Assembly (NCBI GenBank): GCA_947566705.1
Contig: CANOLA010000027.1
Coordinates: 1-35,861 of the forward strand
Direction: 5' to 3'
Length of the DNA: 35,861 bases
Source: an uncultured Lachnospiraceae bacterium
GTDB lineage: Bacteria; Bacillota; Clostridia; Lachnospirales; Lachnospiraceae
The notes beneath the pieces were generated by a model. The model was not told where the DNA came from. It saw only the letters and a program-made list of their open reading frames with translations, and ran no database searches. The position numbers and the translations under genes are program-made. Each line of letters opens with the position of its first letter. The first letter of the stretch is position 1. Below, in pieces: positions 1 through 35,861 of this stretch.

Positions 1-15
1 TATATTGCAAAATAT

Positions 16-45
16 GGCTGCTAAATATTGCGATATTTAACAGCC
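16..45. promoter_or_regulatory. Inverted repeat just upstream of a promoter
   Basis: Two 13-base arms (GGCTGCTAAATAT and its near-exact reverse complement, one mismatch) are separated by TGCG. The repeat ends 9 bases before the -35 box at 55. It has no T-run, so it is not an intrinsic terminator for the + strand. Its position suits an operator or the tail of an upstream element that starts outside the window. The word ATATTGCAA occurs on both sides of it (2-10 and 52-60). Confidence 0.4.
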
Positions 46-54
46 GAAGTAATA

Positions 55-83
55 TTGCAAGCAACAGGTAAATATTTTATAAT
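55..83 (+). promoter_or_regulatory. Sigma-A-type promoter for the Cys-rich orphan gene
   Basis: TTGCAA at 55-60 and a perfect TATAAT at 78-83 are spaced by 17 bases. Transcription would start near 90, leaving an untranslated leader of about 150 bases before the ATG at 241. I recognised no known riboswitch in that leader. Confidence 0.55.
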
Positions 84-240
84 TTAAGCATATAAATTGG
101 GATTGGATACCGTCAAAATCTTAGGCTCTCGCACCTTATAAGGACATAATTAATGGGAGCAGAATCTGCCGTCGAGATATAACAATGCGTAGAATTGTAG
201 GACTGGGGCTATGCGAATTATTATATGGAGACTATTTATT

Positions 241-720
241 ATGGAAAAGCAAATAGAAAATTATGTTGAAGAAAACTTAACAGATGGAGCACAGCAAACT
301 GCATTAGAGTTTATTAACTATTTACGAACAAACGAATTGGACTTTGTTAAAGATAACGGTTATTGGAAAGATAAAATTTATTATTTGATAAAATTTATGA
401 ATGAGTGTGTATGTTTTATTGCGATTAAAGATCCAAACGAACCAAAAAATCTTTGGACAATATGGTCTGACAATAGCAGAGCATACGAGGATTCTTCTGT
501 GGAAGAAGATATAAAGAATATTGCTTGGAAATACGTAGATCATTGCGATAACTGCGGTTCGTGCGGAGGCGGTAAACACAAAATAGTGTTTGGAAAGAAT
601 TTTGAAAAAGTTTGTGGATGCACTTTCTGGATTGATAATCCAAAGGCAAGCAATCTTACGTTTTTGAAAAAGATGGTTGAACTGCGGAAAAACGATATTT
701 TGAATAATATATGTTACTAA
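241..720 (+). CDS. Cys-rich hypothetical protein (159 aa)
   Basis: Function unknown. The ATG at 241 is preferred over an in-frame ATG at 211 because TGGAGA lies at a good distance before it. There is no signal peptide or membrane segment, so it should be cytoplasmic. The N-terminal half is acidic and aromatic, with WTIWSD near residues 72-77. The C-terminal part holds Cys at about 102, 105, 108, 125 and 127 around the motif CDNCGSCGGG, followed by FGKNFEKVCGC. The arrangement suggests a metal site. From memory, similar unnamed small proteins ending in a FGK-x-F-x-x-VC motif and KKMVELRKNDI occur in Clostridia and Bacilli; I know no assigned role. It has its own promoter (55-83) and no visible terminator, and stands apart from the next operon, which has its own promoter. 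Confidence 0.7.
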   Translation: MEKQIENYVEENLTDGAQQTALEFINYLRTNELDFVKDNGYWKDKIYYLIKFMNECVCFIAIKDPNEPKNLWTIWSDNSRAYEDSSVEEDIKNIAWKYVDHCDNCGSCGGGKHKIVFGKNFEKVCGCTFWIDNPKASNLTFLKKMVELRKNDILNNICY

Positions 721-940
721 TTTTACATGAGTATCTGAATAATTACTAACAAAGATTTGACTGGAATAGGGTTATCCCAATACTTAAAAAATGTGCAAGT
801 CGCACAGTGAGAACATTTTACCGAAAAGGGATTTTATAATTACTGTAAATTTTTAGCAAAAACCCTAACCAACCAGAAAAGTCTACCCAACTCCATTCAT
901 TGAAAAAGCAGTTTTGAGAACCAAAATATTTTTATATGTC

Positions 941-970
941 TATACAGAATAACCACTTTTGCGATATAAT
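941..970 (+). promoter_or_regulatory. Probable promoter of the LprI-like/methyltransferase/lipoprotein operon
   Basis: TATACA at 941-946 and TATAAT at 965-970 are separated by 18 bases, followed by a GAGGAGG ribosome binding site at 992-998 and ATG at 1007. The preceding interval 721-940 holds short hairpins such as GTGC-aagtc-GCAC but no gene and no convincing terminator. Confidence 0.5.
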
Positions 971-1006
971 TTAAAGAGCAGGTTTTTGCATGAGGAGGTT
1001 ATACAG

Positions 1007-2071
1007 ATGACAAGAACAAAAACAGCCGCATTGTTTACAGCAATGACACTCGCTGCTGGTGCACTCACTGGCTGCGGCACAAAATCAAAAGAAACAAATG
1101 CTGACAAAAAGTGGGAAGTAACAGAAAACGATAATACAGAAATTAATGAAACAGAAACTATTGGGATAAAAAGCGAAACAGAAGAGACAGAAGCTGAAAA
1201 AGAGACAAAAACTTTTACTTTTTCTGAAGTAAAAAATTATGAGTTCTGGTTTGGAAGCGGTGCAGGAGCCTGGTGCACAACGCTCACCATTCAGCCGGAC
1301 GGCTCTTTTTTGGGACAGTACCATGATTCTGACATGGGTGACACCGGGGAGGATTATCCTAATGGAATTCAGTACAGATGTGATTTTCATGGGAAGTTTA
1401 CTGAGCCAGTTGCAAAGAACAATTATACATACCAGTTTGAGATTGATTCCATCCAGTATGACAAGGAGCCGGGAACAGAAGAGATTACAGATGGGGTAAA
1501 ATATATTTACAGCGAAGCATACGGACTGGAAAAGGCAGGAGAAATTTATTTGTATCTGCCAAATGCACCCGTTGCAGAACTGCCCCAGGAATACCGGGAC
1601 TGGGTGAATTATTTTGAGCTTTCTGATGAAAAAGGAGTTGTGCTGGAAACCTACGGACTGTACAATACAACAATGCGGGAGGGATTTACCAGCAGTATAA
1701 TCAGTGATACTGCGGATATTGATGCAGAGCTTACTGCACTGGAAGAAGAAGCACAGCAGATGAATGTGCGGTTGCAGAGCGGGGAGCTTTCCCAGGGTGA
1801 TATGAACCAGCTGTCAAAAGAACTGTATCTGCTGTGGGACAATGAACTGAACAGCCTGTGGAGCCGGCTGAAAGAAAAACTGGATGCGGATGCCATGAAG
1901 CAGCTGACAGATGAAGAACGCGAATGGATTCAGTGGAAGGACCAGGAAGTGAAAGCTGCGGGAAGTGAGGCAGAAGGTGGTAGTTTGCAACCGCTTCTGG
2001 AAAATGACAGAGCGGCTGAACTTACACGGAACCGGGTTTATGAGCTGGCGGAAAGATTAAAGAGTGAATAG
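1007..2071 (+). CDS. Lipoprotein with C-terminal LprI-like (DUF1311) domain
   Basis: Predicted surface lipoprotein of 354 residues. The ATG at 1007 follows GAGGAGG; an upstream in-frame TTG at 959 lies inside the promoter and is rejected. Residues 1-23 form a signal peptide ending in the lipobox LTGC, so Cys would be lipidated and the protein held on the outer face of the membrane. An acidic Glu/Thr-rich linker follows (about 30-70), then a beta-rich region with an FWFGSGAGAW motif. The last 120 residues resemble the LprI/DUF1311 family: YLLWDNELNSLW, then EEREWIQWKDQEV and a GGS/LTRNRVYEL ending. The family includes lysozyme-inhibitor-like proteins, but the cysteines of the classical form are missing here, so inhibitor activity is only a guess. 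It is first in an operon with the methyltransferase starting one base after its stop. Confidence 0.72.
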   Translation: MTRTKTAALFTAMTLAAGALTGCGTKSKETNADKKWEVTENDNTEINETETIGIKSETEETEAEKETKTFTFSEVKNYEFWFGSGAGAWCTTLTIQPDGSFLGQYHDSDMGDTGEDYPNGIQYRCDFHGKFTEPVAKNNYTYQFEIDSIQYDKEPGTEEITDGVKYIYSEAYGLEKAGEIYLYLPNAPVAELPQEYRDWVNYFELSDEKGVVLETYGLYNTTMREGFTSSIISDTADIDAELTALEEEAQQMNVRLQSGELSQGDMNQLSKELYLLWDNELNSLWSRLKEKLDADAMKQLTDEEREWIQWKDQEVKAAGSEAEGGSLQPLLENDRAAELTRNRVYELAERLKSE

Positions 2072-2072
2072 G

Positions 2073-2897
2073 ATGGCAAATATTATACCAGTAAACGAAT
2101 TTCGCAATCCGGCACTCGACATTTATGCCAGAACGCCGGAAGTGCAGCTCCTCCGTTACCGGGAACCGAAACCTGGAATTTTTATTGCAGAAAGTCCAAA
2201 GGTAATTGAACGCGCACTGGACGCAGGGTATGAGCCAATATCTTTTCTGATGGAGCCGCAGCATGTGGAATCGCAGGGAAAGGAACTTTTGAAGCGCTGT
2301 CCTGATGTGCCGGTCTATGTGACAGAGCCTAAAGTGTTAAATGAACTGACAGGGTTTTCACTGACACGGGGAATGCTCTGTGCAATGAACCGGAAACCGC
2401 TTCCGGCAGTAAAAAAAGTGTGCAAAAATGCAAAAAGGATTGCCGTTCTGGAAAACGTCGTAAACCCAACTAATGTCGGAGCGATTGTGCGTTCCGCTGC
2501 GGCACTTGGCATGGATGGAATTTTATTTACATCCGGCTGCAGTAATCCCCTGTACCGAAGGTCAGTCCGCGTCAGCATGGGAACCATATTTCAGATTCCA
2601 TGGACGATAATGGATGCAGGGGACTGGCCGGGTCCGGGAATGGACAAGCTGCGGTCGCTTGGTTTTACTACGGCGGCAATGGCACTTTGCGATGATTCCT
2701 TAAACATTGAAGATAAAAGACTTCTTTCTGAGGAAAAACTGGCAGTAATTCTCGGTACGGAAGGAGACGGACTCGCTGCCGGCACGATTGCAGCATGTGA
2801 TTTTACAGTTCGGATTCCCATGTCACATGGCGTGGATTCCCTGAATGTGGCAGCGGCAAGTGCCGTGGCATTCTGGCAGCTGCGGAAACAGCTATGA
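2073..2897 (+). CDS. TrmH/SpoU (SPOUT) family RNA 2'-O-ribose methyltransferase
   Basis: Transfers methyl from S-adenosylmethionine to a ribose 2'-OH in rRNA or tRNA. The N-terminal third (FIAESPKVIERALDAG) matches the substrate-binding domain that precedes the SPOUT fold. The three SPOUT motifs are visible: motif 1 ENVVNPTNVGAIVRSAAALG, motif 2 LGTEGDGL, and motif 3 IPMSHGVDSLNVAAASAVA with the deep-knot Asn. The total length (274 aa) is normal for the family. ATG at 2073 is chosen with AAAGAG eight bases upstream; a GTG at 2064 would overlap the previous gene. It sits between two lipoprotein genes, an association with no obvious functional meaning. The exact nucleotide target cannot be read from the sequence. 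Confidence 0.9.
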   Translation: MANIIPVNEFRNPALDIYARTPEVQLLRYREPKPGIFIAESPKVIERALDAGYEPISFLMEPQHVESQGKELLKRCPDVPVYVTEPKVLNELTGFSLTRGMLCAMNRKPLPAVKKVCKNAKRIAVLENVVNPTNVGAIVRSAAALGMDGILFTSGCSNPLYRRSVRVSMGTIFQIPWTIMDAGDWPGPGMDKLRSLGFTTAAMALCDDSLNIEDKRLLSEEKLAVILGTEGDGLAAGTIAACDFTVRIPMSHGVDSLNVAAASAVAFWQLRKQL

Positions 2898-2916
2898 GGT
2901 TTGGAGGTACTGCAAC

Positions 2917-4149
2917 ATGAAAATCACTTTTCCCAAAAATAGAATCAAAGTACACTCCATATCTTTATATATGTGCTTTATTATGATATTGACACTTTCC
3001 GGCTGTCAGACTGTACATAATCGCATAGAAAAACTGACACATGGCAAAATGAACGGCGTTGCCACGGACTGCCGTATTCTGTCAGTGGAAGGAACAACAG
3101 GTTCCGGTCACTATATCTGTAAAAACAGTACTCATACATATATTTACCATAATAATGCAATATACGATTATGAAACAATGGAAAAATTAATAAAAGCAGA
3201 AGACTTAGAATTTATGGCTTGCAATGACGATATGCTGTATTATTCTATTTCCTGCCATGACGGACAATTATTTTGTTATGATTTTTCAGAAAAAACAAGT
3301 ACACTCATTTCGAAAGAATTTCGAGTTACCGGAATGAAAGCAAATGGTGATGATGTTTTTGTTTCACAAAGAGATAAAGATGGCAAAGGATATATAAATG
3401 GAAAAACTGCAGTTCAGCGAATATATGAAGTAATTTACTATCATAAAAAGGAAAACGGAATATCCCTAAAAGAGTGGGCAAAAGAGCACAAGGGACAAAG
3501 CATTTCGGATGACTATGAAACATATGAATTTGAAGGATATGAAATCGTTGCAGATAAGTCATTAGGACAGGATAATCCCCGGTTCGTTTTTATTGGAAAT
3601 GAAGATGGATTTCAGTATTCCTGTTACGGTTACAATACTTATAATAAAATAAATGAGGAGTATCTCCGGATAGGCATTGATGTAAAAACCAAATATCTTG
3701 GAATAGAAAAAGAACTTTCGGAAATTATGACTGCAGATACTGCCGAGGCAGGTCTATCTGCAGCCCAGATAGGCTTTTATGATGATAAAGCCTGGATGAT
3801 TGTACAGTATGGAAAAGGCACACCTGGTTATCAGGAAAACCCAACCAAAGATTTTAAATCAACGGACGCCTTTTTTGAATTTTCTCCCGAAACGAATAAA
3901 TGCAGAAAAATATATCAGATTCAGGAAGGTGAACAGATAGCTGGATATTCCTATACGAAAAACTGCTTATATTTATTACGCAATGAAGGAGTATATGAAT
4001 ATGACCTGAAATCGGGTAATGAAAAATGTGTGTTTGAAAACAAAGGGTATAAGTGCCTTGCCTTCGATTATTTTGAAGACAGATTATTTATTTTCCATGA
4101 TTCCTATTCACCTGACTCTGGTGTAGAACTGGTGTCGGTTGTTGATTAA
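2917..4149 (+). CDS. Predicted lipoprotein, beta-propeller-like (410 aa)
   Basis: The ATG at 2917 follows TTGGAGGT nine bases upstream. A hydrophobic segment leads into the lipobox LSGC near residue 29, so the mature protein should be lipid-anchored outside the cell. The rest is a run of short aromatic-rich strands with Tyr/Asp turns (THTYIYHNNAIYDYE, DDMLYYSIS, GQLFCYDFSEK, SYTKNCLYLLRNEGVYEYD, FEDRLFIFHD) that recur through the length, as in blade-type propeller proteins that bind peptides or carbohydrates. I do not recognise a named family. It starts 19 bases after the methyltransferase and is probably the last gene of that operon. No intrinsic terminator is visible after it; the next gene has its own promoter. 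Confidence 0.65.
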   Translation: MKITFPKNRIKVHSISLYMCFIMILTLSGCQTVHNRIEKLTHGKMNGVATDCRILSVEGTTGSGHYICKNSTHTYIYHNNAIYDYETMEKLIKAEDLEFMACNDDMLYYSISCHDGQLFCYDFSEKTSTLISKEFRVTGMKANGDDVFVSQRDKDGKGYINGKTAVQRIYEVIYYHKKENGISLKEWAKEHKGQSISDDYETYEFEGYEIVADKSLGQDNPRFVFIGNEDGFQYSCYGYNTYNKINEEYLRIGIDVKTKYLGIEKELSEIMTADTAEAGLSAAQIGFYDDKAWMIVQYGKGTPGYQENPTKDFKSTDAFFEFSPETNKCRKIYQIQEGEQIAGYSYTKNCLYLLRNEGVYEYDLKSGNEKCVFENKGYKCLAFDYFEDRLFIFHDSYSPDSGVELVSVVD

Positions 4150-4189
4150 GATATACAAGTTCAAAACAAAATCATTGCTCCCAGTTTTA

Positions 4190-4198
4190 TGCTATAAT
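4190..4198 (+). promoter_or_regulatory. Extended -10 promoter of the immunity-like pair
   Basis: TGCTATAAT is an extended -10 (TGnTATAAT) with no good -35, 20 bases before the ATG at 4218. AGAGGT at 4205-4210 serves as ribosome binding site. Confidence 0.5.
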
Positions 4199-4217
4199 AA
4201 TACCAGAGGTATACTTA

Positions 4218-4673
4218 ATGAATATTAAAGATATTTTCACGAAAAACAACATCATGTTCCGTCCCGCGGAAATCCCGGATACTGCATTATTTCAGTCATT
4301 GCCTGAATCCATAGCTGATTATCTGATATGCATGGGAAAAACCATTAAACTGCATGAAACAGAATATGGCAGTGCATGGACAGTTCTATATAATATAGAA
4401 GAAATACAAAATTGCCAGGAAACCATCTGCAGCAAAAATAACCTTCTGGTTATTGGAAGCGGCCTGAACGGTGATTTACTTACCATTAACCTGAAAAACT
4501 GTCACATAGGATACATTTTTCACGATGATTTGTGGGAAGAAAACTATGATAAAATTGAGGATATCTACTGTGAACTGCCATTTGGAATTGAAACCTTTCT
4601 TCATATGGCATTTGAAGATGATTCCTATCCCATAGATGGAACAATGGCTGAAGAAATGAACAAAACTTTTTAA
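4218..4673 (+). CDS. SMI1/KNR4 (SUKH) family-like protein, possible immunity protein
   Basis: Cytoplasmic 151-residue protein without signal or membrane segments. Its order of elements fits the SUKH fold: an N-terminal helix with LPESIADYLICMG, a strand region ending in NLLVIGSGLNGDLLTINL, then HIGYIFHDDLWEE and a C-terminal helix FGIETFLHMAFED. SUKH proteins commonly neutralise nuclease and other polymorphic toxins by direct binding. No toxin gene is next to it. It shares a promoter with the following gene 16 bases downstream, which also resembles an immunity protein, so the pair looks like an orphan immunity unit. The family call rests on motif reading only. Confidence 0.6.
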   Translation: MNIKDIFTKNNIMFRPAEIPDTALFQSLPESIADYLICMGKTIKLHETEYGSAWTVLYNIEEIQNCQETICSKNNLLVIGSGLNGDLLTINLKNCHIGYIFHDDLWEENYDKIEDIYCELPFGIETFLHMAFEDDSYPIDGTMAEEMNKTF

Positions 4674-4689
4674 TAATGGAGGAAATACT

Positions 4690-5169
4690 ATGGAAACCCC
4701 TAAAATTGATGAATCAAAACTTCCTGTTGTAATGAAACTCATTGATGATGCCGCCCGCCTTATGGAGGAAACCGGCTGCTGCTTTGATGAAGATGCTGTG
4801 GAAGCCAGAAAGGAACTGGATACATACCAAAAACAGCTGACAGAAATTACAGGAAAAGACAACCTTGATATTAAATCATTTATGGAATACTGGTCCTATA
4901 CGGACTTGGAAACAGCAGCAACAAAAGCTCTGCTGCCATCCCCGGTAAAAACCGGTTTAAGTGATGAACAGATTTCAGAAATGATACGCCAGTTTTTCGA
5001 TGGAGAATTTGAGGAGGAATCCGCCATGGATTATCTGCTTGAGGTTCTGGAAGTTGAAACCGGACTGGAGGATTTTTCGGATTACATATTTTATCCGGAC
5101 AGCGTTGGTCTTAATCCGGATGCCGGACCTGACGAAATTATCGCAAAAGTTCTTTCTGACAGGAAATGA
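4690..5169 (+). CDS. Colicin-E-immunity-like acidic protein (159 aa)
   Basis: Acidic, helical, cytoplasmic protein started by GGAGGAAATACT-ATG. The last 70 residues resemble colicin DNase immunity proteins (Im7/Im9). The sequence GLSDEQISEMIRQFFDGEF and EESAMDYLLEVLEVETG matches the helix I and helix II region, and SDYIFYPD at residues 130-137 parallels the conserved SDLIYYP core of helix III that contacts the nuclease; DEIIAKVLSDRK would be helix IV. The N-terminal 85 residues form an extra domain with EYWSYTDLETAATKALLP. I infer binding to a nuclease toxin, but none is encoded here and the similarity is short. It is cotranscribed with the SUKH-like gene and followed directly by a strong terminator. 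Confidence 0.5.
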   Translation: METPKIDESKLPVVMKLIDDAARLMEETGCCFDEDAVEARKELDTYQKQLTEITGKDNLDIKSFMEYWSYTDLETAATKALLPSPVKTGLSDEQISEMIRQFFDGEFEEESAMDYLLEVLEVETGLEDFSDYIFYPDSVGLNPDAGPDEIIAKVLSDRK

Positions 5170-5170
5170 A

Positions 5171-5212
5171 AAAACCGGAAGACAGAAATATATTGCCCTG
5201 TCTTCCGGTTTT
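5171..5212. terminator. Bidirectional intrinsic terminator
   Basis: A perfect 15-bp stem (AAAACCGGAAGACAG and its complement) has a 12-base loop, with T-rich ends on both strands. It begins two bases after the stop of the immunity-like gene and lies between convergent genes, so it can serve both. Confidence 0.9.
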
Positions 5213-5262
5213 CTATATCATTCGTTTTTAAAAACCGAAAAATGTATTTATATAATCAAGAT

Positions 5263-6894
5263 TTAAATTGACACATCAAACGATACTCCGTCTATGCTGA
5301 CAGATGGAGAACCAGCACCTCCTCCCACATTTGCCTTCATATCTCCAGATGATACCGCAATTTCCGGTGCTGCATCCGTCTTTACCGGCTCAGCATTTAC
5401 CATGGAACCAGAAGATGCTGTCTCCACAGCCGGGGCAGCTGATCTTCCCCCTCCCGTGTCCGCAACCTGAATCACCGGCATATCTGCCGCGGCTTCCGCA
5501 ATCTGTGATATAGCAGCGGCTGTCTGCTGCTGGTCTTTCTGAAGCTGTTCAAAGAATGCACGCAGATACCTTGCATCCGCTGCGGCAATCTCCTGCTGTT
5601 CCTTTGTACAGTGCTTGATTTTTAAAAGCTTCAGATCCTCCGGATCCATATCAACCCCCGCATCCCCAGACAGCTCCTCTGTCAAATCATCCAGACTGGC
5701 GGCAGCTGCTTCCATAGATGTTTTCATCAGCTCTTCAAATTCCATCATCAGCTCATCCATGTCAATACTTACTTCAGGAACCGGAGCAGACTGCTGTACG
5801 GCTGCAGCAAACAGTTCTTCCAGGTTTTCGCCATCAGATTCCGCTCCTATCTCCCCGTTGCGGAAATTATCCCACATTTCCATATCAGCCTGTTCATCAA
5901 GTCTCTGCTGCTCTTCTTTATCAAATTTATCATTATCCCCGCTGCACGGACCGCCGCGCTTAATCCGCTCCTCTTCCAGCAGATGTCTGACCTTCTTCTT
6001 TGCCACACGCTCAATGGCCTCGGCATGTGTAAGCGCAATCCTTACATAGGTTCTGTCGTATTCCCCGGAAACCAGTTTCCGCCGCAGATCCACTGTCTGG
6101 CGTAGCGCCCTTCCTGCTGCCTGTCTTGCGCCCATGGAGGTTTTTGCCCTGACAATCTGTGAAGATACTGATTTAAAATAATAGTGGAATTTTTTGTATT
6201 TCTTTTTCGCACGGGCTTTTTTTGTTCCGGAGGATGAATATGCGGAGTCCGTACGGTAATTTCTTTCTGACTCGGCCTGGTACTTTGAGGCGTCAAATTC
6301 CCGGCGGGCAGTTTTTGTGCCGGATGAATCATTCGCAGTCTTCATAACTGCTTCTGCGGTGCTGTTTGTAACTTCCTCCGCAGTCTCTGGCACGGTATTT
6401 TCTGCAGTGCCACTTCCGGCTGCTTCCAGCTTTATACTTTCTCCGGCACTGCTGTTCTCTGCCGTTACACTGCCAGATGAACCAGCACCTGTCTGCCCAT
6501 TCCCGTCCAGTACGCTTTTTGCCCTGCCGGATGGTTTCCTCAGACTGCCGATATTTTTTGCCGCCATATAAAGCGACAAGTTGTGTTTTACGAGATAACT
6601 CTCATCTTTCGATGGCACCTGCTTTCCGCGCATAATATTCTGGGCAATTCTCATAAGCTTCGCAATGTCAGCCTGCTCGTCTTTATTTGCTGCTGCCTTT
6701 TCCTGCTCGCTTTTCATCTGCTCATAATAAAACTTAAGAAGTGCATCTTCTGACGGCTGGTAGGTTTCTTTCTGTTCCCACTGAACTCCCGTCTCCTGTT
6801 TATTCTGCTGCTGCACACCGGCAGTATTCATATCATTATTTTTTACCCCGGTCACAAATTCCGTTTGTGCACCAGGTGTTCCCTGAACCTGCAT
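5263..6894 (-). CDS. Large hypothetical protein with basic helical core and disordered linkers (543 aa)
   Basis: Function not recognised. ATG at 6894 follows GGAGGTG at good spacing. There is no signal peptide or membrane segment. The Gln-rich N-terminus is probably disordered. A conserved-looking helical block (about 47-125) contains ALLKFYYEQMKSEQEKAAA and LVKHNLSLYMAAKNIGSLRK. A Ser/Thr/Ala-rich linker follows, then a strongly basic block (about 230-310) with KKKYKKFHYYFKSVSSQIVR and RIALTHAEAIERVAKKKVRH. The C-terminal third is acidic, with DELMMEFEELMKTSMEAAAA, and ends SVSIDGVSFDVSI. The mix of one basic and one acidic helical domain suggests a cytoplasmic scaffold or nucleic-acid-associated protein, but this is inference. 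It is monocistronic and converges on the immunity pair. Confidence 0.75.
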   Translation of the reverse strand: MQVQGTPGAQTEFVTGVKNNDMNTAGVQQQNKQETGVQWEQKETYQPSEDALLKFYYEQMKSEQEKAAANKDEQADIAKLMRIAQNIMRGKQVPSKDESYLVKHNLSLYMAAKNIGSLRKPSGRAKSVLDGNGQTGAGSSGSVTAENSSAGESIKLEAAGSGTAENTVPETAEEVTNSTAEAVMKTANDSSGTKTARREFDASKYQAESERNYRTDSAYSSSGTKKARAKKKYKKFHYYFKSVSSQIVRAKTSMGARQAAGRALRQTVDLRRKLVSGEYDRTYVRIALTHAEAIERVAKKKVRHLLEEERIKRGGPCSGDNDKFDKEEQQRLDEQADMEMWDNFRNGEIGAESDGENLEELFAAAVQQSAPVPEVSIDMDELMMEFEELMKTSMEAAAASLDDLTEELSGDAGVDMDPEDLKLLKIKHCTKEQQEIAAADARYLRAFFEQLQKDQQQTAAAISQIAEAAADMPVIQVADTGGGRSAAPAVETASSGSMVNAEPVKTDAAPEIAVSSGDMKANVGGGAGSPSVSIDGVSFDVSI

Positions 6895-6993
6895 ATCATT
6901 TCACCTCCATGTGACCTGTAAATCCCTTTTAGAACACTTGCTCCTCATACTTAAAATATCGGTGAATCATCAGGTAAAATTAACCTTTACAAT

Positions 6994-7018
6994 AAAAAAG
7001 GGCAGGATATCCCTGCCT
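6994..7018 (-). terminator. Intrinsic terminator on the minus strand
   Basis: Read on the minus strand, GGCAGG-gatat-CCTGCC is followed by C and six Ts. It lies 15 bases after the stop of the remnant at 7033-7197 and may now end transcripts from the L,D-transpeptidase gene, which has no nearer hairpin. Confidence 0.75.
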
Positions 7019-7032
7019 AGAATAATATAAAT

Positions 7033-7197
7033 CTATTCATATTTTAAATTACTAAATTTATATGTTTGATAACCACATACATCCACACAATACTCTTCAA
7101 CCTGATGCATAAAACCATACAATACTTCAGCATCCTCTTCTTTTACAAATGGGTAAAATGATTTTATTCCTTCTTCCCATAAGTATTTTTTATATAT
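7033..7197 (-). pseudogene. C-terminal gene remnant with no start codon (about 54 codons)
   Basis: Between an in-frame stop at 7198-7200 and TAG at 7033-7035, the minus strand reads a protein-like string including KKYLWEEGIKSFYPFVKEED and VLYGFMHQVEEYCVDVCGY. Composition (Trp, Cys, acidic/aromatic alternation) is typical of a real small cytoplasmic protein rather than random AT-rich translation. There is no ATG, GTG or TTG with a ribosome binding site, and a good terminator follows its stop. I read it as the surviving 3' end of a deleted gene, perhaps another immunity-type protein. It could instead be chance. Confidence 0.4.
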
Positions 7198-7223
7198 TTA
7201 AACTAAATACTATGCAAAGCAGT

Positions 7224-8669
7224 TCATGACCTAATTTGCTCCGTCTGGTATTTTTGCCCACTGTCATCAAACTCTGTTGAACCCCTTGGTTCTGCAGAAT
7301 TATTTTTGTTTTGTGAATTTTTTACTTGTTCTGATAATTCTTTCTGGTTCTGCCCGGTATCCGTTAGTCCTCCGGTATCATCTTCCATTGCATACAAATC
7401 CGGTGCATTTTGTTTTCCTTCATCTTGTCCTGTATCTGTCTGCCCGTTCATATCTTCTGTAACTGGATTTTTCGGTACCTGCTGTTTTTCCCCATTCTGG
7501 CTGCTGTCTCTTTTTTCTGTGTCATTTTCCTCTGGTTCTGTATCTGCTGTCTGCTCCTGACTCGTATCCGCATACTTTACATAGAAAGTAACTGCGTCTG
7601 ATTTATTTCCTGACGCATCTGCCGCGTAAGCCTTTACTTCATAAATACCATATTTCTTCTCCTGTATGGCATTTACCAGCTGGTCCGCTTCCAATGTAAT
7701 GTATTCACTGGACAGTTTTTTTCCGTTATCCTTTGCACTTACATTTTCCTTCAGCTGCTTTTCGAGTTTTTCCTTTTCAGAAACATCTGTTATGGTAATA
7801 GTATCTTTTTTATTTTCAATTACTGGTGCCTGTGTATCTTCTACAGTAACTGTTATTTTCTTTTCTGCTGTATTTCCTAATTCATCTTCTGCAGTAAATG
7901 TAACCTCATACGTTCCTGCTTTTTCCATATCACAGTTATCTGTTACATTTACTTCCAGTTCGTTTCCTTTATAATCAACTGCGGTTACATTTTTAGTCCA
8001 GTCCGGTTTTTCGGAACCGATTTCCACAGTTTTATCTTTTGCCCCTTTTATCTCCGGTGCGCTCTTGCTCCATGGATTATTTTCATCCGGGTCCGTCGGG
8101 TCCCATCCGCGGTACGGACTTGAAGTATCAATCTTTATGGTAGAAGGCTTTCCAAGCGGTCCAGGATTGTCTTTATCATCATATATGGTAACTACTGTTC
8201 CCGAAGGGCAGTTGTCATAAATCCATTTTGAATCTGCAACACTCAGCCGCACACAGCCGTGTGAAGCCTGGGTACCAAGCCGGTTATATCCGTTATAAGC
8301 CAAGCTTCCCGGATCTGTATCATTATAATATACGGAGTGAAAAAGGATATGTCCGGTAATTCTGCTGCAGTACTGTCCATATACCTTGCCATCCAGTTCA
8401 TGCCAGCGGTATTTCATGGAAAGGTCGAACGTTCCTGTCGGTGTAGCATTGTTTGCACCAGTGGAGCAGGTCATCGCCTTAACCGGAACACTGTACTCCC
8501 CATCGTCATCCTGTTCATATATGGTAACCACATTCTGCTGCCGGTTCACTTTTATATAGTATGGGCTTTCTTCTGCTTTCACAGTTTCAGGTTCAGCTGC
8601 TATAATAAAAAATGCAATTGCTGCAAATACTCCATATAAAAATTTCAGGCTTTCCTTTTTCACTCTCAT
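7224..8669 (-). CDS. Secreted L,D-transpeptidase (YkuD domain) with Ig-like repeats
   Basis: Cell-wall enzyme of 481 residues that would form 3-3 peptide cross-links or attach proteins to peptidoglycan by acyl transfer through a catalytic Cys. Residues 9-32 form a signal peptide or signal anchor. The YkuD domain spans about 36-165; HILFHSV (His111) and SHGCVRLS (His137, Cys139, Arg141) give the complete catalytic signature. Two Ig-like DUF5011-type domains follow (about 205-280 and 281-370; TYEVTFTAEDELGNTAEK and YEVKAYAADASGNKSD). The last 100 residues are polar and low in complexity with an imperfect repeat around TDTGQ, probably a wall-spanning or flexible tail. There is no LPXTG or C-terminal membrane anchor. 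Start ATG at 8669 follows GAGGGA. It is transcribed alone from the promoter at 8702-8730. Confidence 0.9.
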   Translation of the reverse strand: MRVKKESLKFLYGVFAAIAFFIIAAEPETVKAEESPYYIKVNRQQNVVTIYEQDDDGEYSVPVKAMTCSTGANNATPTGTFDLSMKYRWHELDGKVYGQYCSRITGHILFHSVYYNDTDPGSLAYNGYNRLGTQASHGCVRLSVADSKWIYDNCPSGTVVTIYDDKDNPGPLGKPSTIKIDTSSPYRGWDPTDPDENNPWSKSAPEIKGAKDKTVEIGSEKPDWTKNVTAVDYKGNELEVNVTDNCDMEKAGTYEVTFTAEDELGNTAEKKITVTVEDTQAPVIENKKDTITITDVSEKEKLEKQLKENVSAKDNGKKLSSEYITLEADQLVNAIQEKKYGIYEVKAYAADASGNKSDAVTFYVKYADTSQEQTADTEPEENDTEKRDSSQNGEKQQVPKNPVTEDMNGQTDTGQDEGKQNAPDLYAMEDDTGGLTDTGQNQKELSEQVKNSQNKNNSAEPRGSTEFDDSGQKYQTEQIRS

Positions 8670-8701
8670 GTCATTCCCTCGTTTATGTTATATTTGGTCT
8701 A

Positions 8702-8730
8702 ATCTTAGTACAACATGTCCACAAAGTCAA
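8702..8730 (-). promoter_or_regulatory. Promoter of the L,D-transpeptidase gene
   Basis: On the minus strand, TTGACT (8730-8725) and TAAGAT (8707-8702) are spaced by 17 bases, about 30 bases before the start codon. Confidence 0.65.
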
Positions 8731-9438
8731 GCATTTCCAAGGCTTCCAACGCTTTTGACAGTCCTCATCCAGCCAAAAAAATGAAGCGGATTTTTTTAGA
8801 AATTTCTTTTCTGAACTCAATTTGTTACTTTTTTGCGTGTAATTTTACGAAAAGTTAAAAACAGATTTGTTAAAATTTTTTAGGGGATTTTCCCAGAAAT
8901 TTCTTGAAAAAAAATTTTTAAAAAGGCGTATTTTATGTGGTTTTGGAGTGATTTTTCACATATTTTTTAATTTCTGTGCAATTTTTTGTTCACTCAGTGG
9001 ATTCTGGACGGTCACTTCGTTTTTCCTCTCAAAAAACATATAAATACTTACCACTTTACAAATAATAAAGCGGATAATTATATCTACTATAATTACTGAT
9101 TTTCCCTCAAATCTGCACCATTTTTGCTGTTTCCGGACATATACTAGATACAGGGGTGCTTTTCTGCTCTGAAAACAATTTCTGCGGATTTTGAATGGAT
9201 TTTTAGCATCTTTGAATCAAATCGGCCCTAAACAGTAAAAATTCATGTCTTAATTGTCCCAAAAAGCTGTTTTTTCAGTGTAAAATCAATGAAATTAATA
9301 TATAATCCCCATATTTACTGCAAAGTTTATACTAATTAATTTTAGATTTAATACACGTTTATTCACATATCCTATTGAATATTTGTATTCTGTTTCCCTG
9401 CTGACTCTGACATGCACCCCTGTTCTGCTGTTTTGTAT
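8731..9438. other. Gene-free AT-rich interval
   Basis: About 700 bases between the L,D-transpeptidase promoter and the DUF3021 stop hold no open frame with protein-like composition on either strand. The stretch is rich in T and A runs, with weak hairpins around 8895-8925, and contains the first copy of the 16-base repeat at 9336-9351. I found no recognisable structural RNA. There is no clear terminator directly after the DUF3021 gene. Confidence 0.6.
9336..9351. repeat. 16-bp direct repeat, left copy
   Basis: TTAATTTTAGATTTAA here is identical to 10481-10496, in the same orientation. The two copies bracket the DUF3021 and LytTR genes with their promoter and operator. Being purely AT-rich apart from one G, the match could be chance. 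Confidence 0.4.
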
Positions 9439-9921
9439 TCAAACAATTTTATCTTTCGTCTTTGTCTTGTACAGATTTTCATTCATTTTTCTAACATTGT
9501 TTTTGCCTCGTATAAACTGCACTACCCATATGACTACGAAAATCAGGACAAAAATTCCAAAGTAGCTTAAAAACCCTTTCACACTGTGTTCCATCCAGTA
9601 AGTAAGGTATGCAACCGGCATCATAATTATGGAAACAATAAAGAAATAGATTCCACTCTGCTTTACAATACTCCAGTGTTCAATTTCCCATATGACAGAA
9701 GAGGCTGCAAATCCTGTTCCAAGCAGTCCGCAAAGCAGTGTCTGCACGATTACCGCCCTGATTTCATTTCCCATCATGGAAACCAGCTCCGGCACACATG
9801 GTGCATAATATCCCTCTGCCCAGACCAGGGAAATTACAATTGTAATCAGATACCCGATGGAAATCCCAATTGGAAATCCCAGTGCACCGCGTTTAATTAT
9901 TTGTTTTTTCAGATTTTTCAT
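9439..9921 (-). CDS. DUF3021 family membrane protein, partner of LytTR regulator
   Basis: A 160-residue integral membrane protein with four predicted helices (about 12-34, 55-78, 87-107, 117-138) and a basic cytoplasmic tail (RGKNNVRKMNENLYKTKTK). Length, helix layout and position directly after a LytTR gene match DUF3021. Membrane proteins paired with stand-alone LytTR regulators are known in Firmicutes to hold the regulator in check, so an anti-activator role is the natural inference. The start follows GAGGTAAAG and lies 10 bases after the LytTR stop, so the two genes are one transcript. No enzyme motifs are present. Confidence 0.85.
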   Translation of the reverse strand: MKNLKKQIIKRGALGFPIGISIGYLITIVISLVWAEGYYAPCVPELVSMMGNEIRAVIVQTLLCGLLGTGFAASSVIWEIEHWSIVKQSGIYFFIVSIIMMPVAYLTYWMEHSVKGFLSYFGIFVLIFVVIWVVQFIRGKNNVRKMNENLYKTKTKDKIV

Positions 9922-9931
9922 ATTCTTTACC

Positions 9932-10372
9932 TCATAATCCTAATATTTTTTTAATTTTGGAAACATAACGTCTGGACACATAGGTCACAGTTTTGTTTTC
10001 CAGTTTCACACAGATGGTTCCGGAAAAACTTAAATCAAAGTTGCTGACTTTTTTCAAATTGATAATCTCTGAATTCGAGATTCGAACAAACTGGTTCGCA
10101 TCCAGCCGCTCTTCCAGCTCATAAAGCCTGAGACGTATGGTGTATTCCCCTTTATCAGTTACGGCAAAAACTTTTCCGGAATTCGCATAAATCCGAATCA
10201 GTTCTGCCTGGTCCAGTACTTCGACTTTATCATCCCTGCTGCCAGAAATTATCCGGGGAGTTTCATCAGACAACTTCTTTACGATTTCCTGGACTTCCTC
10301 TGTCATTGAGGAAGTCATGATAATGACTTTTGGTTCGGTATATGAACTGTCAATTTTAACCTCAACCTGCAT
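9932..10372 (-). CDS. LytTR-domain DNA-binding transcription regulator
   Basis: A 146-residue regulator without a receiver domain. The N-terminal 45 residues form a small strand-helix region (MQVEVKIDSSYTEPKVIIM, EEVQEIVKKL). The LytTR domain occupies about 45-146: DDKVEVLDQAELIRIYANSG, then ELEERLDANQFVRISNSEII and a basic end SRRYVSKIKKILGL. The RISNSEIINLKKV segment is diagnostic of LytTR proteins, which bind paired direct repeats through beta strands. Start ATG at 10372 follows AAAGGAGGTG. Its promoter (10398-10426) has a direct repeat immediately upstream, so autoregulation is likely. Signal input probably comes through the DUF3021 partner encoded just after it. Confidence 0.92.
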   Translation of the reverse strand: MQVEVKIDSSYTEPKVIIMTSSMTEEVQEIVKKLSDETPRIISGSRDDKVEVLDQAELIRIYANSGKVFAVTDKGEYTIRLRLYELEERLDANQFVRISNSEIINLKKVSNFDLSFSGTICVKLENKTVTYVSRRYVSKIKKILGL

Positions 10373-10397
10373 TTGGTCACCTCCTTTTCATGCCATT

Positions 10398-10426
10398 ATT
10401 ATATGGAAAAGGAGTTTTTGCATCAA
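10398..10426 (-). promoter_or_regulatory. Promoter of the LytTR-DUF3021 operon
   Basis: On the minus strand, TTGATG (10426-10421) and TATAAT (10403-10398) are spaced by 17 bases. The imperfect -35 with a repeat just upstream suits an activated promoter. Confidence 0.65.
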
Positions 10427-10436
10427 CTGTTTTACG

Positions 10437-10468
10437 ATAACCGGTCATTTTTCCGATACAGTCGGTCA
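10437..10468. promoter_or_regulatory. Putative LytTR operator: direct repeat with 21-bp period
   Basis: ATAACCGGTCA (10437-10447) and ACAGTCGGTCA (10458-10468) match at 8 of 11 positions and are offset by exactly 21 bp, two helical turns. On the minus strand each half reads TGACCG followed by CT or GT, close to the ACCGTT core reported for LytTR sites. The proximal half ends 10 bp before the -35 box, as for a transcription activator. Confidence 0.55.
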
Positions 10469-10480
10469 GAAATGTGTTAG

Positions 10481-10496
10481 TTAATTTTAGATTTAA
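10481..10496. repeat. 16-bp direct repeat, right copy
   Basis: Identical to 9336-9351 in the same orientation, 1145 bp apart. It lies upstream of the putative LytTR operator. Confidence 0.4.
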
Positions 10497-10780
10497 CCAT
10501 TTAATTTGTGGGGATTTTAATAGATTTTAACGCAGAATTAACCAGTTTTTGTGAAAAAATAGGATATATTCTGCCAGAAAAATTGAAAAATGAGCGTTAT
10601 AAACCAGGAGTTTCCTCTCCAATAAATTAAAATACATTCCATATAAAAACAGATATATTTCCATGTGATTTTACAATTTATATTCTTTTCCGCTTTAAAA
10701 TTAAATAAGTGGTTTATTATTTATATAGACTTTTTCCAGTGCAACGAATAGTATAAGCGCTCCTATTTACAGGGTAAAAA
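10497..10780. other. AT-rich interval without genes
   Basis: This stretch separates the LytTR operator from the terminator of the SUKH gene. I see no coding potential and no recognisable regulatory site on either strand. Confidence 0.55.
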
Positions 10781-10826
10781 ACAGTCACAGAGGATAATAA
10801 TATTGCTGATATCCTGGGTGACTGTC
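10781..10826 (-). terminator. Strong intrinsic terminator of the SUKH gene
   Basis: On the minus strand, ACAGTCAC plus an AGGATA extension pairs with TATCCT and GTGACTGT with a short mismatch, followed by six Ts (10780-10775). It lies about 30 bases after the stop at 10855. Confidence 0.88.
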
Positions 10827-10854
10827 TCAAAAACAAAGACTTTGTAAGTTATTA

Positions 10855-11421
10855 TTATGGAATTTCTACCAACTCAATTTTATCAAGAAACTCCTGCGCA
10901 CTGTCCGCAATTATTCCATATGGATTTTCCTCATACACATCATAATATCCATATCCAATATCCACCCACTCAAATTTTCCAGTATCATTGTTAAAAATTA
11001 AAGAAATCTGTCCAATATTGAGCAAAATTTCTCCAATATAAGCCCTATGCCCCAGATTATTTCCCCCGGTCCAGTCTCCAAAAAATGCATTCTTAAAGAA
11101 CTGGCATACATACTCATTACTGTTTTCCCCAAGCAGATATAGGCTGAGCCCGCAATATTCCCTTCCTCCATTTGCATCCTCAAGCCAGTTTTCCTTGTTC
11201 ACATATTCTTTAACAAATTTACCTGGATTAAATTTCATAATTCCATCAATCATTCCTATGTTTTTGTTCTCTGTAAGAATTCTTGAGTAAAAATCTTTCA
11301 AATTTTCATGTATTTGAAATCCAAGGGTATTTTCAACCCCGGCCCAGTCAACTGCAATTGTTCCTGCCTTCATTGTTTTCCAGTTATCAATACATATTTT
11401 TCCTTTGTTTTTATTTCCCAT
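10855..11421 (-). CDS. SMI1/KNR4 (SUKH) family-like protein, possible immunity protein
   Basis: A 188-residue cytoplasmic protein. Near the N-terminus, VENTLGFQIHENLKDFYSRI matches the SUKH helix in which a modified LP-x-x-hhxFY motif begins the fold. The middle holds strands with a Gly/aromatic-rich segment (FFGDWTGGNNLGHRAYIGEI), followed by FEWVDIGYGYYD and the terminal helix ADSAQEFLDKIELV. These features fit the SUKH superfamily of toxin-neutralising proteins; the exact subfamily is unclear. The start follows AAAGGTGAGG, and TATAAT (minus strand, 11444-11439) is a likely -10. It is 87 bases after the stop of the acidic protein gene and ends in a strong terminator. Confidence 0.62.
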   Translation of the reverse strand: MGNKNKGKICIDNWKTMKAGTIAVDWAGVENTLGFQIHENLKDFYSRILTENKNIGMIDGIMKFNPGKFVKEYVNKENWLEDANGGREYCGLSLYLLGENSNEYVCQFFKNAFFGDWTGGNNLGHRAYIGEILLNIGQISLIFNNDTGKFEWVDIGYGYYDVYEENPYGIIADSAQEFLDKIELVEIP

Positions 11422-11508
11422 TTTAATACCTCACCTTTATTATATTAAGTTATATAACAGTTACTTTTATGTTTTCACAAGAAAATTTACCACAATTTCT
11501 CACTGCTG

Positions 11509-11919
11509 TTATAACAAGTTCTCGTCTACATATTCTGCTACATCTGTCCAGTCAGTAAATTCCGGCTCGTTTCCTTCATCGGTTTCAATCTCAAAATCAT
11601 ATTCACGGAAATCCCGGATACATTTTCCATCTTTAATATGAACAAACTCTGCACTTCCATTGTCATCATTATAATATCCGTAAATCAGTTCCCTGCCGTC
11701 CGCTGTCTCCAGCCATGATGAAGTTTCCCATGCAAAAAAATCTTCCTCGGACATATCCTCAAATGATACTCCGTTCTCATATTCTGTCATATAAATATTT
11801 TCCGTGTGGTATGACTCTGATTCCTCATCATATTTCCACTCAGCATTACTCGCCAGCTCTTTTGAATACCATTCCATTGGGTTTTCAATTTTTCCTTTTA
11901 TTAAAAAAATACTTGGCAT
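11509..11919 (-). CDS. Acidic hypothetical protein, possibly immunity-type (136 aa)
   Basis: Not recognised. ATG at 11919 is preferred because AAGGGAG lies eight bases upstream; an in-frame ATG at 11946 has no ribosome binding site. The protein is very acidic with many Trp and Tyr, for example EEDFFAWETSSWLETADG, YGYYNDDNGSAEFVHI and a C-terminus FTDWTDVAEYVDENLL. There is no signal peptide or membrane segment. Small, acidic, Trp-rich proteins beside SUKH genes are typical of immunity clusters, which is the basis of the tentative role. It precedes the SUKH gene in the same direction and may share its transcript. Confidence 0.6.
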   Translation of the reverse strand: MPSIFLIKGKIENPMEWYSKELASNAEWKYDEESESYHTENIYMTEYENGVSFEDMSEEDFFAWETSSWLETADGRELIYGYYNDDNGSAEFVHIKDGKCIRDFREYDFEIETDEGNEPEFTDWTDVAEYVDENLL

Positions 11920-12021
11920 TTTGTATTCTCCCTTATAATTTTCCATCTGAATTTTATCTTGGCAGATAATTTCTGGTTATCCATTTTGCATGATTCTATT
12001 CCATATCTTTTCCAGTTACTG

Positions 12022-12050
12022 TTGCACTTGTTACAAAAATGCTGTAGAAT
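12022..12050 (+). promoter_or_regulatory. Possible promoter of the P-loop kinase gene
   Basis: TTGCAC (12022-12027) and TAGAAT (12045-12050) are spaced by 17 bases, some 60 bases before the start codon. The -35 is weak. Confidence 0.4.
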
Positions 12051-12113
12051 TTTTACATAGCAAAATTCGGACTATATTTAATTGCGTTTCTTCTTATTAT
12101 AATGGAGGACCTT

Positions 12114-12623
12114 ATGAAACCAAAAATTGTCATTATTGGTTACAGTGGAAGCGGAAAATCCACTCTGGCACAACAGCTGGGAAACCAGCATAAATGTGAA
12201 GTCATGCATCTGGACTGTATACACTGGCTGCCCGGATGGAACGAACGGGACAAGTCGGAGGTAATACAGATTGTTTCAGAATTTCTGGATTCTCATGACA
12301 GCTGGATTATTGACGGAAACTACTCTTATGCCTGCTTTGAACGGCGCTTAAATGAAGCAACCCAGATTATCTTTCTGGATTTCCCGGTTCACATCTGTCT
12401 GTACCGTGTCCTGAAACGTTATTTTTCCAACCGCGGAAAAAGCCGGGAATCCATGACAGAAGGATGTGACGAGAAAATTGACTGGGAATTTTTCTGGTGG
12501 ATCATACATGAAGGCCGAAAAAAATCAAAAAAAGAATGGTATAAAAAAATCTATGAAGAAAACCGCAACAAAACAATCATACTTAAAAATCCGCGCATGG
12601 TACAGAAATTTATAAATATATAA
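12114..12623 (+). CDS. P-loop adenylate-kinase-like protein ('topology modulation' family)
   Basis: A 169-residue ATP-binding protein. Walker A is GYSGSGKST at residues 9-17. The segment HLDCIHWLPGWNERD and SWIIDGNYS are hallmarks of the small adenylate-kinase-like proteins annotated as DNA topology modulation protein (FlaR-related). The basic region YRVLKRYFSNRGKSR corresponds to a lid, and the C-terminus is short. The true substrate of this family is unsettled; nucleotide or small-molecule phosphorylation is likely. ATG at 12114 follows GGAGG five bases upstream; an in-frame ATG at 12102 overlaps that site and is rejected. It converges with the next gene, with only five bases between stops. 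Confidence 0.85.
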   Translation: MKPKIVIIGYSGSGKSTLAQQLGNQHKCEVMHLDCIHWLPGWNERDKSEVIQIVSEFLDSHDSWIIDGNYSYACFERRLNEATQIIFLDFPVHICLYRVLKRYFSNRGKSRESMTEGCDEKIDWEFFWWIIHEGRKKSKKEWYKKIYEENRNKTIILKNPRMVQKFINI

Positions 12624-12635
12624 AATATTTATAAA
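12609..12635. terminator. AT-only inverted repeat between convergent genes
   Basis: TTTATAAATAT and its exact complement, separated by five bases, span both stop codons. Without G or C it is at best a weak bidirectional terminator. Confidence 0.3.
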
Positions 12636-13090
12636 CCAAATTTCTCCCAGTCTTTTACATCTGAAATAATAGGAAGCCAGCAATCAAGTTTAAAATTTGC
12701 TTTCTTCCTTGGCTTTACTGATGTATCCGTATACACCCTTCCTCTTCCTTTCAAATGAGCCTTGTCATTTTTTATTTCCATTACCGTAATCCTGCATCGT
12801 ATAATCGGTTCAGCTTCCCAGACAATAAAGAGATTTTCGCGTAAAAGGGATTTAATAATAGTAAATGTAAAAAATGTTTTATTCTTCAACTTATTAATAT
12901 CTTTTATATTTATTTTTATGTCATTTACAATTAAGCTGGGCGAAACTTTCTCACCATGAAAATCTCCTGGCTGAAAAGAAATATCATATCCATACTTTGT
13001 TACTTTTCCGTTTTCGGTTTCCACGAAAAAAGCAGTTTCCCTCGTATTTGTATTTAATTCAAACTTTATTCCATCCAAAATCAGTCCCAT
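12629..13090 (-). CDS. Hypothetical protein (153 aa)
   Basis: Not recognised. The ATG at 13090 follows GAGGAATT. The protein is beta-rich by appearance, with alternating hydrophobic residues (LIVNDIKINIKDI, KTFFTFTIIKSLL, IIRCRITVMEI), and it has no signal peptide or membrane segment. The C-terminus is basic then aromatic (VKPRKKANFKLDCWLPI, SDVKDWEKFGL). It sits among immunity-like genes but shows no motif of its own that supports that role. Upstream lies nearly 900 bases of AT-rich DNA. Confidence 0.6.
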   Translation of the reverse strand: MGLILDGIKFELNTNTRETAFFVETENGKVTKYGYDISFQPGDFHGEKVSPSLIVNDIKINIKDINKLKNKTFFTFTIIKSLLRENLFIVWEAEPIIRCRITVMEIKNDKAHLKGRGRVYTDTSVKPRKKANFKLDCWLPIISDVKDWEKFGL

Positions 13091-13977
13091 TTAATTCCTC
13101 TGCTCTCCCTCAAATTTTCATTTACTATATTATAATCTAAAATTCAATAATCAACAATAAAACTACAAAAAAATGAGGGTGTTTTCTTGTTTTGCCATCA
13201 AAATCAGAGGGAATTAATTAAAATTAAGCACAAAAATATGAAGGATACTTCTCATTGAGACAAAACAGAAAATTCAAATATATTAATTCTTTATTTAATT
13301 TTTAAATTTTATTAAGTAATCATCATGTATTACAAAAATAATTTCAAATTTACTGCCAGTAGCTCCAGATTTTTTACCAATAGAACTATAAAAGTACTCT
13401 AATAATCGTTGTCTTTTCTCATTTTCCAACATAAAAGTGTATGATAATATTAAAATTAACAAATTTAGTTTTATTAGTATACAAGTCTGAATTTTAATAA
13501 CTACAAAACTCATATTATCAATTTACCAATCTAAATTAATTTTTTAATTATTTCTTCCCTCAGATTTAAGCATAATTTTTTAAACTTATGTATGTCCCAT
13601 GCCATCCTTTCCTCTTTCATTTCGTTCACAAAACTGATATAAATTTAAACCCAATACTTTTTCCATCTGATTTTCTAACGGTCTCCCTTTCAGCAAAGAA
13701 AAAATTTCCCTTTCACAATTATGGGAATATTTTTCTCACAGTTTTCCTGGTCGGTTTTTTCCTAAAATTCAAAACCGAAAGCTTTTCCCAAAATATCAAA
13801 AAACAGACACCCTCTGCCAAAGAGAAATCATGTGGATTTTTTCTCCCAATTGGCAGAGAAATGAGGAAAAAACTCCTCATTTGCCTGTTTTTTCATAATT
13901 TCAACATATTTTTTCCGCTTATAACAATAATATCCGGTTAGTTTTCCACAAAAATGACTGGTCAATTACTAACATAT
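13091..13977. other. AT-rich interval with a possible gene remnant
   Basis: About 890 bases with no convincing intact gene. On the minus strand, 13295-13432 reads 45 codons from ATG without a ribosome binding site, with protein-like wording (ENEKRQRLLEYFYSSIGKK, FEIIFVIHDDYLIKF); it may be the end of a decayed gene. The right half, 13740-13975, carries stacked inverted repeats listed separately. A + strand open frame at 13588-13941 has an unnatural Phe/Lys/Ser composition and is not taken as coding. Confidence 0.5.
13752..13882. repeat. Cluster of three inverted repeats
   Basis: Hairpin A near 13752-13778 pairs CGGTTTT with AAAACCG. Hairpin B pairs CTCTGCCAA (13812-13820) with TTGGCAGAG (13850-13858), with a second nested pairing GAGAAA/TTTCTC. 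Hairpin C abuts B and pairs AAATGAGGA (13859-13867) with TCCTCATTT (13874-13882). They lie downstream of the amidase gene on the minus strand and may end its transcript, or they may belong to an unrecognised small RNA. Confidence 0.45.
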
Positions 13978-15426
13978 TCACTTAGAAGATACCGTAAAAT
14001 ACCTGTCCACCCCTGCTGCAATACCGTCTGAAATGGTTTCCAGTGACTTTTTGGCAAGGGAAGTTCTTGTATCTCCCACCTCCACATCCACAGACGGTAC
14101 TGTTGAGTAGGAAGTCTGTGTAAGGTCAATCCCATTGGTGCCATTTCCGTAAATTTTTACCCCTTCATCCTGCATTCCGCGTAGAATCTGTTCGGCCAGT
14201 TCATTATGCTGCTGCCAATGGGACGCCACAGGCTCCATTTTGCGGTAAGATGCGATGTTTGGCACATTGATTACAAATGCGCCTTTATCATATGCCGTAG
14301 AATCAAAATGAATTGACACATGGCAGTCCGCATACTGGTTTGCCAGAACCGTGCGTGCAATATTATCAAGTTGAACATCCGGTGATTCCCGTATCATTAA
14401 CACATTATATCCCATATTTAACAGCTTTTTCTTAAGAAGGAGGGCAACCTGCAGATTTGCAGCAGCCTCCGGCGTTCCGTCAGTCATTGTAGTACCGCCG
14501 CTGATGGACGGCGAATAGACTGCCCCCTGCGCCGTAGTTCCGCCCGTAACCTTCGGAGAACCGTCCGGATGGCACAGTGTTTTTTTTGCCTCTCCACCCA
14601 GTGTCCCGTGGCCTGCATTTATACATACTGTTTTCTTCCTTCTATCAGAAGAATCCGTGTAATAAAGCACTGCCGTACCGCTGTGTATCTTGGAATTGCC
14701 TGCATATTTCCACTTCTGGTTCCATCCTGTCAACATAACAGGTGTACTCCACTGGGAATAATACTTCTTTTTTCCTGCCTTTTTATAAGAGCGTACCCTG
14801 ACATAAACTGTCTTTCCTGCTTTTAACCCAGGTATTTTACTGGAGATTGCAGATGATTTACGCGCATAAACGCATTGAGCGGAATGAAAATTCTTTTTTT
14901 CATTATACTGAATTTCATAACCGGAAGCCTTTTCGTTCTTCTTCCATGCCACAGTTACGTCACCGTTTTCCCCTCTTGAGGCATCATTGATACTTGTTCT
15001 TTTCAAATAAAACTGTGTACAGGATTCTGACGGTTCACTTTTTATTTTCTTTCCGTTTACTTCACGGTAGGCATATATGACATATTTATATTTTCTGCCG
15101 TTTTTCTTTGCCTTCTTATCCAGAAAACTGACTTCTTCCGGATTTGTTATATTTTTACACGTTTTTTCATTTCTCTTAACCAGATATCCGTCCGCATTTT
15201 CCACAGCAGTCCACGTAAGTTTTATACCTTCCGTGGTGCTGGATATTTTTCTGATTACCGGTTTTAAAAGATACACCCTGCTAATGGAATCTCTCAAATT
15301 CTGCTGCCCTTGTTCCGTGTCATTTTGCTTTTCTGACATACTGCCAAGTCCTGTCACAATCGTTACTCCCGCTGCCAGAAACAGTGTAACAGTCAGGGTA
15401 AAAATAATCCTCCTAAAACGTCCCAT
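13978..15426 (-). CDS. N-acetylmuramoyl-L-alanine amidase (Amidase_3) with two Fn3-like domains
   Basis: Cell-wall hydrolase of 482 residues that cleaves the bond between MurNAc and L-Ala. Residues 7-28 are a signal anchor or signal peptide. Two fibronectin-III-like domains follow (about 54-140 and 143-235; GIKLTWTAVENADGYLVKR and DVTVAWKKNEKASGYEIQY). The Amidase_3 domain covers 264-478, with the zinc ligands in AGHG (His273), TPEAAAN (Glu320) and SIHFDS (His373), and the catalytic Glu in DVEVGD (Glu449). The catalytic set is complete. ATG at 15426 follows AAAGGAGAAGG; longer versions overlap the S41 gene and are rejected. It is the last gene of the LRR/ABC/S41 cluster, 73 bases after the peptidase stop. 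Confidence 0.9.
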   Translation of the reverse strand: MGRFRRIIFTLTVTLFLAAGVTIVTGLGSMSEKQNDTEQGQQNLRDSISRVYLLKPVIRKISSTTEGIKLTWTAVENADGYLVKRNEKTCKNITNPEEVSFLDKKAKKNGRKYKYVIYAYREVNGKKIKSEPSESCTQFYLKRTSINDASRGENGDVTVAWKKNEKASGYEIQYNEKKNFHSAQCVYARKSSAISSKIPGLKAGKTVYVRVRSYKKAGKKKYYSQWSTPVMLTGWNQKWKYAGNSKIHSGTAVLYYTDSSDRRKKTVCINAGHGTLGGEAKKTLCHPDGSPKVTGGTTAQGAVYSPSISGGTTMTDGTPEAAANLQVALLLKKKLLNMGYNVLMIRESPDVQLDNIARTVLANQYADCHVSIHFDSTAYDKGAFVINVPNIASYRKMEPVASHWQQHNELAEQILRGMQDEGVKIYGNGTNGIDLTQTSYSTVPSVDVEVGDTRTSLAKKSLETISDGIAAGVDRYFTVSSK

Positions 15427-15499
15427 AAACCTTCTCCTTTCATTAAACTCAGCCATACTGAATCTTCCCTGCAGCAAACAAGCTGACACCTGCCTGACA

Positions 15500-17143
15500 T
15501 TAATGGTTCCCAAAATACTCCACCGCACAGGAAAGCACATAATCCTCACCCTCATCGAATATTGCTTTCAACGCTTCTTCATTAAAAGGAATCTGCACAT
15601 CCAGGGGAACCGTCGCCTTTTTTGACTCATCCGTATCCAGAAAAACTGTACCGTCTCCATTCAGAAGCAGTACTGCAGAATAGCTCAGGCTTCCATAGCC
15701 AAGATTCACCACATGGATTCCCTGGCCTGAACAGCTCGAATGAGTAAATCCCATTACTGTTACATTTGGAAATTTACCTATCAGCCATGTAAAATGGTCT
15801 CCGGCACTTACCGTCTGAGAATTAACCAGCACAATAATCTGTCCGTGCCCCCACAGATTTTCTCCCTGAAAAGTTTCACATTCCCCCAGTTTGTATGTAT
15901 CCGGCCGGCTGCCTTTCTCATATTTCATGGTATCCCTGTTCAGCACGCCGTCATATATATAAGTATGTTCTCCCTCCGGGGCAACCAGCTTTACAATATG
16001 CTCCACATGGGAACCTGAACCTCCGCCATTATTGCGTAAGTCAAATATCAGGTTCATGACTCCCTCCTCTTTCAGTTCCAAAAGCTTTGAACGGATTTCC
16101 TCCTCCATCTGTCCAAAATTTTCTTTTGAATCATAATTCATAAACCGCATACGGAGAAGTGCTGTTTTATCGTTGATACTCTGCCATTCCAGATTGGAAA
16201 TCTCCGCCCCCTTATCAAGCACGTTTATGGTATTCGCCCAGCGAGCAGCATAAAAACCGTTTTTATCTGCCTTTACTGTCCGCTCCGTGCCGTTTTCATC
16301 GAGATAAGAAATTTCAACACTGTCACCGCCTGTCCCTGCAACTGGAATTGCTTCATAAAAATCTTCATTCTCTGTACATGTAAAATTCTGCCGCTTTAAA
16401 CCGTTTTCCCTGGTATCTTTTATTGCATCATCAATATTTCTGCCATTCCATGCCGTTATGATTGTTCCATTACGGATGCCTGCATTATAAACTGCACTGT
16501 CCTTTTCCACGGAGACTGCTGCCGTTCTGCCATCCGATAGCTTCATCAGGGACAGTCCGTAATCATTTCCGCAGACACGTTCACGCGCTTCTGTCTCGAC
16601 ACTGTCGCTTTTTGAAGCATAATTCACATGCATGTCATAAAATTCCATACTAAATGCCGTCCATGCAACACAGACTGCTGTCTCGTCATGATTCTTTTCG
16701 GCTTCCTCAAACTGCGGAAGATACTTATCATATAAAGCATCCCAGTCAATTCCCTTGTGCTCTGTCAGGACATAATGCATTTTCATTTCATAAAACCCAC
16801 GCTTAAAATCCTCTGCATAGTCCGGCATACGGTATCCGCTGTTTATATTGCAGAACACAACCGAAAGTAACATTGCAAATCCTGCAAGCACACTTGCCAG
16901 CCGTCTTACTCTTTTTTCTTCCCTGATAAATCCCATAATCAGCAGAACTGCGCCAAGGTATACTCCTGCCATCGAAATTTCAAAACCAAAAAAGGCTATT
17001 GCAAAAAGCGCAGCAAAAAAGGGAACCAGATACAAAAGCCTCCATTTTGCATTTACCACCCTCGCAGCATATCCCGCAAACAGATACAGTCCCAGGGCAC
17101 ACGCAGTTTCTGCCACTGTTAATATAATATCTTCATAAACCAT
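15500..17143 (-). CDS. Membrane-anchored S41 family peptidase with PDZ-like region
   Basis: A 547-residue protein with about four N-terminal membrane helices (8-26, 36-55, 57-73, 82-100), so the peptidase should lie outside the cell. A PDZ-like region (about 195-290; AVYNAGIRNGTIITAWNG) precedes the S41 core. The core shows MNLIFDLRNNGGG (363-375) and the nucleophile motif NSQTVSAGDHF with Ser446. In carboxy-terminal processing proteases a Lys about 25 residues later completes the dyad in GKG; here the same place reads SGQG (Gln474). This may mean a different catalytic set, as in tricorn-like relatives, or loss of activity. It follows two permease genes by 15 bases and precedes the amidase, suggesting cleavage of a surface or exported substrate. 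Confidence 0.85.
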   Translation of the reverse strand: MVYEDIILTVAETACALGLYLFAGYAARVVNAKWRLLYLVPFFAALFAIAFFGFEISMAGVYLGAVLLIMGFIREEKRVRRLASVLAGFAMLLSVVFCNINSGYRMPDYAEDFKRGFYEMKMHYVLTEHKGIDWDALYDKYLPQFEEAEKNHDETAVCVAWTAFSMEFYDMHVNYASKSDSVETEARERVCGNDYGLSLMKLSDGRTAAVSVEKDSAVYNAGIRNGTIITAWNGRNIDDAIKDTRENGLKRQNFTCTENEDFYEAIPVAGTGGDSVEISYLDENGTERTVKADKNGFYAARWANTINVLDKGAEISNLEWQSINDKTALLRMRFMNYDSKENFGQMEEEIRSKLLELKEEGVMNLIFDLRNNGGGSGSHVEHIVKLVAPEGEHTYIYDGVLNRDTMKYEKGSRPDTYKLGECETFQGENLWGHGQIIVLVNSQTVSAGDHFTWLIGKFPNVTVMGFTHSSCSGQGIHVVNLGYGSLSYSAVLLLNGDGTVFLDTDESKKATVPLDVQIPFNEEALKAIFDEGEDYVLSCAVEYFGNH

Positions 17144-17158
17144 ACAGACTATACTCCC

Positions 17159-17941
17159 CTAATTCAAATCATCCTTTGCAAAAAACCGGTATCCCAGATA
17201 CAGAAAGAAAATCCCAAATACCACGGAAAAAGCAACGGCAGGTACTACTGCCTCTGCATGAATTACCGAATCGTACAAAATAATTACTTTTTCACCTGAT
17301 AAAGCACCTGTCACCCATGGGGAACAGTCAAAAACCGCTTTCAGACTGCCCAGCGCAAGAAAATGAATACTTCCATTTCCCATTAACTGAACAATTGAAT
17401 CACCCGCCAGCGAAACAAAAAATGCGATTCCTATAACTGCATAGGCATTCCTTATTAAACAGCTCAGAAATATCATTTCACATATCAGCCGTAATACCGG
17501 AAATACAGACAGAAGCCATCTTACAAAAATGCTTCCAAAATCAATGGAATCCCCCCATCTGTATAACACAGTGCAAAGTAAAACCGGCACCGCAGAGATT
17601 ATCATAGTTCCGGCTGTTCCCATGACCAGACTGACTGCTGCCCTGCCAAAAAATGTATTTCTTCTTTCATGACCGCCCATGATTTCATAATTAACCGTTT
17701 TATCCATAAAATCGCTGCAGCAGACCAGTCCCGTAAGCATTGCTCCAAACATGAGGGCTATCGACATGATATAAACGCCCATTCTTGCCGCATAAACTCC
17801 CCCTCCTGTTTCCGCAGAACCTGCAAGATCCATTTCCCCTGCCATAGTCGTACACTCCAGAAGCAGCACTATCGCAAAAATAATATAAATCATCTTTTCT
17901 TTCTTTAACTGATAAAGCTGCGCCTTAATAATATTTTTCAT
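17159..17941 (-). CDS. ABC-2 type permease, paralogue 2
   Basis: A 260-residue membrane protein with about six helices. The start is MKNIIKAQLYQLKKEK, and the segment MDKTVNYEIMGGHERRNTFF lies between helices two and three. The same motif and opening are found in the neighbouring permease, so the two genes are a tandem duplication that diverged and probably form a heterodimer. The layout of one ATPase plus two permeases of this size recalls lantibiotic-immunity (LanFEG/BcrAB-like) exporters. It lies 28 bases after the first permease and 15 before the S41 gene, within one operon. Confidence 0.85.
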   Translation of the reverse strand: MKNIIKAQLYQLKKEKMIYIIFAIVLLLECTTMAGEMDLAGSAETGGGVYAARMGVYIMSIALMFGAMLTGLVCCSDFMDKTVNYEIMGGHERRNTFFGRAAVSLVMGTAGTMIISAVPVLLCTVLYRWGDSIDFGSIFVRWLLSVFPVLRLICEMIFLSCLIRNAYAVIGIAFFVSLAGDSIVQLMGNGSIHFLALGSLKAVFDCSPWVTGALSGEKVIILYDSVIHAEAVVPAVAFSVVFGIFFLYLGYRFFAKDDLN

Positions 17942-17969
17942 CTATTCTCCCGTCTTTTGAACCTAAACA

Positions 17970-18761
17970 TCAGTCCATATCCTGCCTGCAGAAAAACACA
18001 TATCCTGCCGCAATACATATAATCCCTGCAAGCAGGGAAATCACAACTGTCCCTGCTGCCATGGAAGGACTGACTGTTGTCACGTATACCGGTATGTCTT
18101 CTCCTCCGATATATTCAAACTTATAGTTGCTAAAATCAAAGATATATGTAAGATTCGTAAATCCGAACCAAAAAGTCAGCATCCTGTCCGTAAATTCCTG
18201 GTAACACATATTCACAATCATGGTAACATCAAACAGAATCCAGCCGATAATCATCGCCATATAACAGTTTTTCAGCAGAAAAGTCAGAAGAATAAATCCG
18301 CAGGCAATACGAAAAAGGGGAAAAACAGCAAGTACGCAGCGGATTATGGCATCTGCAAAATTCATATTATTTCCCCAGCCAAACAGAACCTGGACCGCCA
18401 GAAGCGGCAGAAACAGAATTGCCATTCCCCCTGCAAGGCTCCACGCAAGACTTACCATCACCCTGCCGAAATAAACCTCTTTTCTGGCGTGTCCTGACAT
18501 AATTTCATAATTTATGGTCTTATCGCCCAGATCCCATCCGCTGATTCGCGGAACCAGAACCACAAACACAACTGCTGCAATAAATGTAAATGAACCGCCT
18601 GCCATTGCCAGAAGCAGTCCGGCGGAAAGCTCTCCCATCCCGTTTTCCAGTCCGTTCATCAGTATACTTGCTGCCATGAAGGCAAGACCAGAAAGCAGAA
18701 ACAGAATTACGATGCTGTCATGCCTTATCTGGTACATCTGTGCTTTTATGATGCTTTTCAT
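17970..18761 (-). CDS. ABC-2 type permease, paralogue 1
   Basis: A 263-residue membrane protein with about six helices, opening MKSIIKAQMYQIRHDS and carrying GDKTINYEIMSGHARKEVYF. It is the tandem paralogue of the following permease. There is a longer extracellular loop between the last helices (YKFEYIGGEDIPVYVTTVSP) than in its partner. It begins three bases after the ATPase stop, so translation is likely coupled. Substrate unknown; export of, or defence against, a membrane-active peptide is the usual role for this architecture. Confidence 0.85.
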   Translation of the reverse strand: MKSIIKAQMYQIRHDSIVILFLLSGLAFMAASILMNGLENGMGELSAGLLLAMAGGSFTFIAAVVFVVLVPRISGWDLGDKTINYEIMSGHARKEVYFGRVMVSLAWSLAGGMAILFLPLLAVQVLFGWGNNMNFADAIIRCVLAVFPLFRIACGFILLTFLLKNCYMAMIIGWILFDVTMIVNMCYQEFTDRMLTFWFGFTNLTYIFDFSNYKFEYIGGEDIPVYVTTVSPSMAAGTVVISLLAGIICIAAGYVFFCRQDMD

Positions 18762-18764
18762 TCT

Positions 18765-19679
18765 TTATCCTTTCTCCGTAACCATATCCATATAAAACTG
18801 CTCCAGATTCGCCTGGCTCAAATTCAGGGAAAGCGGAATCACACCCCCTTCATACAGGGTTTTTGAAACCATCCTGATATCATCCAGGTGTTCATACAGA
18901 CGAATTCCATCTGTATCCATTTCATAATCCTTTACACCAAGTCTGATTTTCAGTATATCCAGAGCCAGTTCATCATGGTCTGTATGAATCTTATAATATT
19001 TCCTGCACATCCGCTCCAGTTTGTTCCCCTGGACGGATTCAATTAATTTGCCATGGTTCATAAAAAGGTAATCTGTACAAAGAAGGGATAATTCACTTAA
19101 TATATGGGAAGAAATAAGAATCGTAATATTCCCCTCTTTATTCAGCTTCAAAAGAAGCTCTCTAATTTCTACAATTCCTTCCGGATCCAGACCATTTATC
19201 GGCTCATCCAGTACCATAATTTCCGGTTTAGTCAGAAGTGCATTTGCAATTCCAAGACGCTGGCGCATACCAAGCGAGAAATTTCTTACCGGCTTCTTTC
19301 CGGTATCCTCCAGCCCCACTATTCCAAGTACTTCATCTACACGGTTTTTGTCAGTAAGGCCCTTCTGCAAGCGCTGTTTTTCCAGATTCTCTCGCGCTGT
19401 CATTTTCTCTTTGGCATAAGGCGTTTCAATCATAAAGCTCATGCGCCGCCTCGCCATTGCAAGACCTTTTTCATCATTTCTGCCATAGATGGAAATACTG
19501 CCGTCCGTTGGCAGTACCAAACCTCCCAGCATCTTCATAATGGTAGTTTTTCCCGCACCGTTCGGGCCAATCAGTCCGCATATCATGCCCCTGTTTATCT
19601 GAAATGAAACATTATGGACGGCCATCTGTTTCATATACTGTTTACTAAGCTGGTCTACTTCAATCAAAATCTCCGGCAA
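18765..19679 (-). CDS. ABC transporter ATP-binding protein
   Basis: A 304-residue ATPase powering the two downstream permeases. Walker A is GLIGPNGAGKTTIMK, the signature is FSLGMRQRLGIAN, and Walker B is IMVLDEPINGLDPEG, followed by the ISSHILSELS switch His. The C-terminal 80 residues form the extra domain usual in drug and lantibiotic exporters. TTG at 19679 is preferred because GGGAGG lies eight bases upstream; another TTG at 19712 with a GAGG site would add 11 residues and cannot be excluded. It starts 44 bases after the LRR gene with no terminator between them. Confidence 0.88.
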   Translation of the reverse strand: MPEILIEVDQLSKQYMKQMAVHNVSFQINRGMICGLIGPNGAGKTTIMKMLGGLVLPTDGSISIYGRNDEKGLAMARRRMSFMIETPYAKEKMTARENLEKQRLQKGLTDKNRVDEVLGIVGLEDTGKKPVRNFSLGMRQRLGIANALLTKPEIMVLDEPINGLDPEGIVEIRELLLKLNKEGNITILISSHILSELSLLCTDYLFMNHGKLIESVQGNKLERMCRKYYKIHTDHDELALDILKIRLGVKDYEMDTDGIRLYEHLDDIRMVSKTLYEGGVIPLSLNLSQANLEQFYMDMVTEKG

Positions 19680-19723
19680 AATAGTTTCCTCCCAAGTTTC
19701 ATTTATGTCCAAATATTTTTCCT

Positions 19724-21283
19724 CTATTGAGCAATATCACCATAATATGTCACAGTAACATTACCATCACATTGAACATTGTACGGTCCCAGCCAGGGAT
19801 TATTACTCAAATCCAGGCTCGTCAACTGGTTATGATTGCAGACTAACCATGACAGAATTGTGTTTTTGCTTACATCCAGCATCGTTAGATTATTAACAGA
19901 GCAGTCAAAATTTATCAGCTTTGTATTCTTACTTATATCCAGACTCGTCAGCCTATTACCATTGCAGCCTAAATTCATCAACTCAGTATTTCTACTTAAA
20001 TCTAAGCTCGTCAGTTTATTATTGTCGCAATATAATGCTGTTAGATTTGTATTTTTACTTACATCAAGATTTATGAGTTTGTTATCATAGCATTCTAAAT
20101 TTGTCAACTCTGTGTTTTTGCTCACATCCAGATTACCCAGTTCGTTTTCAGAACAATATAACTCTTTCAACCCTATGTTTTTACTCACATCCAGATTATC
20201 CAGCTGGTTTTCATAACAGTATAACTCTGTAAACTCTATGTTTTTGCTCACATCCAGATTTCTCAGCTCATTTTTAGAACAGTCTAACCATGCCAGCTTT
20301 GTGTTTTTGCTTACATCAAGTTTACTCAGCTTATTTCCCTCACAGTTTAACCCTGTCAGCTTTATGTTTTTACTTACATCAAGCTCACTCAGTCTATTAT
20401 TCTCGCATTTTAACCCTTTCAGCTTTATGTTTTTGCTTACATCAAGTTTACTAAACTGGTTTTTCCAGCAGAATAACCATACCAGCTTTATGTTTTTGCT
20501 TACGTCAAGCTTACTCAGCTTATTTTCAAAGCAGAATAATTCTGTCAGCTTTGTGTTTTTACTTACATCAAGCTTACTCAGTTTGTTTTCCCCACAGTTT
20601 AATGCTTTAAGCTTTGTATTTTTGCTTACATCAAGCTTACTCAGCTCATTAACCCAACAGTGTAACTCTTTCAGCTTCATATTTTTGCTTACATCAAGTT
20701 TACTCAGCTTATTTCCAACGCAGCCTAACCATGTCAGCTCCGTGTTTTTACTTACATCAAGCTTACGCAACTGGTTATTCCCGCAGTTTAACATTGTCAG
20801 CTTTGTGTTTTTGCCTACATCAAGCTTACTCAGCTGGTTTTCATCGCAGCTTAACTCTTTCAGCTTCGTATTTTTACTTACATCCAGACCAGACAAATAA
20901 TTACCATCTACATATAATATGGACAATTCTGTCAATCCCTTTAAGGACAACTTCCCTTGCAGACCTGCTTCAGACAAAGTCAGACCTCTCAGCCTTCCCT
21001 TTTTTGTCCACTGGTAATGATTCCTGTTATTCAAATCCGTGTACTTTGATATATCAGTACCATACGAACTGTTCTTCTCCAGAATCCGCTGAATCACCTT
21101 AACATCCGCTGCATTTTTCCCCTTGGTATGTTTCAGAGTAATTTTCGACTTCTGTTGAAATGTCACCTCCTGCGCTTCCCCCGGAGCCAGGTCTGCCGTG
21201 GCTGCCTGCACCGGCGCTGCCGTCATCCCGACTGCCAGCATTAATGCCAGCGCCAGCACACCTTTTCTCGTCCCTTTTTTCAT
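19724..21283 (-). CDS. Secreted leucine-rich-repeat protein with 18 near-identical repeats
   Basis: A 519-residue exported protein. The signal peptide (1-28) ends VQAATA. Residues 55-125 are the N-terminal cap common to bacterial LRR proteins (DVKVIQRILEKN, WTKKGRLRGLTLSEAGLQG). Residues 130-507 are 18 tandem 21-residue repeats with the consensus L-s-k-LDVSKNTKL-t-x-L-x-C-x-x-N. The conserved Cys in each repeat would form an internal ladder. The end (VTVTYYGDIAQ) has no LPXTG or membrane anchor, so the protein is probably released or held by wall binding. Such domains bind proteins or glycans. ATG at 21283 follows AGGAGG. It precedes the ABC/S41/amidase genes on the same strand; its own promoter is not evident. 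Confidence 0.88.
   Translation of the reverse strand: MKKGTRKGVLALALMLAVGMTAAPVQAATADLAPGEAQEVTFQQKSKITLKHTKGKNAADVKVIQRILEKNSSYGTDISKYTDLNNRNHYQWTKKGRLRGLTLSEAGLQGKLSLKGLTELSILYVDGNYLSGLDVSKNTKLKELSCDENQLSKLDVGKNTKLTMLNCGNNQLRKLDVSKNTELTWLGCVGNKLSKLDVSKNMKLKELHCWVNELSKLDVSKNTKLKALNCGENKLSKLDVSKNTKLTELFCFENKLSKLDVSKNIKLVWLFCWKNQFSKLDVSKNIKLKGLKCENNRLSELDVSKNIKLTGLNCEGNKLSKLDVSKNTKLAWLDCSKNELRNLDVSKNIEFTELYCYENQLDNLDVSKNIGLKELYCSENELGNLDVSKNTELTNLECYDNKLINLDVSKNTNLTALYCDNNKLTSLDLSRNTELMNLGCNGNRLTSLDISKNTKLINFDCSVNNLTMLDVSKNTILSWLVCNHNQLTSLDLSNNPWLGPYNVQCDGNVTVTYYGDIAQ
19763..20896. repeat. Tandem 63-bp coding repeats (18 units) in the LRR gene
   Basis: Each 63-base unit encodes one 21-residue LRR. 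Neighbouring central units (about 20300-20850) share long runs on the + strand such as TTTTTGCTTACATCAAG, so they are nearly the same at the DNA level as well. This invites recombination that changes repeat number. Confidence 0.85.
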
Positions 21284-21333
21284 TACTTTCCTCCTGCTTT
21301 GAACACCAGCCCGTTCATCTTCCCCTAAAAAAT

Positions 21334-21378
21334 ACCTCCAAAGCAGATTTCACCATAGGCGCCATCTGCTTCGGAGGT
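21334..21378 (-). terminator. Intrinsic terminator of pgi
   Basis: On the minus strand ACCTCCGAAGCAGAT pairs with ATCTGCTTTGGAGGT (one G-T pair) across a 15-base loop, then ATTTTTTAG. It sits 20 bases after the pgi stop and only 50 bases before the LRR start codon. Confidence 0.88.
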
Positions 21379-21398
21379 CGTTTGCTTAAACTTTTTAA

Positions 21399-22979
21399 TT
21401 AAATATTTAACAAGTCACTGTATTCCTTCAATGCCCCGTCTGTCTCATGTGCCAGTACACGCTTCGCCAATATCTTGCCAAGCTGCACACCTTCCTGATC
21501 GAAGCTGTTGATATTCCATACAAATCCCTGGAACATAACCTTATTTTCAAAATGTGCCAGCAGTACACCAAGTGTTTTAGGATTCAGTCCATCGCCAATA
21601 ATGATGCTTGACGGGCGTCCGCCCTCAAAGTTCTTATTGCGGTCTTCATCGGATTTACCGCATGCAAAGGCTACAATCTGGGCAGCAACATTTGCACACA
21701 GCTTCTGCTGGCTTGTGCTGTCCTGAATCACAACATCCCTGCCTGTCTGGTTTTCCCTGAAACCAACAAACTGAAGCGGCACGATGTCGGTACCCTGATG
21801 GAGCAGCTGATAGAAAGAGTGCTGGCCATTGGTTCCCGGCTCGCCAAAAATCACCGGTCCTGTCTGATAATTTACCGGTTCTCCAAAGCGGTTTACCGAC
21901 TTTCCGTTGGATTCCATATCCAGCTGCTGTAAATGAGCCGGGAAACGGCTCAGTGCCTGGGAATATGGAAGAATTGCCGTACTCTCATATCCCAGCACAT
22001 TACGCTCATAAACACCGATCATTGCATCTAACATAGCCGGGTTCGCAAGCAGCTCCTTATTTCTGGCAAGCTTGTCCTCACTGGCTGCGCCCTCCAGAAA
22101 CTGTGCAAACACTTCCGGTCCAAAGGCCAGGGATAACACCGCACCGCCTACTGCGGAAGTAGAAGAGTAACGGCCTCCGATATAATCATCCATAAAGAAG
22201 GCTGCCAGATAATCATCGCTCTTTGCCAGTGGAGATGTCTCACTGGTAACAGCAATCATATGTCTGGAAGAATCCAGTCCGGCATTCTTTAACGCATCCT
22301 TTACGAAGGATTCATTTGTTAATGTCTCAAGTGTGGTTCCGGATTTTGAAACAAGTATAAAAAGGGAATGCTCTACATCAATGGAATTCAGCACTGCTGA
22401 AGCGTCATCCGGGTCTACGTTGCTGATAAACTTTGCTTCCATCTTGAAAGTGTTATTTACCTTTGCCCAGTTTTCGAGGGCTAAATACATTGCACGCGGT
22501 CCCAGGTCACTGCCGCCGATACCAATCTGGACAACGGTTGTAAATTTCTCTCCCGCTGCATTTGTAATCTCTCCGCTGTGAACTTTTTCTGCCAGCTCTG
22601 CAATTCTCTTCTGCTGTTCTTCATAGAACACGCGCTTATCCACACCGTCCTCTACAACTGCAGTGCCTAACTGCCCACGGGTAAGATGGTGAAGTACCCG
22701 GCGCTTTTCTCCTGTATTTATAACCTCTCCATTGTAAAGAGCCTCAAACTTCTCTGCAAGCTGTGTCTCTTCCACCAGTTTCGCAAGAGCTGCAAGCACA
22801 TTGTCATCCACCTGCTTTGCAGCATAATTATAAACAAGTCCTTCTCCCATCGGAACACTGTATTTTTTCACACGCTCTGCACCGCTTTCACCTGCCATAA
22901 CTTCGGCAAGGTTCACCCGTGCAACCTTGGAAAGCTCCTGATAGGAATTGATTGTATCCAAATTATTCCAGTTCATCAT
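21399..22979 (-). CDS. pgi: Glucose-6-phosphate isomerase
   Basis: Interconverts glucose 6-phosphate and fructose 6-phosphate in glycolysis, in the cytoplasm. The 526 residues show both family signatures: VVQIGIGGSDLGPRAMYLAL, then ILVSKSGTTLETLTNE for phosphate binding, and GEPGTNGQHSFYQLLHQGTD carrying the catalytic Glu and His region. QQLDMESNGKSVNRFGEPV and the C-terminal FDQEGVQLGKILAKRVL (catalytic Lys) are also intact. Length and motifs follow the long (E. coli type) form rather than the shorter 450-residue form found in many Bacillota, although it is a little shorter than the E. coli enzyme. ATG at 22979 follows GGGAGGAG; a second ATG comes directly after. Single gene with its own promoter and terminator. 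Confidence 0.97.
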   Translation of the reverse strand: MMNWNNLDTINSYQELSKVARVNLAEVMAGESGAERVKKYSVPMGEGLVYNYAAKQVDDNVLAALAKLVEETQLAEKFEALYNGEVINTGEKRRVLHHLTRGQLGTAVVEDGVDKRVFYEEQQKRIAELAEKVHSGEITNAAGEKFTTVVQIGIGGSDLGPRAMYLALENWAKVNNTFKMEAKFISNVDPDDASAVLNSIDVEHSLFILVSKSGTTLETLTNESFVKDALKNAGLDSSRHMIAVTSETSPLAKSDDYLAAFFMDDYIGGRYSSTSAVGGAVLSLAFGPEVFAQFLEGAASEDKLARNKELLANPAMLDAMIGVYERNVLGYESTAILPYSQALSRFPAHLQQLDMESNGKSVNRFGEPVNYQTGPVIFGEPGTNGQHSFYQLLHQGTDIVPLQFVGFRENQTGRDVVIQDSTSQQKLCANVAAQIVAFACGKSDEDRNKNFEGGRPSSIIIGDGLNPKTLGVLLAHFENKVMFQGFVWNINSFDQEGVQLGKILAKRVLAHETDGALKEYSDLLNI

Positions 22980-23023
22980 TTTGTCTCCTCCCTGTTTTTA
23001 TATCCTAACATCCCATAACAAAA

Positions 23024-23052
23024 ATTATACTATTAAACCAGCTTAAATTCAA
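23024..23052 (-). promoter_or_regulatory. Promoter of pgi
   Basis: On the minus strand TTGAAT (23052-23047) and a perfect TATAAT (23029-23024) are spaced by 17 bases, about 45 bases before the start codon. Confidence 0.7.
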
Positions 23053-23092
23053 GCGTTACAAAACAGTATATTCCTGCAGGATTTTTGGCTGT

Positions 23093-23893
23093 TTAATTCC
23101 CTGCACTCTCATACTTCGTCGTCCCATACATAAACAGTGAATAGGAAACAATCCAGAGCAGGGCGGCAATCACACATTCCACCCCAATTGTGGAAAGCGC
23201 ATCCCGTTTCATCAGAAAATAGCTTGCAGGCAGATACGCCACAAACGCAAACGGAATTACCCAGGTAATAATAAAACGGACAGCCCGGCTGTAAATCTCG
23301 GTTGGGTACTTTGCAAAATTTGTCAGCTCATATGCAACCTGCAGAAACGGACCGCTCTGCTTTACCCAGAATGCAATCGAAGCAAAGAATAACTTCACTG
23401 AAGTATAAATAACCGCACCGGCAATCATGGATACGATAAAAAGCAGAATATGACATGCATCCACTGCAAGAATCCCCTTTGATAAAGAAATCACCACAAG
23501 AATCATTCCAATAACCAGCTCTCCCAGTGCATCCGGCTGAAGTTTTTCACAAATCACCTGAAAAAACAGGTTCATCGGACGGAGCATATAACGGTCAAAA
23601 TCCCCGTCAATCACCATCCAGTAAGATACCAGCCAGATATTATCCGTAAGCAGATGGTCAATTCCCCTTGGAATCTGTGCAAATCCATAAATAAAAATCA
23701 GCTGGTCCAGTGTCCATCCCTGCAGACTTGGTATCTGCTCAAAAACCAGATACAGAAAAACAATTCCCATAATCTGGGTGAAGAAAAAACCTAACAGCCC
23801 CATAAAAAAATCCACTTTGGACTGCATAATTGTTTTTAAGAACTGTGACACCAGCACCTTATAGAGCCGGCAGTATCTTTTTATTTTCTTCAT
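23093..23893 (-). CDS. ABC-2 family permease (PF06182-like), second subunit
   Basis: A 266-residue membrane protein with about six helices. FIYGFAQIPRGIDHLLTDNI and GDFDRYMLRPMNLFFQVI are characteristic of the PF06182 (former DUF990) permeases. The latter half has FAKYPTEIYSRAVRFIITWVIPFAFVAYLPA, likewise typical. ATG at 23893 follows GGGAGG at eight bases; the longer frame from 23914 would overlap the previous gene and is rejected. Four bases separate it from that gene. Members of this family are annotated as drug or viologen exporters, but the substrate cannot be told here. No convincing terminator follows. Confidence 0.85.
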   Translation of the reverse strand: MKKIKRYCRLYKVLVSQFLKTIMQSKVDFFMGLLGFFFTQIMGIVFLYLVFEQIPSLQGWTLDQLIFIYGFAQIPRGIDHLLTDNIWLVSYWMVIDGDFDRYMLRPMNLFFQVICEKLQPDALGELVIGMILVVISLSKGILAVDACHILLFIVSMIAGAVIYTSVKLFFASIAFWVKQSGPFLQVAYELTNFAKYPTEIYSRAVRFIITWVIPFAFVAYLPASYFLMKRDALSTIGVECVIAALLWIVSYSLFMYGTTKYESAGN

Positions 23894-23897
23894 ACGG

Positions 23898-24716
23898 CTA
23901 ACCTCCCAATACAATCAGACGTTTCACAACCTGCCGCCAGATCAGACTTCCCAGAAGATAAAGCAGAACCACCCAGACTGCCTGTCTTGCCAGGACAAAC
24001 ATAAGCGTACTCCCCGTATATTTCCCAAGATAAATCATGACTGGTGCATACAGCATGGAAGAAAACGGCAGAAAATCAAATAATCTCTGCACTGCCTCCG
24101 GGAAAAACGCAAGCGGAATCAGCTGCCCCGTCAGAAAAGACAGCACTGCAGTCTTTGCCATTTCCAGTCCAAAAATATATGTCGTAAAAAATGCAATCAT
24201 TCCAAAACAGAACTCAAACAGAACATAAATCATAAAACTTAAAAACGTACTGAGCAGAAACAGCAGAATATTGCTGATACGCACCGCTGGCAGACCAAGA
24301 CCTGTCACTCTGTATATTTCCAGTCCAATCCACACAAACAGTCCTGGCAGGATAAAACGGTAAATCATTGTACCAAGCGACTGTGCAATCAGGCTCATTC
24401 TGTAATCCATCGGCTTGATTAACGTCATGGCAATATCACCCTTTTGTATATCTTTTCCTACCGCCCTTGACATGGAAACCATTGCCACCGATGAAACAAT
24501 ATAGCTCATAAATACGTATATAACCATCTCATTTTTACTCAGCCCGGCAAGTACCCCGCTTTCTGCACTTCCGTAAATCGCCATCCAGAGATAATAATTA
24601 ATAAAGGCAGCGAAAATACTGCAGAACATATTCAGGTAGAAAGCGCCTTTATATGCCATATTCTGTTTTAATGAATTGGAAGTAAAAGGAAGATAAGTCC
24701 GAATAAACTTTCCCAT
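23898..24716 (-). CDS. ABC-2 family permease (PF06182-like), first subunit
   Basis: A 272-residue membrane protein with about six helices. The motif VGKDIQKGDIAMTLIKPMDYR corresponds to the GDFDRYMLRP segment of the next permease, so the two are related partners of a heterodimeric channel. MGKFIRTYLPF at 24716 is taken as start because AAGGAGGATATT precedes it; the frame extends to 24761 over the ATPase gene without a ribosome binding site. It begins 13 bases after the ATPase stop. Confidence 0.85.
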   Translation of the reverse strand: MGKFIRTYLPFTSNSLKQNMAYKGAFYLNMFCSIFAAFINYYLWMAIYGSAESGVLAGLSKNEMVIYVFMSYIVSSVAMVSMSRAVGKDIQKGDIAMTLIKPMDYRMSLIAQSLGTMIYRFILPGLFVWIGLEIYRVTGLGLPAVRISNILLFLLSTFLSFMIYVLFEFCFGMIAFFTTYIFGLEMAKTAVLSFLTGQLIPLAFFPEAVQRLFDFLPFSSMLYAPVMIYLGKYTGSTLMFVLARQAVWVVLLYLLGSLIWRQVVKRLIVLGG

Positions 24717-24729
24717 AATATCCTCCTTC

Positions 24730-25737
24730 CTATAATCCGTGCTGGTAAATTGCCTTGACAATCTCCGAAAGTTCTGTTTCCTGAATCTGGATATCCTTTA
24801 CCTCTGCCTCATTCATCACAGCAGAAATTACATCGGATACCTGCAGATCATTTTTATCAAATGTAAAAGAAAGCAGGTTGTTTTCCTCATCCCCTTCCAC
24901 TGTAAAAGTGTCCGCAGGTTTTCCTAAAATCTGCTCCCAGTCCAAATCCTTCGCCTGCTGCACTGCGCGCACTTCCATAATTACCTTACGTCTTGTCCCG
25001 TAGGTTTCTTTCAGTTCTGCCAGCCCGCCGTCATAAATTTTCTTTCCTTCATCAATGACAATAATCCTGCTGCACAGCTCCTCTATATCACCAATATCAT
25101 GTGTCGTCAGAATAACAGTAGTCTGGTACTTTTCATTAATAACCCTTATTGCCTCACGCACCTTGTCCTTTACCACCAGATCCAGTCCGACCGTTGGTTC
25201 ATCCAGATAAAGCACCTTCGGATTATGAATCAACGCCGCACCCAGGTCTGCACGCATACGCTGTCCAAGGGAAAGTGTTCGCACCGGCTTGTCAAAAAAA
25301 TCCGGTAAATCCAGTACTTCATTCAGAAACTCCATCCGTTCCTTATAATCCTCGTCCGATACATTATAAATTTCCTTTAAAATCGTATAAGATTCGGAAA
25401 GCGGCAAATCCCACCAGAGCTGCGTCCTCTGTCCGAACACAACCCCAATATTTTTTGCATTTACCATGCGCTCCTTATTCGGGTCCACACCATGAATCAG
25501 GCATTTCCCCTTTGTCGGAGTCAGAATTCCCGTCATCATTTTAATCGTCGTGGACTTTCCCGCTCCGTTGCTTCCAATATAACCGACAATTTCTCCGTCA
25601 TCAATCGTAAACGAAATATCGTCAACTGCAAGCTTATGCACCTTTTCATTGGAAAAAAGACCCTTAATGGCTCCCTTTAAACCCGGGTACTTTTTTGGTG
25701 AGACAAATTCCTTTTCAATATGTTCCACCTGAATCAT
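24730..25737 (-). CDS. ABC transporter ATP-binding protein (partner of PF06182-like permeases)
   Basis: A 335-residue ATPase. The N-terminal lead KYPGLKGAIKGLFSNEKVH before the first strand is typical of the ATPases that accompany PF06182 permeases and of the wall-polymer exporter class. Walker A is GSNGAGKSTTIK, then VVFGQRTQLWWDLPLSES, the signature LSLGQRMRADLGAAL, and Walker B VLYLDEPTVGLD with switch His in TTHDIGD. The C-terminal 90 residues form an accessory domain. The start ATG follows GGAGGGG. It heads a three-gene operon from the promoter at 25786-25814. Confidence 0.92.
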   Translation of the reverse strand: MIQVEHIEKEFVSPKKYPGLKGAIKGLFSNEKVHKLAVDDISFTIDDGEIVGYIGSNGAGKSTTIKMMTGILTPTKGKCLIHGVDPNKERMVNAKNIGVVFGQRTQLWWDLPLSESYTILKEIYNVSDEDYKERMEFLNEVLDLPDFFDKPVRTLSLGQRMRADLGAALIHNPKVLYLDEPTVGLDLVVKDKVREAIRVINEKYQTTVILTTHDIGDIEELCSRIIVIDEGKKIYDGGLAELKETYGTRRKVIMEVRAVQQAKDLDWEQILGKPADTFTVEGDEENNLLSFTFDKNDLQVSDVISAVMNEAEVKDIQIQETELSEIVKAIYQHGL

Positions 25738-25785
25738 ATCCTATCCCCTCCTGTCTAAAACTTCCGTCTAAATTTGTTTCTTTCT

Positions 25786-25814
25786 ATCTTATAATAATAA
25801 TCTTCCCGTTGCAA
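25786..25814 (-). promoter_or_regulatory. Promoter of the three-gene ABC exporter
   Basis: On the minus strand TTGCAA (25814-25809) and TAAGAT (25791-25786) are spaced by 17 bases, about 50 bases before the ATPase start. Confidence 0.55.
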
Positions 25815-25890
25815 GGATAAAACCGACAATTTCCCTTTATTTTTTAGATAATTTTCGTACTGCTGCCTGTATACAGAGTTAAAATGAAAA

Positions 25891-25914
25891 ACAGACGGAA
25901 CAATGTCCGCCTGT
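25891..25914 (-). terminator. Intrinsic terminator of the sigma/beta-propeller operon
   Basis: On the minus strand ACAGGCGGA pairs with TCCGTCTGT (one G-T pair) across a six-base loop, followed by TTTTCATTTT. It begins 13 bases after the stop at 25928. Confidence 0.85.
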
Positions 25915-25927
25915 TTTCCTCAAACTA

Positions 25928-28012
25928 CTACTCAGTAACCAGTTTATCAATCTTTTTAAAATCTTTCTTCATATCATAAGAAAGAATCTGAAAACCTCCG
26001 TCTTTAGGACTTACAATGTAAAACCTGCTGCCCGCATAAAGCCCGCGAACCTGTGATCCCTCATAATCCAGATCCTGGGAAAGTTTTTTCACAAACTTCT
26101 TTCCATTCCAGGAATAAAGCTTATAGTCCATATGATAATTATTTTCCCAGTTTATAACATCGAACCCAATCAGGTTTTTATTCTTATTTACAAGTGCACA
26201 CTTGTAATCCGAAACAGCATTGCATAAATCCCCTTTCATAGTTACAGAATCCTTCACCTTAAGCTTTGTCGGATTGGAAATATCAAACATAACAAGCTTT
26301 ACTCCCAGACGTTCGCTCGTATCAGGATTCGTTTCATACCCAATTCCAAGTAAAAGGTCATCACCAAACGGATGCAGATAATCGGAATAACCTGTAATTT
26401 CCACCTGCCCCAGCATCTTAGGTTTCTTTGGATTGGAAATATCCACAACAAACAAAGGATCCGTATTATGGTAAGTAATAAAATATGCTATATTCCCAAT
26501 ATACCGTGCCGCATAAATTTCTTCCCCAACTGCGATATTCTTAAGTGAACCAAGTTCCTTTAAATTTTTATCCAGTAAATATAACTGGTTTTCTGATGCC
26601 CCTGGTTTCCATTCCGTTGTCAGTACACGTAAAACTCCGTCAGCCTCTGAAATAGCAAACACATCCTCAATGGTACCGCGGACTGTGCCTGCTGCCACAC
26701 CGTTCATCTTTCCGTCACTATAAGAGAATTTTGCAAGATCCGTATAGCTGTTATCAGAACCGACATCATTTCCACTCCACTCATAGTTCTGCTGGTAAAG
26801 ATAAATTGCACTGGTACTCACATAAATCTGTGCGTAACTGTCCATCAATACCATCACATCCACAGTCTTTTCCGGCTCATTTGCATTTACAGAAGAAACA
26901 ATCATCTCCCTGTTAAAATCATCCTGAATATAGATGCAGTCTGAATTTACCTTTTCCCCATTTATTAAAGGAACGACATCATCTTTCGCATCTTTACTGC
27001 CCACATTCATCCATTTTTCAGAAAAAAGATAAATATAGTCCCCAACCTTGCGGGAATCATAGTACGTACCGTCCTGCTCTACCGTACCAAGCAGTTTTGC
27101 ACTGCTTCTGTCCGAAATATCGTAGGTCAGAAGCTCCATGGTCATTTTACCATTTTCAATATAATAAATATCCTCTGCATAGGACTCCTCAATGTCAATT
27201 TCCTCCGTTTTTCTATTTGTTTTCTTTAAATCATTTTCCCGTTTCTGTAAAATTACGAAAAGACGGTCACCGTCTATATATATATCAGAAATTGTATCGC
27301 CTGTATTCATTTCTGGCTCTACCTGTGCAACGTTTTTCATCTTATTCTGACGAATATCCACAACGCTTATGGTATCCTCAGACTGTAAGTAAAGATAATT
27401 TCCATCATTTTTAACAAAATCGCTTTCATCCACACCCTCTACCTGTGTGTTTGTTGTGGAATAGTCACCGTTTTCTGATGACCCTGCATTAGACTCCTCT
27501 TCCGGTGTGAACATATCCGCACTTTCTTCCGATTTCTTTACCTCTAAATCATTTATAACTGCACCCTCTGTTATTCCTTCTGTAATTCCATTAATATACT
27601 CAGCCCTCTGTTTTTCACTTTCTCTTCTTGCCGCAGCATCACAGATATCATAAATTTCATCATAGCTTTCTGCCAGCCGGTAACTTCCAACCTGCTTTTT
27701 CTTTGGTACAGGAACATTTATCCCCGCATTTTCTTCCTCATCAAACGTATCCATCCCCTTACTGTGTTCAAATGCATATTCTTTGTCTGCCATCCTTCCG
27801 TAAATCCCTGTTCCTCCGACAATCACTGCAAATGCTGCTGCCGCTGCAATCCCTATTGTTTTTTTCATACGCAGTTTCCTCCTTACATTATTCTTCCTTA
27901 ATTTCTTTTTGATATTTTCCGGCTCCAGTGACTCCGGTACCTTTAAACCTTCTGTAGAATTTTCTATCTGTTTCATAATCTCTTCCAGCTCTTTTTCATT
28001 CCATTCGCCCAT
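25928..28012 (-). CDS. Membrane protein with extracytoplasmic beta-propeller domain (PF09826-type), probable anti-sigma partner
   Basis: A 694-residue single-pass protein. A cytoplasmic N-terminus of about 50 residues (ELEEIMKQIENSTEG, then a basic RKLRMKK stretch) precedes one membrane helix (TIGIAAAAAFAVIVGGTGIYG region). The bulk is outside the cell. STTNTQVEGVDESDFVKNDG, followed by YLYLQSEDTISVVDI, is the hallmark opening of the PF09826 beta-propeller family, and later blades (VVDISNPKKPKMLGQVEITG, MFDISNPTKLKVKD) are clear. Gene order directly after an ECF sigma factor suggests that the N-terminal tail restrains the sigma factor and the propeller senses the envelope; this is inference. 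ATG at 28012 has GAGGTG at good spacing; a GTG at 28021 would overlap that site. Confidence 0.88.
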   Translation of the reverse strand: MGEWNEKELEEIMKQIENSTEGLKVPESLEPENIKKKLRKNNVRRKLRMKKTIGIAAAAAFAVIVGGTGIYGRMADKEYAFEHSKGMDTFDEEENAGINVPVPKKKQVGSYRLAESYDEIYDICDAAARRESEKQRAEYINGITEGITEGAVINDLEVKKSEESADMFTPEEESNAGSSENGDYSTTNTQVEGVDESDFVKNDGNYLYLQSEDTISVVDIRQNKMKNVAQVEPEMNTGDTISDIYIDGDRLFVILQKRENDLKKTNRKTEEIDIEESYAEDIYYIENGKMTMELLTYDISDRSSAKLLGTVEQDGTYYDSRKVGDYIYLFSEKWMNVGSKDAKDDVVPLINGEKVNSDCIYIQDDFNREMIVSSVNANEPEKTVDVMVLMDSYAQIYVSTSAIYLYQQNYEWSGNDVGSDNSYTDLAKFSYSDGKMNGVAAGTVRGTIEDVFAISEADGVLRVLTTEWKPGASENQLYLLDKNLKELGSLKNIAVGEEIYAARYIGNIAYFITYHNTDPLFVVDISNPKKPKMLGQVEITGYSDYLHPFGDDLLLGIGYETNPDTSERLGVKLVMFDISNPTKLKVKDSVTMKGDLCNAVSDYKCALVNKNKNLIGFDVINWENNYHMDYKLYSWNGKKFVKKLSQDLDYEGSQVRGLYAGSRFYIVSPKDGGFQILSYDMKKDFKKIDKLVTE

Positions 28013-28028
28013 ATACTTCACCTCATTC

Positions 28029-28565
28029 TCAGATTACTGACAGTGTCCGCAGCTTGTTTCCCATCTGTTTTAATGCTCTGCTTTCCTTGGAACGTACCGT
28101 ATTTTCATTCATACCAAGTGCCTCTGCAATTTCCCTCGTCTTATATCCAAAAAAAACATGCAGCCCGACTATCTTCCGTTCCTCTTCCGACAGCTCAAAA
28201 AAAGTCTTTCTGACCTCCATGCGTTCCTCATTTGTGTCATCCCAGCAGCTTTTTAATTCTCCTGATGATTCCATAAGTTCTTCTGTCAGTTCTTCCTCCC
28301 CCCTGTAATATTCCCTCATCTTCTGGTTGCATTTATTTGCAACAATCCGGAACATCCAGCCGGAAAAAGCTTCATCCTTTTTCAGCTTTCCTATCGTTTC
28401 AAAAGCATCCGCCACTGCTGCACTTACCACATCCTCCGCGTCCTCCGGTCTCTTTAACGTATATAGTGCAAACGCATAAAGTTTTTTATAAATTTGTTCA
28501 TACAGGCTGGCAAACGCATCTACATCTCCGCGTTTCGCCCTTTTTACTAATAAACGTTCTTCCAT
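28029..28565 (-). CDS. ECF RNA polymerase sigma factor
   Basis: A 178-residue sigma-70 family member of the extracytoplasmic-function group. Region 2 contains RAKRGDVDAFASLYEQIYKK and PEDAEDVVSAAVADAFETIG with FSGWMFRIVANKC; region 4 contains LSEEERKIVGLHVFFGYKTR and EIAEALGMNENTVRSKESRA, the helix-turn-helix for the -35. ATG at 28565 (MEERLLVKRAKRG) is the usual opening for the family; the frame also has an ATG at 28577, and ribosome binding sites do not decide clearly. It precedes the membrane beta-propeller gene by 16 bases. An inverted repeat lies 30-95 bases upstream. No obvious sigma-A promoter is seen, which fits autoregulation by the sigma factor itself. Confidence 0.92.
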   Translation of the reverse strand: MEERLLVKRAKRGDVDAFASLYEQIYKKLYAFALYTLKRPEDAEDVVSAAVADAFETIGKLKKDEAFSGWMFRIVANKCNQKMREYYRGEEELTEELMESSGELKSCWDDTNEERMEVRKTFFELSEEERKIVGLHVFFGYKTREIAEALGMNENTVRSKESRALKQMGNKLRTLSVI

Positions 28566-28598
28566 AAACCCTTCCATTCATAATCATAACTGTCCTTC

Positions 28599-28659
28599 TG
28601 CAACTGAAATATGTCCTCTTCTATAATATACAGTGTCAGGACAGACGTATTTTGTTGCA
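28599..28659. promoter_or_regulatory. Imperfect inverted repeat upstream of the sigma gene
   Basis: The left arm TGCAAC-TGAAATA-TGTCC (28599-28616) is matched by a right arm GGACA (28639-28643) and TATTTTGTTGCA (28648-28659) with a four-base insertion. A TATAAT-like word lies between them. The copy of TGCAAC on the minus strand at the right arm resembles an ECF -35 element. It may be an operator, an autoregulated promoter, or the stem of the 5' untranslated RNA. Confidence 0.4.
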
Positions 28660-28755
28660 GTGAAATAAAATTTTCTTAAATTATATTCTTTTATTCATAA
28701 ATCCGCAAACGTCAGTACAGTAAATGGACAGACACTTATGGATAATAACAGAATC

Positions 28756-28787
28756 TTCATATGAAATTCATACAAATGTGATATACT
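28756..28787 (+). promoter_or_regulatory. Promoter and putative operator of the two-component genes
   Basis: TTCATA at 28756-28761 and 28767-28772 form a direct repeat with 11-bp period. TATACT (-10) is at 28782-28787, starting 15 bases after the second repeat. No consensus -35 exists; the repeats occupy its place, as for OmpR-type activators. The same element with identical spacing lies at 31170-31201. Confidence 0.65.
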
Positions 28788-28818
28788 GTTAAAAATCCCA
28801 GAAAGGAACAGAACAACC

Positions 28819-29526
28819 ATGAACATACCAGCCAGCAAAGTCTTATTTTTAGAAGATGAACCTACCATCCGCGAAGTATTGACTGAATACATGCTTATTT
28901 CCGGTTATGAAGTAACTGCAGTAGAACGCGGGGACAAAGCAATCAGTCTGTTAAAAGAACATATTTATGATATAGCAGTTTTAGATATTATGGTGCCGGG
29001 CGCAAATGGCTTTGAAGTACTGGAATATATAAAAAAACACTGCCACAATACCGCTGCAATTATGCTGACTGCATTAGAAGACGAAAAAACACAGGTTGAG
29101 GCTTTTAACCTGTATGCGGACGATTATGTAATTAAACCCGTATCCCCGATTATTCTGTTAAAACGCATGGAAACAATCCTAAGGCGTATTTCCCTGGGAC
29201 AAAAGGAACAAAACAGCGATTCCAAACAGCAAAAAGGACTTTATCTGCAGGAAGAAGCATACTGCGCATATTACCAGGGCAGAAAACTTCCGCTTACCCT
29301 GAGCGAATATCTGCTTTTAAGGACTCTTTATAAAGAACCAAACCAGGTATTTACAAGGGAACAGCTTATTTTAAACATTTTTAATGAAGATTACATTGGA
29401 AATGACCGGATTATTGATGCCCACGTAAAAAACCTCCGTAAAAAACTTCCTGTTCCCTGCATAAAAACAGTAATAGGAATTGGATACCAGTTTAATAAAG
29501 AAGCAGAAAAAGAGGTACAGCAATGA
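28819..29526 (+). CDS. OmpR/PhoB-family response regulator
   Basis: A 235-residue regulator. The receiver domain (about 7-120) has the acidic pair in FLEDE, the phosphoacceptor in AVLDIMVPGANG (Asp56), the conserved Thr in MLTALEDE and the Lys in DDYVIKPVSP. The winged-helix domain (about 140-228) has LTLSEYLLLRTLYKEPNQVF, REQLILNIFNED and RIIDAHVKNLRKKL with IGIGYQF at the end. ATG at 28819 follows AAAGGA at a longer than usual distance. The stop overlaps the kinase start by four bases, so translation is coupled. Its promoter carries the same direct repeat as the ABC transporter promoter, which points to autoregulation and direct control of that transporter. Confidence 0.95.
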   Translation: MNIPASKVLFLEDEPTIREVLTEYMLISGYEVTAVERGDKAISLLKEHIYDIAVLDIMVPGANGFEVLEYIKKHCHNTAAIMLTALEDEKTQVEAFNLYADDYVIKPVSPIILLKRMETILRRISLGQKEQNSDSKQQKGLYLQEEAYCAYYQGRKLPLTLSEYLLLRTLYKEPNQVFTREQLILNIFNEDYIGNDRIIDAHVKNLRKKLPVPCIKTVIGIGYQFNKEAEKEVQQ

Positions 29527-31133
29527 AATTAGGAAAACGAAATCTATTTTACAGCATAGTACTGGCAGGATGCATGCTCCTGTTTCTGGTGGGATATTTC
29601 GTATATATGCTGCCTTCCCTGTATGTAAATTACATGATGGAACAGAATTTAGTATCCATTAAAAATCAGCATATAGCTTACATGAAGGATGGAAACTATG
29701 GAAATGTTCAGGTTAAAAATCCAACCGCATGTTTTACCCTCAAAATTCCGGATGAAGGGGACAGTATTCATATTACTGCAAAAATGTTTTCTGCAAAAAT
29801 AACCATTAAAGAGGAAAAAACGAGGGAACTGTTTACAGAACTTCGCAAAATCTTAAAAGAATACTCCAGAAACACAAATGAAATTAATACTGATGAAATA
29901 GAGGAAAAATTCAAAGATAAAATTGAAGAATGCGGTAATATATTTCAGAATTCCTTTACCAAAAATCCTTCCATTCCATTCCAGATACAGATTTCAGAAA
30001 CCCGGAATTTTAATAACGAATTTCTTGATGAATATATGAAAACACATATGATGTCTGATGATTTCATAATTTTTGAAATGGGCATCCATGATGAAGAAAA
30101 TCACTATGTCAACTATATGGCAGCCGAACGGACAGAAGAATGCCTGATTCTGACTTTCCTGCCGGCCATGATGCCGGATATGAATGAAATTCGTCCAATT
30201 GTACTTCAGAGTCTTCCTATGCTCGGCGCTGTCATCCTTTTACTTGTACTGTTGTTTTCGCAGGTATATTCAAAGAGCATCGTAACACCAATCGAATGTC
30301 TTGTACAGCACACAGAACAAATGAAAAATTACCAGAATTTTTGCCATTTTCCTTCTGACAGCAAAAAAAATCACAGAAAAGACGAAATCGGTATACTTGA
30401 AATTACCATCAACGAACTTTACCAAAAGCTTAAAGCCAGCTTTAAAGAACTGGAGGAAAAAAACCTTATCCTTAAAGAAGAAAATATAAGACAAGAAGTT
30501 TTACTCAGAGCTTCTTCCCATCAGCTGAAAACACCAATTTCCGCAGCACTTCTGCTTGTGGACGGAATGAAAAACAAAATCGGAAAATACCAGAATACAG
30601 ATATATATCTTCCAAAAGTAAAAGAACAGCTTCTGTCCATGAAAAAAATGGTAGAAGACATCTTATATTTAAACCATTTTGGGGAAAATCCGGATATGCA
30701 GGAAAGAGATTTGCAAAACATTCTTGAAAAACAGCTTGCAGCTTATCAGATTGCCATAACAGATAAAAAACTCAGTATAACCATAGAAGGAAAAAAACAC
30801 CTGACAATTTGCACAGATGAGACGATATTTTCCGCTATTCTTGAAAATATCCTTTCAAATGCAGTAAATTATACACCTGAAAATAAACAGATAGTAATTA
30901 CATTATCCGAAAAAGAAATCCTGATACAAAATTATGGAACCCGCATTGATGATGAAATCCTTCCCCATATTTTTGAGCCTTTTGTCAGCGGCAGCCATGA
31001 AAAGAAGAAAAACAACATGAACAGCCACGGACTGGGACTTTACATTGCTGCATACTATGCAAAAAAAACCGGAATCACAATTAACATATATAATAAAGAA
31101 GAAAGTGTTGTAACCGTGCTTCGTTTTCCATAA
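29523..31133 (+). CDS. Sensor histidine kinase with large extracytoplasmic domain
   Basis: A 536-residue kinase with membrane helices at about 10-30 and 230-250 that enclose an extracytoplasmic domain of near 200 residues, unlike the short loops of Bce-type sensors, so it probably binds its ligand directly. A HAMP-like linker (about 250-305) and coiled coil follow. The H-box is ASSHQLKTPISA (His333), the N-box ENILSNAVNYTPE, and the ATP lid includes PHIFEPFVSGS and SHGLGLYIAAYYAKKTG. All catalytic boxes are present. It starts inside the end of the response regulator gene (ATGA overlap). The following promoter at 31170 starts the transporter genes. The signal is unknown; a peptide antibiotic is the likeliest given the neighbours. 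Confidence 0.93.
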   Translation: MKLGKRNLFYSIVLAGCMLLFLVGYFVYMLPSLYVNYMMEQNLVSIKNQHIAYMKDGNYGNVQVKNPTACFTLKIPDEGDSIHITAKMFSAKITIKEEKTRELFTELRKILKEYSRNTNEINTDEIEEKFKDKIEECGNIFQNSFTKNPSIPFQIQISETRNFNNEFLDEYMKTHMMSDDFIIFEMGIHDEENHYVNYMAAERTEECLILTFLPAMMPDMNEIRPIVLQSLPMLGAVILLLVLLFSQVYSKSIVTPIECLVQHTEQMKNYQNFCHFPSDSKKNHRKDEIGILEITINELYQKLKASFKELEEKNLILKEENIRQEVLLRASSHQLKTPISAALLLVDGMKNKIGKYQNTDIYLPKVKEQLLSMKKMVEDILYLNHFGENPDMQERDLQNILEKQLAAYQIAITDKKLSITIEGKKHLTICTDETIFSAILENILSNAVNYTPENKQIVITLSEKEILIQNYGTRIDDEILPHIFEPFVSGSHEKKKNNMNSHGLGLYIAAYYAKKTGITINIYNKEESVVTVLRFP

Positions 31134-31169
31134 AAACCTTTTTATATTTCACTTCATATATACACAGAC

Positions 31170-31201
31170 TTCATACGAAATTCATACGGAACTGTTATAC
31201 T
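31170..31201 (+). promoter_or_regulatory. Promoter and putative response-regulator operator of the ABC transporter
   Basis: TTCATA at 31170-31175 and 31181-31186 is followed by TATACT at 31196-31201. Repeat period (11 bp) and distance to the -10 (15 bp) equal those at 28756-28787, while the sequence around is otherwise different. A third TTCATA lies at 31153-31158. Confidence 0.68.
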
Positions 31202-31243
31202 TACAAAATAGAAAAACAAAACCAGATAAAATGGAGGATAAAT

Positions 31244-32131
31244 ATGGAAAACCCGGAACTGTTGCAAATTGAAAACCTGACCGTTCACTATGGAAAAGAT
31301 ACTGCCCTGCAGATTGAACACCCCATTTCTATCAGAAAAGGTGACAGAGTGGGCATTATCGGGGCAAATGGAGCAGGAAAGACTACACTTATTAAAAGTA
31401 TTCTCAGACTTGTAAATTATCAGGGCAGTATTCATACAAACCTTACAATGGAACAAATTGCAACACATATGCAGTTCAACGAGTACACAGATACCATGCC
31501 AACCAGGTATATTATGGAAGCAATTTTGCAGACCAAAATTTCTCAGGACAAAAAACTTCAGGAACTCATCAGTTATTTTGAATTTGAAGACTGTCTGCGG
31601 AAAAAGTATTCAAAACTTTCAGGCGGCCAGAAACAGAGATTCACCATTATCATGGTAATGATGCAGGATGCACCCTTAACTTTTTATGATGAAGTTACTT
31701 CAGGCCTTGATTTTGAAACAAGACAGAAACTTGTGGAAAAAATGGTTTCATGGTACAAAAACAAAGATTCCAGTCTTTGTATCGTATCCCATTATTACGA
31801 AGAACTGGAACATCTTGCCAATAAGCTTTTAATCCTTGACAAAGGACATGTCATTGATTATGGAAAGAAAGATGAACTGTTTCAAAAATACTGTGGCAGG
31901 GCTGTGATTATCCTGAACTATTCCAAGGAAAAAGAAACTGTCTTCCAGAACTATGAAAAACTGGCATCTCCGGCACACCTGATTGCATTATCCTGTGAAA
32001 CAGAAGAAAAGGAAAAGGAAATCATTGAATTACTGCTAAAACATAACATGGATTACACCAGAAGCAGTTCGGATATTGAAATCATTTATACGAATGCAAA
32101 AGAAAGATACAGTAAACAAAATTCTATATAG
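31244..32131 (+). CDS. ABC transporter ATP-binding protein under two-component control
   Basis: A 295-residue ATPase. Walker A is GANGAGKTTLIK, the signature LSGGQKQRFTIIM, and Walker B LTFYDEVTSGLD, with switch His in VSHYYEELE. The C-terminal 80 residues form an accessory domain (CETEEKEKEIIELLLKHNMD). The start follows GGAGG and the promoter at 31170. It pairs with the permease 24 bases downstream. By context it is a resistance or export ATPase induced through the adjacent two-component system. One ATPase plus one short ABC-2 permease differs from Bce-type transporters, whose permeases are about 650 residues. Confidence 0.92.
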   Translation: MENPELLQIENLTVHYGKDTALQIEHPISIRKGDRVGIIGANGAGKTTLIKSILRLVNYQGSIHTNLTMEQIATHMQFNEYTDTMPTRYIMEAILQTKISQDKKLQELISYFEFEDCLRKKYSKLSGGQKQRFTIIMVMMQDAPLTFYDEVTSGLDFETRQKLVEKMVSWYKNKDSSLCIVSHYYEELEHLANKLLILDKGHVIDYGKKDELFQKYCGRAVIILNYSKEKETVFQNYEKLASPAHLIALSCETEEKEKEIIELLLKHNMDYTRSSSDIEIIYTNAKERYSKQNSI

Positions 32132-32155
32132 ACCAAAAAGGAGGAATAACAGACT

Positions 32156-32944
32156 ATGAAAGAGAATAAAAGAAAAACCGTCAGCCTGTCCATGATAACC
32201 TATGAACTTCGGAACGTAACAGGAAATCCATTCGTACACATTTTCGGAATTGGGCTCCCTATTTTCTTTCTGTTCATAATTACACGCATAGTTGTCTCAA
32301 ATTTGCAGGACACATCACTCATTAAAACAGCTTCCACCTCTGTCTTTCTTGGAATCAGTACAATTATTCCAATGGCAATGATTTTAATGGGTTATTCTGT
32401 CATACAGTCGCAGGATCTGGAAAAAGGAATACCGGAACGCCTGCAGCTGTTTGGTATCAAACAGCATATAACCATCTGCAACCGCATCATTTCCGAACTG
32501 ATTTTTTTATCAGCGGCAATTATCCTTTATTTCATTGTGGGAATCATTTTTATGGATTTACAGACTCCGGTTATTTCCGGTATTATTATTTATATTTTCT
32601 GTATACTGATATTTAGCACTATCTGTTTTATACTCGGCCATGCAATTGCAACACTGCTGAGAAAGTTCAGTCTGACCTATTGCATAGTCATGTTGCTGTA
32701 CTTCGTCTTTATGATTTTCGGAGGAATGATGGGGATAACCTATGAAAATATGTCAGCTCCCATGCAGGCAGTTGCAAAGCTGCTTCCGGTCACATATTTT
32801 AATAAGGATTTCTACACCATATGGACAGGAAAATCCTACAATTTTGTTCCAATGCTGCAGTCCTACCTCTTTTTGGGTGCTATATCCGGAGTCCTGCTGT
32901 TTATCGCATTAAAAAAAGACAGAAGAAAAGGTAATTTATCATAA
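32156..32944 (+). CDS. ABC-2 type permease under two-component control
   Basis: A 262-residue membrane protein with six helices (roughly 25-45, 60-82, 107-128, 135-158, 170-192, 232-254). Between helices two and three is VIQSQDLEKGIPERLQLFGI, the coupling segment of ABC-2 permeases, and FGGMMGITYENMSAPMQAVA with PVTYFNKDFYTIW matches the ABC-2 pattern after helix five. It ends with a basic tail. It follows the ATPase gene with AAGGAGG upstream. No terminator is seen between it and the ABC-F promoter, so read-through into the ABC-F leader is possible. Confidence 0.9.
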   Translation: MKENKRKTVSLSMITYELRNVTGNPFVHIFGIGLPIFFLFIITRIVVSNLQDTSLIKTASTSVFLGISTIIPMAMILMGYSVIQSQDLEKGIPERLQLFGIKQHITICNRIISELIFLSAAIILYFIVGIIFMDLQTPVISGIIIYIFCILIFSTICFILGHAIATLLRKFSLTYCIVMLLYFVFMIFGGMMGITYENMSAPMQAVAKLLPVTYFNKDFYTIWTGKSYNFVPMLQSYLFLGAISGVLLFIALKKDRRKGNLS

Positions 32945-32949
32945 TTGTA

Positions 32950-32978
32950 TAGACAATTCATCTATTCTGTGTTATACT
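32950..32978 (+). promoter_or_regulatory. Promoter of the ABC-F gene
   Basis: TAGACA (32950-32955) and TATACT (32973-32978) are spaced by 17 bases. Transcription from about 32985 yields a leader of roughly 245 bases. Confidence 0.65.
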
Positions 32979-33009
32979 CTGCAATAAGTCAATAAAATCT
33001 AACAATATA

Positions 33010-33135
33010 GGAGAGGGGCGATAAGATGCGGATATAATCTACTTTTGAAACATGAGTCTTGTTAACAAGGCAGCACTTTCTGCTGTTTGTTCATGTTGCC
33101 AAAAGTGGATTATGTTCTCATAACCCCTCTTTTTT
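33010..33135 (+). promoter_or_regulatory. Attenuator leader of the ABC-F gene
   Basis: AGAGGGG (33012-33018) pairs with CCCCTCT (33124-33130), which runs straight into a six-T tract, closing a terminator. Inside, ATAATCTACTTTTG (from 33034) pairs with CAAAAGTGGATTAT, and AACATGA with TCATGTT, giving a long hairpin. The alternative fold GG-A-TTATG/CATAACC (about 33108-33126) would break the outer helix and leave four bases before the T-run. The leader-ORF ribosome binding site is part of the terminator's 5' strand, so a stalled ribosome should prevent termination. Confidence 0.75.
33026..33037 (+). CDS. Three-codon leader peptide (Met-Arg-Ile)
   Basis: ATG-CGG-ATA-TAA lies seven bases after the GGAGAGGGG ribosome binding site, inside the attenuator. 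Very short leader ORFs are a known device before antibiotic-resistance genes of the ABC-F and methylase types; a drug-stalled ribosome on the leader lets transcription continue. The coding sequence itself carries no other function. Confidence 0.6.
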   Translation: MRI

Positions 33136-33231
33136 GGTGCAAAAAACTGAGATTACATTTTCCATTACCATGGCATCATGTTCTGAAAATGGCGCATTTG
33201 CTGCTATTCTCAAAGGAAATGGTGATAAATA

Positions 33232-34767
33232 ATGGCACAAATAAATGTAAATAACCTTACTTTCTGTTACGAAAACAGTTTTGATAACATATTTGAAAAT
33301 GTTTCATTTTCGATTGATACCAGCTGGAAGCTTGGTTTTATTGGAAGAAATGGAAAAGGAAAAACTACTTTTCTCAATCTTCTGATGAAAAAATATGAAT
33401 ACAAAGGTTCCATCAGTACAACAACCGTTTTTGATTACTTCCCATATCACATTTCGAATGCACAGATGAAAAAATGTGCAATTGATTTTATGGAAGAATT
33501 AAAACCTGACCATGAATCATGGAAAGTGATGTGTGAACTGGAAAAACTAAATCTTGATGCAGAGGTACTTTACCGGCCCTTTGAAACTTTAAGCCATGGA
33601 GAACGTACCAAAGTCATGCTGGCTCTGCTTTTTTCCGGAGATAATAACTTTCTGCTGATTGATGAACCCACAAATCATCTCGACCAGGAATCCAGAACAA
33701 CTGTAAAAGAATATCTTTCCAGAAAAAAAAGTTTTATCCTTGTCTCCCATGACAGAAACCTGCTTGATGCATGTATCGACCATGTTCTGGTTTTAAACCG
33801 CTGTTCCATTGAAGTACAGACCGGAAATTTTTCAAGCTGGTGGGAAAACAAAAGCAAAAAAGATATTTTCGCACAAAAAGAAAATGAAAAACACCTAAAA
33901 GAAATCAGCAAACTGAAAACAGCATCACAGAACGCACGGCACTGGGCGGACAAAAATGAATCTACAAAAATTGGATATGATCCTATTAAAGAGCATGATC
34001 GCTGCAAGGGAACAAGAGCATACATTGGAGCAAAAACAAAGAAAATGCAAAGCCGTGTGAAGCAGATGGAAGAAAGAATTGATCAGGAAATCATTCAGAA
34101 AGAGGGACTTCTGCAGGACATAGAAACTCCCGCTGATTTGAAAATTACTCCACTTACACATTACAAAAATGTTTTATGTTCCATATCCGGATATTCATTA
34201 AAATATACAGACGCAGATAAATATCTGTTTGAAAACCTGAATATGGAAATTACGCAAAAAGAGAGAGTAATTCTGAATGGAAAAAACGGCTGTGGAAAAT
34301 CGAGCCTGATTAAAGCAATTCTGATTCACCAGAAAAACAAACTGCCTCTTTCTGATTATGGTCTGACTGAGACAGGGATACTTAAAACTGCATCAGGTCT
34401 GACTGTATCATATGTCAGTCAGGATACCTCTTTCCTGAAAGGCAGTATTTTTGAATTCTGCAGGGAAAAAAATCTCGATGAAAGCCTTTTCTGTTCTCTC
34501 CTCAGACAGCTTGATTTTGAACGTGTGCAGTTTACAAAAGACATCCAGGAATTTTCCCAGGGACAAAAGAAAAAGGTTCTAATAGCTGCAAGCCTGATAA
34601 CACCTGCCCATTTGTATATCTGGGATGAACCATTAAATTATGTAGATGTATTTTCCAGAATGCAGATTGAAAAATTAATTCTGAAATACTGCCCCACAAT
34701 GCTGATCGTAGAACATGATGTTATGTTCTGTGAAAAAATTGCAACAAAAACTATCTGCATCAGCTAA
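33232..34767 (+). CDS. ABC-F ribosome-protection ATPase, Lsa-like
   Basis: A soluble 511-residue protein with two ATP-binding domains and no membrane part. Domain 1 has Walker A GRNGKGKT, signature LSHGERTKV and Walker B FLLIDEPTNHLD. The linker of about 80 residues (roughly 200-285; KEISKLKTASQNARHWADKN and KKMQSRVKQMEERI) is the arm that reaches into the ribosomal exit site. Domain 2 has GKNGCGKSS, FSQGQKKKV and LYIWDEPLNYVD. The opening (INVNNLTFCYENSFDNIFENVSF) and the WKLGFIGRNGKGKTTF segment recall Lsa proteins, which dislodge lincosamides, streptogramin A and pleuromutilins. The first Walker B EPTNHLD is intact; the second is EPLNYVD, a common Lsa-type variation. Control is through the attenuator upstream. 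The precise drug spectrum cannot be read here. Confidence 0.9.
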   Translation: MAQINVNNLTFCYENSFDNIFENVSFSIDTSWKLGFIGRNGKGKTTFLNLLMKKYEYKGSISTTTVFDYFPYHISNAQMKKCAIDFMEELKPDHESWKVMCELEKLNLDAEVLYRPFETLSHGERTKVMLALLFSGDNNFLLIDEPTNHLDQESRTTVKEYLSRKKSFILVSHDRNLLDACIDHVLVLNRCSIEVQTGNFSSWWENKSKKDIFAQKENEKHLKEISKLKTASQNARHWADKNESTKIGYDPIKEHDRCKGTRAYIGAKTKKMQSRVKQMEERIDQEIIQKEGLLQDIETPADLKITPLTHYKNVLCSISGYSLKYTDADKYLFENLNMEITQKERVILNGKNGCGKSSLIKAILIHQKNKLPLSDYGLTETGILKTASGLTVSYVSQDTSFLKGSIFEFCREKNLDESLFCSLLRQLDFERVQFTKDIQEFSQGQKKKVLIAASLITPAHLYIWDEPLNYVDVFSRMQIEKLILKYCPTMLIVEHDVMFCEKIATKTICIS

Positions 34768-34815
34768 TTTCTCTTCTCATTTAAATGGTGCATAATAGTA
34801 TTTAAACACACTGTA

Positions 34816-34849
34816 AAAGCCGCTAATTCTAATAAAAATTAGCGGCTTT
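34816..34849 (+). terminator. Intrinsic terminator of the ABC-F gene
   Basis: AAAGCCGCTAATT and its perfect 13-base complement flank an eight-base loop, ending in CTTT and then a C. It lies about 50 bases after the stop. Confidence 0.88.
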
Positions 34850-34917
34850 CATAAATTAAAACTGCCTCTGCAGATTATTTTTAGGCGGAACTGACAGCAC
34901 CCCAACTCATACCATAA

Positions 34918-35112
34918 TTCTGCTTTACATATTTCAGAAAAACAAACTTTATAGTGATTTTACCTTCTCCGTCAAAATGCAACAGTTCCTGTTATAGAAA
35001 TAAACGCACAGAAAATCCATACGCCTATTTATCAAAAATTACCAATAAGCTATTTGACTTATTTCCTGATGAAATTATCATAGCAAAAGATTGTGAACAT
35101 ATTATGTCATGA
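34918..35112 (+). pseudogene. Possible C-terminal gene remnant
   Basis: From an upstream stop at 34915-34917 to TGA at 35110-35112, 64 codons are open. The second half reads like a real protein (NPYAYLSKITNKLFDLF and PDEIIIAKDCEHIM), but there is no ATG with a ribosome binding site; a GTG near 34954 is the only candidate start. I do not recognise the family. It may be the tail of a lost gene or a chance frame in the 280-base gap. Confidence 0.25.
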
Positions 35113-35145
35113 AGTTAAACTGTTTCTAAAATTTGAAAATATTTT

Positions 35146-35532
35146 CTAAAATTCCCCCAGATTTTTTCCTAACATACCAAGTCCCCTACTGTCAGCCAGA
35201 TTCTGTACACCTTCTTTTACTTCTTCCCTTGAATAATTATTTTCTTCTAAATATACATCAGATAGTGAATTTAAATAATCATAAAAACGCAATGCCATTT
35301 CAAAGCTCTTGTTTTCATCTTTATTAATTTCATCAAAAAGAAGATTCTCTGCTTCATTAATTTTACCTTCATCCACCATACGAATTAAATCTGTATATAT
35401 ATGAGACATTTCAGAAAACTTCATATCTTCATTATCCTCATATTCAATGGTATCTCTGCCAAGTACAATTTTTGCAAGCATATGCACCATATCCCTTATC
35501 TGTCTCATTACAAAATCATTTTTATGTATCAT
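35146..35532 (-). CDS. DUF6483 family protein
   Basis: A 128-residue cytoplasmic helical protein of unknown function. ATG at 35532 follows GGGAGGG; the open frame extends to 35559 without a site. The opening NDFVMRQIRDMVHMLAKIVL, the middle MVDEGKINEAENLLFDEIN and the end YLEENNYSREEVKEGVQNLA are the typical DUF6483 blocks found in Lachnospiraceae and related Clostridia. The family resembles tetratricopeptide-type helical pairs. It lies next to the tRNA genes on the same strand and is probably transcribed separately. Confidence 0.85.
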   Translation of the reverse strand: MIHKNDFVMRQIRDMVHMLAKIVLGRDTIEYEDNEDMKFSEMSHIYTDLIRMVDEGKINEAENLLFDEINKDENKSFEMALRFYDYLNSLSDVYLEENNYSREEVKEGVQNLADSRGLGMLGKNLGEF

Positions 35533-35595
35533 TTTCCCTCCCTTAATTTCAAAAGCCACAATTCCTGAAAACCAAGAATTGTGGCTTAAAATAAA

Positions 35596-35666
35596 AGGTG
35601 ACTGCCGGATTTGAACCGGCGATCAGGGAGTTGCAGTCCCACGCCTTACCACTTGGCTAAGTCACC
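35596..35666 (-). tRNA. tRNA-Cys (GCA)
   Basis: On the minus strand the acceptor arm GGTGACT/AGTCACC closes a full cloverleaf, the anticodon loop is CTGCAAC with GCA, and the T-loop contains GGTTCAAATCC. The discriminator base is U, as expected for cysteine tRNA. CCA is not encoded. Confidence 0.95.
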
Positions 35667-35670
35667 AAAG

Positions 35671-35742
35671 CTCCCCGAGTAGGGCTCGAACCTACAACAA
35701 CTCGGTTAACAGCCGAGTGCTCTACCATTGAGCTATCGAGGA
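35671..35742 (-). tRNA. tRNA-Asn (GTT)
   Basis: On the minus strand the acceptor TCCTCGA pairs with TCGGGGA (one G-T pair), D-arm AGCTCAATGGTAGAGCA, anticodon stem-loop with GTT, T-arm GTAGGTTCGAGCCCTAC, discriminator G. It is four bases before tRNA-Cys, in the same transcript. Confidence 0.95.
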
Positions 35743-35753
35743 ATATAATAAAA

Positions 35754-35794
35754 GTCATAAGGTATTTAGTATTCTACAAATTTATCCTTATGAC
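35754..35794. repeat. Inverted repeat between tRNA-Asn and the window edge
   Basis: GTCATAAGG (35754-35762) is complementary to CCTTATGAC (35786-35794), with a 23-base loop. Placed at the junction before the tRNAs, it may be a processing stem of a longer stable-RNA transcript. Confidence 0.55.
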
Positions 35795-35861
35795 AGTATC
35801 AGTAAAACTATACCTTCAAAACTTCATACAGACTTGTGCGGCCAGACAAGTTCTCCAGCGG
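35795..35861 (-). other. Probable spacer of an rRNA-tRNA locus beyond the edge
   Basis: On the minus strand the text TATGAAGTTTTGAAGGTATAG resembles the TTTTGAAGG spacer words that commonly flank rRNA genes in Firmicutes. With two tRNAs directly downstream, an rRNA gene may lie to the right. No rRNA sequence itself is recognisable inside the window. Confidence 0.4.

Follow-up and report, generated by a model that had tools for sequence, protein, structure and literature searches.

We analyzed a stretch of 35,861 nucleotides from an uncultured Lachnospiraceae bacterium (hereafter the window), in which an ABC-F gene is preceded by a structured leader. The gene, of the ribosomal-protection type, lies at 33232-34767 on the plus strand, as do all leader features given below, and encodes a protein of 511 amino acids with two Walker A motifs. 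By profile, the protein appears to be an antibiotic-resistance-type ABC-F (NF000355, 429 bits, above the cut-off of 380); its score against the Lsa profile is below the cut-off (NF000167, 619 bits versus 750), and we therefore call it Lsa-like rather than filing it as Lsa. The best relative of known structure is Lsa(A) (7nhk). With plasmid Lsa(E) the protein shares about 52% identity, and Lsa(E) is also the best match among the 140 plasmid records with a related protein, each less than 60% identical. Upstream, 28819-32944 holds genes in one direction for an OmpR-type response regulator, a histidine kinase, an ABC ATPase and an ABC-2 permease.

The leader opens, as claimed in an earlier note on this DNA, with a sigma-A-type promoter at 32950-32978 (TAGACA-N17-TATACT, with TG before the second hexamer); it matches the consensus at 10 of 12 positions. 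It is followed by the Shine-Dalgarno sequence GGAGAGGGG (33010-33018) of a three-codon ORF (uORF), ATG-CGG-ATA-TAA (Met-Arg-Ile; 33026-33037), also found where that note had placed it. A CCCCTC strand (33124-33129) then runs into a T6 tract (33130-33135). A competing hairpin, GG-A-TTATG / CATAACC, spans 33107-33125, with GGATTATG at 33107-33114 and CATAACC at 33119-33125. Three further segments are relevant below: CATGTTGCC (33092-33100), a strand of the 3' arm for which shuffles point to a second complementary site in relatives; GGCATCATG (33172-33180), which would be its partner in the window; and AAAGGAAATGGTGA (33212-33225), the probable ribosome-binding region of the ABC-F gene. Another possible three-codon ORF, ATG-TTC-TCA-TAA (33112-33123), falls within the competing hairpin; many relatives have it too, perhaps as a consequence of the base pairing.

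Folding of the leader

The segment 32985-33137 folds as a single long hairpin of -53.4 kcal/mol, far below the mean of its shuffled versions (-29.6 kcal/mol; z = -7.07), none of 200 shuffles being equal. Its outer stem joins 33009-33018 with 33124-33133, pairing the Shine-Dalgarno sequence with the CCCCTC strand and part of the T tract; further in, the uORF start codon pairs with 33119-33121 and 33030-33047 with 33100-33117. We regard this hairpin (33009-33133), on the basis of fold, covariation and model score, as the proposed terminator 1 and anti-antiterminator. The suggestion that the Shine-Dalgarno sequence doubles as the 5' strand of a terminator is thus borne out by sequence, fold and covariation, but the terminator is the base of one hairpin of about 125 nt that contains the ORF, and not a compact one. 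A simple terminator scan restricted to short loops did not list this hairpin.

When 33010-33042 is masked, as by a ribosome at the start codon, the long hairpin dissolves and GGATTATG/CATAACC can form, in line with the earlier prediction. Five of its pairs then have probabilities of 0.90-1.00 and the two outer G-C pairs 0.16; by itself this hairpin has -3.9 kcal/mol. The probable ribosome-binding region of the ABC-F gene (33212-33225) is mostly paired in both predicted states. A Shine-Dalgarno-like motif with a three-codon ORF arose in 45 of 5000 dinucleotide shuffles of 32985-33137, and none of the 5000 additionally had an anti-Shine-Dalgarno strand followed by a T run.

Conservation and distribution of the leader

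Homologues of the ABC-F gene were collected at E <= 1e-110 and found in 170 of 397 genomes sampled from the family; 13 named homologue loci belong to Lachnospiraceae and other Clostridia. The sample of 123 leader loci included 13 without a tblastn anchor and one without upstream sequence, leaving 109 oriented leaders, among them the window's own copy and a few double-fetched or sequence-identical loci (for example L024 and L041). In these leaders we find 50 candidate three-codon ORFs, the majority in one common sequence, GAGAGAGGTGAAAAG-ATG-AGR-ARR-TAA-TYTACTTTTG ... GTTGCCAAAAGTGGATTATGTTCTCATAACCTCTC followed by a T run. A stricter element pattern was passed by 39 of the 109 leaders (38 distinct), and 36 of these, including the window and excluding two for their length (L023, L071), were aligned. 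Since the pattern demands the ORF, its presence in the alignment is by construction.

Across the 36 aligned leaders the hairpin, with 36 pairs, is formed in 96.1% of cells, and helix 1, the hairpin base with the Shine-Dalgarno strand, in 95.1%. Double changes occur at 11 pairs in 25 cells, compared with a shuffle mean of 7.8, and none of 500 shuffles reached 25; sliding the partner by 1-3 columns reduced pairing to 46-62%. The competing hairpin, which the earlier note had described for the window, is conserved as well (93.2% of cells paired), with 4 double-change cells versus 0.9 in shuffles (4 of 500 as high). Sliding this helix by +3 columns gave an equal double-change count, yet just 47% pairing, so the covariation support for the short competing helix is modest. 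In partition functions of the free leaders, the terminator base exceeds 0.5 in 30 of 36 and is at or below 0.5 in six, and the competing hairpin is at 0 in all 36; with a start-codon ribosome masked in, the competing hairpin exceeds 0.5 in 29 leaders and does not in the other seven. The T run has at least five residues in 34 leaders and four in the remaining two. A promoter match of at least 9/12 lies just upstream of the element in 30 of the 35 leaders with enough upstream sequence, versus 22% of shuffles. The apex of the hairpin varies in both length and sequence.

With a covariance model, R1, the window leader scores 119.9 bits; minus-strand matches, which are due to the self-complementarity of the hairpin, were set aside. 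ATG, two sense codons and a stop stand at the aligned place in 54 of the 63 loci matching R1. Thirty-five of these loci are from the model set (35/35 by construction), and 19 of the 28 others have the three-codon ORF; when L041, whose sequence duplicates one in the model, and L023 and L071, which the ORF pattern had selected, are set aside, the ORF is present in 16 of 25 loci. By eye, the nine leaders lacking it include four with a four-codon ORF (L168, L082, L170, L077), one each with five (L084) and six codons (L099), one with a three-codon ORF shifted by one base (L098) and one with a GTG start (L171). A terminator kept with the ORF missing, the case named earlier as speaking against the attenuator, thus occurs once among the 63, in L172, a weak match of 31 bits from outside the family. 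The peptides are MRR (18), MRK (15), MRI (8), MKR (4) and MSR (2), with the rest found once each. The ORF is mostly Met-Arg-[Arg/Lys/Ile], and the leader as a whole is carried by 44 of the 170 homologue genomes. Codon 2 lies within a paired stretch, and in five leaders, including the window, a CGN codon breaks the pair while arginine is kept, a hint from the sequences that the residue itself may matter at this codon.

R1 finds the element in 53 of the 397 family genomes, at 60 bits or more in 44 of those 53. Among 391 genomes sampled from the class there are four matches: the genome of the window, a further genome of the family and two that lie outside it. By comparison of places, the element stands directly before the Lsa-like gene in 44 of the 53 genomes, which leaves 126 of the 170 homologue genomes without it at the model threshold; most homologues thus have other leaders, including some at 68% identity (L025, L026, L044). 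In the window's genome, the search returned the window's leader alone.

The element also precedes other genes. In four loci (L166-L169) the gene behind it is an ABC-F of another type, with about 21-25% identity in tblastn pieces, two of the matches being weak (33 and 27 bits). In L160 it is followed by a shortened ABC-F gene and then by a GNAT acetyltransferase gene, in L162 directly by a GNAT acetyltransferase gene, in L163 by a P-loop/GNAT fusion, and in L164 by an ABC-F remnant and then a MATE gene. We do not claim the MATE gene as a new target, since the initial 12 codons of ABC-F remain in front of it. In L161 the element is present and the fetched stretch holds no ABC-F match. The window's upstream permease had no match in the loci of 42 relatives, over a reach of up to about 1.5 kb upstream, and the element is not linked to the transporter that lies upstream of it in the window. 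An exact 35-base pattern of the 3' arm was found in none of the viral contigs searched.

Several other arrangements were observed in these loci. In L053 (genome G060, around 3000-3138, minus strand) the ABC-F start codon adjoins the 3' arm (CCAAAAGGAGAATTACTG-ATG), so that the ribosome-binding site of the gene itself would be hidden within the uORF hairpin; this is apparently, judging by its sequence, a translational version of the switch. A different leader type precedes more distant Lsa-like genes in 18 of the 109 leaders (for example L120, L128 and L137; some identical). Its uORF has 6-7 codons ending in Ser-Cys or Ser-Cys-Lys/Arg, and its TTTCTTGC can pair with GCAAGAAAG and reappears in a later terminator strand. 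A third type (L065, L069, L088, L077, L082, L170) has four-codon uORFs (Met-x-x-Arg) together with a hairpin close to the gene that often contains GCGTATGC and is followed by T. Lastly, L180 (genome G639) holds a tandem pair of CplR-type ABC-F genes, each above the family cut-off.

Complementarity of the 3' arm to a downstream site in relatives

Within the hairpin, the 3' arm has a GTTGCC that hardly varies and is only partly paired, and many relatives have its region's complement, TTTGGCARC, downstream of terminator 1 and ahead of the gene. For 30 of 38 leaders, no more than 5 of 100 dinucleotide shuffles equal the complementarity between the 3' arm and the downstream site; with a control segment from the 5' arm this holds for 2 of 38. 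Nine of 15 loci outside the 38-leader set pass at 10 of 200 mononucleotide shuffles, one locus without a recognisable arm being scored as a miss. Where the arm has CCAGA for CCAAA, the site has TCTGG for TTTGG in 4 of 5 leaders, versus 0 of 24 (Fisher p = 0.0002, with relatedness ignored; 29 of the 38 leaders could be scored). In 18 of the 38 leaders the complementary site is part of a hairpin with 5-8 T behind it, a putative second terminator; the script counted 19, from which L040 was discounted as its T run lies beyond the gene's binding site. In the window, the counterpart GGCATCATG is complementary to CATGTTGCC at 8 of 9 positions, a level that is not significant (10 of 100 shuffles), and its pair probability in the masked state is at most 0.19. 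We rejected a second terminator in the window itself because both the TTTGGCARC site and the T run are missing there, and by sequence the second tier is not evident in the window.

Proposed mechanism and related systems

We propose that the leader is a ribosome-mediated transcription attenuator, a reading we hold with high confidence: its structure is supported by covariation, termination is what we infer, and the drug response is argued by analogy with vmlR and cplR. The combination of a conserved three-codon ORF, a Shine-Dalgarno sequence that serves as a terminator strand and a competing hairpin fits such attenuation. The leader shows the traits of this class, namely a downstream ABC-F gene of predicted resistance type, a conserved short uORF with a Shine-Dalgarno sequence, an intrinsic terminator as judged from sequence and structure, and an antiterminator that in silico is exclusive with it. 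Several points speak against it: the competing hairpin is short, with two weak outer pairs in the window and a double-change count that a three-column slide equals; six of 36 leaders for the terminator base, and seven for the competing hairpin on masking, stay at or below 0.5; 126 of the 170 homologue genomes lack the element at the model threshold; the window is without the second tier; and the start of the window's gene is predicted to be paired in both states.

Without drug, ribosomes would complete the three-codon ORF and depart. The vacated 5' arm, with the Shine-Dalgarno sequence and the ORF, would then pair with the 3' arm, the Shine-Dalgarno/anti-Shine-Dalgarno helix would shut the hairpin beside the U tract, and RNA polymerase would presumably halt near 33135, at a structure that covariation supports. 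Lincosamides, pleuromutilins and streptogramin A, by analogy with vmlR and cplR, may arrest the ribosome on the start codon or as the first peptide bonds form. Such a ribosome would occupy about 33010-33042, the terminator strand itself, the 3' arm would refold to GGATTATG/CATAACC, and transcription would proceed into the ABC-F gene. The 3' arm, once released, may in many relatives also pair with a second, gene-proximal hairpin, which would make the uORF hairpin there both terminator and anti-antiterminator.

The relatives further suggest a joint reading, to which we give about even chances: the leader would be an RNA family not described before, whose single tripeptide uORF governs two terminators, with the module also placed before other genes and the second tier lost or replaced in the window. 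Because the uORF Shine-Dalgarno sequence is the terminator strand, ribosome binding itself would open terminator 1; the released arm, GUUGCCAAA, would then open a second gene-proximal terminator or a hairpin that hides a Shine-Dalgarno sequence. The leader module would also have moved before another ABC-F type and GNAT acetyltransferases.

Three other explanations were weighed. The leader could act chiefly on translation or RNA stability by hiding or exposing the ABC-F ribosome-binding site, with a minor role for the T tract. The paired gene start of the window, the translational-looking L053 and the report that cplR works at both levels (PMC10201436) are in its favor, but the T tract beside the Shine-Dalgarno/anti-Shine-Dalgarno helix is kept in 34 of 36 leaders and masking of the uORF barely alters the pairing of the window's ABC-F ribosome-binding region, so we judge this improbable. 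We think it highly improbable that the leader is a ligand-binding riboswitch or the site of an RNA-binding antiterminator protein with an incidental ORF. A long conserved leader with near-invariant, partly paired bases (GTTGCC) could resemble an aptamer; against this, the apex of the hairpin is variable, the downstream complementary site explains the conserved bases in most relatives, and the ORF is retained although its codons vary. Rfam is also silent: in a scan of the window with Rfam 15, two tRNAs alone reach gathering and no family matches the leader, and a permissive scan of the leader gave chance-level matches only. We give equally little credence to the hairpin being a mere terminator of the upstream transporter operon with an accidental ORF. 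A same-strand gene (32156-32944) does lie upstream of the hairpin, but a promoter stands between the two, the window's permease is unmatched in the relatives' loci, the ORF is conserved, and the shuffles never gave the full combination. A chance ORF and an upstream-operon terminator were thus rejected by covariation, ORF conservation, absence of the permease and the shuffles.

Attenuation is the likely mechanism of this leader. If so, it illustrates how simple an antibiotic sensor could be, with three codons and a ribosome-binding site that is also the terminator strand. R1 offers a tested tool to find inducible ABC-F genes in the family, genes that would stay silent without drug. The presence of the leader before other genes points to genes that possibly respond to, or act on, ribosome-targeting drugs, and if the module has indeed been placed there, the GNAT and other ABC-F genes are candidate drug-response genes.

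Among known systems, we recognised no published description of the window's leader in the largely open-access literature searched; in passages of two motif-discovery papers (PMC8632094, PMC11109978), term counts gave no mention of ABC-F. The description of Listeria rli53 / lmo0919, compared by description only, is similar in having a conditional terminator before an ABC-F gene that is opened by lincomycin (PMC11550727, in part). The actinobacterial ARE5 genes are5sc and tiaA of Streptomyces (PMC12421871) share very short uORFs whose binding sites overlap a structural strand, and lincosamide, streptogramin A and pleuromutilin stall ribosomes at their start codons. Unlike in the window, where the site is the terminator strand, their uORF sites overlap anti-terminator hairpins, and the window's gene is not of their kind. 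Bacillus subtilis vmlR likewise has a tripeptide uORF (MIN), placed in an anti-antiterminator hairpin, and is induced by initiation-stalling drugs; loss of the uORF Shine-Dalgarno sequence or start codon nearly abolished its lincomycin-induced expression (PMC9226507). The vmlR uORF Shine-Dalgarno sequence is single-stranded before the hairpin and its terminator is a separate hairpin (SL-3), whereas the window's Shine-Dalgarno sequence is paired in the hairpin base.

The closest comparison is with Clostridioides difficile cplR. As reported (PMC10201436), a 5' hairpin of this ABC-F gene conceals a uORF for Met-Arg-Ile, the consensus in clostridia being MR[I/M], and a terminator and an anti-terminator are present; the gene is induced by lincomycin and retapamulin, and a start-codon mutant of the uORF left the reporter inactive. 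The ABC-F gene, the hidden Met-Arg-Ile uORF and the terminator/anti-terminator pair are all features that it shares with the window. The earlier suggestion that the three-codon peptide is specific to the window's family is consequently not supported: by eye, 6 of 12 CplR-type leaders also have a three-codon ORF (MRM, MKR, MRI, MKK, MKK, MRN), with four- or five-codon ORFs in three and, in the printed stretch, none in three; the start picked by script for L181 lies inside the gene. GTGGATA occurs in the 3' partner strand of eight of the 12, several end in a separate terminator holding the gene's Shine-Dalgarno sequence, and R1 gives at most chance-level matches in these leaders. The cplR report places the terminator in a separate hairpin that holds the main-gene Shine-Dalgarno sequence; the window has no such hairpin and no T tract between 33136 and the gene. 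Instead, its uORF hairpin itself ends in a T tract, closed by the uORF's own Shine-Dalgarno sequence, and its ABC-F gene is of the Lsa and not the CplR type. We regard the leader as a new RNA family and a compact variant of the attenuator kind known from vmlR and cplR; its distinguishing feature, as read from sequence, is this compactness: the uORF hairpin is itself the putative terminator, and the uORF's own Shine-Dalgarno sequence closes it.
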